Below, in pieces: positions 1 to 64,000 of a stretch of 64,000 bases of DNA (within the stretch, counting starts at the first letter, position 1; the number at the start of each line of letters is the position of its first letter). The notes below the pieces were generated by a model. The model saw nothing but the letters and a program-made list of their open reading frames with translations. It made no database searches and was not told the DNA's origin. This stretch comes from Pollutimonas sp. M17 (GTDB lineage Bacteria > Pseudomonadota > Gammaproteobacteria > Burkholderiales > Burkholderiaceae_B). Location of the stretch: positions 2,046,001 through 2,110,000 of the forward strand of contig NZ_CP107548.1 of NCBI RefSeq assembly GCF_025836975.1. The letters run 5' to 3'. The position numbers and the translations under genes were made by a program.

Positions 1-1364
1 CCTATCGAGCGCGTATCGCGGCCGATGTGGACCGTGTCACCGCAAAGATCCTCAAGGTAACGGGCAAGAAACCCCGTGTATGGGTATGGCCTTATGGCGA
101 AGCCAGCGGCGACGCGCTGAAGATCGTCCAGTCCAAGGGCTATTCCATGGTCCTGACCCTGGATAGCGGCCTGGGCAAGGTGAACGATCTGTCCAACGTC
201 CCGCGCGTGCTGGTCGCCAATGATCCCCAGCTGCAGAATTTCGCGCGCATCAGCATGGTCATGGAAAACAACACGGTCATGCGGGTTGCCCACGTCGACC
301 TGGATTATGTGTACGACCCGGACCCGGAGCAGATGGAACGCAATCTGGGCGAGCTGGTCCAGCGCATCGCCGACATGCGGATAACCACGGTGTTCCTGCA
401 GGCTTTTGCCGACCCCGAGGGCGATGGACTGGTCAAGTCGGTGTATTTCCCGAATCGCCACCTTCCCATGCGTGCCAACCTGTTCAACCGCGCCGCCTGG
501 CAGTTGCGCAGCCGCGCCATGGTCGATGTGTACGCCTGGATGCCGGTGCTCAGCTTCGATCTGGACCCATCGCTGGCCCGTGTGACAAGCTGGGATCCCA
601 AGCAGGGGACGGCCGCCGTCAACCCCGATCAGTACCGCCGGCTTTCCCCCTTCGACCCCAAGGCGCGCCGGCAGATCATCGATCTGTATGAAGACCTTGC
701 GCGGCATGCCATCTTCGCCGGCATTCTCTTTCACGACGATGCCCTGCTCTCCGACTTCGAAGACGCCAGTCCGCAGGCCCTGGCAGCCTACCGGGAGGCC
801 GGATTGCCCGGCAGCATTGAAGCCTTGCGCGCCGATCCCGACACCCTGCACAGATGGACGCGATTCAAGAGCCGCTATCTGGTCGATTTCACCAAAGTCC
901 TTGCCGACCATGTGCGCGCCATCCGTGGCCCGCAAGTCAGGACGGCCCGCAATATCTACGCCCAGCCTGTGCTCCATCCCGAAAGCGAAGCCTGGTTCGC
1001 CCAGAACCTGGATGACTTTCTGGCCGCCTACGACTGGACGGCGCCCATGGCCATGCCCTGGATGGAAAACGTCCCTCACGATGGTGCGGACGCCTGGCTG
1101 GACAGCCTGGTCGATGCCGTTGCATCGCGGCCGGGGGCGCTGAACAAGACGGTCTTCGAAGTCCAGGGAAGAGACTGGCGGCCCTCCAAGAGCAATGGAG
1201 ACTCCGGCCATGTCGACTCCGCCGTGATGGCCCACTGGATGAAGCGCCTGCAACTGCATGGCGCCCGCAGCTTCGGCTATTACCCGGACGATTTCACGCA
1301 GAATCAGCCCCGGCTGGATGTGATCCGGCCGGCCATCTCCAACGCCTGGTACCCCTTCCAATGA
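1..1364 (+). CDS. pgaB: Poly-beta-1,6-N-acetyl-D-glucosamine N-deacetylase, 5' truncated by window edge
   Basis: The C-terminal part of the periplasmic enzyme that partly deacetylates and processes poly-GlcNAc (PNAG) before export; Bordetella calls it BpsB. The frame is open to the window edge (residues [12 protein letters not shown] precede the first possible GTG at 27), so the true start lies upstream. Near the left edge the motif [10 protein letters not shown] matches the end of the polysaccharide deacetylase domain. The remaining ~400 residues match the PgaB C-terminal glycan-binding/glycosyl-hydrolase domain, with conserved stretches such as [14 protein letters not shown]. The stop overlaps the pgaC start (ATGA), so the genes are translationally coupled. 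The outer-membrane porin pgaA is expected just outside the window. Confidence 0.93.
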
Positions 1365-2689
1365 TAGACCGATTGATCGCCTTTCTGGTGTTGTGCATCG
1401 TCCTGGGCGCGCCATTCGGCCTGACCCTGGTGCTGACCAGCGATGTATTGCTGAATTTCGTATTCTTCTACCCGCTGTTCATGTCGGGCATCTGGATGGC
1501 GGGCGGCCTGTACTTCTGGCTGCACTGGGAGCGCAAGTGGAACTGGCGCCCCTATCGCCCGCCGCAGTTTCCCGACCAGCCGCTGATCACCATCCTGATC
1601 CCCTGCTACAACGAGCAGGATCATGGCGAGCAGACCATACTGGCGGCCCTGGGGCAGGAGTATCCCAACATCGAAGTCATCGCCGTCAATGACGGCTCCA
1701 CCGATGGCACGGCCGTGATGTTCGATAAGCTGACGGCCCTGCATCCCCGCTTGCGCGTCATCCACCTGGCCCAGAACCAGGGCAAGGCCATGGCATTGCG
1801 GATGGGCGCCATGGCGGCCCGCAGCGAATACCTGGTCTGCATCGACGGCGACGCCCTCCTGGATCCGGATGCCGTCAGCTATCTGGTTGCGCCGCTGATC
1901 AACAACCCGCGCGTCGGCGCCGTGACCGGCAACCCCCGGGTCCGCACGCGCTCCACGCTGATCGGCCGCATCCAGGTCGGCGAATTTTCCTCCATCATCG
2001 GCCTGATCAAACGCACACAGCGCGTCTACGGCCAGTTGTTCACCGTGTCCGGCGTCTGCACCGCCTTCCGGCGGAAGGCGCTGGACGAAGTGGACTACTG
2101 GAGCCTGGACATGATCACGGAAGACATCGACATCACCTGGAAGCTCCAACGCGCGCAATGGTCGGTCTTCTACGAGCCCCGGGCGCTGTGCTGGATACTC
2201 ATGCCCGAGACCTTGCGAGGCCTGTGGAAGCAGCGTTTGCGCTGGGCCCAGGGCGGTGCCGAGGTCTTCCTGAAGAATCTGACGACCATCTGGAACTGGA
2301 AGTACCGCCGGCTCTGGCCGCTGATGTTCGAATTCTGCCTTTCGACGGGATGGGCCTTCGCCTTCGCCCTGTCGATCGCGCTATGGGTGCTGGGCCACAT
2401 CGTCGTGCTGCCCCCCAACATACAGGTGTCGATACTCATGCCGCCGTCGTTCACCGGCATGGTGCTCGCCATGGTATGCCTGACGCAGTTCCTGGTCAGC
2501 GTACTGATAGACAGGCGCTACGAGCCCAAGCTGGCCCATGCCCTGTACTGGATCATCTGGTACCCCTTCGCCTACTGGATCATCAATCTTTTCACCACCC
2601 TCTTCAGTTTCCCCAAGGTCATGCTCCGCATCCGCCGCCAGCGCGCACGCTGGACCAGCCCGGACCGGGGCATAAAGGAGTTGACATGA
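1361..2689 (+). CDS. pgaC: Poly-beta-1,6-N-acetylglucosamine synthase (GT2 family)
   Basis: Inner-membrane processive glycosyltransferase that polymerises UDP-GlcNAc into PNAG. The 442 residues match the family length. Two N-terminal membrane helices precede a GT2 domain with ILIPCYNEQ, the nucleotide-binding AVNDGSTDG, the metal-binding [12 protein letters not shown], the acceptor-site motif [10 protein letters not shown] (TED) and the processive-synthase signature QRLRWAQGG (Q/RxxRW). Two to three C-terminal membrane helices follow. It overlaps pgaB and pgaD by 4 bases each. In other bacteria PgaC works with PgaD as a c-di-GMP-dependent complex. Confidence 0.96.
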
Positions 2690-3159
2690 TCATCACCACG
2701 CAGCGCTCTCCCCTCGCATTGGCCATCGACACAGCCCTTACCGCGCTGGGATGGATAGGATTCTTCTATCTTTTCACCAAGGGCGTGATCGCCGTCATGG
2801 ACGGCAATCACCACGGCCCGTCCGTTCCTTACATGGAACAGCTGTGGCCCACCGCCCGCAGCCTGACGGTCTACGCGCTGGTCGCCGCCTTCAATGCCGT
2901 GCTGGTCGTGTTGTGGGGCCGGTATCGCAAGCTTTTTTTCAGAACGCTGAATCGGAGAGAGGCTGCGGCCAAGATCGACGACGAAACCGTGGCCACGCAT
3001 TTCCACCTATCCAGCAATCAGCTGCACGAGATACAGGACAGTCGCGTCACCGTCATCTACCACTCGAACGAAGGCGATATCGCGCATCTGGAGACGGATC
3101 AGCTGCGCATGCAGCCGGCCGGAAACAGCGCGGTGTACGACGCGGTCCGGGCGGCCTGA
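2686..3159 (+). CDS. pgaD: PNAG biosynthesis auxiliary protein PgaD
   Basis: A 157-residue inner-membrane partner of PgaC. The start is the ATG overlapping the pgaC stop, preceded by AAAGGAG; the open frame runs further upstream but only inside pgaC. Two hydrophobic helices are visible (about residues 12-37 and 62-85, the second containing [18 protein letters not shown]), then a basic cytoplasmic tail with a short helical region. In E. coli PgaD helps bind c-di-GMP and stabilises PgaC; this is family knowledge, not visible here. It closes the pga operon. Confidence 0.88.
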
Positions 3160-3425
3160 GCCTGGACCCGCGCCTTGTGCTGTACCGCCATTTGGCGGAG
3201 CACGGGCCAGGATGCCTAAGGAAAAAGGCCGAGGCCGGCTTACGACGTATGCCGCATGTTTGAAGGGCTCGCCGTCTCTATCATGTATTCATGCGGTCCG
3301 TTTCCATACGTTAGAAAAAAGAAGCAAACGATTCAAGGCGGGGAAGAAAGCCGGCGTAAGAATCCGGCAAAAAGATAGCGGCATCCTCATCGTAGTACGG
3401 CAAAGGCCCAGGGAGGAAATCCAGA
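3160..3425 (+). promoter_or_regulatory. Intergenic region between pgaD and csgE
   Basis: A 266-base spacer. Near 3176-3203 a hairpin can form (GTGCT, CCGCC, loop ATTT, GGCGG, AGCAC) without a T run; it may stabilise or end the pga transcript. The rest is relatively A-rich (3310-3380) and should hold the curli promoter, although I see no clear -35/-10 pair. A strong GGGAGGAAA ribosome site lies just before csgE. Confidence 0.4.
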
Positions 3426-3896
3426 ATGCGCTTTTCCATGGTTTGGCTTATCTCGCTTGCCGCCGCGGCCTTCTGCCCGCTGGCCCGGGGACAGGACCTG
3501 CCGCCGGCCAAGGACACGCTGCCCCCGACCATGCTGGACGAGGGCCGGAAAGGAAAGAGCGTGTTCGACGACCCGTTGGGCGGTGTGGTGGTCAATCGCA
3601 CCGTAACCGTGCTGGGCAACGACTTCTACCAGGACTTCACGGCGCTATGGCGTCAGAAAGACATCAGCAACAAATTTTCGATCTCCATATACGAACGGCC
3701 ATCCGCCCGTTTCGGGAGCGAGATCTGGGTTCAATTCCGGCAAAAGAACATGTTCCATGTGTTCCTGCCCCCGGCACGGGCCAGGACCAGGCAGATCAGC
3801 GCGGCGGCCGTCGAGCTGGTCTACCAGAACATCGCCGACAGCGAAGCCGAACGCATCCTGGTCCGCAGCCCGGACCTGGGTCCCGAGGAGATGTAA
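3426..3896 (+). CDS. csgE: Curli assembly/transport factor CsgE
   Basis: Periplasmic adaptor that, in E. coli, caps the CsgG pore and targets curlin subunits to it. The 156 residues begin with a signal peptide (hydrophobic VWLISLAAAAF, likely cleavage after ARG, giving mature QDLPPAK). The mature protein has CsgE hallmarks: GVVVNRTVTVLGNDFYQDF, the segment SISIYERPSARFGSEIWV and FRQKNMFHVFLPPARA, with a C-terminal helix ELVYQNIADSEAERIL. The start is backed by GGGAGG 8-9 bases upstream. It leads the csgEFG-curlin gene set. Confidence 0.93.
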   Translation: MRFSMVWLISLAAAAFCPLARGQDLPPAKDTLPPTMLDEGRKGKSVFDDPLGGVVVNRTVTVLGNDFYQDFTALWRQKDISNKFSISIYERPSARFGSEIWVQFRQKNMFHVFLPPARARTRQISAAAVELVYQNIADSEAERILVRSPDLGPEEM

Positions 3897-3911
3897 ATGA
3901 AAGGAGCAGAC

Positions 3912-4355
3912 ATGTCCATGAAAAATAAAATCCTGCTGCGAGGCGCGGCAGCCTGCTGCGCATGGATGCTGGCCGGACAGGCGGCAGCCACGGAGCTGGT
4001 GTATTACCCCTTCAACCCGTCCTTTGGCGGAAGCCCGCTGAACGGTTCGGTCTTGCTCAACTCCGCCCTGGCGACGAACCGCCACACCGATCCGGATGTC
4101 GGCCAGGATCAGTTCGGCATCGAGGAAAAGACGCCCTTGCAGGTTTTCAATGAAACCCTGGAGCGGTCGATACTCAGCCGCCTGGCGTCGGCCGCCAGCT
4201 CGCAGATCGTCGGCCCCGACGGGAAGTTCATACCGGGCACGCTGGATACCGGCAGCTTCACCATCAACATCGTCGACCTTGGCAACGGCTTCTTGTCCAT
4301 CACCACCATAGACAAGCTGACCGGCGGCGTCACAACCTTCCAGGTAGGCCAATGA
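3912..4355 (+). CDS. csgF: Curli nucleator-tethering factor CsgF
   Basis: Secreted factor that in E. coli binds the CsgG channel and positions the nucleated fibre at the cell surface. I chose ATG 3912 because AAAGGAG sits at 3900-3906; an ATG at 3897 right after the csgE stop would overlap that ribosome site. The signal peptide ends near GQAAA|TELVYY. The mature N-terminus TELVYYPFNPSFGGSPLNG carries the conserved CsgG-binding N-P-x-F-G-G-x-P-x-N-G motif. About 130 mature residues, typical of the family. The stop overlaps the csgG start (ATGA). Confidence 0.94.
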   Translation: MSMKNKILLRGAAACCAWMLAGQAAATELVYYPFNPSFGGSPLNGSVLLNSALATNRHTDPDVGQDQFGIEEKTPLQVFNETLERSILSRLASAASSQIVGPDGKFIPGTLDTGSFTINIVDLGNGFLSITTIDKLTGGVTTFQVGQ

Positions 4356-5314
4356 CCATGCAAAAGAAGAAACAACCCCGGCCGGAAAGCGCTTCCCGCG
4401 GCTTGAAAGTCCTTTCCGCGGGCATGCTGAGCATGGCTCTGGGCGCCTGCGCCGTGCCGCACAAGCCGGCCGAAGTGGCTACACCCGCTCATCTGACCCC
4501 CGCCACGCCCTCCACACGCGACTTGGTGCAACTGCCGCCGCCCAAAGGAAAGGTCACCGTCGCGGTCTACGGCTTCCGGGATCAAACGGGACAGTACAAG
4601 CCCGCACCCGACAGCTCCTTCTCGACCTCCGTCACCCAGGGGGCCTCTTCGATGCTGGTCAAGGCGCTCAAGGATTCGGGCTGGTTCACGCCCGTGGAGC
4701 GGGAAAGCCTGCAGGAACTGCTGACCGAAAGACGCATCGTGCGGGCGCTGGACGGCTCGCAGGGCGAGGCCGCCCCGGCCATACACATACCGGCCCTGAT
4801 GCCCGCCTCGGTGTTGATAGACGGCGGAATCGTCGCCTACGAAAGCAATGTGCGTACCGGCGGGCTGGGCGCGCGCTTCCTGGGCGTAGGGCTTTCCACG
4901 CAATACCGCATGGACCAGGTCACGGTCAGCCTGCGCAGCGTCGATATAAGGTCGGGCCGCGTCCTGCAGGCCGTGTCCACGACCAAGACCATCTTTTCAT
5001 ACGAAGTCCGGCCCAGTGTCTACAAATTCGTCAACTTCAAGGATCTGCTTGAAATCGAAGGCGGCGTGACCAACAACGAGCCGACTCAGCTTTGCGTCAA
5101 GGAAGCCATCGAGGCTGCCGTGATCCATCTTACCGTCCAGGGGCTGAAAGATAGGAACTGGCTGCTCAAGGATGAGAGCGACTGGAACTCGCCCATCATC
5201 CAGGCCTATCTGCGGGAAGGCAACACCTATGCCATCAATGTGGCCGATCTGCCGCCCGGAGGCGCCGCAGCCATCGAAGCCACTCCCCCGGTGACCGAAC
5301 CCCCGCCGAACTAG
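4352..5314 (+). CDS. csgG: Curli secretion channel lipoprotein CsgG
   Basis: Outer-membrane nonameric pore that exports curlin and CsgF. The 320 residues are slightly longer than E. coli CsgG. A lipoprotein signal ends in the lipobox MALGAC (cysteine acylated). Conserved CsgG segments include KVTVAVYGFRDQTGQYK, SSFSTSVTQGASSML, ALKDSGWFTPVERESLQ, ILIDGG-like VLIDGGIVAYESN and VSLRSVDIRSGRVLQAVSTTKTIFSYE. The start could also be the ATG at 4358. A proline-rich C-terminal tail (about the last 20 residues) is extra. Translationally coupled to csgF. Confidence 0.96.
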   Translation: MTMQKKKQPRPESASRGLKVLSAGMLSMALGACAVPHKPAEVATPAHLTPATPSTRDLVQLPPPKGKVTVAVYGFRDQTGQYKPAPDSSFSTSVTQGASSMLVKALKDSGWFTPVERESLQELLTERRIVRALDGSQGEAAPAIHIPALMPASVLIDGGIVAYESNVRTGGLGARFLGVGLSTQYRMDQVTVSLRSVDIRSGRVLQAVSTTKTIFSYEVRPSVYKFVNFKDLLEIEGGVTNNEPTQLCVKEAIEAAVIHLTVQGLKDRNWLLKDESDWNSPIIQAYLREGNTYAINVADLPPGGAAAIEATPPVTEPPPN

Positions 5315-5395
5315 CAGCAGGGTTGTATGGCGGGCCCGGAATGAAGACCGCCGGGCCCGCCAGTAGATCCAGGTCTTTATTTAGAGGAGAAAGCA

Positions 5396-6118
5396 ATGAG
5401 CATCAAACTGTCTGTTATTGCCCTGGGTATCACGCTGGCCTATGGAGCGACCGCCGCCATGGCGGCCAACGTCGCCACCGTGGACCAGAACGGCACCCGC
5501 AACGATGCCGTCATCGAGCAGTGGTCGAACGAAAACGCCAGCGCAAGCATTACGTCCTACGGCAACTTCAACGATGGCTTCATCGAACAGGAACGCAACA
5601 ATGTGGCCAATGCCACCATATCGGCTTTTGGCGACTTCAACGATGCGGTCATCAACCAGCACAACGTCAATAACGCCAACGCAACCATCTACCAGGCTGC
5701 CAACGCGGGCGACGCCACCATCAACCAAAGCGGCGGATGGAGCTACGGCCACCATCATCATCATTCCAGCGACGGCAACAACCAGTACGCGGTCATCAAC
5801 CAGAACAGCGGCTGGGGCAACGTGGCCTGGGTTACCCAGACCGGCGACAACACCGACGCCATCATCAATCAAAGCGGCTACAAGAACCGCGCGGGTGTCG
5901 AGCAGGAAGGCGGCGGCAACCAGTACGTTACCGCACGCATCAACCAGAACGGGGCATTCAATGACGGCTATGTCCGCCAGGATGGCGCCAACCTGATGGC
6001 AACCATCAGCCAGACCGGCGCCAAGAACGATGCCATCATTCTGCAAAAAGGGTCGGGATACACGGCAACCGTGACGCAGGTGGGCTACGCCAACAACGCA
6101 TACGTGAATCAGCGCTGA
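5396..6118 (+). CDS. Curlin-repeat amyloid subunit with internal poly-histidine run
   Basis: Predicted major or sole curli fibre subunit of this locus. The 240 residues start with a signal peptide (cleavage after AMA) and then carry about nine to ten curlin-type repeats with the pattern N-x-A-x-I-x-Q, for example NDAVIEQ, NDGFIEQ, NDAVINQ, GDATINQ, TDAIINQ and NDAIILQ. One loop between repeats holds YGHHHHHSSDG (CAC CAT CAT CAT CAT). It follows csgG by 81 bases with a strong AGAGGAGAAA ribosome site. Only one curlin gene is present, so it is unclear whether it takes the CsgA or the CsgB (nucleator) role; another subunit could be encoded elsewhere. Confidence 0.9.
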   Translation: MSIKLSVIALGITLAYGATAAMAANVATVDQNGTRNDAVIEQWSNENASASITSYGNFNDGFIEQERNNVANATISAFGDFNDAVINQHNVNNANATIYQAANAGDATINQSGGWSYGHHHHHSSDGNNQYAVINQNSGWGNVAWVTQTGDNTDAIINQSGYKNRAGVEQEGGGNQYVTARINQNGAFNDGYVRQDGANLMATISQTGAKNDAIILQKGSGYTATVTQVGYANNAYVNQR

Positions 6119-6138
6119 CCATAGAAAAGCACTGGGAC

Positions 6139-6170
6139 GCCCGCAGGCCGGCACGTGTTTGCCTGCGGGC
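6139..6170 (+). terminator. Hairpin after the curlin gene
   Basis: Perfect 9-bp stem GCCCGCAGG / CCTGCGGGC with a 14-base loop, 20 bases after the curlin stop and before the csgH-like gene. There is no T run. It may protect the abundant curlin mRNA 3' end or lower downstream expression rather than act as a full terminator. Confidence 0.5.
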
Positions 6171-6214
6171 GGTCGTGAGCGGAGCATGCCGCGCAACCAT
6201 CAGAAAGGCCGAGT

Positions 6215-6523
6215 ATGAACATAGATGCCGATATCCAGGTTTGGCTGGAAACCATGAACAGGAACCAGGCCGCGGTCATTGTTCCCTATGTGCAAAGCAA
6301 GCAGGACAAAACCCTGGCCTATGCCGTCAGGGCGGTCAAGGAGGGTCCGAATGGACGCTCCGTGCTGAGCCAGGGCGGCACGCTGCGTGTCCCGGCGAAT
6401 GTTCCCACCGCACTGGGCCGGATGTCCTTGAGCTGGGGCAAGCAGGACGATTGCGGCATCGACCTGAAGCTCAGCGAAAACGGAGCGGCGCAGCGAAACT
6501 ACCATTTCGCCTGCCCGGAATAG
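6215..6523 (+). CDS. CsgH/CsgC-like curli chaperone candidate, no signal peptide visible
   Basis: A 102-residue protein directly after the curlin gene. Its middle and end (RAVKEGPNGRSVLSQGG, LRVPANVPTALGRMSLSW, CGIDLKLS) follow the pattern I associate with the small Ig-like CsgC/CsgH inhibitors of premature curlin amyloid formation: a G-x-S-x-x-x-Q-x-G segment followed by alternating beta strands. Two cysteines (in DDCGID and FACPE) could form a disulphide. CsgC and CsgH are periplasmic, but no signal peptide precedes this frame: an in-frame TGA lies at 6176-6178 and the only ATG is at 6215, after AGAAAGGCCGAGT. The assignment rests on context and pattern, so it is moderate. Confidence 0.5.
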   Translation: MNIDADIQVWLETMNRNQAAVIVPYVQSKQDKTLAYAVRAVKEGPNGRSVLSQGGTLRVPANVPTALGRMSLSWGKQDDCGIDLKLSENGAAQRNYHFACPE

Positions 6524-6821
6524 TATGTGGCCATTACAAGAATTTACCTTGACCAGCAATAACTTACGTTAATTTTCTAAGGTAAACATTTACTTGCAAT
6601 CAGGATCGTGAGTTAATACCATATTGTGGACGATTGCGATCCATGACGACAAAATTGTTTCGCCACGTGCGAACCAGACAGTAGGCTAAGTAATATTCTG
6701 CGGGTGAACGCCGATATTGAACGCCCTGTAACGCTCAGGGCATGGCTTTTGTCTCTCCCGTCAGTCTCGCCACTGGGCAAAGCTCGCACCAAGCGAACCT
6801 CGAACCAGGGAAGAACAAAGC
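6524..6821 (+). promoter_or_regulatory. AT-rich upstream region of the CsgD-like regulator
   Basis: Nearly 300 bases without a gene, clearly more A/T-rich than its surroundings between 6530 and 6710. An inverted repeat TTTACCTT (6543-6550) / AAGGTAAA (6579-6586) could be an operator. A possible sigma-70 promoter is TTGCAA (6594-6599), 17-base spacer, TACCAT (6617-6622). Long AT-rich upstream regions are usual for csgD-type genes, which integrate many regulators; that role here is inferred. Confidence 0.45.
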
Positions 6822-7553
6822 ATGTCTCTCATTACCGTCATCGAACCCCACCCGTTGATCCGGCTGGGCATTCTGCAACTATTGTCCAATGTCGAGCCCG
6901 GGTGCTCGCTGAAAGGCGAAGATTATTCAAGCATCTTGCGCGACGCACCGGACGCCGCTGAATCCGATCTGGTGTTGCTTTCGGTTTTCTCCTTCGAGGA
7001 AGTGCAGAAACTGACGACGGCCACCGCCCGCGTCTTCTCGCCCAAGGCCATGCTGCTTTTATCCGACAGCAGCGACATGCCCCATACCGTGCAAGGCCTG
7101 CCTTCCTCCGTGGCCGGCTATGTGCCCAAGAACGCCCCGCCGGAGGTCCTGCAAGCCTCGGTCCGCCTGGTGCTGGCCGGCGGATCCTGCTTTCCGATGC
7201 GCTCAAACGTTGTCAACCCGCAACAATCACTGCTGACCCAGTTCGAGCCGGTCAACTGGCCCATCGACAATGAAAGAAAAACCCGGGCGGCCAACGCCAA
7301 TCCCGAGTGCGAGATGCTGGGACTGACGCCCCGGCAATATGAAGTCCTGGTACTGCTGGCCCGGGGCTATCCCATGAAGACGGTCGGGCGCTATCTGAAT
7401 ATCTCGGTCGCGACCGCCAAGGCGCATACCGAGACCCTGTACCAGCGTCTGGACGTGCACAATCGCAACGCCGCCGTCTACGAAGCGGTCTCGCGGGGCG
7501 CCACGCTGGGATGGCCCTCCATCGGCGGCCCCCAGCAAGAAGCCGGCGCTTGA
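6822..7553 (+). CDS. LuxR/NarL-family regulator with degenerate receiver (CsgD-like)
   Basis: A 243-residue transcription regulator. The N-terminal ~130 residues have the receiver fold pattern (ITVIEPHPLIRLGILQLL ... DLVLLSVFSF ... GYVPKNAPPEVLQASVRLVLAGG). The acidic pocket reads E-P instead of D-D and the phospho-acceptor aspartate is replaced by serine (LLSVFS), so aspartyl phosphorylation is unlikely. The switch lysine (YVPKN) remains. The C-terminal domain is a clear LuxR helix-turn-helix: LTPRQYEVLVLLARGYPMKTVGRYLNISVATAKAHTETLYQRLDV. E. coli CsgD has the same architecture with a non-canonical receiver. Its place right after the curli genes makes a curli/PNAG regulator the best guess. 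Confidence 0.75.
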   Translation: MSLITVIEPHPLIRLGILQLLSNVEPGCSLKGEDYSSILRDAPDAAESDLVLLSVFSFEEVQKLTTATARVFSPKAMLLLSDSSDMPHTVQGLPSSVAGYVPKNAPPEVLQASVRLVLAGGSCFPMRSNVVNPQQSLLTQFEPVNWPIDNERKTRAANANPECEMLGLTPRQYEVLVLLARGYPMKTVGRYLNISVATAKAHTETLYQRLDVHNRNAAVYEAVSRGATLGWPSIGGPQQEAGA

Positions 7554-7605
7554 ACTGTGCCGCCAGGCGGCCGCCCGCCGAAATGGGGCGGCTGCCGGCC
7601 GGCGC

Positions 7606-8160
7606 CTACAGCAGGCCCATTTGCAGGCGGGCCGGCTCGCTGATCATTTCGCGGCTCCAGGGCGGATCCCAGACCAGATCCACCTTGACCTCGTCGACGC
7701 CATGTATGGACAGCAGCTTGTTGCGCGCTTCGTCGGCGATCATGGTGCCCATGCCGCAGCCGGGCGCGGTAAGCGTCATCTGAACCTCGATGCGGAATTG
7801 CTCGTCCGCCGCGGGCATCACCTGGCAGCTGTAGACCAGCCCCAGATTGACGATATCGATGGGAATTTCCGGGTCGTAGCAGGTGGCCAGCAGGCTCCAG
7901 GCCGCGTCTTCGACCGCTTGCGCGGTGACCGGGCCGTCGTGCGTATGCACGGCCGCTTCGGTGGGCTCGAAACCCAGGGCATCGCCGTCGACGCCCTCGA
8001 CCCGGTAAAGGTTGCCCTCGACCATGACCGTGTAGCTGCCGCCCAACTGCTGGGTGATGGTGGCCTCGCAGCCTTTTTCAATGGTGACCGGCGAGCCGTA
8101 AGGCACGGTGACTGCGGGGCAGTCGCGGCTTACGATCACGTCCTGGCGTGTATAACTCAT
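7606..8160 (-). CDS. sufT: Fe-S cluster assembly protein SufT
   Basis: A 184-residue DUF59/MIP18-family protein, last gene of the suf operon. The N-terminal ~80 residues are the SufT-specific extension (KGCEATITQQLGGSYTVMVEGNLYRVEGVDGDALG). The DUF59 domain follows with the hallmarks CYDPEIPIDIVNLGLVYSC and the reactive-cysteine motif LTAPGCGMG, then VKVDLVWDPPWSREMISEPARLQMGLL. In other bacteria SufT helps mature Fe-S proteins under high demand. It starts 18 bases after sufU. It converges on the csgD-like gene with 52 bases between stops. Confidence 0.93.
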   Translation of the reverse strand: MSYTRQDVIVSRDCPAVTVPYGSPVTIEKGCEATITQQLGGSYTVMVEGNLYRVEGVDGDALGFEPTEAAVHTHDGPVTAQAVEDAAWSLLATCYDPEIPIDIVNLGLVYSCQVMPAADEQFRIEVQMTLTAPGCGMGTMIADEARNKLLSIHGVDEVKVDLVWDPPWSREMISEPARLQMGLL

Positions 8161-8178
8161 GGTGTGCCTCTGTTCGCT

Positions 8179-8634
8179 TTATTCGGTGCGCGCCGTATCC
8201 CGGGCCTGCGTAATCGCGTTGTGCAGGGTATGCCAGGCCAGCGTGGCGCACTTCACCCTGGCGGGGAATTCGCGCACGCCCGACAGGACTTCCAGCTTGC
8301 CGAAATCCCGCTCTTCGGGCTGCGCTTCGGTCAGCATGGCGTGCATGTCGCGGAACAGGGCCTCGACCTCGCCCACAGGCTGCCCCTTGACGGCCTCGGT
8401 CATCAGCGAGGCCGATGCGGTGGAAATGGCGCAGCCATGGCCCACGAAACTGGCCTCCTGCACGATGCCGCCCTCGACCCGCGCATAGACGGTCAACTGG
8501 TCGCCGCATAGGGGGTTGTGTCCATCGGCCGTGTGGCTGGCGTCCGCCATGGCGTGAAAATTACGCGGGTGGCGGTTGTGATCGAAAATCACTTCCTGGT
8601 AAAGCTCGCGCAAATCGCTGTGATGATCGCTCAT
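8179..8634 (-). CDS. sufU: SUF scaffold/sulfur-transfer protein SufU
   Basis: A 151-residue IscU-like protein that accepts sulfur from SufS. The start is the ATG overlapping the sufS stop (ATGA). It has DFNRHPRNF-like FDHNRHPRNF, NPLCGDQLTVY (first Cys), GHGCAISTAS (second Cys) and VKCATLAWHTL (third Cys), plus the SufU-specific insert of ~20 residues before the last cysteine (EERDFGKLEVLSGVREFPARV). In Gram-positives SufU is zinc-dependent and relays sulfur from SufS; this operon has no sufE, consistent with SufU doing that job here. Confidence 0.94.
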   Translation of the reverse strand: MSDHHSDLRELYQEVIFDHNRHPRNFHAMADASHTADGHNPLCGDQLTVYARVEGGIVQEASFVGHGCAISTASASLMTEAVKGQPVGEVEALFRDMHAMLTEAQPEERDFGKLEVLSGVREFPARVKCATLAWHTLHNAITQARDTARTE

Positions 8635-9887
8635 TGATGCCCTGTTCCAAACAATTTCTGTGCCTTGCGCAGCGCCGCGGCCAGGGCGGCTATGTCTTCC
8701 TGCGTATTGTAGAGCGCCAGCGACGCCCGCGCCGTGCCGGGGATGCCGAAGCGGGTCATCAGGGGCATGGCGCAATGATGACCCGCCCGTATGGCCACGC
8801 CTTCGGTATCCAGTATGGTGCCCAGGTCGTGGGGGTGGATGCCGTCGACCACGAAGGACAGGATGCCGGCCTTGCGCGCGGCGGTGCCGATCAGGCGCAG
8901 GCCGGGCAGGGAAAGCAATTCCTGCGTGCCCATCTCCAGCAGCGCATGCTCGTGCGCCGCAATGGCGTCCAGGCCGATATCGAGCACATAGCGTATGGCC
9001 GCGTCCAGGCCGACGACACCGGCGATGTTGGGCGTGCCCGCCTCGAAGCGCTGCGGCACGTCGGCATAGGTGCTGCGCTCGAAGCTGACGGTGTAGATCA
9101 TGTCGCCGCCGCCTTGCCAGGGCGGCATGTCCTTGAGTATGTCGTAGCGCGCATACAGTGCGCCGATGCCGGTGGGACCGTACAGCTTGTGTCCCGAAAA
9201 GACATAGAAGTCGCAATCGAGGGCCTGCACGTCGACCGCCTGGTGGGCCACCGCCTGGGCGCCGTCGATCAGCACCTTGGCGCCGGCCTCGTGGGCCAGG
9301 CGGGTGATCTCGGCCACCGGATTGATGGTGCCCAGGGCATTGGACACATGGGCCACGCCCACCAGCTTCGTGCGCGCGCCGAGCATGGCGCGGTATTGAT
9401 CCATGTCGAGCTCGCCGTTGTCGGTCACCGGCACGACGCGCAGGCGCGCGCCGGTCTGCTCGCACAGCAGCTGCCAGGGCACGATATTGGAATGATGCTC
9501 CATGCCGGTGATGAGGATCTCGTCGCCTTCCTTCAGCGCCGCCCTGGCCCAGCTATAGGCCACCAGGTTGATGGCTTCGGTCGTGCCCCGCGTAAAGACG
9601 ATTTCCTGGCTGCGCGCCGCATTGAGCAAGCGCCGCACGCTCTCGCGCCCCTGTTCGTACAGGTCGGTGGCATGCTGCGACAGCCAATGCACGCCGCGAT
9701 GGATGTTGGCGTTGGACTGTTCGTAGAAATCGCTTTCGGCCTGGATGACCGCCAGCGGTTTCTGAGTGGTGGCGCCGTTGTCCAGATAGGCCAGCCGGCG
9801 TCCCTTGACCGGACGCGCGAGGATGGGAAAGTCGGCGGCGCGATCCAGCAGTCCCGCCGCGCCGGCCATGCGTATCGGTGCGTTCAT
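8631..9887 (-). CDS. sufS: Cysteine desulfurase SufS
   Basis: PLP enzyme that removes sulfur from L-cysteine for Fe-S cluster assembly; 418 residues. I start it at ATG 9887, one base after the sufD stop; the open frame continues upstream only inside sufD. Motifs: YLDNGATTQKP, RGTTEAINLVAYSW, the PLP-binding FYVFSGHKLYGPTGIGALY (catalytic Lys) and RAGHHCAMPLM with the active-site cysteine. It overlaps sufU by 4 bases. Confidence 0.96.
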   Translation of the reverse strand: MNAPIRMAGAAGLLDRAADFPILARPVKGRRLAYLDNGATTQKPLAVIQAESDFYEQSNANIHRGVHWLSQHATDLYEQGRESVRRLLNAARSQEIVFTRGTTEAINLVAYSWARAALKEGDEILITGMEHHSNIVPWQLLCEQTGARLRVVPVTDNGELDMDQYRAMLGARTKLVGVAHVSNALGTINPVAEITRLAHEAGAKVLIDGAQAVAHQAVDVQALDCDFYVFSGHKLYGPTGIGALYARYDILKDMPPWQGGGDMIYTVSFERSTYADVPQRFEAGTPNIAGVVGLDAAIRYVLDIGLDAIAAHEHALLEMGTQELLSLPGLRLIGTAARKAGILSFVVDGIHPHDLGTILDTEGVAIRAGHHCAMPLMTRFGIPGTARASLALYNTQEDIAALAAALRKAQKLFGTGHQ

Positions 9888-9888
9888 G

Positions 9889-11193
9889 TCAGAATTCCCC
9901 CAGTGCGGCGCCGCCGGGCACCAGCGCCCGTATGGCGGCGATGACCTTGCCGCGCAGCGCCTCGGGTTCGATGCGGTCGACCGACTGGGCCGCGAACGCA
10001 TAGGTCAGCACATTGCGCGCATGCGCTTCGTCCAGGCCGCGCGAACGCAGGTAGAACATGCTGTCTTCATCCAGTTGGCCCACGGTGGCGCCGTGCGCGC
10101 ACTTGACGTCGTCGGCGTAGATTTCCAGTTCGGGCCGCGCATCGGCCTTGGCCAGGCGCGACAGCAGAAGGCTGTCGGAGCGCTGCACGGCGTCGGTCTT
10201 GTCGGCGCCGGGCGCCACCAGAATGCGGCCGCCGAATACGCCCCGCGCCGTATCGCCCAGTATGCCCCGGTAGAACTCGCGGCTGACGCCATGCGGCTTG
10301 GCATGGTCGATCAGCGTGTGGTGGTCGACATGGCGGCGGCCATCCACGTAATACAGGCCGTTCAGCAGGGTCTCGCAATGATCGCCGGCAAAACTGGTGG
10401 AGATGTCGTGGCGCGCCAGGCGGGCGCCGAACGACATGGAATGCGAGTTGTAGACCGAGCCCTTGTCCTGTTCGACGCTGACGGCGCCCAGGTGGAATGC
10501 TTGCGGGTCTTCCTGTTGCAGCTTCAGATGGGTGACATGCGCGTCCGCCGCGAGCTTGGCCCGCGTTACCGCATTGGTCAGGCTGGCGCCGCTGCCCTGC
10601 CCCACGTAATGCTCCATGACGACGGCCCGCGCCGCCGCCTCGGCCACAATGAGGTTGCGCGGGAAGCTGGCCGCCTGCTGGCTGGCCGCAATGAACACGA
10701 GGTGCACGGGCTTGTCCAGCGCGACGCCGCGGGCTAGGCTGATGAAGGCGCCGTCGGCCGCCAGGGCGGTGTTCAATGCGGCGGTGCTGGCCCCTTCGAG
10801 CTCAGTGCCGAAAACGGCTTCGACCTGCTCGGGCACCTGATCCAGCGCTTCGGACAGCGACTGGACCCGGGCTCCCGACGGCAGGGTTCCGACGTCCGAC
10901 AGCTCGGGCGCGTGGCAGCCGTCGATGAAGACCAGCCAATGGCCGGCATCGCTGCCGCGCAGTTCGCTGACCAGTTGGGCCGCCGACGGCTTGCCGGCGT
11001 CCAGGAAAGACTGCTGTTCCAGCGCGGCCAGCGACGTGTGGCGCCATGCCTCCTGGCGGGTGGTGGGCCAGCCTTCGGCGGCGAAGCGCTCGATGGCGCG
11101 CTGGCGCATTGCCGACAGCCAGGGCAGGCGGGAGCCGGCCGAATCGCGCGTACGATCCGCAAAACCGGTCACCCAGGATTGCACCGTGCTCAT
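9889..11193 (-). CDS. sufD: Fe-S cluster assembly protein SufD
   Basis: A 434-residue subunit of the SufBC2D scaffold. Conserved SufD features include the C-terminal beta-helix segments [66 protein letters not shown], the [27 protein letters not shown] motif and helix terminus. The N-terminal ~100 residues form the helical SufD head ([13 protein letters not shown]). Its start overlaps the sufC stop by 4 bases. It acts in the cytoplasm with SufB and SufC. Confidence 0.95.
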
Positions 11194-11957
11194 GCCGCAG
11201 CCCCTTTGCCATCGGCCAGATCCTTGACCCAGCCATAGCCGCGCTCTTCAAGTTCCAGCGCCAGTTCGTGCCCGCCGGAACGGACGATGCGCCCGCCCGC
11301 CAGCACGTGCACGAAATCGGGCACGATGTAGTCCAGCAGGCGTTGATAGTGGGTGATGACGATGAGGGCCCGATCCGGGGAGCGCAGGCGGTTCACGCCA
11401 TCGGCCACGACCTTGAGCGCGTCGATGTCCAGGCCCGAATCAGTTTCGTCCAGGATGGCCAGCTTGGGTTCGAGCAGCGTCATTTGCAGCACTTCGTTGC
11501 GCTTTTTCTCGCCACCCGAGAAGCCTTCGTTCACGGAGCGATAAAGGAATTCCTCTTTCATGCCCACGGTCTTCATTTCGGCCTTGACCTTCTTGATGAA
11601 GTCCATGGCGTCCAGCTCGGGCAGGCCCTGGTGGCGCCGCGTGGCATTCACGGCCGCGCGCAGGAAATAGGCATTGGACACGCCCGGGATCTCGATGGGA
11701 TATTGAAACGCCAGGAACAGCCCGGAACGGGCGCGCTCTTCGATGGGCATGGACAACAGGTCTTGTCCCTGCCATTGCACCGAACCGCTTTCCACCTTGT
11801 AGTCCTCGCGGCCGGCCAGCACTTGCGACAGCGTGCTTTTGCCGGAGCCGTTGGGGCCCATGATGGCGTGGACTTCGCCGGCTTTCACCTCGAGGTTCAA
11901 ACCGCGCAGAATCGCCTTGTCTTCAACCGAGGCGTGCAAATCCTTGATGCTTAGCAT
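11190..11957 (-). CDS. sufC: Fe-S cluster assembly ATPase SufC
   Basis: ABC-type ATPase of the SufBC2D complex; 255 residues, usual length. Walker A is GPNGSGKST, the ABC signature is [11 protein letters not shown] (SufC type), Walker B is [12 protein letters not shown], and the switch histidine lies in [17 protein letters not shown]. No membrane segments. AGGAGAAGTAGT precedes the ATG; sufB ends 12 bases upstream. Confidence 0.97.
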
Positions 11958-11969
11958 TACTACTTCTCC

Positions 11970-13469
11970 TTAACCTACGCTGCCTTCCAGACTTACGCCG
12001 AGCAGGTTCTGAGCCTCGACTGCGAATTCCATGGGCAATTCCTTGAAAACTTCCTTGCAAAATCCGTTCACGATCATGGATACGGCGTCTTCCGCCGACA
12101 GGCCGCGCTGCATGGCATAGAACAGCTGGTCTTCGCCTATGCGCGACGCCGTCGCCTCGTGCTCGACGCTGGCCGTGGGGTTCTGCACCTCCATGGTCGG
12201 AAAGGTGTGCGCCGCGCACTTGCTGCCGATCAGCAATGAATCGCATTGCGTGTAGTTGCGCGCGTTCTCGGCCTTGGGCGTGATGCGCACCAGGCCGCGG
12301 TAGGCGTTGCTGCCGTGCCCCGCCGAAATCCCCTTGGAGATGATGGTGCTGCGGGTGTTGCGGCCCATGTGGATCATCTTGGTGCCGGTATCGGCCTGCT
12401 GCCGGTGATTGCTGAGCGCCACGGAATAGAACTCGCCGACGGAATCGTCGCCGCGCAGGACGACGCTGGGATACTTCCAGGTGATGGCCGAACCGGTCTC
12501 GACCTGGGTCCACGAAATGCGCGAACGCGCCCCGCGACAGTCGCCGCGCTTGGTCACGAAGTTATAGATGCCGCCCACGCCGTCCTTGTCGCCGGGATAC
12601 CAGTTCTGGACCGTGGAATACTTGATCTTGGCGTCGTCCAGCGCCACCAGCTCCACCACGGCCGCATGCAGCTGGTTTTCGTCGCGCATGGGCGCCGTAC
12701 AGCCTTCCAGGTAGCTGACCGAGGCGCCTTCCTCGGCGATGATCAGCGTGCGCTCGAACTGCCCGGTGTCTTGCGCATTGATGCGGAAGTAGGTGGACAG
12801 CTCCATGGGACATCGCACCCCTTTCGGGATGAAGACGAAGGACCCGTCGGAGAACACCGCGGAATTCAGCGCGGCATAGAAGTTGTCGCCCGGCGGAACC
12901 ACCGTGCCCAGGTACTTGCGGACCAGGTCCGGGTGTTCCTTGACGGCTTCCGAGAACGAACAGAAGATGACGCCGACTTCGGCCAGCTGCTTGCGGAAGG
13001 TGGTGGCCACCGACACCGAGTCGAACACGGCATCGACCGCCACGCCGGCCAGCCGGGCGCGCTCGTGCAGCGGAACGCCCAGCTTCTCGTAGGTGCGCAG
13101 CAATTCGGGGTCGACTTCGTCCAGGCTCTTGGGGCCGTCCTTCTTGCTTTTGGGCGCGGAGTAATAGCTGATGTCCTGGAAATCGATGGCCGGGAAGCTG
13201 ACCTTGGCCCACTCGGGAAGATCCATGGTCAGCCAGTGGCGGTAAGCCGCCAGGCGCCATTCCAGCATGAATTCCGGTTCGCCCTTCTTGGACGAAAGCA
13301 GCCGTATGGTGTCTTCGGACAAGCCTTTGGGTATGGTCACCGATTCGATCTCGGTCACGAAGCCGGCCGAGTATTCGCGATCGAGGAAGGACTCGATGGC
13401 GTCGTCGCCTCGGGGGGTAACGCCGGGTTCGACTCGGGGTGTAACCCCCGGTTCAGTCACAGAATTCAT
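11970..13469 (-). CDS. sufB: Fe-S cluster assembly scaffold SufB
   Basis: A 499-residue core scaffold subunit. Clear SufB stretches: [76 protein letters not shown], the conserved cysteine and nearby residues in [17 protein letters not shown], and [11 protein letters not shown]. The first ~20 residues are unusual: an imperfect tandem repeat (TEPGVTPR / VEPGVTPR) that mirrors a ~22-base DNA duplication at about 13421-13462. The start overlaps the stop of the upstream regulator (ATGA), so sufB is translationally coupled to it. Confidence 0.96.
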
Positions 13470-13963
13470 TTATGGATACTCCATGTCGTGGGACGTGCCG
13501 CTTGGGTCCTGGCTTTCGACTCGGGCACCGGCTGCGCATTCAGGGGAAATTCAATGGGGGTCGGACGCACCATGTCGGCCACGCTGACGTCTTCGAGCGT
13601 GCGCCGCACGATGGCGTTGATGCGCTGCCAGTTCGTGCGGATGTGGCAGCCGGCTTCGACCGTGCAGGCGCCAGGCGTGGCGGTGCATTCGGTCAGCCCG
13701 AAAGGCTGTTCTTCAAGAGCGTCTATAATCTGGGCGACACTGATCTGGCTGGCGGGCCGCCCAAGGGTATAGCCGCCGCGAGCGCCACGGCTGCTCTTGA
13801 CCAGTTCGTGCTGGCCCAGCAGCTTCAGTATCTTGCTGACCGTGGGCTGGCCCAGGCCCAGCGTGGCGGCCAGGTCGGCCGCGCTGAACACACGGTCCGG
13901 ACAGCCGGCCATATGGGTCAGCAACAGCGTCCCGTAATCTATAATCTTGCTGATACGCAGCAC
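13466..13963 (-). CDS. Rrf2-family SUF operon regulator
   Basis: A 165-residue IscR/SufR-like repressor at the head of the suf operon. It begins with GTG at 13963, preceded by GGAGG at 13969-13973. The winged-helix domain shows [57 protein letters not shown]. The three cluster-ligand cysteines are in [14 protein letters not shown] (spacing C-x7-C-x5-C), suggesting [2Fe-2S] or [4Fe-4S] sensing. The tail beyond residue 130 is basic and low complexity. It probably binds the palindrome just upstream, giving autoregulation of suf. Confidence 0.93.
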
Positions 13964-13990
13964 CTGCGCCTCCGAATCACTTCATTAGCC

Positions 13991-14022
13991 ATATAGTACT
14001 GCTTTGGTACTATATCAGTCAA
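13991..14022 (-). promoter_or_regulatory. suf promoter with embedded perfect palindrome (operator)
   Basis: Upstream of the Rrf2 gene, ATATAGTAC (13991-13999) and GTACTATAT (14007-14015) form a perfect 9-bp inverted repeat with a 7-base spacer. On the - strand a sigma-70 promoter overlaps it: -35 TTGACT (14017-14022), 18-base spacer, -10 TACTAT (13993-13998). A dimer bound to the palindrome would cover the -10 and the spacer, so repression by blocking polymerase is expected. The -35 overlaps the stop codon of the upstream ABC transporter gene. Confidence 0.8.
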
Positions 14023-15809
14023 GCCGGTTCGTCCTCCACACCCGCCTGCTGCAGCATCCACATCTGCGCATAGCGTCCGCCGCGCAGCAGCAGTTCGCGG
14101 TGCGAGCCTCTCTCCAGCACCCGGCCCTGATCCAGAACGATGATTTCGTCCGCATCCACGATGGTGGACAGGCGGTGGGCGATGATCAGCGTGGTCCTGT
14201 CGCGCGCGATCAGACTGAGCTCTTCCTGGATCGCCCTTTCGGTACGGGTGTCCAGGGCGCTGGTCGCCTCGTCCAGGATGAGGATGGGCGGGTTCTTCAG
14301 CAAGGTCCGGGCAATGGCCACCCGCTGTTTCTCGCCGCCGGAAAGCTTCAGGCCGCGCTCGCCGACCTGCGTCTGATAGCCCTCCGGCAGGGCCATGACG
14401 AAATCATGAATGCTGGCGGCTCGGGCGGCCTGCACGATTTCGTCATGGCTGGCCGTCGGGTTGCCATAGGCGATGTTGTACAGGATGCTGTCGTTGAACA
14501 GCACGGTGTCCTGGGGCACGATGCCTATGTGCTGGCGCAGGCTGGCCTGCGTCAGATCGCGGATGTCTACGCCATTGATCCGGACGGCGCCGGCATCGAC
14601 GTCATAGAAGCGGAACATCAGGCGCGACAGCGTCGATTTTCCCGCCCCCGACGATCCCACCACGGCCAGCGTCCGTCCCGCCGGTATCGTGAAATCCACG
14701 TCGAACAGTATCTGGCGATTGGGTTCATAGCCGAAGTTCACCTTGTCGAACTCAATGCTCGCCTGAGTCGCTTTCAGCTTGCGCGCATCGGGCCTGTCCG
14801 CCACCTCCTCGCCCTGCTCCATCAGGCTGAACATGCGCTCCATATCGGCCAGCGCGTGCTTGATTTCCCGATACACAAAGCCCAGGAAATTCAAGGGCGC
14901 ATACAGCTGCGTCAGATAGGCAGACACCAGCACCACGTCGCCCACCGTCATGGTCTGGCTGACCACGCCCTGGGCCGACAGCCAGAGCAGCAAGGTAATG
15001 CCGAGGGTGATGATGAAGCCCTGCCCCATGTTCAGGAAATTCAGCGACACCTGGTTCTTCACCGCCGAGTCCACCCATTTGCCCAGATTGCGATCGTAGC
15101 GGTCGATCTCGTAACCTTCGTTGCCGAAATACTTGACGGTCTCGTAATTGAGCAAGGCGTCGATGGCCTTGCTGTTGGCCTTGCTGTCCAGGTCGTTCAT
15201 GCTGCGCCGGTACACCATGCGCTTCTCGGTCACCAGCAGGGTAAAGGCGACATAGGCGGCAATGGTGCCTATCGTCACGACCGCGAACATGAAGTCGTAG
15301 CGCCACAGCAGGATCGCCGCGACCATGCCGATCTCGAGCAGCGTCGGCAATATGTTGAACACCATGAAGTTCAGCAGAAAGCCGATGCCCTTGGTGCCGC
15401 GCTCGATGTCACGGCTCAGCCCGCCCGTCTGCCGCTGCATGTGAAAGCGCAGCGACAACGCGAACAAATGCCTGAACAGCCGGGTGGCAATGCGCCGTAT
15501 CGAGCCTTGCGTGACGCGCGCGAACAAGGCATCGCGCAGTTCGCCGAACACGCTGCTGGCCAGGCGGGCGAAACCATAGCCCAGCAAGGCGGCCACCGGC
15601 AGGGCCATCAGCGTGGCCGGTACGCTGAGCTGGTCCACCACCTCTTTCAGGTACAGGGGCAGCACGACGCCGGCGACCTTGGCCGCCACCAGACAGGCCA
15701 GCGCGGCAATGACGCGCCACTTGAATTGCCAGACAAAGGGCAAAAGCGATCTGATGGTCTGAATATCGTTGCGGCGGCTGGGGGCCGGGCCCCTGTGGGT
15801 GAATCTCAT
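14019..15809 (-). CDS. Atm1/HMT-type ABC exporter (fused membrane and ATPase domains)
   Basis: A 596-residue half-transporter. I start it at ATG 15809 (MRFTHRGPAPSRRN); longer open frames run into the end of the lysR gene. Six membrane helices span about residues 40-310. The DALLNYETVKYFGNE motif is typical of Atm1-like exporters of glutathione-type sulfur compounds or metal conjugates. The ATPase has Walker A VGSSGAGKST, Q-loop IGIVPQDTVLFN, signature LSGGEKQRVAIARTLLKNP, Walker B ILILDEATSALD and H-loop IIAHRLSTI. Its position beside the suf operon fits a role in sulfur/Fe-S homeostasis, but that is inference. Confidence 0.88.
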   Translation of the reverse strand: MRFTHRGPAPSRRNDIQTIRSLLPFVWQFKWRVIAALACLVAAKVAGVVLPLYLKEVVDQLSVPATLMALPVAALLGYGFARLASSVFGELRDALFARVTQGSIRRIATRLFRHLFALSLRFHMQRQTGGLSRDIERGTKGIGFLLNFMVFNILPTLLEIGMVAAILLWRYDFMFAVVTIGTIAAYVAFTLLVTEKRMVYRRSMNDLDSKANSKAIDALLNYETVKYFGNEGYEIDRYDRNLGKWVDSAVKNQVSLNFLNMGQGFIITLGITLLLWLSAQGVVSQTMTVGDVVLVSAYLTQLYAPLNFLGFVYREIKHALADMERMFSLMEQGEEVADRPDARKLKATQASIEFDKVNFGYEPNRQILFDVDFTIPAGRTLAVVGSSGAGKSTLSRLMFRFYDVDAGAVRINGVDIRDLTQASLRQHIGIVPQDTVLFNDSILYNIAYGNPTASHDEIVQAARAASIHDFVMALPEGYQTQVGERGLKLSGGEKQRVAIARTLLKNPPILILDEATSALDTRTERAIQEELSLIARDRTTLIIAHRLSTIVDADEIIVLDQGRVLERGSHRELLLRGGRYAQMWMLQQAGVEDEPA

Positions 15810-15852
15810 GAAGTCGCGGTGGAAGTGGCGGCGTCCGACATTGTACGTCGCG

Positions 15853-16752
15853 CTAGGCCCCTGGCACGCTGCCGCGCCGCTCCTGAAGCAGCTCATAAAA
15901 GGCTCGCGCCGCGCTGGACAGGCTTTTTTCGCTGCGGCGTATCAGGTAGAGCGAGCGCTTCAGGCGGCTCTTGCCCGCCAGCGGAATCACCGCGATATCC
16001 GGATGCCGGAACTGGAACAGCGTCATGGAGGGCACCAGGCTGACGCCCAGCCCCGCCGCCACCAGGCCCGTCACGGTGGCCAGGTGATCGACCTCCAGAA
16101 AGGTGTTCAGCCCCCCGAACACCGTGTTGCGCGACAGGCTCTGGCGGATGCTGCTGCCCTTGCCCAGCTGGATGATCGAGCTGCCCTTGAGCTCGCGCAG
16201 ATGCACGGCCGCGCGTCCCGCCAGCGGATGATCGTTGCGGCACACCAGGTGGAAATAGTCTTCGCACAGCGGCTCGGCGGACAGGCCCGCCATATCGCGC
16301 CCCTTGGCCGCCACAGCCATGTCGGCCGAACCCCGGCGGACCATGTCCAGGCACGGCTCCAGCAAGGCGTCATGCAGCTGCAGCTCCACCCCGGGATAGC
16401 GCTCCAGGAACTGCGCATAGATGCCGGGCAGCCAGCCCGCCGCCAGCGAAGGCAGCGCCGCGACCGCGACCCGCCCTTTGCGCTTGGCGACGTGATCGTG
16501 GATGTCTTGCATGACGCCATCCAGATCGTTCAAGAGCCGCAAGGCCGACTCGTTGAACAGCCGCCCCTCGGGCGTCAGCTCGACCCGGCGCGTCGTACGG
16601 TCGAACAGGCGGGCGCCGGCGGCATCCTCCAGCGCCTTGATCAGGGCGCTGAACGCGGGCTGCGTGGTATGGCAGCGCTCAGCCGCTTTGGTGAAGTGGC
16701 GCTCCTGGGCCAGCGCGACGAAGGCGCGCAGTTGGCGGGATGATAAATTCAT
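15853..16752 (-). CDS. LysR-family transcriptional regulator
   Basis: A 299-residue regulator: N-terminal winged helix (RQLRAFVALAQERHFTKAAERCHTTQPAFSALIKALEDAAGARLFDRTTRRVELTPEG in consecutive segments) and a periplasmic-binding-like effector domain (about residues 90-295). It is divergent from the AtuA/Bug cluster, separated by a 96-base AT-rich spacer, the standard LysR layout, so it probably controls that cluster in response to its substrate. Confidence 0.93.
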   Translation of the reverse strand: MNLSSRQLRAFVALAQERHFTKAAERCHTTQPAFSALIKALEDAAGARLFDRTTRRVELTPEGRLFNESALRLLNDLDGVMQDIHDHVAKRKGRVAVAALPSLAAGWLPGIYAQFLERYPGVELQLHDALLEPCLDMVRRGSADMAVAAKGRDMAGLSAEPLCEDYFHLVCRNDHPLAGRAAVHLRELKGSSIIQLGKGSSIRQSLSRNTVFGGLNTFLEVDHLATVTGLVAAGLGVSLVPSMTLFQFRHPDIAVIPLAGKSRLKRSLYLIRRSEKSLSSAARAFYELLQERRGSVPGA

Positions 16753-16848
16753 AAAAATATTGGATCAATAAATAATATATTTCTATTTTACTTATCAATA
16801 TGCGAATTCTATAGTACAGCGGCACATACACGACAGGCATGGAAGGGC
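16753..16848. promoter_or_regulatory. Divergent promoter region between lysR and atuA-like genes
   Basis: A 96-base very A/T-rich spacer in otherwise GC-rich DNA. It should carry both promoters and the LysR binding site. ATTG-GAT-CAAT (about 16759-16769) is a small dyad near the lysR start, and several T-N11-A type candidates exist, none unique. Confidence 0.5.
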
Positions 16849-18198
16849 ATGGAGACGACACCGCTGACCATAGGTTGCGCCACAGGATTTTCGGGTGACC
16901 GCAGCGACGGCGTTCGCCCGGTGGTCGATACCCTGATCCGCGGCGGCGGCCAGGCCCTGATATTCGAGACACTGGCCGAACGCACGCTGGCGCTGTCGCA
17001 ACTGGCCAAGAACAGCGACCCCGAATTGGGCTACGAACCGTTGCTGGCCGAACTGCTGCGGCCGGCGCTGGCCGACTGCCTGCGGCACAAGATACGGATA
17101 GTCAGCAACTTCGGCGCGGCCAATCCCCCCGCCGCCGCCCGGCGCATCAAGCGTCTGGCGCAAGAGCTGGCCGTGCGCGCGCCGCGCATCGCCGTACTGT
17201 CGGGCGATCAATTGAACCGCCCCGAACAGCTGGCCTACCTGCGCGAGCGGCTGGGGCCCGGCTTCGACCAGCTCGACATCGTCAGCGTGAACGCCTACCA
17301 GGGTGCGGTGGAAATCGCCCAGGCCCTGCAAGCCGAAGCCGACATCGTGGTGGCGGGGCGGGTGGCCGATCCCTCGCTGGTGCTGGGGCCCGCGCTGGCG
17401 CATTTCGGCTGGCGGCACGACGATTGGCACCGGCTGGGCTGCGCCACCATGGCGGGCCATTTGCTGGAATGCGGCACGCAGGTCAGCGGCGGCTACTTCG
17501 CCATTCCCGGTCTCAAAGAGATCCCGGACATGGACAATCTGGGCTTTCCAATTGCCCGCATCGACGACTCGGGCGAGTTCTCGGTCGGCAAGGCGGCGGG
17601 CACCGGCGGCGCCGTCACGCTGCAGACCGTCAAAGAGCAACTGCTGTACGAGGTGCACGACCCCGCGGCCTACCTGACGCCCGACGTCGTCGCCGACATC
17701 AGCCGCGTGCGCGTCGCGCAGAACGGGCCTGACCGGGTCGACGTGCGCGGCGTCACCGGCCATCCCCGGCCCGCCACCTTGAAGGTCAATATCTGCTATC
17801 GCGGCGGCTGGCTGGCCGAGGCGGAGATCTCCTACGCCGGCATCCAGGCCGAGGCGCGCGCCCGCCTGGCTGCGGATATCGTCAAGAAACGCATAGGCGG
17901 GCAGTTGAAGCTGCGCATCGACCTGATCGGCGCCGTCAGCATTTTCGGCGACGACGAAGGCCGCTACCTGGGCAGCCAGGCCGCCGGCCAGGCCAGGGAC
18001 GTGCGCCTGCGCATTGCCGCCGCCCATCCCGATAAAGAGACCGCCGCGCGCGTCCTGCGTGAAGTCACCGCGCTGTATACCTGCGGCCCGGCGGGCGGCG
18101 GCGGCGTGCGCACCGCCCTGCGGCCCCGCCTGAACAGCCTGTCCAGCGCCCTGCCCCGGGACCTGGCGCCGGCAAGCTGGACCTTCATGGATGAATAA
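16849..18198 (+). CDS. AtuA-family protein (DUF1446), acyclic-terpene-utilisation-like
   Basis: A 449-residue protein of the AtuA/DUF1446 family. Visible family segments: GCATGFSGDRSD, ETLAERTLAL, IVSNFGAANPPAAA, VAGRVADPSLVLGPALAHFGW and LLECGTQVSGGYFAIPG and the GTGGAVTLQTVKEQLLYE region. AtuA is needed for citronellol/geranyl degradation in Pseudomonas, but its biochemical role is not settled, and here no other atu genes (geranyl-CoA carboxylase) are nearby. The start ATG follows GGCATGGAAGGGC. It overlaps the next gene by 8 bases. Confidence 0.8.
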   Translation: METTPLTIGCATGFSGDRSDGVRPVVDTLIRGGGQALIFETLAERTLALSQLAKNSDPELGYEPLLAELLRPALADCLRHKIRIVSNFGAANPPAAARRIKRLAQELAVRAPRIAVLSGDQLNRPEQLAYLRERLGPGFDQLDIVSVNAYQGAVEIAQALQAEADIVVAGRVADPSLVLGPALAHFGWRHDDWHRLGCATMAGHLLECGTQVSGGYFAIPGLKEIPDMDNLGFPIARIDDSGEFSVGKAAGTGGAVTLQTVKEQLLYEVHDPAAYLTPDVVADISRVRVAQNGPDRVDVRGVTGHPRPATLKVNICYRGGWLAEAEISYAGIQAEARARLAADIVKKRIGGQLKLRIDLIGAVSIFGDDEGRYLGSQAAGQARDVRLRIAAAHPDKETAARVLREVTALYTCGPAGGGGVRTALRPRLNSLSSALPRDLAPASWTFMDE

Positions 18199-18574
18199 GC
18201 CCATGCCCGCCACCGACAACACCGTCATCGTTCCCCTGTACCGCCTTGCGCATAGCCGGACAGGCGACAAGGGGGACATCTCCAACATCAGCGTGATCGC
18301 CTGGAGGCCGGAACTGTTTCCGATACTGGAAGCGCAGCTTACCGAACAGGCGCTGGAAGAATGGTTTGAATTCCGTCGGCCCCGGCGCGTGCGGCGCTAC
18401 CTCATCGCATCCATAGACGCCATGAATTTCGTGCTGGAGGGCATTCTGGACGGAGGCGTGAACGATGCCTTGAACCTGGATACCCACGGCAAAGCATTGT
18501 CCTTCTACCTGCTGGATTTCCCCATCCGGGTCGACAGCGGCCTGGCCGCCACCCTGCCCGACATCCACCCCTGA
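18191..18574 (+). CDS. Small AtuA-associated protein (C-terminal AtuA-like domain as separate gene)
   Basis: A 127-residue protein overlapping the atuA-like gene; ATG 18203 is an alternative start. The segment LYRLAHSRTGDKGDISNISVIAW is the conserved start of the ~100-residue domain often fused to, or encoded next to, DUF1446 proteins. It is probably the partner subunit of the larger protein. No catalytic function is known to me. Confidence 0.72.
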   Translation: MNKPMPATDNTVIVPLYRLAHSRTGDKGDISNISVIAWRPELFPILEAQLTEQALEEWFEFRRPRRVRRYLIASIDAMNFVLEGILDGGVNDALNLDTHGKALSFYLLDFPIRVDSGLAATLPDIHP

Positions 18575-18599
18575 CCCAACCAACCCAAGGAGACAAGCC

Positions 18600-19571
18600 A
18601 TGAATCCAGGTCATATCAAGAAAAACCTGTTGGCCGCAACCCTGTGCCTGTGCCTGCCGCTGGCGGCGCTTGCACAAGACTATCCCAGCAAATCCATCAC
18701 CTTCGTCGTGCCTTTCGGACCCGGAAGCGCCACCGATCAGCTTGCGCGCGCCATCGGCCAGGGCATCACCGAACAGACGAAACAAGTGGTCGTCATCGAG
18801 AACAAGCCCGGGGCCAGCGCCATGATAGGCGCCAGCGAAGTGGCGCGCGCCGAGCCCGACGGCTACAAGGTCCTGATCACCACCAACACCTCGCAATCGG
18901 CCAATCCGCATCTTTACAAGAAGCTCAATTACGACCCCGTCAAGGATTTCGAACCGGTCACGCTGCTGGGCACCGGCGGGCAGATCATGGTGGTCAACCC
19001 CAAGTCGCCCGCCAAAACCGTGGGCGACTTCATCAAGCTGGCCAGGGAGAACCCCGAAAAACTCAGCTTCGGCAGCGGCAGCTCCAGCAGCCGGGTCGCG
19101 GGCGAACTGTTCCAGCAGATGGCCGACGTAAAGCTTCTGCATGTGCCCTATAAAAGCAATCCCCTGGTCATCACCGACCTGCTGGGCGGACAGATCGACA
19201 TGATGATGGCCGACATGGCCACCGGCCTGCCCCAGGTCAAGGCCGACAAGCTGCGCGCCCTGGGCGTGACCATGGCCCAGCCGTCGGCGCTGGCGCCCAA
19301 CATACCCACGATTGCAAGCGCGGGCGTGCCGGGCTACGAAATGGGCTACTGGTTCGGCGCCTATGTGCCGGCCAACACGCCGTCCGCCGTGGTGTCAACA
19401 TTGCATGATCTGCTGGTCAATGCCACCACGCGCAGCGCCGCCGTCCAGTTCTACGAGCAGACCGGCACCAAGCCCGTGACCTCCACCCCCGCCGAACTGG
19501 CCGATTTCCAGAAAAAGGAAACGGAAAAATGGGGCGCCATCATCAAGAAGGCGGGCATCCAGCCCTCATAA
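18600..19571 (+). CDS. Tripartite tricarboxylate transporter (Bug-type) substrate-binding protein
   Basis: A 323-residue periplasmic binding protein of the Bug/TctC family, greatly expanded in Alcaligenaceae. Signal peptide cleaved after ALA (mature QDYPSKSITFVVPFGPGSATD). Typical segments: VVIENKPGASAMIGASEVARAEPDGYKVLI, VPYKSNPLVITDLLGGQIDMMMADMATGLPQVKADKLRALGVT. The ribosome site is AAGGAGA. No TctA/TctB permease genes adjoin, as is common for Bug genes. The ligand is unknown; it may be the substrate of the AtuA-like pair. Confidence 0.92.
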   Translation: MNPGHIKKNLLAATLCLCLPLAALAQDYPSKSITFVVPFGPGSATDQLARAIGQGITEQTKQVVVIENKPGASAMIGASEVARAEPDGYKVLITTNTSQSANPHLYKKLNYDPVKDFEPVTLLGTGGQIMVVNPKSPAKTVGDFIKLARENPEKLSFGSGSSSSRVAGELFQQMADVKLLHVPYKSNPLVITDLLGGQIDMMMADMATGLPQVKADKLRALGVTMAQPSALAPNIPTIASAGVPGYEMGYWFGAYVPANTPSAVVSTLHDLLVNATTRSAAVQFYEQTGTKPVTSTPAELADFQKKETEKWGAIIKKAGIQPS

Positions 19572-19766
19572 GCCCGCGTGCTCCGGCCCGCCGCCCGCCG
19601 GATCGGCGGGCGGTATCGCCATCCGGGTCAACTCCTGTTACGCCTGCGGACGCGTCCTGGAACCATTGCCCGCTGGAACACCTAATACAATAACGTGCCC
19701 GGGAGCGCAGGCGGCGGATAGTTCGACTGTTTCCATCGCCCCGCCCGCGGATGAACCGGAGAATGT

Positions 19767-20297
19767 ATGGCTGTTCCACCCTTCGACTACGAAGCCGCCT
19801 TGCTGTCCTGCGCGGCCGGCGACCAGAACGCTTTCCAGAGCCTGTATCGGCGCGAAGCGCCGCACATGCTGGCGCTGGGCCTGAAAATGCTCGGCCAGCG
19901 CGCCGGCGCGGAAGATCTGGTGCAAGACGCATTTACCCTGATATGGAAGAACGCGGCCGGCTACGACCCGGCCATGGGCGGCGCACGCGCCTGGATGTAC
20001 AGCATCGCGCGCTACCGCGCCCTGGGCCGCTTGCGCCAGGCCGGCCGCCCGCGCTTTGGCGACGATTCATGGGCCGATGCCCTGCCGGAGAACGCGGCGC
20101 TTGCCAGGGCCGGAACCGACAGCGTGGCCGGCGCGGTGGCATCCATGGACGAGTCGCGCCGCAAACCCCTGCTGATGGCCTTCTACAAGGGTTACAGCTA
20201 CGAGCAGATAGCGGCCCGCCTCGATATCCCGCCTGAACAGGCACGGCGGCATACGCAGGACGCCCTGAAATCCTTGCGGGAGCGGCAGCCGGCATGA
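19767..20297 (+). CDS. ECF-type RNA polymerase sigma factor
   Basis: A 176-residue group 4 sigma factor. Region 2: FQSLYRREAPHMLALGLKMLGQRAGAEDLVQDAFTLIWKNA (read in parts), with core-binding and -10 recognition helices. Region 4: LLMAFYKGYSYEQIAARLDIPPEQARRHTQDALKSLRE, a helix-turn-helix for the -35. GGAG lies just upstream of ATG 19767. The stop overlaps the anti-sigma start (ATGA). GGAAC-type motifs occur upstream (about 19659 and 19676), suggestive of autoregulation but not convincing. Confidence 0.93.
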   Translation: MAVPPFDYEAALLSCAAGDQNAFQSLYRREAPHMLALGLKMLGQRAGAEDLVQDAFTLIWKNAAGYDPAMGGARAWMYSIARYRALGRLRQAGRPRFGDDSWADALPENAALARAGTDSVAGAVASMDESRRKPLLMAFYKGYSYEQIAARLDIPPEQARRHTQDALKSLRERQPA

Positions 20298-21427
20298 CAA
20301 GCAAGGACCAAGGCATACTGATCGCCGAATACACGCTGGGCCTGTTGAATCCGCAAGAAATGGCGCAGGCGCATGCCCTGCTGGGCCGGGACGCGGACGC
20401 GGCCGCGCAGGCCCTGGCCTGGGAGCAAGGCTTCCTGGAATTGACCGATTTGCTGGCGCCGGTGGATCCGTCCCCCCTGCTGCTGACCAAGATACAGACC
20501 AGCCTGGGGCATGACACCACGCCGGGGCCTTCCAGCCTTTACCGCAAGCCGGCGCACAACCCGCCCGGCGAATCCCTGGCGCGCGCCCCCGCCCCGGCGG
20601 CGCCCAGGAAAAGGAAAGTCCAGCCCGAGCCCGAACGGGTACGCAGCGAACCCACGCTGTCGGCCGCCCAGGGCCTGCCCGACGCCGGCGCCCCGGGCCC
20701 GGCCGCAACGGCTGCCGCGGCTTCCACGCCATCCCTGCCCTCCGGCGGCCTCTCCCCCGCTGGGGCTCATGCCGGGTCCGGCCCGGCCTCGCCGGCCGGG
20801 AGCACCGCCACGGCTTCCCCTCCCCGCCCCGCTGGGGTCGCCGGCTCCACTGCGCCCAGGGCGGCGGCGGATTCCGCAAGAACCGCGCCCCGTGAAAAAC
20901 GGGCCCGCGGCAATATCTGGATATGGCGCGCCGCCAGCCTGGTTTTCGCCGCCATTGCGCTGGCCCTGGGGCTGATGCCGGCCAAGCCGGTGCCACCGGC
21001 CATCAAGGTCGTCGAAGTGGCGCCCACCCAAGCCGCCATACTGCAGGCGCCGGGCCAAAGCTCAACGCCCGGCTGGGTCGTCACCGTCGACCCGCAGCAG
21101 AATGTGCTGCTGGACCCTCAGGTGCGTAGCGACATCCCCGCCGACGCCTCGGTGCAACTGTGGACGCACAACAGGAATATTCCGCAGCCGCGATCGCTGG
21201 GCCTGATCGACCCCAACAAGCCGGTCACCGTTCCGGCCACCCTGATGGGGGGAGTCAGCCCCGACCAGATTTTCGAGATGACGCTGGAACCGGCCGGAGG
21301 CTCGCCCACGGCGGCGCCAACCGGCCCGGTCCTGTTCATCGGACGCATCGTCACGTTCGGAAAAAAGCGGCCGCCGCCCACGAGCCCGGCGGCGGGTCCG
21401 GCCGTCCAGCCTCCGGCGAATTCCTAG
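20294..21427 (+). CDS. Membrane anti-sigma factor (RskA-like)
   Basis: A 377-residue partner of the preceding ECF sigma factor. The N-terminal ~75 residues form the sigma-binding helical domain (LIAEYTLGLLNPQEMAQAHALLGRDADAAAQALAWEQ). A long Ala/Pro/Gly-rich linker spans about 85-205, a single membrane helix lies at about 209-230 (IWIWRAASLVFAAIALALGLM), and the periplasmic RskA-type domain follows (GWVVTVDPQQNVLLDPQ, VQLWTHNRN, PRSLGLIDPNKPV). The linker is unusually long. No ZAS cysteine/histidine motif is seen. The signal it senses is unknown. Confidence 0.87.
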   Translation: MTSKDQGILIAEYTLGLLNPQEMAQAHALLGRDADAAAQALAWEQGFLELTDLLAPVDPSPLLLTKIQTSLGHDTTPGPSSLYRKPAHNPPGESLARAPAPAAPRKRKVQPEPERVRSEPTLSAAQGLPDAGAPGPAATAAAASTPSLPSGGLSPAGAHAGSGPASPAGSTATASPPRPAGVAGSTAPRAAADSARTAPREKRARGNIWIWRAASLVFAAIALALGLMPAKPVPPAIKVVEVAPTQAAILQAPGQSSTPGWVVTVDPQQNVLLDPQVRSDIPADASVQLWTHNRNIPQPRSLGLIDPNKPVTVPATLMGGVSPDQIFEMTLEPAGGSPTAAPTGPVLFIGRIVTFGKKRPPPTSPAAGPAVQPPANS

Positions 21428-21454
21428 CGCCCGCGGCCCGGGATCACACCAGGC

Positions 21455-22820
<1,366 letters not shown>

Positions 22821-22840
<20 letters not shown>

Positions 22841-23621
22841 GATGAAGGACCTGTAGTTCCTGCTCTGTAAAACCCGCGGCAAGCCGCGCCTCTATGTTGA
22901 AAGGCCCCCGCAGGCGGGGGGCGCGGTATTGCGCCGCCAGCCGTTTGAACTGATCGACGGGATCCAGCCCCTGCCGGGCGCATTCATGACGATACCAGGT
23001 GTTTCCCAAGGCGACGTGGCCGACCTCGTCGCGCAGGATGATATCGATGATGGCCGCGCCTTCGTGGTCGCCCGCCTCGGCAAGCTTGCTTCGCACCAGC
23101 GGCGACGCATCCAGGCCGCGCGCCTCCAGCGTGCGCGGCACCAAGGCGAGCCGCGCCAGCAGGCTGCCGCGCGTGCGCTCGGCCATTTCCCACAGCCCGT
23201 CGTGCGCGGGCATGTCGCCATACGCGTGGCCCAGGGATTCCAGGTGCCGCCGCAACATGCCGAAGTGCAAGGCCTCTTCACGAGCCACCCGCGCCCAACC
23301 GCGGTAAAAGGCATCGGGCATGCCCGGAAACCGCCACAGGATATCCAGCGCGAGGTTGATGGCGTTGAACTCGATATGGGCCAGCGAATGGATCAGGGCG
23401 GCACGCCCCTGAGGCGAATTCATGGAGCGCCGCTTCACCTTCTGTGGAGGCACCAGTTCAGGCCGTCCGGGGCGTCCGGGTATGCCCTGGGGTTCGGGAA
23501 AAAGGGTGTCGGGATCGACCGGAAGATCGGCCGACAGCATGCCGGCGGCGGCCGCCTTCTCGGCCGGCTCATTCAGCAGCAGGGCCGCCAGCGCCCTGGA
23601 ACGCAAGGAATCGGAAGTCAT
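22821..23621 (-). CDS. Ferritin-like DUF455 protein
   Basis: A 266-residue protein of the DUF455 ferritin-like family. The four-helix bundle carries probable di-metal ligands: LAHIEFNAINLALD (E/H), REEALHFGMLRRHLESLG (E-x2-H), and RDEVGHVALGNTWYRHEC (E-x2-H). Function is not established; some relatives are linked to tRNA hydroxylase-like enzymes (MiaE superfamily). The C-terminus (FNIEARLAAGFTEQELQVLHH) overlaps the sdaA start by 20 bases. Confidence 0.85.
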
Positions 23622-23651
23622 GCGGCGATTTTATCGCCACACCCGATGAAT

Positions 23652-24071
23652 CTAAAGCTCTCCCGGCGAACTCCACTGCAGGGAGCCCTGCAAAGAGGTA
23701 ATGGAGTCCAGCGGCGCGGCCTTGCGGAAGTCCGATGGCGACATGCCGACGTGGCCATGAAAGGCATTCGAAAAGTTGGCGGCGCTGGAAAAACCCAGCT
23801 CCAGCGCAATGGCCTGTATGTCCAGCGAGGTCTGCATCAGCAGGCGCTGCGCCCTGCGCATGCGCTCTTCCCGCAGGAACTGGGTGACGGTCAGGCCCAG
23901 CGACTGGCGGAACAGCTGGGATACGCGCTTCTTGCTCACTCCAAGGGCTTGAGCAAGCTCGTCCATATGCGGCGGCTGCGCCAGCCGGGTGGACAAGAAA
24001 TGCTTGGCCTTCAGCATCAGGTGCTGGTCGACGGACTCATCGGTCTCGGGAGTGGGTGGCGCAACAGACAT
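23652..24071 (-). CDS. Short AraC-type DNA-binding protein
   Basis: A 139-residue protein consisting almost only of the double helix-turn-helix AraC domain: LAQALGVSKKRVSQLFRQSLGLTVTQFLREERMRRAQRLLMQTSLDIQAIALELGFSSAANFSNAFHGHVGMSPSDFRKA (in segments). No effector-binding domain is present, like MarA/SoxS. Its targets are unknown. It sits between the DUF455 gene and merR on the same strand. Confidence 0.88.
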   Translation of the reverse strand: MSVAPPTPETDESVDQHLMLKAKHFLSTRLAQPPHMDELAQALGVSKKRVSQLFRQSLGLTVTQFLREERMRRAQRLLMQTSLDIQAIALELGFSSAANFSNAFHGHVGMSPSDFRKAAPLDSITSLQGSLQWSSPGEL

Positions 24072-24214
24072 AAGGGGCAGGCATCAAAAAAACAGGCCTG
24101 AATCGACCCGCATCCAAAATGAGTACCCATTACGGTAAATTCACCGCCCGGATTTGTCCAAGGATTTAGCCCCGCATTAACGATATTTGACGTTGCGAAA
24201 TAAATTGTGGGACT

Positions 24215-24640
24215 TCAGGAGAGTTCGAACTGGCCGTTTTCGCCGGCATCCGCGCCCGTCTTGTCGAGCGCCTCGGCCAGCATGGTGCGAACGGCGCTCA
24301 GGTCGTTGCGCAAGGCCTGCAATTCGGTGCCCGAAAGGCGCACCGCGGCGTCCTGGTCGTGCGGGACATCGTGCAGGTCGCCCAGGCGGTTGCGCGCCCC
24401 GCTGATGGTGAAACCCTGTTCGTAGAGCAGGTCGCGTATGCGGCGGATGAGCAGGACTTCGTGGTGCTGGTAATAGCGCCGGTTGCCGCGGCGCTTCACC
24501 GGCTTGAGCTGCGTGAACTCCTGTTCCCAGTAGCGCAGCACATGGGGCTTGACGCAACACAGATCGCTGACCTCGCCTATGGTGAAGTAGCGCTTGGCGG
24601 GGATGGGAGGCAGTGTGACAGGATTATCGCTAGTGCTCAT
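24215..24640 (-). CDS. MerR-family regulator (ihfA-associated)
   Basis: A 141-residue MerR-type protein. The helix-turn-helix/wing is YFTIGEVSDLCCVKPHVLRYWEQEFTQLKPVKRRGNRRYY and a dimerisation helix follows. It lacks a cysteine metal-binding loop at the C-terminus. The gene after ihfA in many beta- and gammaproteobacteria is this same protein; its target is not established. It starts 36 bases after the ihfA stop. Confidence 0.92.
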   Translation of the reverse strand: MSTSDNPVTLPPIPAKRYFTIGEVSDLCCVKPHVLRYWEQEFTQLKPVKRRGNRRYYQHHEVLLIRRIRDLLYEQGFTISGARNRLGDLHDVPHDQDAAVRLSGTELQALRNDLSAVRTMLAEALDKTGADAGENGQFELS

Positions 24641-24676
24641 GGACGGATTCTATGCCGGTTAAAAGACAAGGTTTTC

Positions 24677-25000
24677 CTATTCTGCAGCGGTGGCCGGCTT
24701 GCCGGCGAATTCGACGACGCTTTTCAGCTTCTGGCTGGCATGGAAGGTGACCACCCGGCGCGCCGCGATGGGAATCACTTCGCCGGTCTTGGGATTGCGT
24801 CCGGGCCGGGGCGGTTTGTCGCGCACCTGGAAATTGCCGAAACCCGACAGCTTGACCTCGACGCCGCGCGCCAGAGAGTCGCGTATCTCTTCGAAAAAGG
24901 TATCGACGATGTCTTTGGCTTCACGCTTGTTCAGGCCGACGCGGTCGAACAGCAATTCGGCGAGTTCGGCCTTGGTCAGAGTGCGATCGGGATTCGTCAT
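24677..25000 (-). CDS. ihfA: Integration host factor subunit alpha
   Basis: A 107-residue DNA-bending HU/IHF protein. I start at ATG 24998-25000 ([15 protein letters not shown]), 11 bases after pheT. The beta-arm motif [23 protein letters not shown] with the intercalating proline is clear, as is [19 protein letters not shown]. Works as a heterodimer with IhfB. Co-transcription after pheT is conserved in proteobacteria. Confidence 0.96.
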
Positions 25001-25011
25001 GTCTTTACTCC

Positions 25012-27420
25012 TTAAGCGCGCTGGCGCACTCCGTGAGCGCTCACCAGCGCCTCCAGCAAGCGGGCGAGGCATTGTTCCACCGTGGCATCGTCAAGCGTGG
25101 CTTCGCGGTCTTGCAGCCAGAAACGGAAGGCCATGCTCTTCTCCGCGGCTTGCGCCGATTTGTCGCGCCACACATCGAACAGTTTAATGTCCTTGACGAT
25201 GCCAAGAGTAGCATTAGATTGAACCGTTTGCGCAAGTGTAGCCAACAAATCCCCATACGATACATCGGGGCCCGCCCAGACCGCCAGATCGCGTATCACG
25301 ATGGGCTGGCGGGACAGCTCGGCCGGCGCAGGCAGCTGGATCGTGGAAATGGCCGAGACGTCCAGTTCGAAGACCACCGGCGCCTGCGACAGGTCGGATT
25401 GCTGGGCCCAGCGCGGATGAAGCTCGCCCAGCCATCCAATGGCCCGGCCGTCCAGCTCCAGGCGCGCGCTGCGCCCGGGATGCAGCGCCGGATGCCCGGC
25501 CGCCACGCACACCAGCTTGCGGGCCTGCTCGCCCAGCAAGGCTTCCACATCTTTCTTCACGTCGTAGAAGTCCACCTGACGCAGAGGCGTGCCCCATTGC
25601 TCTTCCTGCGCGGGGCCCCAGGCGGCGCCCGCCAGGCGCTGCGGCTGATGCACGCCGGCGACTTCGAGGGGGCCGTCGGCCACCGACGCATCGCGCGAGA
25701 AAACCCGTCCCAGTTCGAAAACACGCACACGGCTCTGCTTGCGGTTGGCATTGTGCACGATATTGGCCAGCAGCCCGCCGATCAGGCTGGAGCGCATCAC
25801 CGCCAGCTGGCTGGCAATGGGATTGAGCAGCCGGATGGGATCGGCGTTGCCGGCCAGGTCGCGCTCCCAGGCTTCCTCGACAAAGGCGAAATTGATGACC
25901 TCCTGGTAGTCCAGGCTGGCCATGCGGGCGCGCAAGGCATGCGGTCCGCGCAGGGTTTCCGGATCGACGCGCATTTTCGCGGGCGCCCGCGGAGGCAGGT
26001 CGGGAATACGTTCGAAGCCGTATACCCGTGCCACCTCTTCGATAAGATCTTCCTCGATGAACAGGTCGAAGCGGTAGGAAGGAGGCGCCACGGTAAAGAC
26101 ATCGTCCTTGACGGTGAACGACAGGCCCAGGCGGGTGAAGATTTCCTCGACCTCCTGGCGCGCCACGGGCACGCCCAGGACCCGGTGGCATCGATCCAGC
26201 CTCATGTCCACGGACTTGCGCTCGGGCAGCTGGACGACCTGATCGTCCAGCGGTCCGGCCTGTCCGCCGCAGATATCAATGATCAGGCGGGTCATGCGTT
26301 CCAGATGCTCGGTGACGGACTGGAAGTCCACGCCCCGCTCGAAACGGTGGCTGGCCTCGGAGCTGAACTTGTAGCGCCGTGCGCGGCCCATGATGGCCTC
26401 CGGCCACCAGAAAGCACCTTCCAGGAAGATGTCGGTGGTGTCCAGGGTGACCGCCGTGGCCTCCCCGCCCATGATGCCGGCCAGGCTTTCGACCACGTCA
26501 CCAGCCACGATGACGCCCACGTCGGGCTCCAGCTGCACGGTCTGGCCGTTCAGCAGTTCCAGCTGTTCGCCGGACTTGGCCCAGCGCACGGTCAGGCCGC
26601 CCTGTATGCGCTTCAGGTCGAACACATGGGTAGGCCGGCCCAGCTCAAGCATGACGTAGTTCGAGATATCGACCAGGGCCGAGATGGGACGCTGGCCCGC
26701 GCGCTCCAGCCGGTCCTTCATCCACGACGGGGTCTGCGCCCTGGCATTCACCCCGCGTATGACACGGCCGGCGAAGCGGCCGCAAAGATCGGGCGCCTCG
26801 ACCTTGACGGCAAGGCGATCTTCCAGCGTGACGGGCACAGGCTCGTACCCGGGCAGGTTCAGCGGGGCGCCGGTCAGCGCCGATACTTCACGGGCCACCC
26901 CCAGGATGGACAGGCAGTCGGCGCGATTGGGCGTGAGCTTGAGCGTGAACAAGGTATCGTCCAGATCAAGTGCCTCGCGCAGCGATGCGCCCACGGGGGC
27001 ATCGCCATCGAGCTCCAGCAAGCCGGCATGGTCTTGCGACAGGCCCAGTTCGCGCGCCGAGCAAAGCATGCCGGCCGACTCGATGCCCCGCATCTTGGCG
27101 GCGCCTATCTTCATGCCGCCGGGCAGTTGAGCGCCGATACGGGCCAGCGGCACCTTCAGCCCCGCCGCCGCATTGGGCGCGCCGCAGACGATCTGCAACA
27201 GGGCGCCCGACCCGTCGTCGACCTGGCAGACGCGCAGTTTGTCGGCATTGGGATGCGCTTCGATTCCGACGATATGCGCCACCACAACGCCGCTGAACGG
27301 AGGCGCGGCCGGCGCAGTCTCTTCGACTTCCAGGCCCGCCATGGTCAGCCGATGCGACAAGGCATCGGTATCCAGGTCGGGATTGACAAACGCGCGTAGC
27401 CAGGACTCGGGAAATTGCAT
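25012..27420 (-). CDS. pheT: Phenylalanyl-tRNA synthetase beta subunit
   Basis: An 802-residue beta chain of the alpha2-beta2 enzyme. N-terminal tRNA-binding EMAP-like domain (about 40-150; [23 protein letters not shown]), B3/B4 editing domain (about 210-385), B5 domain (about 400-475), catalytic-like core ([22 protein letters not shown]) and C-terminal anticodon-binding FDX-ACB domain (about 708-800; [31 protein letters not shown]). Downstream partner of pheS. Confidence 0.97.
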
Positions 27421-27497
27421 AATGTACTCGTCGGATTCGTGTTGCGACTAAGCAGGCCCCCGCCGGTTCCGACGGCGCCCGCGCTTCTAAATAAGGT

Positions 27498-28520
27498 TCA
27501 GCGGTTGAACTGGCGCAGGAAGCGCAAGTCGCCTTCAAAGAACTGGCGCAGATCGTTGACGCCGTAACGCAGCATGGTCAGGCGCTCCAGCCCGGAGCCG
27601 AAGGCGAAGCCGATGTAGCGCTCAGGATCCAGCCCGAAATTGCGCACCACTTCCGGATGCACCTGGCCCGAGCCGGAGATTTCCAGCCAGCGTCCCTGGT
27701 TGGGGCCCGAGGTGAACATCATGTCGATTTCGGCAGACGGCTCGGTGAAGGGGAAGAAGGAGGGGCGGAAACGCACCGACAGGTCGTCGGTTTCAAAAAA
27801 CGCCCGCAGGAAGTCGGTATACACGCCCTTCAGGTCGGCGAAGGAAATGTCTTCGGCGATCCACAGGCCTTCGACCTGGTGGAACATGGGGGAATGAGTG
27901 GCGTCGCTGTCGACGCGATAGGTGCGCCCGGGGGCAATGACCTTGATGGGCGGCTTGTGCATGCGGGCATAGCGCACCTGCATGGGGCTGGTGTGCGTGC
28001 GCAGCAGCAAAGGCAGCCCCTTGTCGTCGTGCATATCGACGTAGAAAGTATCCTGCATGGAACGCGCGGGATGGTTCTCCGGGTTGTTCAGGGCGGTGAA
28101 GTTGGTCCAGTCGTTTTCGATTTCCGGGCCGTCGGCCACATCGAAGCCGATGGAGCGGAAAATGGCCTCGACACGCTGCCAGGTCTGGATGACCGGATGG
28201 ATGCCGCCAAAGGCGCGGCCCCGTCCGGGCAGGCTGACGTCGATGGTCTCGGCGGCCAGGCGCTTGTCCAGTTCCGCCTGCGCCATCTGGGCGCGCCTAT
28301 CGTTCAGCAGGCCTTCGACCTGCTGCTTCAACTGATTGATGCGAGCCCCTTCGGCCTTCTTCTGCTCGGGGTCCAACTGGGCCAGGCCCTTGAGCAAGGC
28401 GGTCAACGCGCCCTGCTTGCCCAGAAATTTCGCCTTGGCGTTTTCAAGTGCCGCGGCGTCGCTGGCCTGGGCAAACTGTTCTTTGGCCTGTGCGAGCAGG
28501 TCGTCAACCGGAGGAGTCAT
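27498..28520 (-). CDS. pheS: Phenylalanyl-tRNA synthetase alpha subunit
   Basis: A 340-residue class II synthetase subunit, starting at ATG 28520 ([16 protein letters not shown]) after GAGG. N-terminal coiled coil (about 1-85), then class II motifs: motif 1 [28 protein letters not shown], motif 2 [13 protein letters not shown] with FHQVEGLWI, and motif 3 [18 protein letters not shown]. The substrate-pocket residues are in the FAFGSG region. A longer frame upstream exists in the intergenic region but the chosen start gives the family length. Confidence 0.96.
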
Positions 28521-28539
28521 AGTGTCGCTTTTCCAAATA

Positions 28540-28567
28540 CAAACGGAGCCCAAAAGAGCCCCGTTTG
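28540..28567 (-). promoter_or_regulatory. Hairpin between rplT and pheS
   Basis: A 12-bp stem with a four-base loop (CAAACGGGGCTC / GGGCTCCGTTTG on the - strand). There is only a weak U-rich tail (TATTTGG), so it may slow or partially stop transcription before pheS. No phenylalanine-rich leader ORF like E. coli pheM is visible in the 70-base gap. Confidence 0.5.
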
Positions 28568-28590
28568 CAGCAGTACAGAATCGGATTCGA

Positions 28591-28950
28591 TCAAGCAGCC
28601 AAAGCGGATTTGGCCTGGGCAACCACGGCTGCGAAGCCGGCTTTATCGTTTACGGCCATGTCGGCCAGTACCTTGCGATCCAGTTCAATCGAGGCTTTCT
28701 TCGTACCGGCGATGAACACGCTGTACGACACACCCAGCTCGCGGCAGGCCGCGTTGATGCGGGTGATCCACAAAGCGCGGAAGGTGCGCTTCTTGTTGCG
28801 GCGATCGCGGTAGGCATATTGCCCCGCCTTCATTACCGCCTGTTTGGCGATACGGAATACATTACCGCGGCGACCGCGATAACCTTTTGCTGCTTTGATA
28901 ACTTTTTTGTGACGGGCACGGGCAGTAACGCCGCGTTTTACGCGTGGCAT
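28591..28950 (-). CDS. rplT: 50S ribosomal protein L20
   Basis: A 119-residue essential large-subunit protein ([31 protein letters not shown] in parts). Binds 23S rRNA early in assembly and, in E. coli and Bacillus, represses its own operon by binding the mRNA leader. It follows rpmI by 16 bases. Confidence 0.98.
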
Positions 28951-28966
28951 GGTAGATCTCCGGTAA

Positions 28967-29164
28967 TCAAGCGAAAGGCATCATTGCCTTGACCGAGGCG
29001 ACGTCTGCGTCGTGCACCGCGGCAGAACCGCGCAGCTGGCGCTTGTTCTTAGTTGTTTTCTTGGTGAGGATGTGGCGCTTGAACGCCTGGCCTCGCTTGA
29101 TAGACCCGCTACCGCGAACCTTAAAGCGCTTCGCAGCGCCTTTCTTGGTTTTCATCTTAGGCAT
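28967..29164 (-). CDS. rpmI: 50S ribosomal protein L35
   Basis: A 65-residue basic ribosomal protein ([20 protein letters not shown] ... [16 protein letters not shown]). Normally it follows infC; here infC is ~14 kb away and rpmI has its own promoter and a ~215-base leader. Confidence 0.98.
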
Positions 29165-29387
29165 GATGTAACTCTGTTATTAAATTATGAACGCAGGTGG
29201 CACCCAAGCCAGCCAAAACTCTTGGCTGCACAACACCGGTTGCGCTTGCAAAACCCACTATCCACTTCTGTTTCCATTCCTGGCGGCCCTAAGAGGCATT
29301 TTCATGCGCCCCTTTTATTGGCATCCATTCCTGGCGTAGTCCCATGGCTCCCAGGTGATTTCTCCAAGGAACCAGGAAAAGCCCTTG
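29165..29387 (-). promoter_or_regulatory. Long rpmI-rplT 5' leader with duplicated motif
   Basis: About 215 transcribed bases with no gene before rpmI. The 13-base motif CGCCAGGAATGGA (- strand) occurs twice, at 29324-29336 and 29273-29285, 51 bases apart. L20 is known to autoregulate this operon by binding mRNA structures in other bacteria, so the repeats are candidate L20 sites; that is inference. Confidence 0.5.
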
Positions 29388-29417
29388 ATTATATGATGAA
29401 TTCCCCACATTTGTCTA
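29388..29417 (-). promoter_or_regulatory. Promoter of rpmI-rplT-pheST-ihfA
   Basis: On the - strand: -35 TAGACA (29412-29417), 18-base spacer, perfect -10 TATAAT (29388-29393). It supplies the operon that has lost the usual read-through from thrS-infC. Confidence 0.75.
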
Positions 29418-29446
29418 ACACGGCCAACGCATGCCGGCACGAAGGG

Positions 29447-29482
29447 CGACAGCCGCCCGGCCCGGCCGCCGGGCGGCTGTCG
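29447..29482 (-). terminator. Strong hairpin downstream of the TorF-like porin gene
   Basis: Perfect 15-bp GC-rich stem (arms 29447-29461 and 29468-29482, CGACAGCCGCCCGGC type) with a six-base loop, between the porin stop and the rpmI promoter. It lacks a T run but should separate the two transcription units. Confidence 0.6.
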
Positions 29483-29524
29483 TCCGAAGAAGGCGGCGCC
29501 CCGCCGCCCGGTGCGCGCCCCTTC

Positions 29525-30307
29525 TTAAAAAGCCTTGGAAAGCATCAGAACCGCTGCCGAGCGCCCCAGGTATTTCCCCTTGGCGCTGGTATAGACGTTT
29601 CGGTCGGCATTCGTGTCCACATAAGCCAACGTTGCCGTATAGCCCCCTTCCCACTCCTTCTTGAGCGCCACCGACCAGTCCGTGTATGAGCCGTCCTCCA
29701 GGTTCCGGACTTTCTGGTAGCCCACGTGGGCGTTCAGGGCCAATCCCCACACGCCGGTGGGGAAGCTGCCGGAAAGATCGTAATACTGGCTGTTCCTGGA
29801 ATCGGGAACGCCGAACAGATTGGTGAATGAATGGGAATACTTGAAGCTTACCGGTCCGTAGCTCAATCCCAGATAGCCTTCCGTCGTGTCCGGCTTGGTG
29901 AATCCGGACGGGTAGCTGCCTGGATAATAGTAATGCAGCACGCCCACATCGACGGACAGATCGCCCCAGATGTTCCGCGTATACCCGGCATAGAAGTCCA
30001 TTTCGACCGACGACGACACGTCGGGGTCGGCATCGGACAGCCAGCTTATGCTGGAGTTCCAGTTCCCTATATAGAAGCCGCTGGCATGCTTCAGGTCGAA
30101 TCCGCCCTGTATCGCCGGCTTGTTGTTGCTTTGCATCAGGCCACGATAACGATACTGGCTGGCCAGCGAGACATTGGCGCCGAGCGTGAAATCGGACGAC
30201 GCCGGCGAGGCGCCGGCCTGGGGTTCTGCGGAAGCTTGCGCGTGCGCATTGACACTCGCCAGCAGGCCCAGCGTGACGAGCGATAGCGCAAGAGAGGAAC
30301 GAGCCAT
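29525..30307 (-). CDS. TorF/Gcw_chp-family putative outer-membrane porin
   Basis: A 260-residue exported beta-barrel candidate. Signal peptide cleaved after AHA (mature QASAEPQ). The mature part is full of alternating aromatic strands and begins with FTLGANVSLASQYRYRGLMQSNNKPAIQGGFDLKHASGFYIGNWNSSISWL (in parts), the signature of the TIGR02001/TorF family; it ends in phenylalanine (LSKAF), typical of outer-membrane barrels. Family members often sit beside ammonium transporter genes; here amtB is 8 kb away. Substrate unknown. Confidence 0.87.
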   Translation of the reverse strand: MARSSLALSLVTLGLLASVNAHAQASAEPQAGASPASSDFTLGANVSLASQYRYRGLMQSNNKPAIQGGFDLKHASGFYIGNWNSSISWLSDADPDVSSSVEMDFYAGYTRNIWGDLSVDVGVLHYYYPGSYPSGFTKPDTTEGYLGLSYGPVSFKYSHSFTNLFGVPDSRNSQYYDLSGSFPTGVWGLALNAHVGYQKVRNLEDGSYTDWSVALKKEWEGGYTATLAYVDTNADRNVYTSAKGKYLGRSAAVLMLSKAF

Positions 30308-30605
30308 GAACTACTCCTTGGAATGACACTGATGAACAGCGGATCAATGCTTCCAAACGCAAAACCCATGCCAGATTTTCCAGGCGGCCTTCCCCATGGG
30401 CAGGGGCCGCCCTCTTCTTTCCACCGTCCCATCCGGATGCATTGCAATGAGACAAAACGTGTCCGATTCGGTGCGGATGCGCTAACATCGTGCCCACCCG
30501 CCCTACCGACCGGTCGGAGCAGAATTAAAATATTGTTTCATTTTGTAATTATCTATATACTAATCTTGACCCAAAAACATGCTGAAAACCCAGGAGCAAG
30601 CAGCC
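30308..30605. promoter_or_regulatory. Divergent regulatory region between the porin gene and the quinoprotein cassette
   Basis: A 298-base spacer. Toward the cassette: TTGTTT (30533-30538), 17-base spacer, TATACT (30556-30561), a plausible sigma-70 promoter in an A/T-rich tract. Upstream of it the perfect 12-bp palindrome CCGACCGGTCGG (30506-30517). The porin start is preceded by AAGGAGTAGTTC. Between 30350 and 30480 I see nothing distinctive. Confidence 0.6.
30506..30517. promoter_or_regulatory. TetR-type operator-like palindrome
   Basis: CCGACCGGTCGG, flanked as A-...-A, is a perfect palindrome 15 bases upstream of the predicted -35 of the cassette. This is the core seen in many TetR/AcrR-family operators. 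No TetR gene lies in the window, so any repressor would be encoded elsewhere. Confidence 0.5.
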
Positions 30606-30893
30606 ATGAACATCAAGCGTAGGGATTTCGTCAAGGGCTGCGCGGCAGCCTCGGCCTGTATGGTGTTGCTGCCTGGCATCGCCAGCGCCGCAAAAGGCCA
30701 GAACGCAAATAACACACAGGCCTCAAGTGCCGACATCGAAAAATCGATCAAGGCGGGCTTTGGCGGCGGCTTTTCGGTACGGGGGCATTCCCGGTCAAAC
30801 GGACTGACCTACGCCAATATCGAACATTCCGGAAACCGTTACGCAGTCGCCTCCGCAGATTTGCTGGACTGGAAAATCGTCAGCTCCCTTTAA
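30606..30893 (+). CDS. Small Tat-exported protein, first gene of LodA/LodB-type cassette
   Basis: A 95-residue protein I cannot assign to a named family. The N-terminus MNIKRRDFVKGCAAASACMV is a clear twin-arginine signal (K-R-R-D-F-V-K, then a hydrophobic stretch ending LLPGIASA). The mature ~65 residues (from about AAKGQNA) are glycine-rich with SIKAGFGGGFSVRGHSRSNGLTYANIEHSGNRYAV and no cysteine. ATG 30606 has AGGAG nine bases upstream. It ends 12 bases before the LodA-like gene, which itself has no signal peptide. It may be an export escort or small subunit; this is inference. Confidence 0.7.
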   Translation: MNIKRRDFVKGCAAASACMVLLPGIASAAKGQNANNTQASSADIEKSIKAGFGGGFSVRGHSRSNGLTYANIEHSGNRYAVASADLLDWKIVSSL

Positions 30894-30905
30894 GGAAAAC
30901 AAGCC

Positions 30906-32906
30906 GTGTCCGACACCATCAAGAGCATACGCATACATCCCGGCATTGGCATCGCCCGCCTCGGAGACAGCGATGAGTTTTACATTGGCCCCGAAGCGCC
31001 CGGAATCGTAGTCGATCCGGGCGGTAGCGGCGGCCCCGGGCCAAACGGCGGAACCTACCGCGACAGCGGGGCACGGCTGAAACGCCAGGCGCAACGGTAC
31101 CGGGTATATGCCTACGACGCCAACGACAAGGTCGTCGCCGAACTCACGTCGGATTCAAGCCTGGTGCAATCGCTACGCTGGCGGGTCCACGTCAGAAACA
31201 TGAAAGCGGCCAATTACGCATTTCAGGGCGCATATCTGTTTGACCCCGATCAACTGCGCAACCCGTCCATACAACCCGGCAAGAAACCGTCCGAGCGCGA
31301 TCAACTCATCATCGATCCCGGCGTGCATACGATCGCTTCCGGGCAGACCGAACCGGTTGTCATGAAGGGCGATGTTTTCACCGGCATTGAAAAAGGTTCG
31401 CTGCCAGGCGAGTTGCGTTTCGAGGGCTTCACGCCCAAAGACCCTTCGAAAGAAGTTGAAGTCACTTACCAAGCCGCCAAAGACATCGAACTGGGGCAGT
31501 TGCGCCTCGACTCCAAAGATCGCCTGCTGTTCGTTCCCGCGCCCGGAAAAGGCGAATGCGTCACCACCCCCAAGGTGGTGTTGTCCAATCCCAGCGAATT
31601 CGTCAACCCTCCGAACGGCCCCGACAACGGTAAAAACCCCTTAACCAACCAGTTTGCCTATTTCAACATTCCAGGCTGGTGGGACGATACCTGTGGCGGC
31701 GAAATCGACGTCACGGTCACGCTTAAAGACGGTACGGTCCTGAGCACTCGCGACAACGTGAAATCCGCGACGGACGAAGGCACACGAAACCCTCGAGCCG
31801 GAGCATGGATCGTTACCGCGCCACCGAAGTTTGCGCCTCACATGTACCACGTGGTGTCCATCCTGGATCGCGTCTACGAGGCCTTTCCCGAGGCCTATCC
31901 CCACACCGGGCAAAAAACGAATTTCTACCGCGATGTCTATCCAGTCTTCGCCCATGCGGTCAACTACGGCTGGGTCAGCCCCGAGGCGGCCGGCGTCGCG
32001 CCCGAAACAAAGAACCGCGCCCATGGCCCGGGACAGCCGGGCAACCTGCTCCTCCCCCAGTACATGGAGTTGCTGGCCAATCCAAGCGAACAATACAAAC
32101 CCATACGGCAAAGAATCTACAGCCTGATGCGGCACGTTCCCGGAAAAAGCGGGAAGCTGGTCGATACCCTGCTCCCCGCTCCGCCGCAACGGCCTACCAG
32201 CTGGAAGAACGAAGAGTTCCAACGCACTGAAAACGCCTCCCAGATGCCCAAGCTGTGGGGCACGGCGGGCAAGCCCTTGCAGAATCAGCAACTGGGCAAC
32301 AATTTCCCCGATCAGTTCCTGAGCCTGACCGACTGGCAACTGAAGCATCTAAAGAACTGGGCGGACGGAAACTTTGAGGTCGGCACTCTGCAAGATCCCG
32401 TGCCCCTCGAGAAACTGCCCTTGGCCGAACAGCCGCATGCCCTCGATAGTTCCGCTCTCCAACCGACCATAGGCGGAGGTTTTCACCCGGGCATAGAATT
32501 CCCCTACTTGATCATCTATCGCGAATATTTCGCCGAGGCGTTTCGCGTGGGCAAAGACAACGAGCCTGGCGCGATCTCCGCCTATATGTCCAGCCCCTGG
32601 CAGGGTGACTTCTGGTCGTGTAACGTGGCGTGGTGGCCCACGCAAAGACCGGATGTCGTTTTCGAGTACGATCAGAAGACCCAGACCAGAACCTATAAAG
32701 AATGGTTCCGCGGATACGATGCCGACGGCGAACCGCTCTCGTCCACCGATGGCTACCACCAAATGGCCTTTGCGTGGCCGAAGCTGGGTATGGTGCTTCC
32801 AATCAAGGCCGAGGACGGCAGCTTCGTGAAAAGCCAGGGTGCAACCGTATTCGTCGAACAAGAGCGCGACCCGGCACTGAACCGCCCACCCGCCAAGGGA
32901 AAATAA
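30906..32906 (+). CDS. LodA-like (CTQ-dependent amino-acid oxidase family) quinoprotein
   Basis: A 666-residue protein of the LodA/GoxA family, enzymes that oxidise amino acids (lysine, glycine) and release H2O2 using a self-built cysteine tryptophylquinone. The N-terminus IHPGIGIARLGDSDEFYIGPE is the family opening. The cofactor region is PYLIIYREYFAEAFR...PWQGDFWSCNVAWWP; C572 is the likely CTQ cysteine and W624 in FAWPKLGMV the likely tryptophan. No signal peptide. The following gene supplies the FAD enzyme that such proteins need for CTQ formation. Substrate unknown. Base composition is visibly less GC-rich than the flanking housekeeping genes, hinting at acquisition. Confidence 0.83.
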   Translation: MSDTIKSIRIHPGIGIARLGDSDEFYIGPEAPGIVVDPGGSGGPGPNGGTYRDSGARLKRQAQRYRVYAYDANDKVVAELTSDSSLVQSLRWRVHVRNMKAANYAFQGAYLFDPDQLRNPSIQPGKKPSERDQLIIDPGVHTIASGQTEPVVMKGDVFTGIEKGSLPGELRFEGFTPKDPSKEVEVTYQAAKDIELGQLRLDSKDRLLFVPAPGKGECVTTPKVVLSNPSEFVNPPNGPDNGKNPLTNQFAYFNIPGWWDDTCGGEIDVTVTLKDGTVLSTRDNVKSATDEGTRNPRAGAWIVTAPPKFAPHMYHVVSILDRVYEAFPEAYPHTGQKTNFYRDVYPVFAHAVNYGWVSPEAAGVAPETKNRAHGPGQPGNLLLPQYMELLANPSEQYKPIRQRIYSLMRHVPGKSGKLVDTLLPAPPQRPTSWKNEEFQRTENASQMPKLWGTAGKPLQNQQLGNNFPDQFLSLTDWQLKHLKNWADGNFEVGTLQDPVPLEKLPLAEQPHALDSSALQPTIGGGFHPGIEFPYLIIYREYFAEAFRVGKDNEPGAISAYMSSPWQGDFWSCNVAWWPTQRPDVVFEYDQKTQTRTYKEWFRGYDADGEPLSSTDGYHQMAFAWPKLGMVLPIKAEDGSFVKSQGATVFVEQERDPALNRPPAKGK

Positions 32907-32909
32907 CTC

Positions 32910-34139
32910 GTGCCGCCGACCGGGCAGGACTTGGCCGAGACAACATGGGATGTGGTTATCGTCGGCGCCGGGCCGGCGGGCGCGGCAACCGCGATTACGC
33001 TGGCCAAGTTCGGCCAGCGGGTGCTGTTGCTGGAAGAGCGGACCTCCCCCAGCTTCAAGCTGGGGGAATCGCTGCCACCGACCTCCATCGGCCTGGTCAA
33101 GCATTTCCTGGGCGAGCTCGACGGCCCTGAACAGAACCTTCCCGGCCTGTTCAGAACCGCCGGCAATGTCTCGCTCTGGGCAAGCGAACAGGCCGACATC
33201 GCGGACTTTTTCTTCACACTGACCGGCTTCGGCTTGTGCGTCGAACGGTTGGCTTTCGATGAAGCGCTGCGATCGAAGGCGGCCTCCGCCGGCGCAGCCC
33301 TGCTCAAGGGTGTCCGCTTTGAATCCTGCATGCGGCTCACTGACCCCTTGTTCAATTGGCAGCTGACGCTGCGTTCAGAAAAGCAGTCCGAGCGGCATCG
33401 CGCGCGTTACCTGGTCGACTGTTCCGGTCGGCGGGCCGTCGTGGCCAGGGCGCTGGGCATCCCGCTCGTCCCCAACGATGACCGCTTGTTCGCCTATGCG
33501 CAATGGTTTTCCTGCGCCGGCGAAGACGATGACCGCTATACCCGGGTTGAGGCCGCTCCGCAGGGCTGGTGGTATAGCAACCGCTTGCCAGGCGCCGAAA
33601 ACAAGGAAACCAGGCGGTTGGTGGTCTTGCACTCCGACAAAGATCTGCCCGCAGCAAAAATGGCCGCGCGCCGGCAAGGCTTCGACCAGTTGCTGGATGA
33701 CTCGATGCATATCGCACCCTTGCTCAAGGCCAGAGGCTATCAAGCTTCCGGAGAAATCCGGGGTGCGCCGGCCAATAGCCAACGACTGCGCGACTTCGTC
33801 GGTGATGCCTGGATGGCGGTGGGCGATGCGGCGCAAGCCTATGACCCGCTATCCTCACAAGGTATGGACAAGGCGCTCAGGACGGGCAGCCACGCAGGAC
33901 ACATGATCCATTACGCACTCACGGATCTTGCCCAGGGCGCAGCAGCACTGGATGGCGGCAATACATACATCCAGCAGTACGATGAGCAGCAGCGCCAGCT
34001 TTGGCACGCATACCTGAAGCAACGGGACTTCTACTATCAAGCTCAGCCCCGTTGGTCCGATCAGCCGTTCTGGCAGCGTCGGCGTCACGCCGACACCCCC
34101 CGCGCGGCGGACCCTCGCAAGATCAGCCAATTTCACTAA
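32910..34139 (+). CDS. LodB-like FAD-dependent CTQ-maturation oxidoreductase
   Basis: A 409-residue flavoprotein starting at GTG 32910, three bases after the lodA-like stop. FAD-binding GxGxxG motif: DVVIVGAGPAGAATAITLAKFG, then LLLEERTSPSFKLGESLPP (tryptophan-halogenase/monooxygenase-like GESL) and the second FAD motif VGDAWMAVGDAAQAYDPLSSQGMDKAL. LodB and QhpG belong to this group and hydroxylate the precursor tryptophan of the CTQ cofactor. Here it would act on the LodA-like protein before export. It converges on comM with 12 bases between stops. Confidence 0.83.
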   Translation: MPPTGQDLAETTWDVVIVGAGPAGAATAITLAKFGQRVLLLEERTSPSFKLGESLPPTSIGLVKHFLGELDGPEQNLPGLFRTAGNVSLWASEQADIADFFFTLTGFGLCVERLAFDEALRSKAASAGAALLKGVRFESCMRLTDPLFNWQLTLRSEKQSERHRARYLVDCSGRRAVVARALGIPLVPNDDRLFAYAQWFSCAGEDDDRYTRVEAAPQGWWYSNRLPGAENKETRRLVVLHSDKDLPAAKMAARRQGFDQLLDDSMHIAPLLKARGYQASGEIRGAPANSQRLRDFVGDAWMAVGDAAQAYDPLSSQGMDKALRTGSHAGHMIHYALTDLAQGAAALDGGNTYIQQYDEQQRQLWHAYLKQRDFYYQAQPRWSDQPFWQRRRHADTPRAADPRKISQFH

Positions 34140-34151
34140 AGGCCTGCAACG

Positions 34152-35666
34152 TCAGCCCCAGGGCTGCCGATACTGTATGGCCTCGGCGATGTGCAGCGCG
34201 CCGATGCCGTCCTGGTCCGCCATGTCCGCCAACGTACGGGCCACGCGCAGACTGCGGTGCATGACCCGCGCCGACCAGCTCCAGCGCTCCATGGCCTGGG
34301 CCAGCAGTTGCCTGCCCTCGCCGTCCAGCGGACAGAAGCGCGGGATGTCATCGGCCCCCAGCCGGGCGTTGGTGGTTTTCTGGCGCCGCCACTGCCGGGC
34401 CCGGCATCTCAGCACCCGCATGCGAACCGGCCCGGAAGCCTCGCCCTCGGGAAGATCGATCCATCCCGGCTCCGCCGCCGGCAAGGCTATTTGCAGGTCC
34501 ACCCTGTCCAGCAAGGGGCCCGACAGCTTGCCCCGATAGGCCTCGATCATGTCGGGCGTACAGCGGCAGTTCTTTCTTTTATGCCCCAGCCAGCCGCAGG
34601 GACAGGGATTCATGGCGGCCACCAGCTGGAATGCCGCCGGAAACGTCAGGGTGCGGGAGGAACGGGCTATGGACACGCAGCCGGTTTCCAGCGGCTCGCG
34701 CAGCGACTCGAGCACGCGGCGCTGGAACTCGGGCAATTCGTCCAGGAACAGCACACCGTGATGGGCCAGGCTGATTTCCCCCGGCCGGGGGTGGGCGCCG
34801 CCGCCCACCAGCGCCGGCACCGAAGCCGTGTGATGAGGAGACCTGAACGGAGGAAGATCGGAGCAGGCCTGTTCGCGGCCGCTCAGTCCGGCCAGCGCCG
34901 CGACCTCCAGCGCCTGTTCGGGATCCAGCGGCGGAAGCAAGCCGGGCAGGCGCTGCGCCAGCATGCTTTTGCCGGTACCCGGCGGCCCCGACATCAACAG
35001 GCTGTGGCCGCCCGCCGCCGCGATCTCCAGCGCCCGGCGTGCGAGGAATTGGCCACGCACGTCGGACAGGCAGGGAACGGCGCTTGCCGCCACGGCTTGC
35101 GGCGCCGGGACGGCGATGGGCAAGGGCCGGCTGCCGGAGAAATGGTCCACAGCATCCGTCAGGCTGGCCACGGCCAGCACGGTCAGGCCGGGGACTCTTG
35201 CGGCCACCTCGGCCGAATCGGGCGGCAGCACCAGGATGGCGTCCCGACCGCCGCGCGCCACGGCCAACGCGATGGCCAGCGGCGCGCTGACCGAAACAAT
35301 GGCGCCGGTCAGGGAGAGTTCGCCGGCAAACACATGGTTCTGGACGTCGGGCTGGCTGCCGCCCGCTGCATCGGGCTGGACCTGCCCCGAAGCCAGAAGG
35401 ACGCCCAGCGCGATGGGCAGGTCGTAGCGTCCGGACTCTTTGGGCAGATCGGCCGGCGCCAGATTGACCGTGATGCGGCCGGCGGGGAACTCAAAACCGC
35501 TGCTGACAATGGCCGAACGCACCCGCTCGCGGCTTTCTCGCACCCCCGCGTCGGGCAGGCCGACCACATGGAATGCCGGCAGGCCATGCCCGACATGGAC
35601 TTCAACGCGCACCGCATAAGCCTGAAGGCCGCATAGCGCCCGGCTTGCCAAGACCGCTAGAGACAT
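34152..35666 (-). CDS. comM: ComM/YifB family Mg-chelatase-like AAA ATPase
   Basis: A 504-residue hexameric helicase; ComM promotes branch migration during natural transformation in Vibrio and Acinetobacter. I start at ATG 35666 (MSLAVLASRALCGLQAYAV), which gives the family length. N-terminal Lon-like domain (VEVHVGHGLPAFHVVGLPDAGVRESRERVRSAI), Walker A GPPGTGKSMLAQRLPG, Walker B GVLFLDELPEF, a CPCG zinc-like motif (MNPCPCGWLGH...CRC) and sensor segments. Widespread, so it does not prove competence. Confidence 0.94.
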   Translation of the reverse strand: MSLAVLASRALCGLQAYAVRVEVHVGHGLPAFHVVGLPDAGVRESRERVRSAIVSSGFEFPAGRITVNLAPADLPKESGRYDLPIALGVLLASGQVQPDAAGGSQPDVQNHVFAGELSLTGAIVSVSAPLAIALAVARGGRDAILVLPPDSAEVAARVPGLTVLAVASLTDAVDHFSGSRPLPIAVPAPQAVAASAVPCLSDVRGQFLARRALEIAAAGGHSLLMSGPPGTGKSMLAQRLPGLLPPLDPEQALEVAALAGLSGREQACSDLPPFRSPHHTASVPALVGGGAHPRPGEISLAHHGVLFLDELPEFQRRVLESLREPLETGCVSIARSSRTLTFPAAFQLVAAMNPCPCGWLGHKRKNCRCTPDMIEAYRGKLSGPLLDRVDLQIALPAAEPGWIDLPEGEASGPVRMRVLRCRARQWRRQKTTNARLGADDIPRFCPLDGEGRQLLAQAMERWSWSARVMHRSLRVARTLADMADQDGIGALHIAEAIQYRQPWG

Positions 35667-35735
35667 GAAGCACCCCGCCAAGTTTCCATCAGCCACCAGT
35701 ATGGCGTTGGAATATGTGCAGGGAAGACCCCGGGG

Positions 35736-35756
35736 ATGGATTGATCGCAGGCGGCT
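35736..35756. repeat. Direct repeat, copy 1
   Basis: A 21-base sequence beginning ATGGATTGATCGCAGG, identical to the copy at 36895-36915 and in the same orientation; flanking bases differ. The pair brackets the glycosyltransferase gene. Confidence 0.85.
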
Positions 35757-35820
35757 ACTACCCGGACGCATCCACCGTAGCGTGGCTTATTGCGCGATGC
35801 GCCGCGGCGCTTGAGTTGTG

Positions 35821-36864
35821 CTACGGCGTGGCGGCGGTGGCCGCCACAGCCCTCCGGCCGGCAGTCACTTGCTCGATCACGTCCAGCCAATCCGCAATGT
35901 ATCGATCCATGCCGAAGCGTCGCATCGCGGTCCGGCGCCCCGCCTCGCCCCAGCGACGTGCAAGCTCCGGATCGGCTATCAACTGCCGCATGACATCGAC
36001 GATCAAGTCCTTGTCGGTATGCACAAAACCGTTTTCGCCATTGACGATGACGGTGGGCAGCTCTGTTGCCGCAACGCCCACTACCGGCATGCCGATCAGC
36101 ATGGCCTCCACCAGCGCCAGGCCCAGGCTGGTGTACCGGATAGGCGTGTAGAAAAACCGATAGTGCGCCATCGCCGCGGCGACACTCAGATTGGAGACTT
36201 CGCCCAGGCCGCCCATCTGTTCGCTCTGCATGCCGATCAGATCCAGCGGAACGCGCTGACGGCTCCAGGCGAATAGATCCGCTCCCATGCGCCGCCCCCG
36301 TCCGGGCAAGCCGTTGATCACCGTGATGCCCGCCGCCCGCTCGCCGGTGTATGAGACCTTGGGATCAACGGGCACGCCATGTTCAATCACACGCGTCGGC
36401 ATATCGCCCGCATCCCAATTAAGGGCGTTGTAATGCGTCACATGCACCAGCACACCGCAATCATGCCGGAAGCAATGCACGGTATCCACCGGGTAGGGAC
36501 GCGGTGGATCGTGTTCAATATAAATGCTGGGCAGAGCCCGCTGCGCAGCGGTAAGAAGCAGCGGCGCGTCTTCTTCGTAGGCGGCTCTGGACTGATAGAT
36601 AACGCAGTCGAATTCCTGCGTGGCAATTTCCTCGGCCGGGATTTCCGTGATGTTCCCGCCCCAGGGAATTTTGTTGCCCAGCGGCGAATAACCCGGCATG
36701 CCATCACGGCGCACGGGAATCACGAAATCGTGAGGCACCTGCGACAAGGCATACAGATAATTCCCGTGAACATGCCAGGTCAGGATGCGCAGCCTGCTGG
36801 GCAATTCTCGATCAATGATGTCCACCGTCTCCTCCAGGTTGAATGGGCCCAACCGGAAGGGCAA
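35821..36864 (-). CDS. Glycosyltransferase, GT-B fold (family 4-like)
   Basis: A 347-residue retaining-type glycosyltransferase. The C-terminal half has the GT4 nucleotide-sugar motif SLGLALVEAMLIGMPVVGVAATELPTVIVNGENGFV (E-x7-E region). The N-terminal half contains LRILTWHVHGNYLYALSQVPHDFVIPVR and IYIEHDPPRPYP. No membrane segments. Substrate unknown. It lies between ubiK and comM, which are often close neighbours elsewhere, and is bracketed by 21-base direct repeats, so it may be a later insertion. Confidence 0.85.
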   Translation of the reverse strand: MPFRLGPFNLEETVDIIDRELPSRLRILTWHVHGNYLYALSQVPHDFVIPVRRDGMPGYSPLGNKIPWGGNITEIPAEEIATQEFDCVIYQSRAAYEEDAPLLLTAAQRALPSIYIEHDPPRPYPVDTVHCFRHDCGVLVHVTHYNALNWDAGDMPTRVIEHGVPVDPKVSYTGERAAGITVINGLPGRGRRMGADLFAWSRQRVPLDLIGMQSEQMGGLGEVSNLSVAAAMAHYRFFYTPIRYTSLGLALVEAMLIGMPVVGVAATELPTVIVNGENGFVHTDKDLIVDVMRQLIADPELARRWGEAGRRTAMRRFGMDRYIADWLDVIEQVTAGRRAVAATAATP

Positions 36865-36894
36865 GCAAGTTTTATACCGGGCGGGCCGGCTTGC

Positions 36895-36915
36895 ATGGAT
36901 TGATCGCAGGCGGCT
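36895..36915. repeat. Direct repeat, copy 2
   Basis: Identical 21-base copy of 35736-35756, 31 bases upstream of the glycosyltransferase start; the other copy lies about 65 bases after its stop and 70 bases upstream of comM. Confidence 0.85.
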
Positions 36916-36940
36916 GCCGGCCCGCCCGGCCGTCCGCCGC

Positions 36941-37216
36941 CTAGACCGGACCGGTGGTGGAACCCGCCTGCAAGGGGGTGTCGGGCCGGCCTTCCAGCGC
37001 CTGGACCCTGGACTCCAGGGCGGCGATCCGCGTCATTGCCTTTTCCAGGAGCTGCGCCTGGACGTCGAACTCTTCGCGGGTGATCAAATCCATACGGGCA
37101 AAGGTTTGCGCCATCATGGCCTTGACGTTGCGTTCGATGTCGGCGGCCGGGCTCTTGGCGATGAGCTCGGACATGTTTTTCTGGAAGTCTTCAAACCAAT
37201 CGCTGCGGTTGATCAT
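36941..37216 (-). CDS. ubiK: Ubiquinone biosynthesis accessory factor UbiK
   Basis: A 91-residue BMFP-family protein. Amphipathic N-terminal helix (WFEDFQKNMSELIAKSPA), then a C-terminal coiled coil (FDVQAQLLEKAMTRIAALESRVQALE) that trimerises. In E. coli/Salmonella UbiK supports aerobic ubiquinone synthesis. ATG 37216 follows GGAGAATGCC. Confidence 0.93.
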   Translation of the reverse strand: MINRSDWFEDFQKNMSELIAKSPAADIERNVKAMMAQTFARMDLITREEFDVQAQLLEKAMTRIAALESRVQALEGRPDTPLQAGSTTGPV

Positions 37217-37249
37217 GGCATTCTCCGTGGACGTCAGTCTCTAGTGTAA

Positions 37250-37276
37250 TAAAAAAACGAGCCCCTGAAGGCTCGT
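37250..37276 (-). terminator. Intrinsic terminator after the lipoprotein gene
   Basis: On the - strand, ACGAGCC - loop TTCAGG - GGCTCGT followed by seven T residues. It lies downstream of the 37327-37818 gene and upstream of ubiK. Confidence 0.88.
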
Positions 37277-37326
37277 TTCGCCGCTGCCGCGCCGCAAGCG
37301 GCACAGCGTGTCGGGCCACCAAATGC

Positions 37327-37818
37327 TTAAGGCTTGGCTTCAGTGGACGGCGTGGCGGCCGCGCCGCCGTTGGCCTGGTTGTTGCCGACCGAATCCTGGA
37401 TGGTCTTGTCGGCCTTGGCCGCCCCTTCCCTGATGGCGTCGCCCATCTGGCTGGCCTTCTCGGCGGCGCTATCCTTCAACTCGACGGCCTTGTCCGAAAT
37501 GGTGTTGGCCGCCTGCTTGGCTGATTCCTTGATCGTGCTGCCTTCGCTTGAAGAGGGAGCGGGGGTGGGCGCATCGCTGGGCGACGTACCTGGCGTGGGC
37601 TCCGGAGTGGGAGCGGGAGCGGGCTCGGGAGCGGGAGCGGGCTCGGGAGCCGGAGCCGGTTCGGGGGCCGGCATGGGCGCGGGCGCCGGAGCCGGAGCCT
37701 CCGCGCCCGGTGCGCCGTCCGCCGGAGGGGTTGCATCCTCGCCCTTGGAGCATGCGGCTAGCAGACTCATCGAGGCAACCATAGCGATAAGGGCTAGATG
37801 TGTGCGAGTCTTTTCCAT
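37327..37818 (-). CDS. Proline/alanine-rich lipoprotein with amphipathic C-terminus
   Basis: A 163-residue predicted lipoprotein not matched to a named family. I start at ATG 37818 (MEKTRTHLALIAMVASM); AGAGAGG is upstream. Lipobox LLAAC gives an acylated cysteine. Residues ~35-80 are a P/A/E repeat (units such as PAPEPAPAPEPAPAP), a likely extended cell-envelope spacer. The C-terminus (IKESAKQAANTISDKAVELKDSAAEKASQMGDAIREGAAKADKTIQDSV in parts) is an Ala/Lys/Asp amphipathic helix resembling CsbD/YtxH-like stress proteins. Confidence 0.72.
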   Translation of the reverse strand: MEKTRTHLALIAMVASMSLLAACSKGEDATPPADGAPGAEAPAPAPAPMPAPEPAPAPEPAPAPEPAPAPTPEPTPGTSPSDAPTPAPSSSEGSTIKESAKQAANTISDKAVELKDSAAEKASQMGDAIREGAAKADKTIQDSVGNNQANGGAAATPSTEAKP

Positions 37819-37892
37819 GATATTCCTCTCTTGTGCAGCGTCGCGGGCATTCTTTGGCTGGCATCGGTGCGACTGACGATCCAGCAGCGAGC

Positions 37893-37921
37893 TTGTTACA
37901 ACTGGCTTGGTAACAATTCTA
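37893..37921 (-). promoter_or_regulatory. Promoter element and inverted repeat upstream of the lipoprotein gene
   Basis: TTGTTAC (37893-37899) and GTAACAA (37910-37916) form a perfect 7-bp dyad with a 10-base spacer. On the - strand a -10 TAGAAT (37916-37921) abuts it, so the dyad would sit around the transcription start as an operator. The -35 is unclear. Confidence 0.45.
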
Positions 37922-38119
37922 GCCACAGAACACACGCAGGCAGCGAACCTAGTGTAATTCCTGATTTCAATAATATTTTTTATTCCTTTCTTTTTTCATG
38001 GGAATACCTTTTGCTCCGGGGGCTTACGCTTTTCGGCCCCGGCGCATGGTTCGAACATAAAGATACAAAGCCTCCACGTGGCCGATGTTTTGTTACAGAT
38101 TTGTGCGCCTTATTCCTCT
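37922..38119. other. Intergenic stretch between the lipoprotein promoter and the glnK enhancer sites
   Basis: About 200 A/T-rich bases (notably 37960-38000). No gene, tRNA or clear terminator recognised. Confidence 0.4.
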
Positions 38120-38166
38120 TGTGCCACATTGGTGCGCCGGCCGTCAGGGCGCACCAGCATGGCGAA
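38120..38166 (+). promoter_or_regulatory. Candidate NtrC enhancer sites
   Basis: TGTGCCACATTGGTGCG (38120-38136) matches 12 of 17 positions of the E. coli glnA NtrC site. A weaker site, 10 of 17, is at 38150-38166 (CGCACCAGCATGGCGAA). They lie about 95-140 bases upstream of the sigma-54 promoter, the usual enhancer distance. Confidence 0.6.
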
Positions 38167-38258
38167 AATCGGCACCAGCCGACAGTCCTCACCTCCCTTC
38201 TCTCGGACACCGAAGGCGAATCCCCCTTTCTGCAAGCGCTTTGGGCGCACTGAAAACA

Positions 38259-38274
38259 TGGCATGCATATTGCG
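38259..38274 (+). promoter_or_regulatory. Sigma-54 promoter of glnK-amtB
   Basis: TGGCAT-N5-TTGCG, with GG and GC at the -24/-12 positions and the proper 5-base spacing, 34 bases upstream of the glnK start. Indicates nitrogen-limitation control through NtrC. Confidence 0.85.
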
Positions 38275-38277
38275 TAA

Positions 38278-38646
<369 letters not shown>

Positions 38647-38649
38647 GCC

Positions 38650-38669
38650 GCGGGATCCCCGCATTTTTT
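38650..38669 (+). terminator. Intrinsic terminator-like hairpin between glnK and amtB
   Basis: GCGGG-ATC-CCCGC followed by A and six T residues, right after the glnK stop. A short stem, so probably a partial terminator lowering amtB relative to glnK. Confidence 0.6.
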
Positions 38670-38740
38670 GGATAACACGTCTACGCGCCGCGCGAGCCAT
38701 CGGGCACGGCGGCGCCCTACCGACCTACTGGAGTTGAAAA

Positions 38741-39967
38741 ATGGATAAAGCCGATCTGGCGTGGGTAAGCGTCTCGACCCTGCTTGTATTGCTCATGGTG
38801 GTGCCCGGCCTGGCACTGTTCTACGGCGGCCTGGTCCGCGCCAAGAATGTCCTTTCCGTGCTGATGCAGGTGCTTTCCACCTTCGCACTGGCGCTGGTCG
38901 TATGGTTTGCCTACGGCTATACGCTGAGCTTCACGGAAGGCAATGCGATCGTGGGCGGTTTTTCACGCGTGCTGTTCAGCGGCATGTTCGATTTGGGCAG
39001 CCAGCAATTCGCGCTGGCGGGCAGTATTCCGGAACTGAGCTTCGCCGCTTTCCAGGCGACATTCGCCGGCATCACCTGCGCGCTGGTCGTGGGCGGCTTC
39101 GCCGAACGCGTGCGCTATTCCGCCGTGCTGCTCTTCACCCTCATCTGGCTGACCTTCGCCTACATCCCCATTGCGCATATGGTATGGGGACCGGGCGGCT
39201 GGCTGCTGGAGCGCGGCGCGCTTGATTTCGCCGGCGGAACCGTGGTCCATATCAACTCCGGCGTGGCCGCTCTGGTGGGCGCCTACTTCATCGGCAAGCG
39301 CGTGGGCTACGGGCGCGAATCGATGCAGCCGCACAACCTGCCCATGGCCATGATAGGCGCCTCGCTGCTGTGGGTGGGCTGGTTCGGCTTCAATGCGGGT
39401 TCGGCCCTGAGCGCCAACGAAACCGCGGCCCTGGCCTTCTTCAACACCGTGATCGCCACGGCGGGCGCCATCCTGGCCTGGGTGCTGGCCGAATGGAAGT
39501 ACAAAGGCAAGCCCTCGCTGCTGGGCGCGATATCGGGCGCGGTGGCCGGCCTGGTGGGCGTGACGCCGGCGGCCGGCCTGGTGGGCCCGGGCGGCGCGCT
39601 GGTCATCGGCATCGTCACAGGAGTCGTCTGCCTCTGGGGCGTCAATGGCTTGAAACGGATGCTGGGCGCGGACGATACACTGGACGTGTTCGGCATCCAC
39701 GGGGTGGGCGGCATCGTCGGCGCGCTGTTGACGGGCATCTTCAATGCGCGCCCGCTGGGCGGCCCCGGCCTGGAAAGCCTGGGAGCCATCCCGCATCAAG
39801 TATGGCTGCAGCTGGAAGGCGTGCTGATCACCATCGCATGGTCCGCCGTGGTGGCCTTCATTGCCTACTTCATTGCGGACAAGGCATGCGGCCTGCGCGT
39901 TTCCGCCGAGGTGGAGCGCGAGGGACTGGACATCCACTCGCACGGCGAAACCGCCTATCAGCGCTAG
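38741..39967 (+). CDS. amtB: Ammonium transporter
   Basis: A 408-residue Amt/Rh channel with 11 membrane helices. No cleaved signal peptide is obvious, unlike E. coli AmtB. Conserved segments: FYGGLVRAKNVLSVLMQ, FAGGTVVHINSGVAALVGAYF (first pore His in the VVHINSG motif), WVGWFGFNAGSAL, and FGIHGVGGIVGALLTGIF (second pore His). ATG 38741 follows CTGGAG. Trimeric; closed by GlnK. Confidence 0.97.
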   Translation: MDKADLAWVSVSTLLVLLMVVPGLALFYGGLVRAKNVLSVLMQVLSTFALALVVWFAYGYTLSFTEGNAIVGGFSRVLFSGMFDLGSQQFALAGSIPELSFAAFQATFAGITCALVVGGFAERVRYSAVLLFTLIWLTFAYIPIAHMVWGPGGWLLERGALDFAGGTVVHINSGVAALVGAYFIGKRVGYGRESMQPHNLPMAMIGASLLWVGWFGFNAGSALSANETAALAFFNTVIATAGAILAWVLAEWKYKGKPSLLGAISGAVAGLVGVTPAAGLVGPGGALVIGIVTGVVCLWGVNGLKRMLGADDTLDVFGIHGVGGIVGALLTGIFNARPLGGPGLESLGAIPHQVWLQLEGVLITIAWSAVVAFIAYFIADKACGLRVSAEVEREGLDIHSHGETAYQR

Positions 39968-39973
39968 AAGAAC

Positions 39974-39997
39974 GGTGGGAACCTGGCGGTTTCCACC
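39974..39997. terminator. Hairpin between convergent amtB and ptsI
   Basis: GGTGGGAACC - TGGC - GGTTTCCACC, a 10-bp stem with one G-U pair, between the two stops. No T run on either side; likely a bidirectional end-of-transcript structure. Confidence 0.5.
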
Positions 39998-40006
39998 CTC
40001 ATGATG

Positions 40007-41764
40007 CTAAACGGACAAGGCGGCCAGATCGATGCGTTCCGCTCGATTCAATGCGGATGCCACCTTGACTCTCAATGCATTCGAATGGGCCTGGCGGACT
40101 TCGTTCTTGACATCGAGCAGTTGCTGCGGATGCATGGAGAATTCAGTCAGGCCCAAGCCCAGCAGCATGCGGGTAACCCGCGAGTCGCCGGCGATTTCGC
40201 CGCATACCGCCACCGGCTTGCCGGCGCGTTCGCCGGCGTTGATGGTATGCGCGATAAGCCGCAATACGGCCGGGTGCATGGGGTCGTACAGATCGGCCAC
40301 TTCGGCGTCGCCGCGATCGATGGCCAGCGTGTACTGGATGAGGTCGTTCGTGCCGATGGACAGGAAGTCCAGGTTCTCGACAAAGGGCTCGATGGCGATC
40401 GCGATGGCGGGAATCTCGACCATGGCGCCCAGGGAAATATTGCGGGCGTAGGGCTCGCCGCGCGCATCCAGTTCGGCACAGGCCGCCTCGATGGCGCTGC
40501 GCGTCGCGTGGACTTCGTGGATATGCGAGATCATGGGAATCAGGATGCGCACATGCCCATGCAGCGAGGCGCGCAGCAGCGCCCGGAGCTGCGTGGCGAA
40601 TATCTCGGGGTTGGCCAGGCAATACCGTATGGCGCGCAGCCCCAGGGCTGGATTGGTCGCCACGGTGACGTCGCCGTCCAGGGTCTTGTCGGCGCCCAGG
40701 TCCAGGGTGCGTATGGTCACGGGACGGCCCGCCATGGTCTTCACGACCGAAGCGTAGGCCTGGTACTGCTCTTCTTCGGAGGGCAGATCGTGGCGGCCCA
40801 TGAACAGGAACTCGCTGCGGAACAAGCCTATGCCATCGGCGCCCGCCTCCATGGCGGCCACGGCCTCCTCGGGCAATTCGATATTGGCTTCGAGCTTGAT
40901 GGCGATGCCGTCCAGCGTAACCGCCGGAGCATGGCGCAGCAAAGCCAGTTCGGCGCGTTCGCGGGCATATTCGGCCTGCCGCTCGCGGTATTCCCGCAGC
41001 ACGCTTTCCGGCGGATTGACCAGCACATATCCTGAAAACCCATCGGCCACCAGCATATCGCCATCGCGCACCAGCGCCCGGAAGTGGCCCAGGCCCACCA
41101 CGGCCGGCACGTTCATGCTGCGCGCCACGATGGCGGTGTGCGAAGTCGGCCCGCCCAGGTCGGTCAGGAAGGCCGCGAAACGCCCGCCGCGCAGGCGCAG
41201 CATGTCGGCCGGTGAAATATCGCGGGCCACGACGATAAGCGGATCGCCGGAGTCGCCGGCGGAAAGATCGGGCAGCAGCGACGTGGAGCCGGACAGGACA
41301 CGCAGCACCCTTTCGATGACCTGCCGGATGTCGGCGCCCCGCTCGCGCAGGTACTCGTCTTCCATCATGCCGAACTGCTCGGCCAGAAACTGGCCCTGGC
41401 TGGTAAGCGCCCATTCGGCGTTGTAATGCCGTTCGACGATAAGCGCGCAGGTCTGCTGCAGCAGCAAGGGATCGTCCAGCAGCATGCTGTGCACGGTCAG
41501 CAAGGGCCCCAGTTCGCGCGGGGCATCTTCGGGCAGCGTGCTGGCGATGAACTGGAGGTCGTCGCGGGCCGTCGCCAGCGCTTTCTTCAGGCGCTCGCAT
41601 TCGGGCTCGACGTCCCGCGCCGCGATGCGGTAGTGCGCGACCTCGAGCGCGGCGGCGCTCATGACCGCCGCCTTGCCGATGGCGTAGCCCTTGACCACCC
41701 CCTGTCCCTGCATGCACAGCATGGCGCAAAGGCCGGGCACTTCAAGGGGATGATTCAGAGTCAT
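40007..41764 (-). CDS. ptsI: PTS phosphoenolpyruvate-protein phosphotransferase (enzyme I)
   Basis: A 585-residue enzyme I that transfers phosphate from PEP to HPr. I use ATG 41764; in-frame ATGs within the next 20 codons are alternatives, since the family usually opens near GQGVVKGYAIGKA. Phospho-histidine domain GGPTSHTAIVARSMNVPAVVG, catalytic domain LFRSEFLFMGR, and the active cysteine in VAVCGEIAGD. Follows ptsH by 28 bases. No sugar permease in the window, so this looks like a regulatory PTS. Confidence 0.96.
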   Translation of the reverse strand: MTLNHPLEVPGLCAMLCMQGQGVVKGYAIGKAAVMSAAALEVAHYRIAARDVEPECERLKKALATARDDLQFIASTLPEDAPRELGPLLTVHSMLLDDPLLLQQTCALIVERHYNAEWALTSQGQFLAEQFGMMEDEYLRERGADIRQVIERVLRVLSGSTSLLPDLSAGDSGDPLIVVARDISPADMLRLRGGRFAAFLTDLGGPTSHTAIVARSMNVPAVVGLGHFRALVRDGDMLVADGFSGYVLVNPPESVLREYRERQAEYARERAELALLRHAPAVTLDGIAIKLEANIELPEEAVAAMEAGADGIGLFRSEFLFMGRHDLPSEEEQYQAYASVVKTMAGRPVTIRTLDLGADKTLDGDVTVATNPALGLRAIRYCLANPEIFATQLRALLRASLHGHVRILIPMISHIHEVHATRSAIEAACAELDARGEPYARNISLGAMVEIPAIAIAIEPFVENLDFLSIGTNDLIQYTLAIDRGDAEVADLYDPMHPAVLRLIAHTINAGERAGKPVAVCGEIAGDSRVTRMLLGLGLTEFSMHPQQLLDVKNEVRQAHSNALRVKVASALNRAERIDLAALSV

Positions 41765-41792
41765 GGGCGGCGCGGTCCAGGGGAAAAGGCGG

Positions 41793-42062
41793 CTATTCCT
41801 GTTCGCCGAACTTGTTCTCGAACAAGGCCTGGATATCGAGCAGGGCCTGTTCGGCATCGGCGCCCTGCGCATCGACCTTGACGGTAACGCCCATGCCGGC
41901 GGCCAGCATCATGACGCCCATGATGCTCTTGGCATTGACGCGCTGGGCGCCGCGGGCGATGAAGATTTCGCTGCTGTAACGGCCCGCCAGCTGGGTAAGC
42001 TTGGCGGCGGCGCGGGCATGCAGACCCAGTTTGTTGTTGATGACGATGTCGACGGATGGCAT
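41793..42062 (-). CDS. ptsH: PTS phosphocarrier protein HPr
   Basis: An 89-residue carrier. Phospho-His in NKLGLHARAAAKL, and the serine region AKSIMGVMMLAAGMG where Gram-positive-type HPr kinase acts (many betaproteobacteria carry HprK). Upstream AAAGAGTCCT before ATG 42062. Between the EIIA gene and ptsI. Confidence 0.97.
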   Translation of the reverse strand: MPSVDIVINNKLGLHARAAAKLTQLAGRYSSEIFIARGAQRVNAKSIMGVMMLAAGMGVTVKVDAQGADAEQALLDIQALFENKFGEQE

Positions 42063-42103
42063 AGGACTCTTTATTTTTGATATGCAAAAACCAGGGGTGC
42101 GGA

Positions 42104-42505
42104 TCAACAGGCCTTATCGGCATTGACAATGCCGCGCAACGCCCCCAGCCGGACGCTTTCGCTGAGCTTGTCGGGATTTTCCTGTTGCTCGGTCAGCGCC
42201 TTCAGGACCATGCACAAATTTGTACCGGTAATGAGATGGGCGGTCAAGCCTCGATCGGTGGCCAGATTGAGCGCGCGCTTGGCGATATTGAACGGCGTCG
42301 CGCCGAATATATCGCACAGCACCAGCGTGGCCTCGTCCGGCGTCCCCAGCAACTGCCTGGCCAGGAGGGTGACCTGCGCCTCCGGGTCGGCGTCGGGAGC
42401 GACGTCGAATACGGTCAGGTCCGCGTCATGGCCCAGCACGTGCCCGGCGCAGGCCGCAAAGGCCGCGCCCAGCGGCTCATGCATGACCAATACGATACGC
42501 GCCAT
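42104..42505 (-). CDS. PTS EIIA component, mannose family
   Basis: A 133-residue EIIA-Man-type domain. The phosphorylated histidine is in VLVMHEPLGAAFA; the family signature DIFGATPFNIAKRAL follows, then ITGTNLCMVLKAL. No IIB/IIC partners, so phosphate probably serves regulation. It starts directly after the gshB stop. Confidence 0.92.
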   Translation of the reverse strand: MARIVLVMHEPLGAAFAACAGHVLGHDADLTVFDVAPDADPEAQVTLLARQLLGTPDEATLVLCDIFGATPFNIAKRALNLATDRGLTAHLITGTNLCMVLKALTEQQENPDKLSESVRLGALRGIVNADKAC

Positions 42506-43465
42506 TCAAGCACCCACCGCCTGTTCAAGCGCCAGCGCAAAATGAGCGGCCACATCGAAATCGGTTTGTTCGGTGATCTCGACGAAACAGGTCGGACTGG
42601 TGACGTTGATTTCAGTGACGTAATCGCCGATGACGTCCAGTCCCACCAGCAACAGGCCGCGATCATGCAGGCGCGGGCCGACGGCCTGTGCGATTTCAAG
42701 ATCGCGCGGAGTCAGCGGCTGGGCCACTCCCCTGCCGCCCGCCGCCAGGTTGCCGCGGGTCTCTCCGGCCAGCGGGATGCGCGCCAGGCAATAAGGCACG
42801 GGCTGCCCGGCGATAAGCAGGATGCGCTTGTCGCCATTGACGATCTCGGGAATATAGCGTTGCGCCATGATGGTGCGCGCCCCGTTGTCGGTGAGGGTTT
42901 CCAGTATGGCGCCGAGATTCGGCTCTGCTTCGCGCAGGCGGAATATTCCGGTGCCGCCCATGCCGTCCAGGGGCTTTACGATGACGTCGCGGTACTGGGC
43001 ATGGAAGGCGCGCAGCCGGGCCATGTCGCGCGTGACCAGTGTGGGCGATGTGAATTCCGCAAATTCCGTGATGGCCAGCTTCTCGGGGTGGTTGCGTATG
43101 GCCGCCCCGGAATTGAATACGCGGGCGCCCTGGGCCTGCGCGTACTCGAGCATGTGCGTGGCGTACACGTACTCCATGTCGAAGGGAGGATCCTTGCGCA
43201 TGAGAACCGCATCGAATTCGGACAGGACCGCATCGCGCCGCGGCGCCCTGTCGCTCCACCATGCATGGCCGTGCAAGTCGGCGCCCTCGACCAGGCCGAT
43301 GCCCGTGGCCGCCGCCTTGACCACCCCTTCGTCGATGAACAGGCCGCCCTGATAGGCCACGCTAAGCGTGTGGCCGCGGGCCGCAAGAGCCCTCATCATG
43401 GCCACGGATGAGTCTTTATACGCCTTGAGGGCGGGCAAGGGATCGATGATGAACAATACGTGCAT
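42506..43465 (-). CDS. gshB: Glutathione synthetase
   Basis: A 319-residue ATP-grasp enzyme joining gamma-glutamylcysteine and glycine. Segments MHVLFIIDPLPALKAYKDSSVAMMRAL, RKDPPFDMEYVYATHMLE, VIVKPLDGMGGTGIFRL (ATP loop), AGETRGNLAAGG and GLDVIGDYVTEINVTSPT all fit GshB. First gene of the gshB-EIIA-ptsH-ptsI group. Confidence 0.97.
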   Translation of the reverse strand: MHVLFIIDPLPALKAYKDSSVAMMRALAARGHTLSVAYQGGLFIDEGVVKAAATGIGLVEGADLHGHAWWSDRAPRRDAVLSEFDAVLMRKDPPFDMEYVYATHMLEYAQAQGARVFNSGAAIRNHPEKLAITEFAEFTSPTLVTRDMARLRAFHAQYRDVIVKPLDGMGGTGIFRLREAEPNLGAILETLTDNGARTIMAQRYIPEIVNGDKRILLIAGQPVPYCLARIPLAGETRGNLAAGGRGVAQPLTPRDLEIAQAVGPRLHDRGLLLVGLDVIGDYVTEINVTSPTCFVEITEQTDFDVAAHFALALEQAVGA

Positions 43466-43480
43466 AAGGCACCTGCGTGT

Positions 43481-43515
43481 ACCCCATCCGACGGGGTCGG
43501 CCCGTCGGATGGGGT
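43481..43515 (-). terminator. Strong hairpin after infC
   Basis: Perfect 15-bp stem (ACCCCATCCGACGGG, 43481-43495; complement 43501-43515) with a five-base loop, immediately downstream of the infC stop and before gshB. No T run. It probably ends the thrS-infC transcript. Confidence 0.65.
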
Positions 43516-43528
43516 GTGTGGAGCCGGG

Positions 43529-44080
43529 TCAGCCGGCGGATTCGCCCGCTTTGCCCGGAGCCGCCTTCTTGCGCGGGGCGAGAACCATGACCATCTGTCG
43601 GCCTTCCAGCTTCGGCATGGCCTCGACCTGGCAGAGTTCGACGAGGTCGTCGCGCACGCGTTCGAGTACACGCATGCCCAGTTCCTGGTGCGCCATTTCG
43701 CGGCCGCGGAAACGCAGGGTCACTTTGGCTTTGTCGCCTTCCTCGATGAAGCGGCGCAGGTTGCGCAGCTTGACCTGGTAGTCGCCTTCATCGGTTCCCG
43801 GCCGGAATTTGACTTCCTTGACCTGGATGATTTTTTGCTTGGCGCGAGCTTCTTGCTGGCGCTTCTGTTCTTGGTACTTGAATTTGCCGTAATCCATCAG
43901 GCGGCAAACCGGCGGCGCCGCATTGGGTGCGATTTCGACCAGATCGACTTCGTGCTGTTCTGACAAGTGGAGAGCTTCGGAGGTTTTGACCACTCCTAGT
44001 TGCTCGCCATCTACTCCAATAAGTCGCACCTCGGGGACGCGGATTTCACCATTGATGCGATGTGGTTTTTCGGTTGCGAT
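43529..44080 (-). CDS. infC: Translation initiation factor IF-3, AUC start codon
   Basis: A 183-residue factor that keeps ribosomal subunits apart and proofreads start codons. The conserved N-terminus [22 protein letters not shown] begins at an ATC codon (44078-44080) with AGGAG eight bases upstream (44089-44093); in-frame ATGs lie only upstream inside thrS. Non-AUG starts (AUU in E. coli, AUC in others) let IF-3 autoregulate. N- and C-domains complete ([42 protein letters not shown] in parts). 28 bases after thrS. Confidence 0.95.
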
Positions 44081-44108
44081 GTCTAAGACTCCTAGAATTG
44101 ATAAAAAA

Positions 44109-46055
44109 TCAGGCCTGTGCGGCTTCCCCGCCATTATGACGGGAATCGATTTCGTTTTGCAGGCTTGCGGCAAAGTCGGCCAGCGGCATGACACCCAGGT
44201 CGACGCCACCGCGCCCGCGCACCGCCACCTGGCCGGTTTCGCGTTCTTTCTCACCCACCACCAGAATGTACGGTATTTTTTGCATGCTGTGTTCACGGAT
44301 TTTACGGGTGATTTTTTCACCACGCAAATCGGAACTGGCTCTAAACCCTTGTTTTTTCAGGCTTAGGGCGATTTCGTCCGCATAAGAGGCCGATGCTTCG
44401 GAAATGCAGCACACCACCGCATGCTCGGGCGAGAGCCAGGCCGGCATGGCGCCGGCGTGATTCTCGATCAGCATGCCGATGAAACGCTCGAGCGAACCCA
44501 GGATGGCCCGGTGCAGCATGACGGGCGTCTTGCGCTGGTCGGCGGCGTCCACGTACTCGGCGCCCAGGCGCTGCGGCATGGAAAAGTCGACCTGTATCGT
44601 TCCGCACTGCCAGTGCCGCCCGATGGCGTCCTTCAGCGTGTATTCGACCTTGGGGCCGTAGAAGGCGCCCTCGCCGGGCGATACCTCGTACTCGCAGCCG
44701 GTGCGGTCCAGGCTTTCCATCAAGGCCTGTTCCGCCCTGTCCCAGACCTCGTCCGAGCCTATGCGTTTTTCGGGACGGGTCGCCACCTTGTATAGGATGT
44801 CGGTGAAGCCGAAGTCGGCATACACCTTCTGCAGCAAGGCCGTGAACGCGGCGCACTCGTCCTGCAACTGGTCTTCGGTACAGAAAATGTGGCCATCGTC
44901 CTGCGTAAAGCCGCGCACGCGCATCATGCCGTGCAGCGAGCCTGAAGGCTCGTTGCGGTGACACTGCCCGAATTCGCCATAGCGTATGGGCAGCTCGCGG
45001 TAGGAATGCAGGCCGGCATTGAAGATCTGCACATGACCCGGGCAGTTCATCGGCTTCAGGCCGTATGTGCGGTTCTCGGACTCGGTGGTGAACATGTTCT
45101 CGGCGTAGTTGTCCCAGTGGCCGGTCTTCTTCCACAGCGACAGATCCAGGATCTGCGGCGCCTTGACTTCCTGATAGCCGTTGTCCTGATAGACTTTCCG
45201 CATGTACTGCTCGACCTGCTGCCACAAGGTCCAGCCCTTGGGGTGCCAGAAGATCAGGCCCGGCGCCTCGTCCTGGAAGTGGAACAGGTCCAGTTCGCGG
45301 CCCAGCTTGCGGTGATCGCGCCGCTCGGCCTCTTCCAGCATGGTCAGGTAGGCGGACTGCTCTTCCTTGGTGGCCCAGGCCGTGCCGTAAATGCGCTGCA
45401 GCATCTCGTTCTTGCTGTCGCCGCGCCAATAGGCGCCGGCCACCTTCATCAGCTTGAACACCTTCAGCTTGCCCGTGGACGGCACATGAGGCCCCCGGCA
45501 CAAGTCGATGAAGTCGCCTTCGCGATACAGGCTGATCGGTTCATTGGACGGAATCGAGGCGATGATCTCGGCCTTGTAGTGCTCGCCTATGCCTTTGAAA
45601 TACGCCACGGCGTCGTCGCGCAGCCACTCTTCGCGGGTCACGGTCTCGTCCTTCTTCGCCAGTTCGGCCATTTTCTTCTCGATGGCTTCCAGGTCCTCGG
45701 GCGTGAAGGGCCTTTTGTAGGAGAAGTCGTAATAGAAGCCGTTTTCGATGACCGGGCCTATCGTGACCTGCGCGTCGGGAAACAGCGACTTGACGGCGTA
45801 GGCCAGCAAGTGGGCCGTGGAGTGCCGGATGAGGTCCAGGCCATCGGCGTCCTTGGCGGTGATGATGGCCAGCTGGCTGTCGCGGTCCATGACGAAACTG
45901 GTGTCGACCAGCCTGGGATCCGCGCCGTCGGTCGTCACGCGCCCGGCCAGCGCCGCCCGCCCCAGGCCGGTGCCTATGGAGTGCGCAACATCGCTGACGG
46001 AAACGGGACCGGGGAATTCGCGCTGCGAACCATCGGGCAAGGTGATCTGAACCAT
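44109..46055 (-). CDS. thrS: Threonyl-tRNA synthetase
   Basis: A 648-residue class II synthetase from ATG 46055 ([16 protein letters not shown]). Domains: TGS (1-62), editing domain with the [11 protein letters not shown] metal/catalytic histidines (about 75-225), catalytic core with [10 protein letters not shown] (zinc cysteine) and [30 protein letters not shown] (motif 2), motif 3 [21 protein letters not shown], and C-terminal anticodon domain. Its upstream leader encodes a threonine-rich peptide and a terminator. Confidence 0.97.
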
Positions 46056-46074
46056 GTGGACATCCTGAAAATGC

Positions 46075-46099
46075 AAAAACGCGGCCAGTGCCGCGTTTT
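46075..46099 (-). terminator. thrS leader attenuator terminator
   Basis: On the - strand, AAAACGCGGC - ACTG - GCCGCGTTTT followed by T, GCA and TTTT, 20 bases before the thrS start. A 10-bp perfect stem with U-rich tail inside the 5' leader, so it can stop transcription before thrS. Confidence 0.85.
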
Positions 46100-46135
46100 G
46101 GGTATGTTGATTTTGCTGGTCAGCTGAAAAACAGT

Positions 46136-46142
46136 ACGCGGC
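46136..46142 (-). promoter_or_regulatory. Antiterminator arm in the thrS leader
   Basis: GCCGCGT on the - strand, 5 bases after the leader-peptide stop, is the same sequence as the 3' arm of the terminator and can therefore pair with the terminator's 5' arm (ACGCGGC, 46090-46096). The two pairings exclude each other. Confidence 0.75.
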
Positions 46143-46147
46143 GACGT

Positions 46148-46183
46148 CTAGAAATGCCAGGTCGTAGTTCGCGTGGTGTTCAT
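46148..46183 (-). CDS. thrS leader peptide, threonine-rich (11 residues)
   Basis: A short ORF reading [11 protein letters not shown], five threonine codons in eleven (ACC, ACG, ACT, ACG, ACC), too short for ordinary gene finders. The ribosome site is weak (CCCAAG). It lies ~35 bases after the predicted start of transcription and directly before the antiterminator/terminator pair. Ribosome stalling at the Thr codons when charged tRNA-Thr is scarce would free the antiterminator and allow thrS transcription. This is inference from sequence and from the known thr, his and phe leaders. Confidence 0.8.
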
Positions 46184-46223
46184 GCTTGGGTCGGCTATCG
46201 TCAAATAAATAAATCGTTGCTTT

Positions 46224-46252
46224 AGTGTAACACCTGCGCGCCGTCCGGCAGC
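46224..46252 (-). promoter_or_regulatory. Promoter of thrS
   Basis: Extended -10 TGTTACACT on the - strand (hexamer TACACT at 46224-46229) with a poor -35 near 46247-46252. Predicted transcription start about 46217. Confidence 0.55.
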
Positions 46253-46305
46253 CCCATGCACCCCGAAACGGCGGCATCATGAGCCGATCTACGGCGGTAT
46301 GTTGT

Positions 46306-46341
46306 AAAAAAACCCGCAAAGCAATGCGCTGTGCGGGTTTT
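46306..46341 (-). terminator. Terminator of the tRNA-Val transcript
   Basis: AAACCCGCA (46310-46318) pairs with TGCGGGTTT (46332-46340); on the - strand it is followed by a run of T residues. It lies 46 bases after the tRNA and before the thrS promoter. Confidence 0.8.
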
Positions 46342-46386
46342 GAATCTTTCATGGCAACGAGATGGCCGCCATGAAAGGAAGGTATC

Positions 46387-46463
46387 TGGTAGGCAGTACT
46401 GGATTCGAACCAGCGACCTCTACGATGTCAACGTAGCGCTCTAACCAACTGAGCTAACCGCCT
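46387..46463 (-). tRNA. tRNA-Val (anticodon GAC)
   Basis: A 77-nt tRNA on the - strand with encoded CCA. Acceptor AGGCGGT/ACTGCCT, D-arm GCTC...GAGC, anticodon stem CTACG/CGTAG with loop TTGACAT (GAC reads GUC/GUU), T-arm GCTGG-TTCGAAT-CCAGT, discriminator A. Folds as a complete cloverleaf. Confidence 0.97.
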
Positions 46464-46475
46464 AGAAAGAACGAG

Positions 46476-46505
46476 ATTCTAGCGTACTTGTTTTGTGTTT
46501 GTCAA
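46476..46505 (-). promoter_or_regulatory. Promoter of tRNA-Val
   Basis: On the - strand: -35 TTGACA (46500-46505, perfect), 18-base spacer, -10 TAGAAT (46476-46481), about 13 bases before the tRNA 5' end. Confidence 0.85.
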
Positions 46506-46637
46506 AAGGCGCCCCAAACGCCAGGAAAACGGCCACCGCGGCCCATAGCCGGCCTTACCGCCTGCCGGATATGCCGCGCGCCCCGGGCACGCCGCTTGCT
46601 GGCTGCCGACGATTGTAACTGAACAGGTGTCGGGCCC

Positions 46638-47921
46638 ATGCCCATAACGTCCTCCCTTGCCAAATCTTCCCCTGCCGCAACGCCATCGGGCCTGAACGAA
46701 GCGCGCGGCTGCATGCAGGTGCTGTATTCGGCGGTGCGCAGCGAAACCTTGAAACGGGCGTCGCCCTTGTCGGCCGAAGACCAATGCCTGCAATCCATGC
46801 CCGACGCCAGCCCCACGAAATGGCATCTGGCGCACACCAGCTGGTTTTTCGAAGCAATGCTGCTTCGCCCTTACCTGCCCGGCTATCGGCCGTTCGACGA
46901 GCGCTATTTCTATCTGTTCAATTCTTATTACGACGCGCTGGGCGCCCGGCTGGCCAGGGCCGAGCGCGGACTGATCAGCCGGCCGTCCCTGGATGAAGTC
47001 CATGCCTACCGCCGCCGCATCGACAACGATATGGCGCAATTGATGGAGCAGTCCGATGCCTCGCTTTGGCAGCGCATATGTCCGCTCATCATGCTGGGAT
47101 TGAATCACGAGCAGCAGCACCAGGAACTGCTGCTGACCGACATCGTCCATGCGCTGTGGCGCAATCCGCTGCGGCCCGCCTACCTGGCGCCGGCTGATCA
47201 AAGCCCTTTGCCTAAGGGGCATGCCCGGGAACCGCGATGGATGGATTTTCCCGGAGGCCTTGCGCCCATCGGGCATGAGGCCGGCGGAGAAGATCTGTTC
47301 GCGTTCGACAACGAAACGCCGCGGCATACCGTGCTGCTGCAACCCTATCGCCTATGCGACCGCCTGCTGACCTGCGGCGAGTATGCCGAATTCATCGATG
47401 ACGGAGGCTATGCCCAGCCCCGGTTCTGGCTGTCCGACGGCTGGGCCATGGTTCAGCAGCAAGGCTGGCGGGCCCCCATCTACTGGTCGAGGCCCGACGG
47501 CGCCCGGGAGCCGGAGGACTGGCGGGTCTACGGCTTGAACGGCTCGCTTCCTCTTGCGGCGTCCGAGCCGGTGACCAACCTGAGCTTCTACGAAGCGGCC
47601 GCCTATGCGGAATGGGCCGGCGCGCGGCTGCCCACCGAGTTCGAATGGGAGGCGGCGGCCGCCGATCCCCGCATTGACCAGGCCTGCGGCCACGCCTGGC
47701 AATGGACGCGCTCGTCCTACGACCCCTATCCCGGATTTCGCCCGACGCCTGGCGCGACGGGCGAATACAACGGGAAATTCATGGTGGGGCAAATGGTCTT
47801 GCGCGGCAGCAGCCTGGCCACGCCTTCAGGCCATGCGCGAACCACCTATCGGAACTTTTTCCCCCCCGCCGCGCGCTGGCAGTTTGCGGGCGTACGCCTG
47901 GCCAAGGACGGCAAATCATGA
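46638..47921 (+). CDS. egtB: Ergothioneine biosynthesis sulfoxide synthase EgtB
   Basis: A 427-residue non-heme iron enzyme coupling a thiol to hercynine. N-terminal DinB-like domain with TKWHLAHTSWFFEAMLL (iron His) and LGLNHEQQHQELLLTDIVHAL (H-x3-H-x-E iron site). C-terminal formylglycine-generating-enzyme-like domain: PRHTVLLQPYRLCDRLLTCGEYAEFI, NLSFYEAAAYAEWAGARLPTEFEWEAAA, and RTTYRNFFPPAARWQFAGVRLA. ATG start is the first plausible one. Overlaps egtD by 4 bases. No EgtC nearby. Confidence 0.95.
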   Translation: MPITSSLAKSSPAATPSGLNEARGCMQVLYSAVRSETLKRASPLSAEDQCLQSMPDASPTKWHLAHTSWFFEAMLLRPYLPGYRPFDERYFYLFNSYYDALGARLARAERGLISRPSLDEVHAYRRRIDNDMAQLMEQSDASLWQRICPLIMLGLNHEQQHQELLLTDIVHALWRNPLRPAYLAPADQSPLPKGHAREPRWMDFPGGLAPIGHEAGGEDLFAFDNETPRHTVLLQPYRLCDRLLTCGEYAEFIDDGGYAQPRFWLSDGWAMVQQQGWRAPIYWSRPDGAREPEDWRVYGLNGSLPLAASEPVTNLSFYEAAAYAEWAGARLPTEFEWEAAAADPRIDQACGHAWQWTRSSYDPYPGFRPTPGATGEYNGKFMVGQMVLRGSSLATPSGHARTTYRNFFPPAARWQFAGVRLAKDGKS

Positions 47922-48910
47922 CATCGGTCCAGCTTATGCGCACACCCGCGTCCGCGATGGACATCTGCCCGGCCGAAACGGCCGGCGAGTTCTTCGAAGA
48001 CATGAGGCGGGCTTTGGCCGCGGCGCCTCATCGCCTGCCGCCCAAATACTTCTATGATGAAAAAGGATCGGCGCTCTTCGACCGCATTTGCGAACTGCCC
48101 GAGTATTATCCGACGCGAACCGAGCTGGACCTGCTGGCGCGCCATGCCGGCGACATCGCGCAACGCATGGGGACACGGGCCGAGATCGTGGAATTCGGCG
48201 CTGGTTCGCTGCGGAAAATCCGCCTGCTGCTGGATGCGCTGGACCGCCCCGCCCGCTACCTGCCCATAGACATATCCGGGGAACACCTTGCCGCCTGCGC
48301 GCGGAGGCTCAAGGCCGATTACCCGGACCTGGCGCTGCGCCCCATCGTGGGCGACTACACCGCGGACATCATTTCCTGGCCTGTTGAAGAAGGGTTCCCG
48401 CCGGGCCGCCGCTACGGCTTCTTCCCGGGATCCACACTGGGCAATCTGGATCCGCCCCAGGCTCTGGATTTCCTGAGGCATGCGCGCCGGCTGCTGCGCG
48501 GCGGCGCCCTGCTGCTGGGCGTGGACCTGATCAAGCAGCCAGCCATCCTGCATGCCGCCTACAACGACAGCGCCGGCATTACAGCCGCCTTCAACCTGAA
48601 CGTGCTGGCCCGCGCCAACCGCGAACTGGGCACGGATTTCGATATCGGGCAGTTCGCCCATGCCGCCTTCTACAACGCCCCGCTAAGGCGCGTGGAAATG
48701 CATCTGATAAGCCGGCGGAGGCAAACAATAAGCCTGGGAACGGAATGCTTCAGCCTTGACGAAGGCGACACGCTGCATACCGAATGCTCGTACAAATATA
48801 CGGTGCAAGGATTGCAGTCCATGGCGCGGCAAGCGGGCTTGCAGCCGACCGCCGCCTGGGTCGATACGGAAAAGCTGTTCAGCCTGCACTGGCTGGAAGC
48901 GCCGGCCTGA
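47918..48910 (+). CDS. egtD: L-histidine N-alpha-methyltransferase EgtD
   Basis: A 330-residue SAM enzyme trimethylating histidine to hercynine. Start ATG 47918 overlaps the egtB stop. Motifs: LPPKYFYDEKGSALFDRICELPEYYPTRTE, SAM-binding IVEFGAGSLRKIRLLLDAL, YGFFPGSTLGNLDPPQALDFL and the histidine-site region AAFNLNVLARANRELGTDFD. With EgtB it forms the core ergothioneine pathway; EgtA, C and E are not in the window. Confidence 0.96.
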   Translation: MTSVQLMRTPASAMDICPAETAGEFFEDMRRALAAAPHRLPPKYFYDEKGSALFDRICELPEYYPTRTELDLLARHAGDIAQRMGTRAEIVEFGAGSLRKIRLLLDALDRPARYLPIDISGEHLAACARRLKADYPDLALRPIVGDYTADIISWPVEEGFPPGRRYGFFPGSTLGNLDPPQALDFLRHARRLLRGGALLLGVDLIKQPAILHAAYNDSAGITAAFNLNVLARANRELGTDFDIGQFAHAAFYNAPLRRVEMHLISRRRQTISLGTECFSLDEGDTLHTECSYKYTVQGLQSMARQAGLQPTAAWVDTEKLFSLHWLEAPA

Positions 48911-48946
48911 CGGTCCGGCCCGGCGCACGGCGTTCCCGCCGCCGGT

Positions 48947-50197
48947 TCAGGTGACGGCCTGCGGAACGCGGTTCACATCGTAGGCCTGCTGATCGAGTAT
49001 GCGGGCCAGGGCGTCGACGGCATCCCACACGTCCACGAAGCGAAGATACAGGGGCGTGAAGCCGAAGCGCATGATCTGCGGTTCCCGATAGTCGCCGATG
49101 ACACCCTTCTCGATAAGCGCCTGGACGATCGCGTAGCCGTGCGGATGGCGGAAGCTGACGTGGCTGCCACGCTGCGCATGCGCGCGGGGCGTGGCCAGTT
49201 CGAGCGGATGCGCCGCGCAGCGGTGCTCGACCAGATCGATGAACAGGTCCGTCATGGCCAGGGACTTCCTGCGCAGCGCCGCCATGTCGGTCCGGGCAAA
49301 TATGTCGAGCCCGCACTCCACCAGCGACAGCGAGACGGTGGGCTGCGTGCCGCACAGGGCGCTGCGTATGGTGGGGCAGGCCTGAAAATCAGCCTGCATG
49401 GCAAAGGGTGCCGCATGCCCCCACCAGCCCGACAAGGGATGCGAGAAGCTGGGCATGAGCCGGGGTGCGACCCAGATGAAGGCCGGCGCGCCGGGCCCGC
49501 CATTCAGGTATTTATAGGTGCAGCCGACGGCGAAATCGGCGTCGGCGCCAGCCAGGTCGACCGGCACCGCACCCGCCGAATGCGCCAGATCCCAGATCGC
49601 AAGAGCGCCCTGCTGGTGGGCATGCCGGGTCAGCGCGTCCATATCCAGAAGGCGACCGCTGCGGTAATTGACGTGGGTCAGTAGGACGGCGGCGACATCC
49701 TGATCGATGGCGGATGGCAGTTCGTCGGGCGTATCGACCAGCCTTAATTGATAGCCGCGGTCCAGCCAGCGGGCCAGCCCCTGCGCAATGTAAAGATCGG
49801 TGGGAAAGTTGTCGCGCTCGGAGACGATGAACCTGCGTCCCGCCGTCGAACCCCGCCCGGCCTGGATATGCAGGGCGGCCGCCAGGGCCTTGAACAGGTT
49901 GATCGAGGTCGAGTCGCTGACGACCACTTCGCCCCGCCCCGCGCCGATAAGCGGCGCCAGCTTGTCGCCCAGCTTGACGGGCAGCTCGAACCAGCCGGCC
50001 GTGTTCCAGCTGCGGACAAGGTCTTCGCCCCATTCAAGCTCGACCACCTGGCGCGCCCTTTCCAACGCGGCTCTGGGCCGCGCGCCCAGGGAGTTCCCAT
50101 CCAGGTAGATAATGCCTTCCGGCAGGAAGAATTCGTTTCTGAACTGGGCCAGGCCATCGCTTTCGTCCATGGCCAGGCAGTCTTCGCGGCGAGTCAT
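48947..50197 (-). CDS. kynU: Kynureninase
   Basis: A 416-residue PLP enzyme cleaving kynurenine to anthranilate and alanine. ATG 50197 has AAGGAGA upstream. Motifs: [61 protein letters not shown] and the PLP-lysine [19 protein letters not shown]. Convergent with egtD. kynA and kynB are not adjacent. Confidence 0.95.
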
Positions 50198-50239
50198 TGG
50201 ACTCTCCTTCAGCAGTCATTGCACCGAAGTATTATAGGC

Positions 50240-50905
50240 TTAAAGGTTTTCCGATGCCGCCCGCAACGCCTGCATGAATGCGCCGATTTTTTCGGCCGAC
50301 TTGATGCCCGCGGTGGTCTCGACCCTGCTGCTGACATCGACCGCATACGGACGGACCTGCTGAATCAGTTGCCCGATGGAGTCGGGCTTGAGTCCGCCGG
50401 CCAGCACCATGGGCCGGCTGTCGGATGCCGCCCGCACGTCGCGCAGCAAGCCGACATCGAAGGACAGCCCGCTGCCGCCATAGCCCGCGCTATAGCTGTC
50501 GAACAGCCAGGCGCTTGCCGATGCATAGCGGCGGCAAGCCTGCAGTACGGCGGCGGGCGTGTCCAGGCCCGGTCCGCCCACGCGGAAGGCCCGCATATAG
50601 GGCCGGCCGAAGCTGGCGCAATACTCCGGGGCCTCGTCGCCGTGAAATTGCAGCAGGTCGGGCTGCACCTGCTCGATGACGGCGCGCACGTCCGGCTCGG
50701 ATGCGTTCACGAACAGCGCCGTCACGCTGACGAAGGCGGGTACGGCCAGGCGCAGCAGACGGGCCTGCTCGATGCCGACAAAGCGCTTGCTGCCCTCGTA
50801 GAACACGAAGCCGATGGCATCGGCCCCGGCCCGCGCCGCGGCATCGATGTCTTCGGCGCGCGTCAGGCCGCATATCTTGACGCGGGTGCGCAGGGGTGGA
50901 GTCAT
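50240..50905 (-). CDS. trpF: Phosphoribosylanthranilate isomerase
   Basis: A 221-residue (beta/alpha)8 enzyme of tryptophan synthesis. RVKICGLTRAEDIDAAARAGADAIGFVFYEGSKRFV contains the catalytic cysteine (KICG), LLQFHGDE, and the phosphate/acid site SYSAGYGGSGLSFD (D) and LAGGLKPDSI. The usual order truA-trpF-trpB is broken here by two TRAP genes, and trpB is not downstream within the window. Confidence 0.96.
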   Translation of the reverse strand: MTPPLRTRVKICGLTRAEDIDAAARAGADAIGFVFYEGSKRFVGIEQARLLRLAVPAFVSVTALFVNASEPDVRAVIEQVQPDLLQFHGDEAPEYCASFGRPYMRAFRVGGPGLDTPAAVLQACRRYASASAWLFDSYSAGYGGSGLSFDVGLLRDVRAASDSRPMVLAGGLKPDSIGQLIQQVRPYAVDVSSRVETTAGIKSAEKIGAFMQALRAASENL

Positions 50906-50920
50906 TCTGGATACGCCATG

Positions 50921-52603
50921 CTATTTGAACGCGGCGCCGGCATCGCCGAAACCGCCGCCTTCGCCGCCGTAGGAATCAGAACCATAGGCGTTGGTGGTGC
51001 CGAACTGCACGGTGGATGGATCGACCCCGGTATCTTCGTGCTTGTAGTGCGTGACCATGCCCGGAAACACCATGACGGCGGCGACCATGAGGATCTGTAT
51101 GCAGATGAACGGCACCGAACCCCAATAGATCTGGCCGGTGGTGACCTTGGGAATCAACTTGCCGGTCACACGGTCATGATAATCCTCTTTGGGGGCCACC
51201 GACCGCAAATAGAACAGGGCGAAGCCGAAAGGCGGATGCATGAAGGACGTTTGCATGTTTACGGCAAGCAGCACGCCGAACCAGATAAGATCTATGCCCA
51301 TTTTCTCGGCTACGGGCCCAAGCAGCGGAATGATGATGAAGGCCAGTTCGAAGAAATCGAGAAAGAAGGCCAGGAAAAAGGTCAGAACGCTGACGACGAT
51401 GAGGAAGCCCCACTCGCCGCCCGGCAGGCCGATAAGCAGGTGCTCGACCCAGAGGTCGCCGTTCACGCCCCGGAAGCTCAGGCTGAATACCGTGGAGCCG
51501 ACCAGGATGAAGACCACGAAGCATGACAGCTTGGTGGTGGTGTCCATGGCCTGCTTGAGCAGCGCGAAGGAAAAGCGTCCGCGCGACACGGCCATGACCA
51601 GCGCGCCGACGGCGCCCATGGCCCCGCCCTCGGTGGGGGTGGCCACGCCGATGAAAATGGTGCCCAGTACCAGGAAGATGAGAAACAGGGGCGGAATCAT
51701 GACGAAGGTGACGCGCTCGGCGATCTCGGACAGCAGGCCCAGGCGCAATACCTTGTTGACCAGGGCGATGACCAGGGCGGTGATGCCCCAGGCCATCAGA
51801 CTGATCACCACCCGCTCGTCCACCGGCACCTGCGTATGCTCGCTGAAGTAATGCTGGGTGGCGAAATACGATACCGTGGAGGCGATGATGGTCAGTACCA
51901 GCAGCGAACGCAAGCCCCGGCTGCCGTCCGGCTTGACGTAAATGCGCGCCTCTTCGGGCAGGGCCGGCGCGCTGGAGGGCCGGATGAAGGAAACCGCCAG
52001 GACATAGACGATATAGGAGCCGGCCAGCAGCATCCCCGGCACCATCGCGCCCCGGTACATGTCGCCGATGGAGCGGCCCAGCTGGTCGGCCAGGATGATG
52101 AGCACCAGCGACGGGGGAATGATCTGCGACAAGGTGCCCGACGCGGCGATGACCCCCGAGGCCAGCCTGCGGTCATAGCCGTAGCGCAGCATGATGGGCA
52201 GCGAGATGAGGCCCATGGAGATCACTGATGCCGAAACCACGCCGGTGGTGGCCGCCAGCATGGCGCCCACCAGCACCACGGCAATCGCCAGGCCGCCGCG
52301 TATGGGGCCGAACAGCTGCCCCACGGTTTCAAGGAGGTCTTCGGCCATGCCGGAGCGTTCGAGTATGAGGCCCATCAGCGTGAAGAAAGGCACGGCCAGC
52401 AGCGTATCGTTGGCCACGATGCCGAAGACACGCTGCGGCAGGGCCTGGAACAGGGCGGGCTGCATCAGGCCCAGGTCGATGGCGACCAGCCCGTACAGGA
52501 TGCCGTTGGCGGCCAGTGAAAACGCAACGGGAAAGCCCAGCAGCAAAAACACGATCAGGTTGATGAACATGATCGGGGCCAGGTTATCGACAAAAAACTC
52601 CAT
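50921..52603 (-). CDS. TRAP transporter large permease (DctM family)
   Basis: A 560-residue 12-14-helix subunit, longer than E. coli YiaN or DctM (~430), as in the mannitol/lactate-like TRAP group. Segments: FLLLGFPVAFSLAANGI, LLAVPFFTLMGLILERSGMAEDLLE, AATTGVVSASVISMGLISLPIMLRYGYD, VATPTEGGAMGAVGALV. The C-terminus ends in a Gly-rich tail (GGEGGGFGDAGAAF). Two bases after the small subunit gene. The solute-binding protein gene is absent here. Confidence 0.92.
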   Translation of the reverse strand: MEFFVDNLAPIMFINLIVFLLLGFPVAFSLAANGILYGLVAIDLGLMQPALFQALPQRVFGIVANDTLLAVPFFTLMGLILERSGMAEDLLETVGQLFGPIRGGLAIAVVLVGAMLAATTGVVSASVISMGLISLPIMLRYGYDRRLASGVIAASGTLSQIIPPSLVLIILADQLGRSIGDMYRGAMVPGMLLAGSYIVYVLAVSFIRPSSAPALPEEARIYVKPDGSRGLRSLLVLTIIASTVSYFATQHYFSEHTQVPVDERVVISLMAWGITALVIALVNKVLRLGLLSEIAERVTFVMIPPLFLIFLVLGTIFIGVATPTEGGAMGAVGALVMAVSRGRFSFALLKQAMDTTTKLSCFVVFILVGSTVFSLSFRGVNGDLWVEHLLIGLPGGEWGFLIVVSVLTFFLAFFLDFFELAFIIIPLLGPVAEKMGIDLIWFGVLLAVNMQTSFMHPPFGFALFYLRSVAPKEDYHDRVTGKLIPKVTTGQIYWGSVPFICIQILMVAAVMVFPGMVTHYKHEDTGVDPSTVQFGTTNAYGSDSYGGEGGGFGDAGAAFK

Positions 52604-52605
52604 GA

Positions 52606-53238
52606 TTAACGGCCCTTGCTTGCTGTGTTGTCGTCATTGGCGGTTTGCGGGGCATCCAGTTGGGCCTGTCGCAGGATTTCTTCGGCCAGCTCTTCTTCGG
52701 CCGTCTTGGCATGCTGGCGCGCCAGGGGATCGGGGCAGGCGCCGCGCAAAAAGCCCACGCACTTTATCAGGTGGGACAGGCCCGCCAGGATAAGCAGGAA
52801 GAAGCCCACCGGTATGAGCAGCTTGGCCGGCCAGCGGATCAGGCCGCCGGTGTTCGAGGACAGCTCGTGCAGCACGAAGGACTCATAGAAGAAAGGCAGC
52901 GACAGCCAGAAGATGAGCATGCAGGCCGGAAACAGGAAGAACAGGATCCCGAAGATTTCTATCTTTATCTGGGTGCGCTTGGAAAACTTCTGTGCCAGAA
53001 CGTCGACCCGGACGTGCTCGTTGCGTAAAAAGGTGTAGCCGGCTGCCAGCAGGAAAATGGCGCCGAACAGATACCATTGCAGCTCCAGCCAGGCATTGGA
53101 GCTTACGCTGAACACCTTGCGCACCACGGCGTTGGTCGCGCTGACCAGGACCACCAGCAGGGTCAGCCAGATGACGGCCTGCCCGACCTTGACGTTGATG
53201 GCGTCGATTGTTTTGGATAAGGAAAGAAGGAATTTCAT
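52606..53238 (-). CDS. TRAP transporter small permease (DctQ family)
   Basis: A 210-residue four-helix subunit starting at ATG 53238 (MKFLLSLSKTIDAINVKVG). Helices around 20-40, 55-75, 95-115 and 140-160; the conserved LELQWYLFGAIFLLAAGYTFLRNEHVRVDVLAQKFSKRTQ (in parts) is the DctQ signature. Charged coiled tail of ~40 residues. A longer frame upstream lacks support. Confidence 0.9.
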   Translation of the reverse strand: MKFLLSLSKTIDAINVKVGQAVIWLTLLVVLVSATNAVVRKVFSVSSNAWLELQWYLFGAIFLLAAGYTFLRNEHVRVDVLAQKFSKRTQIKIEIFGILFFLFPACMLIFWLSLPFFYESFVLHELSSNTGGLIRWPAKLLIPVGFFLLILAGLSHLIKCVGFLRGACPDPLARQHAKTAEEELAEEILRQAQLDAPQTANDDNTASKGR

Positions 53239-53396
53239 GGGTCCCACTAAGCGAGGGGTAACGACGATGCCCGGCAAATCACGCGCCAGAGCCGGTGTCT
53301 GATGCAACAACCGGCGTGCAATGCGAGATGTGTCTGACGGAAACGGATGAATTCTATACGATAGCCGCGGGCTTTACTCTCGGTATAAGCCCCCGG

Positions 53397-54206
53397 TCAA
53401 TGCGGCGGCATCAGGCCCAGGTGTGAAAACAAAGCCTGCGCGGGGTCGGCGATGGGCAACTGAAAGCCCTCGGGGTATTGCACCTGCGCCAGGTACAGGC
53501 CGTCGGGCGCGAAAGTCGGTGCCGCCCTTTTTCGATCGCGCTGGGCAAGCAATTCGTCGATCCACTCGGCTTCCTGCCGGCCCTGCCCCACGTACAGCAG
53601 GGCGCCCATCAGATTGCGCACCATATGGTGCAGGAACGCATTGGCTTTGAAGGTGAACAGGAAATACTCGCCGTGCTGGACGATGTCCAGCACGCTCAGG
53701 TTCCGGACCGGGCTGGCCGCCTGGCACTGCGACGACCTGAAGCTGCTGAAATCATGCTCGCCCACCAGCCTGACCGCCGCCTGCCGCATGCGCGCAAGAT
53801 CGAGCGCATGATAGACCCAGCCCACCCTTGCATGCATCAAAGGCGTACGCTGCCGGGCATTGCGGACCAGATAGACATAACTGCGGGACAAGGCCGAAAA
53901 GCGCGCATGGAACTCGTCCGGCACGATACGCGCCCACTGGACGGCGATGCTGTCGGGCAGCAAGGCGTTGAGCCCTCTTACCCAGGACTCGCCGCGTCTT
54001 TCCACGGCGGTGTCCAGGTGCACGACCTGGCCCAGCGCATGCACGCCGGTGTCCGTGCGGCCCGCGCAGATGGTGCCCACGGGCTGCGCCAGGAAACGGG
54101 CCAACGCCGATTCGAGCGTGTCCTGGACCGTGCCCCCGCCGCGCTGGGTCTGCCAGCCCAGCCACCGGGAACCGTCGTAGGCTATGCCCAACGCCACACG
54201 CGGCAT
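53397..54206 (-). CDS. truA: tRNA pseudouridine(38-40) synthase TruA
   Basis: A 269-residue synthase. Catalytic aspartate in [23 protein letters not shown]-like [15 protein letters not shown] at the N-terminus; [16 protein letters not shown] and [19 protein letters not shown] late motifs. Downstream of fimV by 9 bases; same order as in other Burkholderiales. Confidence 0.97.
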
Positions 54207-54215
54207 AAGGCGGGC

Positions 54216-56381
54216 CTAGCTTCTGCCTGAACGGGAGCCGGATGAGGGCTCCTGCTCCAGATCGAGATTGATCTGATCGAGCTTTTCCTTGACCATGCTT
54301 TCGGTGATGACGCCCTGATTGTCATCGTGACGTCCGGTGTTGGCCCGGCGCAGGAGCCAGGCGATGATCAGCACAATGAATGCCAATACGCCGGTAATGA
54401 CACCCAGCATATGCTCTTGAAACCACGACACGGTCTGTTCCGCCTTTGTAGAGTCTGCTTGCGCCGCTCCGTTTGCATTATCGGGGCTTGCGGAAGCGCT
54501 GCCGCCCGCGCCGGCCGAAGCGCCGGGCCGGGCGGCCGATGTGTTTCCGGCCTGACTGGCCGATGAACCGCCATTGACGGCGGCGCCGCCCGCCGCAGCG
54601 CCATTTGCTGTAGAGCTATTTGCTGTAGAGCTATTTGCTGTAGAGCTATTTGCTGTAGAGCTATTTGCTGTAGAGCCGCTTGCGGCGGCTCCGCTGGCTG
54701 CGGCGCCAGCGCTTGCGGGCGCACCGTTGGCCGTTGCGCTGCCGGCCTGGACGCCGTCCGCCGCTGTCCCGTTGGCGGATGCGCCGCCAACGGGGCTTGC
54801 GTCCGAAGAACCTGGAGCGGTGCCATTGCCGGCGCTATTGCCGCCCGCCGCCCCTGACGCAGCGTCGCTCTTGCCGGCCGCGGCATCGCCGCCGGCCGTG
54901 GATCCGCCTTGTCCGCCGGCACCCTGGCCCGCCCCGCCGGCCGCCAGGGCTGCCGCATCGGAACCTGGCTGAGCGGTCGAGCCGCCCGATGCGCCGTCTG
55001 CATTTGATCCATCCGCCGCGGCGCCGTTCCCGGCAGCGCCCTCTGCGGCAGCCGTCGCGCCATTGCCCGAGCCCGATGCCGAACCGGCATGGCCGCCGGA
55101 TGAGGCTGCGGCCGCGCCCTTATCCGCAGCCTCGCCGCCAGCCGCGGCGGCGGCGGATGCGCCGGAGGATAGACTGCCTTCCGCGGCTGAATCCGGCGAA
55201 CCGCCCGTCACCGCGCTGGCCGCATCAGCCAGCGTCTGGCTCAGGCCTTTTGCGCCGCCCACAACAAGATCCGTCGCGGCGCCGCCCTGGGCCTGCAGCG
55301 CCTGGCTGAGGTGCTTGACGTTCTCTTCGAGCTGCGACACGCGCTGCTCGGAATCCTGTATGCCCTTGCGGGCTGCGACGCGGTCGTCGGCACGCGTGTC
55401 GGCATCGCCCGCGGAACCCCCGGCCGCTCCGTTGCCGCTTGCCCGGCCGCCAGGAGCCGGCTGGCTGCCGGAAAGACGCAATTGATCCTGCGACTCCCGC
55501 GCGGGCTCGCGCTGCTCGGGCTGGCCGGCCGCCGACACCGTGCCCGAGGCGGCCGCGCCGGCCTCCTGGCCCACGGCGGGTGCGCCGCCGGCCAGACGCT
55601 GGCGATACAAGGCAAAGGCCTGCGCCTGTTGCATGAAGATGCGGCGGGCTTCCTTGTCGGAAATGGCCGTCAGAGCCGCCATATCGGGCATGGCGAGCGT
55701 GGCGCCGGCCTTGACCAGATTGACGTTGTTCTGGATGAAGGCCTGCGGATTGGCTCGCTGGAGCGCAATCATCATCTGATACACGCTGACGCCGGACACC
55801 GCATTGCGCAGCGCAATGGCGAACATCGTGTCGCCCTGCTTGACGTGTATGGATTTTTGCGGAACCTGCTGGTTGCCGCCCTGCGTCCCGGCGGACTGGC
55901 CGGAACCGCGCAAAGCCGAGCTGCGCTGCGCCGCCAGGGACTCGGGCCCGGCCTGGGTCAGCAGGCTGACCTGGTAGCGCTGCTGGCCCGAAGCGGTGCG
56001 CACGTCCAGCAGCAAATCGGCCACCGGACGGTCGAAGGCCTGGCTGGAACGCAGCTGCAAGATCCTGGTGCCCGGGGTATAGCCGTCGACCAGCCGCAAT
56101 TGCAAGGTGGCCAGATCGACCGGCGGAACCAGACCCGCCTGTTTCCAGTCGTCCGCCGGCGCCGGCCTTACCGCCAGCGAGCGCAGATCGTCGGCGGTGA
56201 GCTGAGTGATGGGCACGTCGATGCGCAGGGGCTGGCCCAGCGCCGATACGACGCGCGAATGTCCGAAGCTGGCCGCATACGACGTGGAGCATGCCAGCAA
56301 TGCCGCCGCCAGTGCCCCGACCAAAGGTTTAGTGTTAACGACTAACGCAGAAGACGACGACACACAGCGGGACATTTGCAT
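54216..56381 (-). CDS. fimV: FimV-family peptidoglycan-binding pilus assembly protein
   Basis: A 721-residue inner-membrane protein of the FimV family. Signal sequence, N-terminal FimV domain (FGHSRVVSALGQPLRIDVPITQLTADDLRSL ... about 38-145), LysM-like domain near 175-235 (SIHVKQGDTMFAIALRN), coiled coil near 340-365, a very long Ala/Gly/Ser-rich region (about 380-640), a membrane helix near 665-685 and a short cytoplasmic tail ending LDQINLDLEQ. The TPR tail of Pseudomonas FimV is missing. Relevant to type IV pili and twitching. Confidence 0.88.
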   Translation of the reverse strand: MQMSRCVSSSSALVVNTKPLVGALAAALLACSTSYAASFGHSRVVSALGQPLRIDVPITQLTADDLRSLAVRPAPADDWKQAGLVPPVDLATLQLRLVDGYTPGTRILQLRSSQAFDRPVADLLLDVRTASGQQRYQVSLLTQAGPESLAAQRSSALRGSGQSAGTQGGNQQVPQKSIHVKQGDTMFAIALRNAVSGVSVYQMMIALQRANPQAFIQNNVNLVKAGATLAMPDMAALTAISDKEARRIFMQQAQAFALYRQRLAGGAPAVGQEAGAAASGTVSAAGQPEQREPARESQDQLRLSGSQPAPGGRASGNGAAGGSAGDADTRADDRVAARKGIQDSEQRVSQLEENVKHLSQALQAQGGAATDLVVGGAKGLSQTLADAASAVTGGSPDSAAEGSLSSGASAAAAAGGEAADKGAAAASSGGHAGSASGSGNGATAAAEGAAGNGAAADGSNADGASGGSTAQPGSDAAALAAGGAGQGAGGQGGSTAGGDAAAGKSDAASGAAGGNSAGNGTAPGSSDASPVGGASANGTAADGVQAGSATANGAPASAGAAASGAAASGSTANSSTANSSTANSSTANSSTANGAAAGGAAVNGGSSASQAGNTSAARPGASAGAGGSASASPDNANGAAQADSTKAEQTVSWFQEHMLGVITGVLAFIVLIIAWLLRRANTGRHDDNQGVITESMVKEKLDQINLDLEQEPSSGSRSGRS
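54603..54677. repeat. 15-bp minisatellite in fimV
   Basis: Five tandem copies of ATTTGCTGTAGAGCT (the last with one change), encoding repeated S-T-A-N-S. In-frame, so copy-number change would alter length, not frame. Confidence 0.95.
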
Positions 56382-56383
56382 TT

Positions 56384-57514
56384 TTAGAGTTCACCCAAAG
56401 TTATTCGCAACATGCGGCGCAGCGGTTCGGCCGCCCCCCATAGTAGCTGATCTCCTACCGTAAAAGCACTTAGATATTCCGGACCCATGGACATCTTGCG
56501 CAGACGGCCGACGGGAATATCCAGCGTGCCGGTCACGGCCACCGGAGTCAGTTGCTTCATGGTGGCGTCGCGTTCGTTGGGAATGACCTTGGCCCACTTG
56601 GAGCCTTCGCGCAGGATGTCGGTGACCTCGTCCAGCGGAACATCGCGCTTGAGCTTGATGGTAAGCGCCTGGCTGTGGCAACGCATCGCGCCGATGCGCA
56701 CGCACAGGCCATCGATAGGCGTTGCCGCCGTGCCGAAGGCATCGCCGCGACCCAGTATCTTGTTGGTTTCGGCCTCGGCTTTCCATTCCTCGCGCGACAC
56801 GCCGTTACCCAGATCCTTGTCGATCCAGGGAATCAGGTTGCCGCCCAGCGGAACGCCGAACTGCTGCTGCGGCAGGCCGGGATCCTGCTGCGCCTGCAGG
56901 ACGCCGCGATCGATTTCCAGGATGGCGGAGGCGGGATCGTCCAGCAGGTGCTTGACCGAACTGTTGAGCAGGCCGAACTGGGTGAGCAGTTCGCGCATGT
57001 GCTGCGCCCCGCCGCCCGATGCCGCCTGGTAGGTCATGCTGGTCATCCATTGGATCAGGTCCTGATTGAACAGGCCGGCCAGGCCCATGAGCATGCAGCT
57101 TACCGTGCAATTGCCGCCGACGTAGTTCTTGACGCCGCGCTTGAGCGCGGCATCGATCACGGGACGGTTGACCGGATCGAGCACGATGATGGCGTCATCG
57201 GCCATGCGCAGCGTGCTGGCCGCGTCGATCCAGACGCCGTCCCAGCCCGCGGCGCGCAGCTTGGGATACACGGCCGTGGTGTAGTCGCCGCCCTGGGCGG
57301 TAAGAATGATGGGCAGTTTTTTCAGCGCTTCGATGTCGTAGGCGTCTTGCAAGGCGCCCGCGCCATCGGCCCAGGCGGGTGCCGCCCCGCCCGCGTTGCT
57401 GGTGGAAAAGAACACCGGCTGAAACAAGGAAAAATCATTCTCGTCGCGCATGCGCTGCATGAGGACTGAACCCACCATGCCGCGCCAACCGACTAAACCT
57501 ACTGCTTGGCTCAT
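56384..57514 (-). CDS. asd: Aspartate-semialdehyde dehydrogenase
   Basis: A 376-residue NADP enzyme for lysine/threonine/methionine/cell-wall precursors. [18 protein letters not shown] (NADP), [13 protein letters not shown] with the catalytic cysteine, [14 protein letters not shown], and [18 protein letters not shown] (catalytic His) follow the gammaproteobacterial-type Asd. Confidence 0.97.
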
Positions 57515-57563
57515 GTTAAGTCGCTTAAATAGAAATAAAAGTCAAAAATCGAGTAACGAACTA

Positions 57564-58640
57564 TTATTTTAATGCTTTCAGCACGGCATCACCCATTTCG
57601 CTGGTGGAAACCTTGCTCGTGCCGGCCTCGTGGATGTCCGCGGTCCGCAGGCCCTGCTCCAGCACGGCGTGGACGGCGGCCTCGATCCGGGCGGCCTGGG
57701 CGGCCTCGTTCAGCGAATAGCGCAGCAGCATGGCGGCCGACAGGATGGTTGCCAGCGGATTGGCCATGTTCTTGCCGGCGATGTCGGGCGCCGAGCCATG
57801 GCTGGGCTCGTACAGGCCCTGGTTGGACGCATTGAGCGACGCCGAAGGCAGCATGCCTATCGACCCCGTCAGCATGGCGGCCTCGTCCGACAGGATGTCG
57901 CCGAACAGGTTGCCGGTGACGATGACGTCGAACTCCTTGGGCGCGCGCACCAGTTGCATGGCGGCATTGTCCACATACATGTGCGAAAGCTGGACATCGC
58001 TATATTCGCTGGACACATCGATCATGATGTCGCGCCAGAATTGCGAAGTCTCCAGCACATTGGCCTTGTCCACGCTGCACAGCCGCTTGCCGCGCTTCTG
58101 CGCCGCCTGGAAGGCCACATGCGCAATGCGGCGTATTTCGGACTCGGCGTAATGCATGGTGTCGTAACCCTGGCGCTGGCCCTTGAACGGCCCTTCCGCC
58201 ACCTCGCGCACGCCGCGCGGCTGGCCGAAATAGATGTCGCCGGTCAGTTCGCGCACGATCAGGATGTCCAGGCCGGCAACGACTTCAGGCTTCAGGGAAG
58301 AAGCGTTGGCCAGTTGTGGATACAAAATGGCGGGACGCAAATTGGCGAACAGGCCCAGCGCCTTGCGCAGGCCCAGGATGGCCTGTTCCGGACGCAGCTC
58401 GCGCGGCAGCTTGTCGTATTGCCAGTCGCCCACGGCGCCGAACAGGATGGCCGCCGAGTTCCTGGCCAGTTCCAGGGTGGAGGGCGGCAGCGGATGCCCT
58501 TGCTCGGCATAGGCGGCACCGCCCACGGGCGCGGTCTGCAGGTCGAGGTCCAGGCCCAGGGCGCCCAGTACGCGCACCGCCTGCTCGGTGATCTCGGGGC
58601 CGATTCCGTCCCCGGGCAATACAGCAATCTTGTAAGTCAT
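57564..58640 (-). CDS. leuB: 3-isopropylmalate dehydrogenase
   Basis: A 358-residue decarboxylating dehydrogenase of leucine synthesis. [14 protein letters not shown] start, [14 protein letters not shown], catalytic Tyr/Lys in [15 protein letters not shown] and [16 protein letters not shown], metal/NAD region [25 protein letters not shown] and [15 protein letters not shown]. 107 bases after leuD with a terminator-like hairpin between. Confidence 0.97.
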
Positions 58641-58682
58641 GATTCTTCCTGAATTAAGTGGGTGTGCGTGTGCCGCACACAG

Positions 58683-58709
58683 AAAAAGGGCTGCGTCGCC
58701 GCGGCCCTT
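58683..58709 (-). terminator. Intrinsic terminator-like hairpin between leuD and leuB
   Basis: On the - strand, AAGGGCCGCG - GCGA - CGCAGCCCTT followed by TTTCT. A 10-bp stem with one wobble and a U-rich tail. It may set leuB-asd expression below leuCD. Confidence 0.7.
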
Positions 58710-58747
58710 GTCTTATCGATGAAGCCCGGCGGGCACCGGGCGGACTC

Positions 58748-59398
58748 CTAGGCGATGGGGCGCGCTTCCAGCCAGGGATGGCGCGCCAGCCGCTCGGCCT
58801 CGAAGGCGCGGATGACATCGGCCTTTTGCAGCGTAAGCCCGATTTCATCCAGGCCGTTGAGCAGGCAGTGCTTGCGGAAGGGCTCGATATCGAAAGCCAG
58901 TTCGCGGCCGTCCTGCGCAATCACCACCTGGCGCTCCAGGTCGATGCGCAGCTTGTAGCCGGCAAAGGCCCTGACCTCGTCGAACAGCCTGGCTACTTGA
59001 AGTTCCGGCAGCACGATGGGCAGCAAACCGTTCTTGAAGCTGTTGTTGAAGAAGATATCGGCATAGGACGGCGCGATGATCGCGCGAAAGCCGTATTGCG
59101 TCAAAGCCCAGGGCGCATGCTCGCGGCTGGAGCCGCAACCGAAGTTCTTGCGGGCCAGCAGAATGGAAGCCCCCTGGTAGCGCGGCTGATTGAGGACGAA
59201 GTCGGGGTTCAGCGGGCGCTTGGAGTTGTCCATGCCGGGTTCGCCGTGATCCAGGTAGCGCAGTTCGTCGAACAGGTTGGGACCGAAGCCCGTGCGCTGG
59301 ATGGACTTCAGGAACTGCTTGGGAATGATCAGGTCGGTGTCGACGTTTTCACGGTCCAGCGGCGCGACCAGGCCATGATGGGTGGTGAATGCTTGCAT
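58748..59398 (-). CDS. leuD: 3-isopropylmalate dehydratase small subunit
   Basis: A 216-residue aconitase-swivel subunit. [50 protein letters not shown] and [25 protein letters not shown] are standard. 9 bases after leuC. Confidence 0.97.
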
Positions 59399-59407
59399 GA
59401 CGGCTTC

Positions 59408-60814
59408 CTATCGAAAATTTCGTACATCAACAAAATGGCCCGCGATCGCGGCTGCCGCGGCCATGGCCGGGCTGACCAGGTGCGTGCGCCCGCCCTGCCC
59501 CTGGCGGCCTTCGAAATTGCGGTTCGAGGTGGACGCGCAACGTTCGCCCGGTTCCAGGCGGTCGGCGTTCATGGCCAGGCACATCGAGCATCCGGGCTCG
59601 CGCCATTCGAAGCCCGCGTCCAGGAAGATCTTGTCCAGGCCTTCCTTCTCGGCCTGCCGCTTGACCAGGCCCGAGCCGGGCACCACCATGGCCTGCTTGA
59701 CCGACGAGGCCACGCGCCTGCCGCGCGCCACCACCGCCGCGGCGCGCAGGTCTTCGATGCGCGCATTGGTACAGGATCCGATGAAGATGCGATCCACCTT
59801 GATATCGGTAAGCGGCGTGTTGGGCTTCAGGCCCATGTATTCCAGGGCGCGCTCCATGCCGTTGCGGCGCACGTCGTCTTTTTCCTTGTCGGGATCGGGT
59901 ACGCGGCTGTCGACGGGAAGCACCATTTCGGGCGACGTGCCCCACGACACCTGCGGGCTTATTTCGCGGGCATCGATCTCGACCACCCGGTCGAACTTGG
60001 CGCCGGGATCGGAATGCAGGGTGCTCCAGTACTGCACGGCCTGATCCCACAGGGCGCCGGACGGCGCATACGGGCGGCCGCGGAAGTAATCGATGGTCTT
60101 CTGGTCGACGGCCACCATGCCGGACCGGGCGCCGGCCTCGATGGCCATGTTGCAGACCGTCATGCGTCCTTCCACCGACAGGGCGCGCACCGTGCTGCCG
60201 CCGAATTCGATGGCATAGCCCGTGCCGCCGGCCGTGCCTATCTTGCCGATGACATACAGGACCAGGTCCTTGGCCGTGCAGCCCAGGGGCAACTCGCCTT
60301 CGACCTTGATCAGCATGCTCTTGTTCTTTTTCATGAGCAGCGTCTGCGTGGCCAGCACGTGCTCGACCTCGGAGGTGCCGATGCCGAAAGCCAGCGCGCC
60401 CAAGGCGCCGTGCGTGCTGGTATGGGAGTCGCCGCAGACCACCGTCATGCCCGGCAGGGTGGCGCCCTGCTCGGGGCCGATGATGTGCACGATGCCCTGG
60501 CGCAGGTCGTTCATGCGGAATTCGGTGATGCCGTATTTTTCGCAGTTGGCGTCCAGCGTGTCCACCTGAAGCCGCGAAATGGGATCCTGTATGCCCTGGT
60601 TGCGGTCCGTCGTGGGCACGTTATGGTCGGCCACGGCCAGGTTGGCTCCTATGCGCCATGGCTTGCGGCCGGCCAGCGCCAGGCCCTCGAATGCCTGCGG
60701 ACTGGTCACTTCGTGAACCAGATGACGGTCGATGTACAGCAAACAGGTGCCGTCCGACTCTTGATGCACCACGTGTGCATTCCAGAGTTTGTCGTAGAGG
60801 GTTTGTGCCATGGG
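59408..60814 (-). CDS. leuC: 3-isopropylmalate dehydratase large subunit
   Basis: A 468-residue [4Fe-4S] hydro-lyase from ATG 60814 ([16 protein letters not shown]). [31 protein letters not shown], cluster cysteines in [13 protein letters not shown] and [11 protein letters not shown], and substrate region [14 protein letters not shown] frame open upstream has no good start support. Confidence 0.97.
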
Positions 60815-60851
60815 GTGCCCTTTGGAGAGGTAAACGGAAAAGCCTGGATGA

Positions 60852-60879
60852 ATTATGCCATCTTGCAAACCCGGTACAA
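60852..60879 (-). promoter_or_regulatory. Possible promoter of leuC
   Basis: - strand TTGTAC (60874-60879), 16-base spacer, CATAAT (60852-60857). Only a moderate match; no leucine-rich leader ORF seen in the 155-base gap before leuC. Confidence 0.4.
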
Positions 60880-60969
60880 GACAAGTTCTTATACTGGTAT
60901 CGGCAGTGACACCCTACCCGGCTTCCGTCTACCGCATAGGATCGAAACGGCTCCCGCCCTTGGAGGGCT

Positions 60970-61629
60970 TCAGGCGGCGCCGCTGGCCCGCAACAGGCCC
61001 TGCTTGCGCAATCCGGCCAGCGCTTCCGCGAAGGCCTGCGCATTGCGCGCGACCTCGGCTGCGGGCATGCCCTGCTTGTACAGGGCGGATCCCAGGCCGA
61101 AGCCATTCGCGCCGGCGCGCAGGTAATCCGCCATGGTGTCGGGCCGTATGCCCCCGACCGGCAGCAAGCGGTGCCCCGACGGCAGTACGGCGCGCCAGGC
61201 CTTGACCACGGCGGGTGCGATCTGCTCGGCCGGATACAGCTTCAGGGCATCGGCGCCATTGGCCAGCGCGGCGAAGGCTTCGGTGGGCGTAGCCACGCCG
61301 GGCACGCACAGCAGGCCCGACTGCTTGGCCTGGCGAACGACCGCCGGATCGCTGTGCGGCATCAGCACCAGCTTGCCGCCCGCCCGGGCGATCGCCATGG
61401 CGTCGGCCGGCGACATGACGGTTCCGCCGCCCACCAGCAGGTCGGGAAACCGCTCAGCCAGAAGCGCGATGCTCTCCAGCGGACGCGGCGAATTCAACGG
61501 CACTTCGAGAATACGGAAACCGGCATCCACGACGCCTTCGGCAATGGAGACCACCTCTTCGGGGATTACGCCACGAAAGATCGCGATCAGCGGGAACTCG
61601 TCCAGATAAGTATGGATATGCATCGTCAT
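60970..61629 (-). CDS. dgoA: 2-dehydro-3-deoxy-6-phosphogalactonate aldolase
   Basis: A 219-residue class I aldolase of the KDPG/KDPGal family. LIAIFRGVIPEEVVSIAEGVVDAGFRILEVPLNSPRPLESI (in parts) is DgoA type (RG and E-V-P-L-N-S), Schiff-base lysine in GADALKLYPAEQ, phosphate loop PVGGIRPDTMADYLRAGANGFGLGSALY. ATG 61629 or 61623 could be the start. Splits KDPGal to pyruvate and glyceraldehyde-3-phosphate. Confidence 0.92.
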   Translation of the reverse strand: MTMHIHTYLDEFPLIAIFRGVIPEEVVSIAEGVVDAGFRILEVPLNSPRPLESIALLAERFPDLLVGGGTVMSPADAMAIARAGGKLVLMPHSDPAVVRQAKQSGLLCVPGVATPTEAFAALANGADALKLYPAEQIAPAVVKAWRAVLPSGHRLLPVGGIRPDTMADYLRAGANGFGLGSALYKQGMPAAEVARNAQAFAEALAGLRKQGLLRASGAA

Positions 61630-61654
61630 TCCAAAAAATAGCGCGTTGAAGCCA

Positions 61655-62587
61655 TCAGGCCACCAGGCCCAGGTGGCGCGCGATGCCGAGCATGCCAAGA
61701 TAGCTTGCCTGCTCGGGGCAGCCGGAGCCGCTCAGCCCGAAGACCGAAAGCGCCTCTTGGTAACGCTGGAGCAAAGCCGGCTTGCACACCAGATGGATAT
61801 GCGGCGCCGTGCCGGATCCAAGCAAGGCCAGGGCTTCGCGGATTTCCTCGCCGATCAGCAGGCCGGAAAGATAATCGGGGGCCAGTTCGCTTGCCAAGCC
61901 GCCGAGCAGGCCGCGCGAGCGCACGGAAAACAGATTGTGCAACACCGCGCCCTCGGCCGCCACCGCGCAGCCGGCGGAAAACGCGGCGCGCCCCTGCTCC
62001 CAGGAAATCGGGTCGCCCTCGGGCATGGTGCGCGACAGGATGGAATGCTGCCGGAGCAAGGCATAGACCTCGCCGGTCATGTAGCTGTGGAAATCGCAGA
62101 TGCGGCGCTTCTCGACCCGCACCCATTTGCTGTGCGTGCCGGGCAGGACAAAGATGCCGTCATCGATGCCCAATGCGTCCAATGCGCCGAAAACCTGGGT
62201 TTCCTCGCCCCGCATCACGTCGGGCGCGCCATCGGCATGCCCGGTGAGCAATCCCGGCACAAAGCCGATGGATCCGTCCGTCCTGTCGGCCCAGGCCAGG
62301 CCGCGGCCCAGTTCCTCGAAGCCGGCCGGGCAAGGCAGGTACGGCGCCTCGCGCCAACCCTGGCGGCTGCCCACCATGCCCGCCGCCAGCACGGCCGCCC
62401 CAGGATGGGTATGCAGCCATGCGCCCGCCACCTTGTCGAACACAGCCTGGAAATCGCGCCCTGCCACGGCCATGATGCCGTCGGCCGTGTCGGCCTGATC
62501 GACGATGCGGCCCCGGCCATCCATAAGCGCGGCCCGCAGCGATGTGGTGCCCCAATCCAGGGCGATTAGATGCGTGTCATCGGACAT
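61655..62587 (-). CDS. dgoK: 2-dehydro-3-deoxygalactonokinase
   Basis: A 310-residue kinase. N-terminal phosphate loop LIALDWGTTSLRAALMDGRG, AGMVGSRQGWREAPYLPCP, EETQVFGALDAL, and FVLPGTHSKWVRVE typical of DgoK. Supplies the substrate of DgoA 25 bases downstream. Galactonate dehydratase (dgoD) is not in the window. Confidence 0.94.
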   Translation of the reverse strand: MSDDTHLIALDWGTTSLRAALMDGRGRIVDQADTADGIMAVAGRDFQAVFDKVAGAWLHTHPGAAVLAAGMVGSRQGWREAPYLPCPAGFEELGRGLAWADRTDGSIGFVPGLLTGHADGAPDVMRGEETQVFGALDALGIDDGIFVLPGTHSKWVRVEKRRICDFHSYMTGEVYALLRQHSILSRTMPEGDPISWEQGRAAFSAGCAVAAEGAVLHNLFSVRSRGLLGGLASELAPDYLSGLLIGEEIREALALLGSGTAPHIHLVCKPALLQRYQEALSVFGLSGSGCPEQASYLGMLGIARHLGLVA

Positions 62588-62588
62588 T

Positions 62589-64000
62589 TCAACTGGCGAC
62601 CTTCATATTGCTGCGCTCCACGAACCGCCCCGCCCTTGCGGCGATGGCTTTATCCCGACCGATGAAACTGAGGCGGCCGTTCACCCAGACCTGTTCGATT
62701 CCCTGGCTGAACTGAGCCGGTTCGGCATAAGTGGCCAAGTCGCGCACCTTGTCCGGGTCGAACACGACCACGTCCGCAAAGTACCCGGGCTTGAGCAGGC
62801 CGCGCCCGCCAAGACCGAAGCGCCTTGCCGACATGCCCGTCATTTTATGGATGGCCTGCGCCAAGGGCAAGGTTCCCTTGATTCGCCAGTATTGGTCGAG
62901 CACTCGCGGGAATGCGCCCCACAGCCGGGGGTGCGGATGCCTGTCATGCGGCAGGCCATCGGACCCTATCATGGACAGCGGATGGGCCACCACGCGATCC
63001 ACGTCGTCCTGGCGCATCTGGAAATAGCAGGCGCCGCCCGGCTGCAGGCGCTGGCAAGCCTGCTTCTGCGAGATGCCCCACAGCGCGGCGATGTCCTTGA
63101 GATAGCGGCCAACCATTTCCGGATGCGCTTCGCTGCCGGTTATCAGGATATCGATGACGCCGTCGACCAGATCCTCCCGCAGGACCGTGGAGCCCGCGGT
63201 ATACGGGTACACATCCATGGCGATGGGCTGCTCCCGGGCCAGCCGCTCGATCAGCGGCAGCGTCTCGGCCGTGCGGCCCCAGTTCTCCGGCCCGGCGCAT
63301 TTGTGATGGGAAAGCACCAGCGGCGCGCCGGCCGTACGCGCCGTGAGGGCCGCTTCTTCGATGGCCTGGACAATGCCACGCAGTTCGTCCCGCACGTGGG
63401 TCGCATAGACGCCGCCGTGCGCGGCCACGACCTTGACCAGGGAAGACAGCTCGTGAATGTCCGCCGCATAGGCTTGCCGATAGAACACGCCCGAGGACAT
63501 GCCCAGGGCGCCGGCCCGCATGGCGTCGTCCAGCACACGGCTCATGGCCTGCGTCTCGGCGGCGGAGGCCGGGCTGTCCAGGCTGGCCATGGCCTGCATG
63601 CGCAAAGCGGTATGGCCGATCAGGGCGGCCACGTTCACGCCGGGCCGGGCCTGGTCTATGGCCCGGCGATACGCCGCGAGCGACTCGAAGCGGAACTGCC
63701 TGCGGCCCAGCAATGAAAGAGGCGCCGCCGGCTCGTCCGTGACGATGGGCACCAGGGAAATGCCGCAATTTCCGGTGATGACCGTGGTAATGCCCTGGGA
63801 CAGCTTGGGCAGCATGTCCGGATGATCCAGGACGGCGGCGTCGTCGTGCGTGTGGACGTCGATGAAGCCCGGCGCAACCACCATGCCGGCGCAATCGTGC
63901 ACCGTGAAATTGCCCGGTTCCGCCTGCGCCGGCGGCGCCGCTCCAGGCGGCAGCACCGCAAGCAGCTTGTCGCCTTGTATCCAGACATCGCCCGGCTTCC
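62589..64000 (-). CDS. N-acyl-D-amino-acid deacylase-type amidohydrolase, 5' end beyond window
   Basis: At least 470 residues of an amidohydrolase (D-aminoacylase family), frame open to the right edge (KPGDVWIQGDKLLAVL precedes the first internal GTG at 63956). Metal motif GFIDVHTHDDAAVL, TVITGNCGISLVP, carboxylate/lysine-type region VLSHHKCAGPENWG, IGSDGLPHDRHPHPRLWGAFPRVL and PGYFADVVVFDPDKV. Releases D-amino acids from N-acyl forms in related enzymes. Stop one base before dgoK. Confidence 0.9.
   Translation of the reverse strand, partial: KPGDVWIQGDKLLAVLPPGAAPPAQAEPGNFTVHDCAGMVVAPGFIDVHTHDDAAVLDHPDMLPKLSQGITTVITGNCGISLVPIVTDEPAAPLSLLGRRQFRFESLAAYRRAIDQARPGVNVAALIGHTALRMQAMASLDSPASAAETQAMSRVLDDAMRAGALGMSSGVFYRQAYAADIHELSSLVKVVAAHGGVYATHVRDELRGIVQAIEEAALTARTAGAPLVLSHHKCAGPENWGRTAETLPLIERLAREQPIAMDVYPYTAGSTVLREDLVDGVIDILITGSEAHPEMVGRYLKDIAALWGISQKQACQRLQPGGACYFQMRQDDVDRVVAHPLSMIGSDGLPHDRHPHPRLWGAFPRVLDQYWRIKGTLPLAQAIHKMTGMSARRFGLGGRGLLKPGYFADVVVFDPDKVRDLATYAEPAQFSQGIEQVWVNGRLSFIGRDKAIAARAGRFVERSNMKVAS

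Follow-up and report, generated by a model that had tools for sequence, protein, structure and literature searches.

In E. coli, a leader-peptide attenuator (pheM) precedes the synthetase operon pheST, and the thrABC attenuator (thrL; Thr_leader in Rfam) controls biosynthesis genes and responds to Ile codons as well as to Thr codons. The E. coli thrS operator, whose stem-loops upstream of the gene resemble tRNA-Thr, is bound by ThrRS and acts on translation initiation, with neither a leader peptide nor a terminator switch. Autoregulation of E. coli thrS by ThrRS is also mentioned in PMC2965389. In Streptomyces lividans, the thrL-thrS locus encodes a leader peptide, MKRVRPFLETTPGFVPAR, with two Thr and a leaderless start, and termination there is unclear (PMC8079986); attenuators of trpS and leuS have been predicted in Streptomyces (PMC1262725). 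The first-pass annotation of the DNA studied here had known of no described ribosome-mediated thrS attenuator in betaproteobacteria. In the literature searched, the betaproteobacterial thrS leader was indeed not described, but the S. lividans thrS leader and the predicted Streptomyces attenuators qualify that statement, and a 2010 paper comparing attenuation across amino acid and aminoacyl-tRNA operons, which lay outside that search, may already contain the leader. Rfam searches returned no leader family in the window, with no Thr_leader or T-box match at E values up to 5, and no leader family in eight relatives, with no T-box match at E values up to 0.5.

In the window, the 64,000-nt stretch of DNA that was analyzed, thrS is preceded by a Thr-rich leader ORF and a terminator (Table 1). 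By its sequence features, the thrS leader is a real and widespread leader-peptide attenuator of the classical kind, with a predicted function. Sequence comparison and modeling together make it very probable that this leader acts as a ribosome-mediated transcription attenuator matching the expression of thrS, and probably also of infC, to the supply of threonyl-tRNA. The leader codons are ATG AAC ACC ACG CGA ACT ACG ACC TGG CAT TTC TAG. The positions that the first-pass annotation had given for the leader, the GCCGCGT motif, and the 10-bp terminator were all right, and the translation agrees with its count of five Thr codons.

Table 1. Features of the thrS leader locus in the window, ordered from upstream on the minus strand.
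Feature	Position	Strand	Evidence or remark
tRNA-Val (anticodon GAC)	46387-46463	-	ARAGORN and Rfam tRNA match; upstream neighbor, outside the attenuator
Terminator of the tRNA-Val transcript	46309-46341	-	T run after a fold of -18.9 kcal/mol (z -5.0)
Extended -10 promoter element TGTTACACT	46224-46232	-	Read from the sequence
Leader ORF, 11 codons including five Thr	46148-46183	-	Translation; in-frame conservation in relatives
Codon pair CGA-ACT (Arg-Thr), mid-leader	46166-46171	-	Near-invariant across relatives
Region 1 (ACGCG, within the leader ORF)	46170-46174	-	Pairs with CGCGU of region 2 (MFE fold; weak covariation support)
Region 2 (GCCGCGT), antiterminator strand	46136-46142	-	Pairing with region 3, fixed CGA spacing, covariation
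Region 3 (AAAACGCGGC), terminator 5' arm, common to antiterminator and terminator	46090-46099	-	
Region 4, terminator 3' arm	46076-46085	-	Terminator scan and consensus fold of 28 relatives
thrS, threonyl-tRNA synthetase	44109-46055	-	ORF; 150 of 151 genomes of the family have homologues
infC (IF3)	43529-44080	-	About 30 nt 3' of thrS

The terminator is a 10-bp hairpin, AAAACGCGGC-ACTG-GCCGCGTTTT (46076-46099), with a U-rich tail that extends to 46068 in the terminator scan; the thrS Shine-Dalgarno sequence AGGA (46063-46066) and ATG (46055-46053) follow. TGTTACACTA recurs in many relatives at the position of the window's extended -10 element, and the sequence places the putative start of the leader transcript at about 46217. 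infC is probably carried on the same transcript as thrS, and its TAGGAG site and N-terminal sequence point to the rare codon ATC (44078-44080, minus strand) as its likely start. The region after infC (42506-43528) contains a glutathione synthetase-like gene (42506-43465), and not the usual rpmI-rplT order.

Among the 1219 short ORFs of the 64-kb window, this locus alone contained at least five Thr within eight codons, and dinucleotide-shuffled intergenic regions yielded such an ORF in 12 of 5000 cases. The sample of thrS upstream regions comprised 169 sequences, 80 from named loci and 89 from the window's family, in which the element was defined as an ORF of 6-35 codons with three or more Thr within five codons and a downstream terminator, CGA and ACT not being used. 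A Thr-run leader with a terminator was present in 95 of these 169 upstreams, mostly betaproteobacterial, but in just 1 of 317 regions taken as controls at these loci. The leader peptides include MTPRTTT... in Massilia, Roseateles, Cupriavidus, and Comamonas, MFFPPARTTTRNFRPMSR in Achromobacter, MFKRTTTTRTSR in Vogesella, and MIFRTTTEAGN in Azoarcus. The uniqueness of the leader within its own genome was assessed with a covariance model of 28 relatives, which gave one strong match, the thrS leader itself (E 1.6e-25); the next matches were the reverse strand of the same leader (E 0.005) and one at E 0.025. A fixed-pattern search of 300 genomes of the order matched 6 genomes, the pattern being too narrow.

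The first-pass annotation had considered that related genomes might keep the hairpin without the Thr codons. Within the family, a terminator without the leader was seen at 14 of the 89 loci, whereas the leader was kept together with the terminator at 58; the other 17 had neither. The promoter and terminator are present and the leader ORF is missing at, for example, L006, L131, L145, and L169, and these together with L099, L107, L122, and L151 keep the thrS terminator, most of them also the promoter, with no leader ORF. Some lineages have thus lost or replaced the leader element, which is therefore not indispensable. Two loci (L051 and L151) that carry tRNA-Val, the terminator, and thrS with no leader would suit the explanation that the hairpin simply terminates transcription from the upstream tRNA-Val and that the Thr-rich ORF is accidental. 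This explanation is scarcely credible: the window's tRNA-Val has its own terminator, so that a second one is unnecessary for the tRNA, a promoter lies in between, conservation of the leader far exceeds chance, and there is covariation of region 2 with the terminator. At loci of Oxalobacteraceae and Burkholderiaceae (among them L012, L024, L026, and L030), as many as three copies of tRNA-Val(GAC) lie a few tens of bases before the thrS leader with scant room for a promoter, and the tRNA and thrS may share one transcript at those loci.

Conservation of the leader core suggests that it is translated. At the second and third Thr codons, positions 1 and 2 carry about 1.4 and 0.87 bits but the third position only 0.24 and 0.37 bits, and indels adjoining the core are three bases long; this third-position freedom and the three-base indels form a coding signature. 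The first-pass annotation had named the weak ribosome site of the leader ORF as its main doubt, and it is borne out that the window has no Shine-Dalgarno sequence before the leader ATG, the 5' UTR there being A/U-rich. Leaders of the Burkholderiaceae type have a clear GAGAAAGG site about 10 nt 5' of the ATG.

The stretch GCCGCGT (46136-46142) is identical to a stretch of the hairpin's 3' arm (46079-46085), and therefore either can pair with ACGCGGC (46090-46096). Across lineages, the partner of region 2 is the terminator 5' arm (region 3) or, in some lineages, the arm plus the loop. Because regions 2 and 3 are nearly constant in the window's lineage, the covariation test was run between lineages, where the region 2/region 3 pairs include GCCGCGT/ACGCGGC, GCTAGTCG/CGGCTAGT, CTGAGCC/GGCTCAG, GTCGAGG/CCTCGAC, and TAGTCGCG/CGCGACTA. 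In the swap test, the native helices scored 18.4, whereas swapping the partners gave 16.95 ± 0.25 (z 5.8; 0 of 20,000 permutations), and the duplex energy was -13.97 kcal/mol versus -12.82 ± 0.22 kcal/mol. After redundancy removal at 70, 60, and 50% identity, the median z values were 5.0, 4.2, and 3.2, while control segments in the non-redundant swap tests gave -1.5 and 0.7. A single-locus test against shuffled spacers reached p < 0.05 at 38% of loci; this test was weak because it used the arm alone and because of the high GC content, and inclusion of the loop together with partner swapping was more informative. The 1:2 hairpin forms in the MFE structure of the window and 89% of its cells are paired in group A (28 relatives), but its swap z was only about -2, so that a protector role of the 1:2 hairpin is weakly supported by the sequences. 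The mutual exclusion of terminator and antiterminator that the first-pass annotation had proposed is thus substantiated by the shared partner and by the covariation. Its attenuator reading is also supported: relatives retain the Thr codons, the frame, the terminator, and the alternative pairing, and compensatory changes are seen from one lineage to another.

The RNAalifold consensus fold of group A contained the terminator as its sole helix; the 2:3 pairing escaped it because regions 2 and 3 barely vary within the group. This fold also bears on whether the leader RNA is a target of the ThrRS protein, in the manner of the E. coli operator, with the Thr codons secondary. Such binding has a precedent in the established autoregulation of E. 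coli thrS, and a protein could recognize the near-invariant CGAACT; however, the consensus of the 28 relatives offers no helix besides the terminator, a start codon and the Thr codons share the frame of the conserved sequence, and the conserved pairings are those of the terminator switch, with no structure across the thrS ribosome site. We consider control by such binding, with the Thr codons secondary, very improbable.

Spacing within the leader is consistent with attenuation by a ribosome. Region 2 begins at a median of 29 nt 3' of CGA (quartiles 29-34), whereas the distance from CGA to the terminator varies between 53 and 112 nt. A CGA-region 2 distance that is fixed while the other spacings vary, as seen in these sequences, is a requirement of ribosome-mediated attenuation. 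We modeled ribosome positions by footprint-constrained folding, with 17 loci tested. Before region 4 is made, the antiterminator probability in the window was 0.98 with the ribosome on Thr codons 1-3 after CGA, 0.00 with the ribosome at the stop codon, and 0.57 without a ribosome. The stop-codon state gave 0.00 at 17 of 17 loci and the Thr-stalled state was high at most; the Cupriavidus example (L008) and one Vogesella example (L044) barely switched in this model. With few exceptions, the ribosome states favored the terminator in the complete RNA at equilibrium, and the switch must therefore be kinetic. A kinetic decision is accepted for classical attenuators.

On the attenuator reading, RNA polymerase would initiate about 34 nt 5' of the leader ORF. 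When charged tRNA-Thr is plentiful, the ribosome would proceed to the leader stop codon and cover region 2, so that regions 3 and 4 would form the terminator before thrS. When charged tRNA-Thr is scarce, the ribosome would stall on the Thr codons after CGA and leave region 2 exposed; region 2 would then pair with region 3 ahead of the synthesis of region 4, and transcription would run on into thrS. The analysis shows the elements of this scheme, their conservation, the 2:3 covariation, the fixed spacing, and the switching of 2:3 with modeled ribosome position; we infer that the leader is translated, that ribosomes stall and polymerase reads through, and that 2:3 takes kinetic precedence.

The codon pair at the center of the leader is near-invariant. 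Of 89 distinct leaders, 86 have CGA as the Arg codon before the first Thr, and 77 have CGA followed by ACT. As background, CGA made up 3.0% of the Arg codons and ACT 7.8% of the Thr codons in 63 thrS genes, and the thrS of the window uses neither (CGA in 0 of 41 Arg codons, ACT in 0 of 31 Thr codons). I:A pairing decodes weakly (PMC5009743), its inefficiency is cited elsewhere (PMC10454642), and the codons of attenuators tend toward those most sensitive to loss of charging (PMC1183508). We tentatively suggest, as a possibility that we hold to be less probable than its opposite, that CGA-ACT is a dedicated sensitizing device: with an inosine-read CGA in the P site and a wobble-read ACU in the A site, the ribosome would be extra responsive to loss of charged tRNA-Thr, and the attenuator would be tuned by codon-pair kinetics rather than by the number of Thr codons alone. 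CGAACU could possibly also be read as an RNA signal. The 1:2 hairpin was not supported as the cause of the CGA invariance, the A of CGA being paired at a mean probability of 0.38 and swap support being weak.

A different account of the same codons is that the leader senses slow decoding in general, the ribosome pausing mainly at the near-invariant CGA, which an inosine tRNA-Arg reads, or at CGA-ACT, and Thr supply being only one input. CGA is stricter than any single Thr codon, some CGA leaders carry two Thr only (e.g., MTPRTSRQLFM in L034), and the weak, inefficient I:A decoding in the papers above would fit such a pause. Yet the downstream gene is thrS, most leaders have at least three close Thr, and trpE leaders of the same family have CGC and CGT before their regulatory codons; we regard general sensing of slow decoding as unlikely. 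Nor does the trpE comparison support the idea that betaproteobacterial attenuators in general use CGA as a slow codon. In the window's genome (L179) and in relatives (L178, L180, L182, and L186), trpE is preceded by a Trp leader peptide whose core is WRWWR, probably a Trp attenuator; the leader in the window's genome, MTATLYYCTTPRAYWRWWRLCSG, uses CGC/CGT, as do the trpE leaders of relatives. Among the relatives examined, no leader was convincingly identified upstream of ilvB.

If Thr-dependent attenuation of thrS is confirmed, the level of an essential enzyme would be set by the speed of the ribosome on threonine codons, and this control would replace the E. coli picture, in which ThrRS binds its own mRNA, in a large group that includes relatives of Bordetella, Achromobacter, Cupriavidus, Massilia, Comamonas, and Vogesella. 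Because infC closely adjoins thrS, the supply of an initiation factor may respond to this signal too. As a rare but near-invariant pair, CGA-ACT would offer an unusually clean natural case for separating codon-pair decoding speed from codon count in the sensitivity of an attenuator.

Compared with described systems, the thrS leader resembles E. coli pheST in its leader rich in the cognate amino acid, its terminator/antiterminator, and its putative control of a synthetase, but pheST uses Phe rather than Thr and its sequence is unrelated; we know of no near-invariant CGA-ACT pair in pheST. E. coli thrABC likewise senses Thr codons of a leader peptide, differing in its biosynthesis genes and its Ile codons. 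The thrL-thrS locus of S. lividans also places a leader peptide before thrS, whereas its two Thr and leaderless start set it apart (PMC8079986). The E. coli thrS operator shares the gene and the purpose of setting the ThrRS level, but it is bound by a protein and has no terminator switch. The thrS T-box of Firmicutes is associated with a terminator upstream of thrS that answers tRNA-Thr charging, as predicted for the leader of the window; the T-box RNA binds tRNA directly, and the window has no T-box match. Leader-peptide attenuation and its use at synthetase operons are thus already known, and the novel feature of the thrS leader is its CGA-ACT pair.
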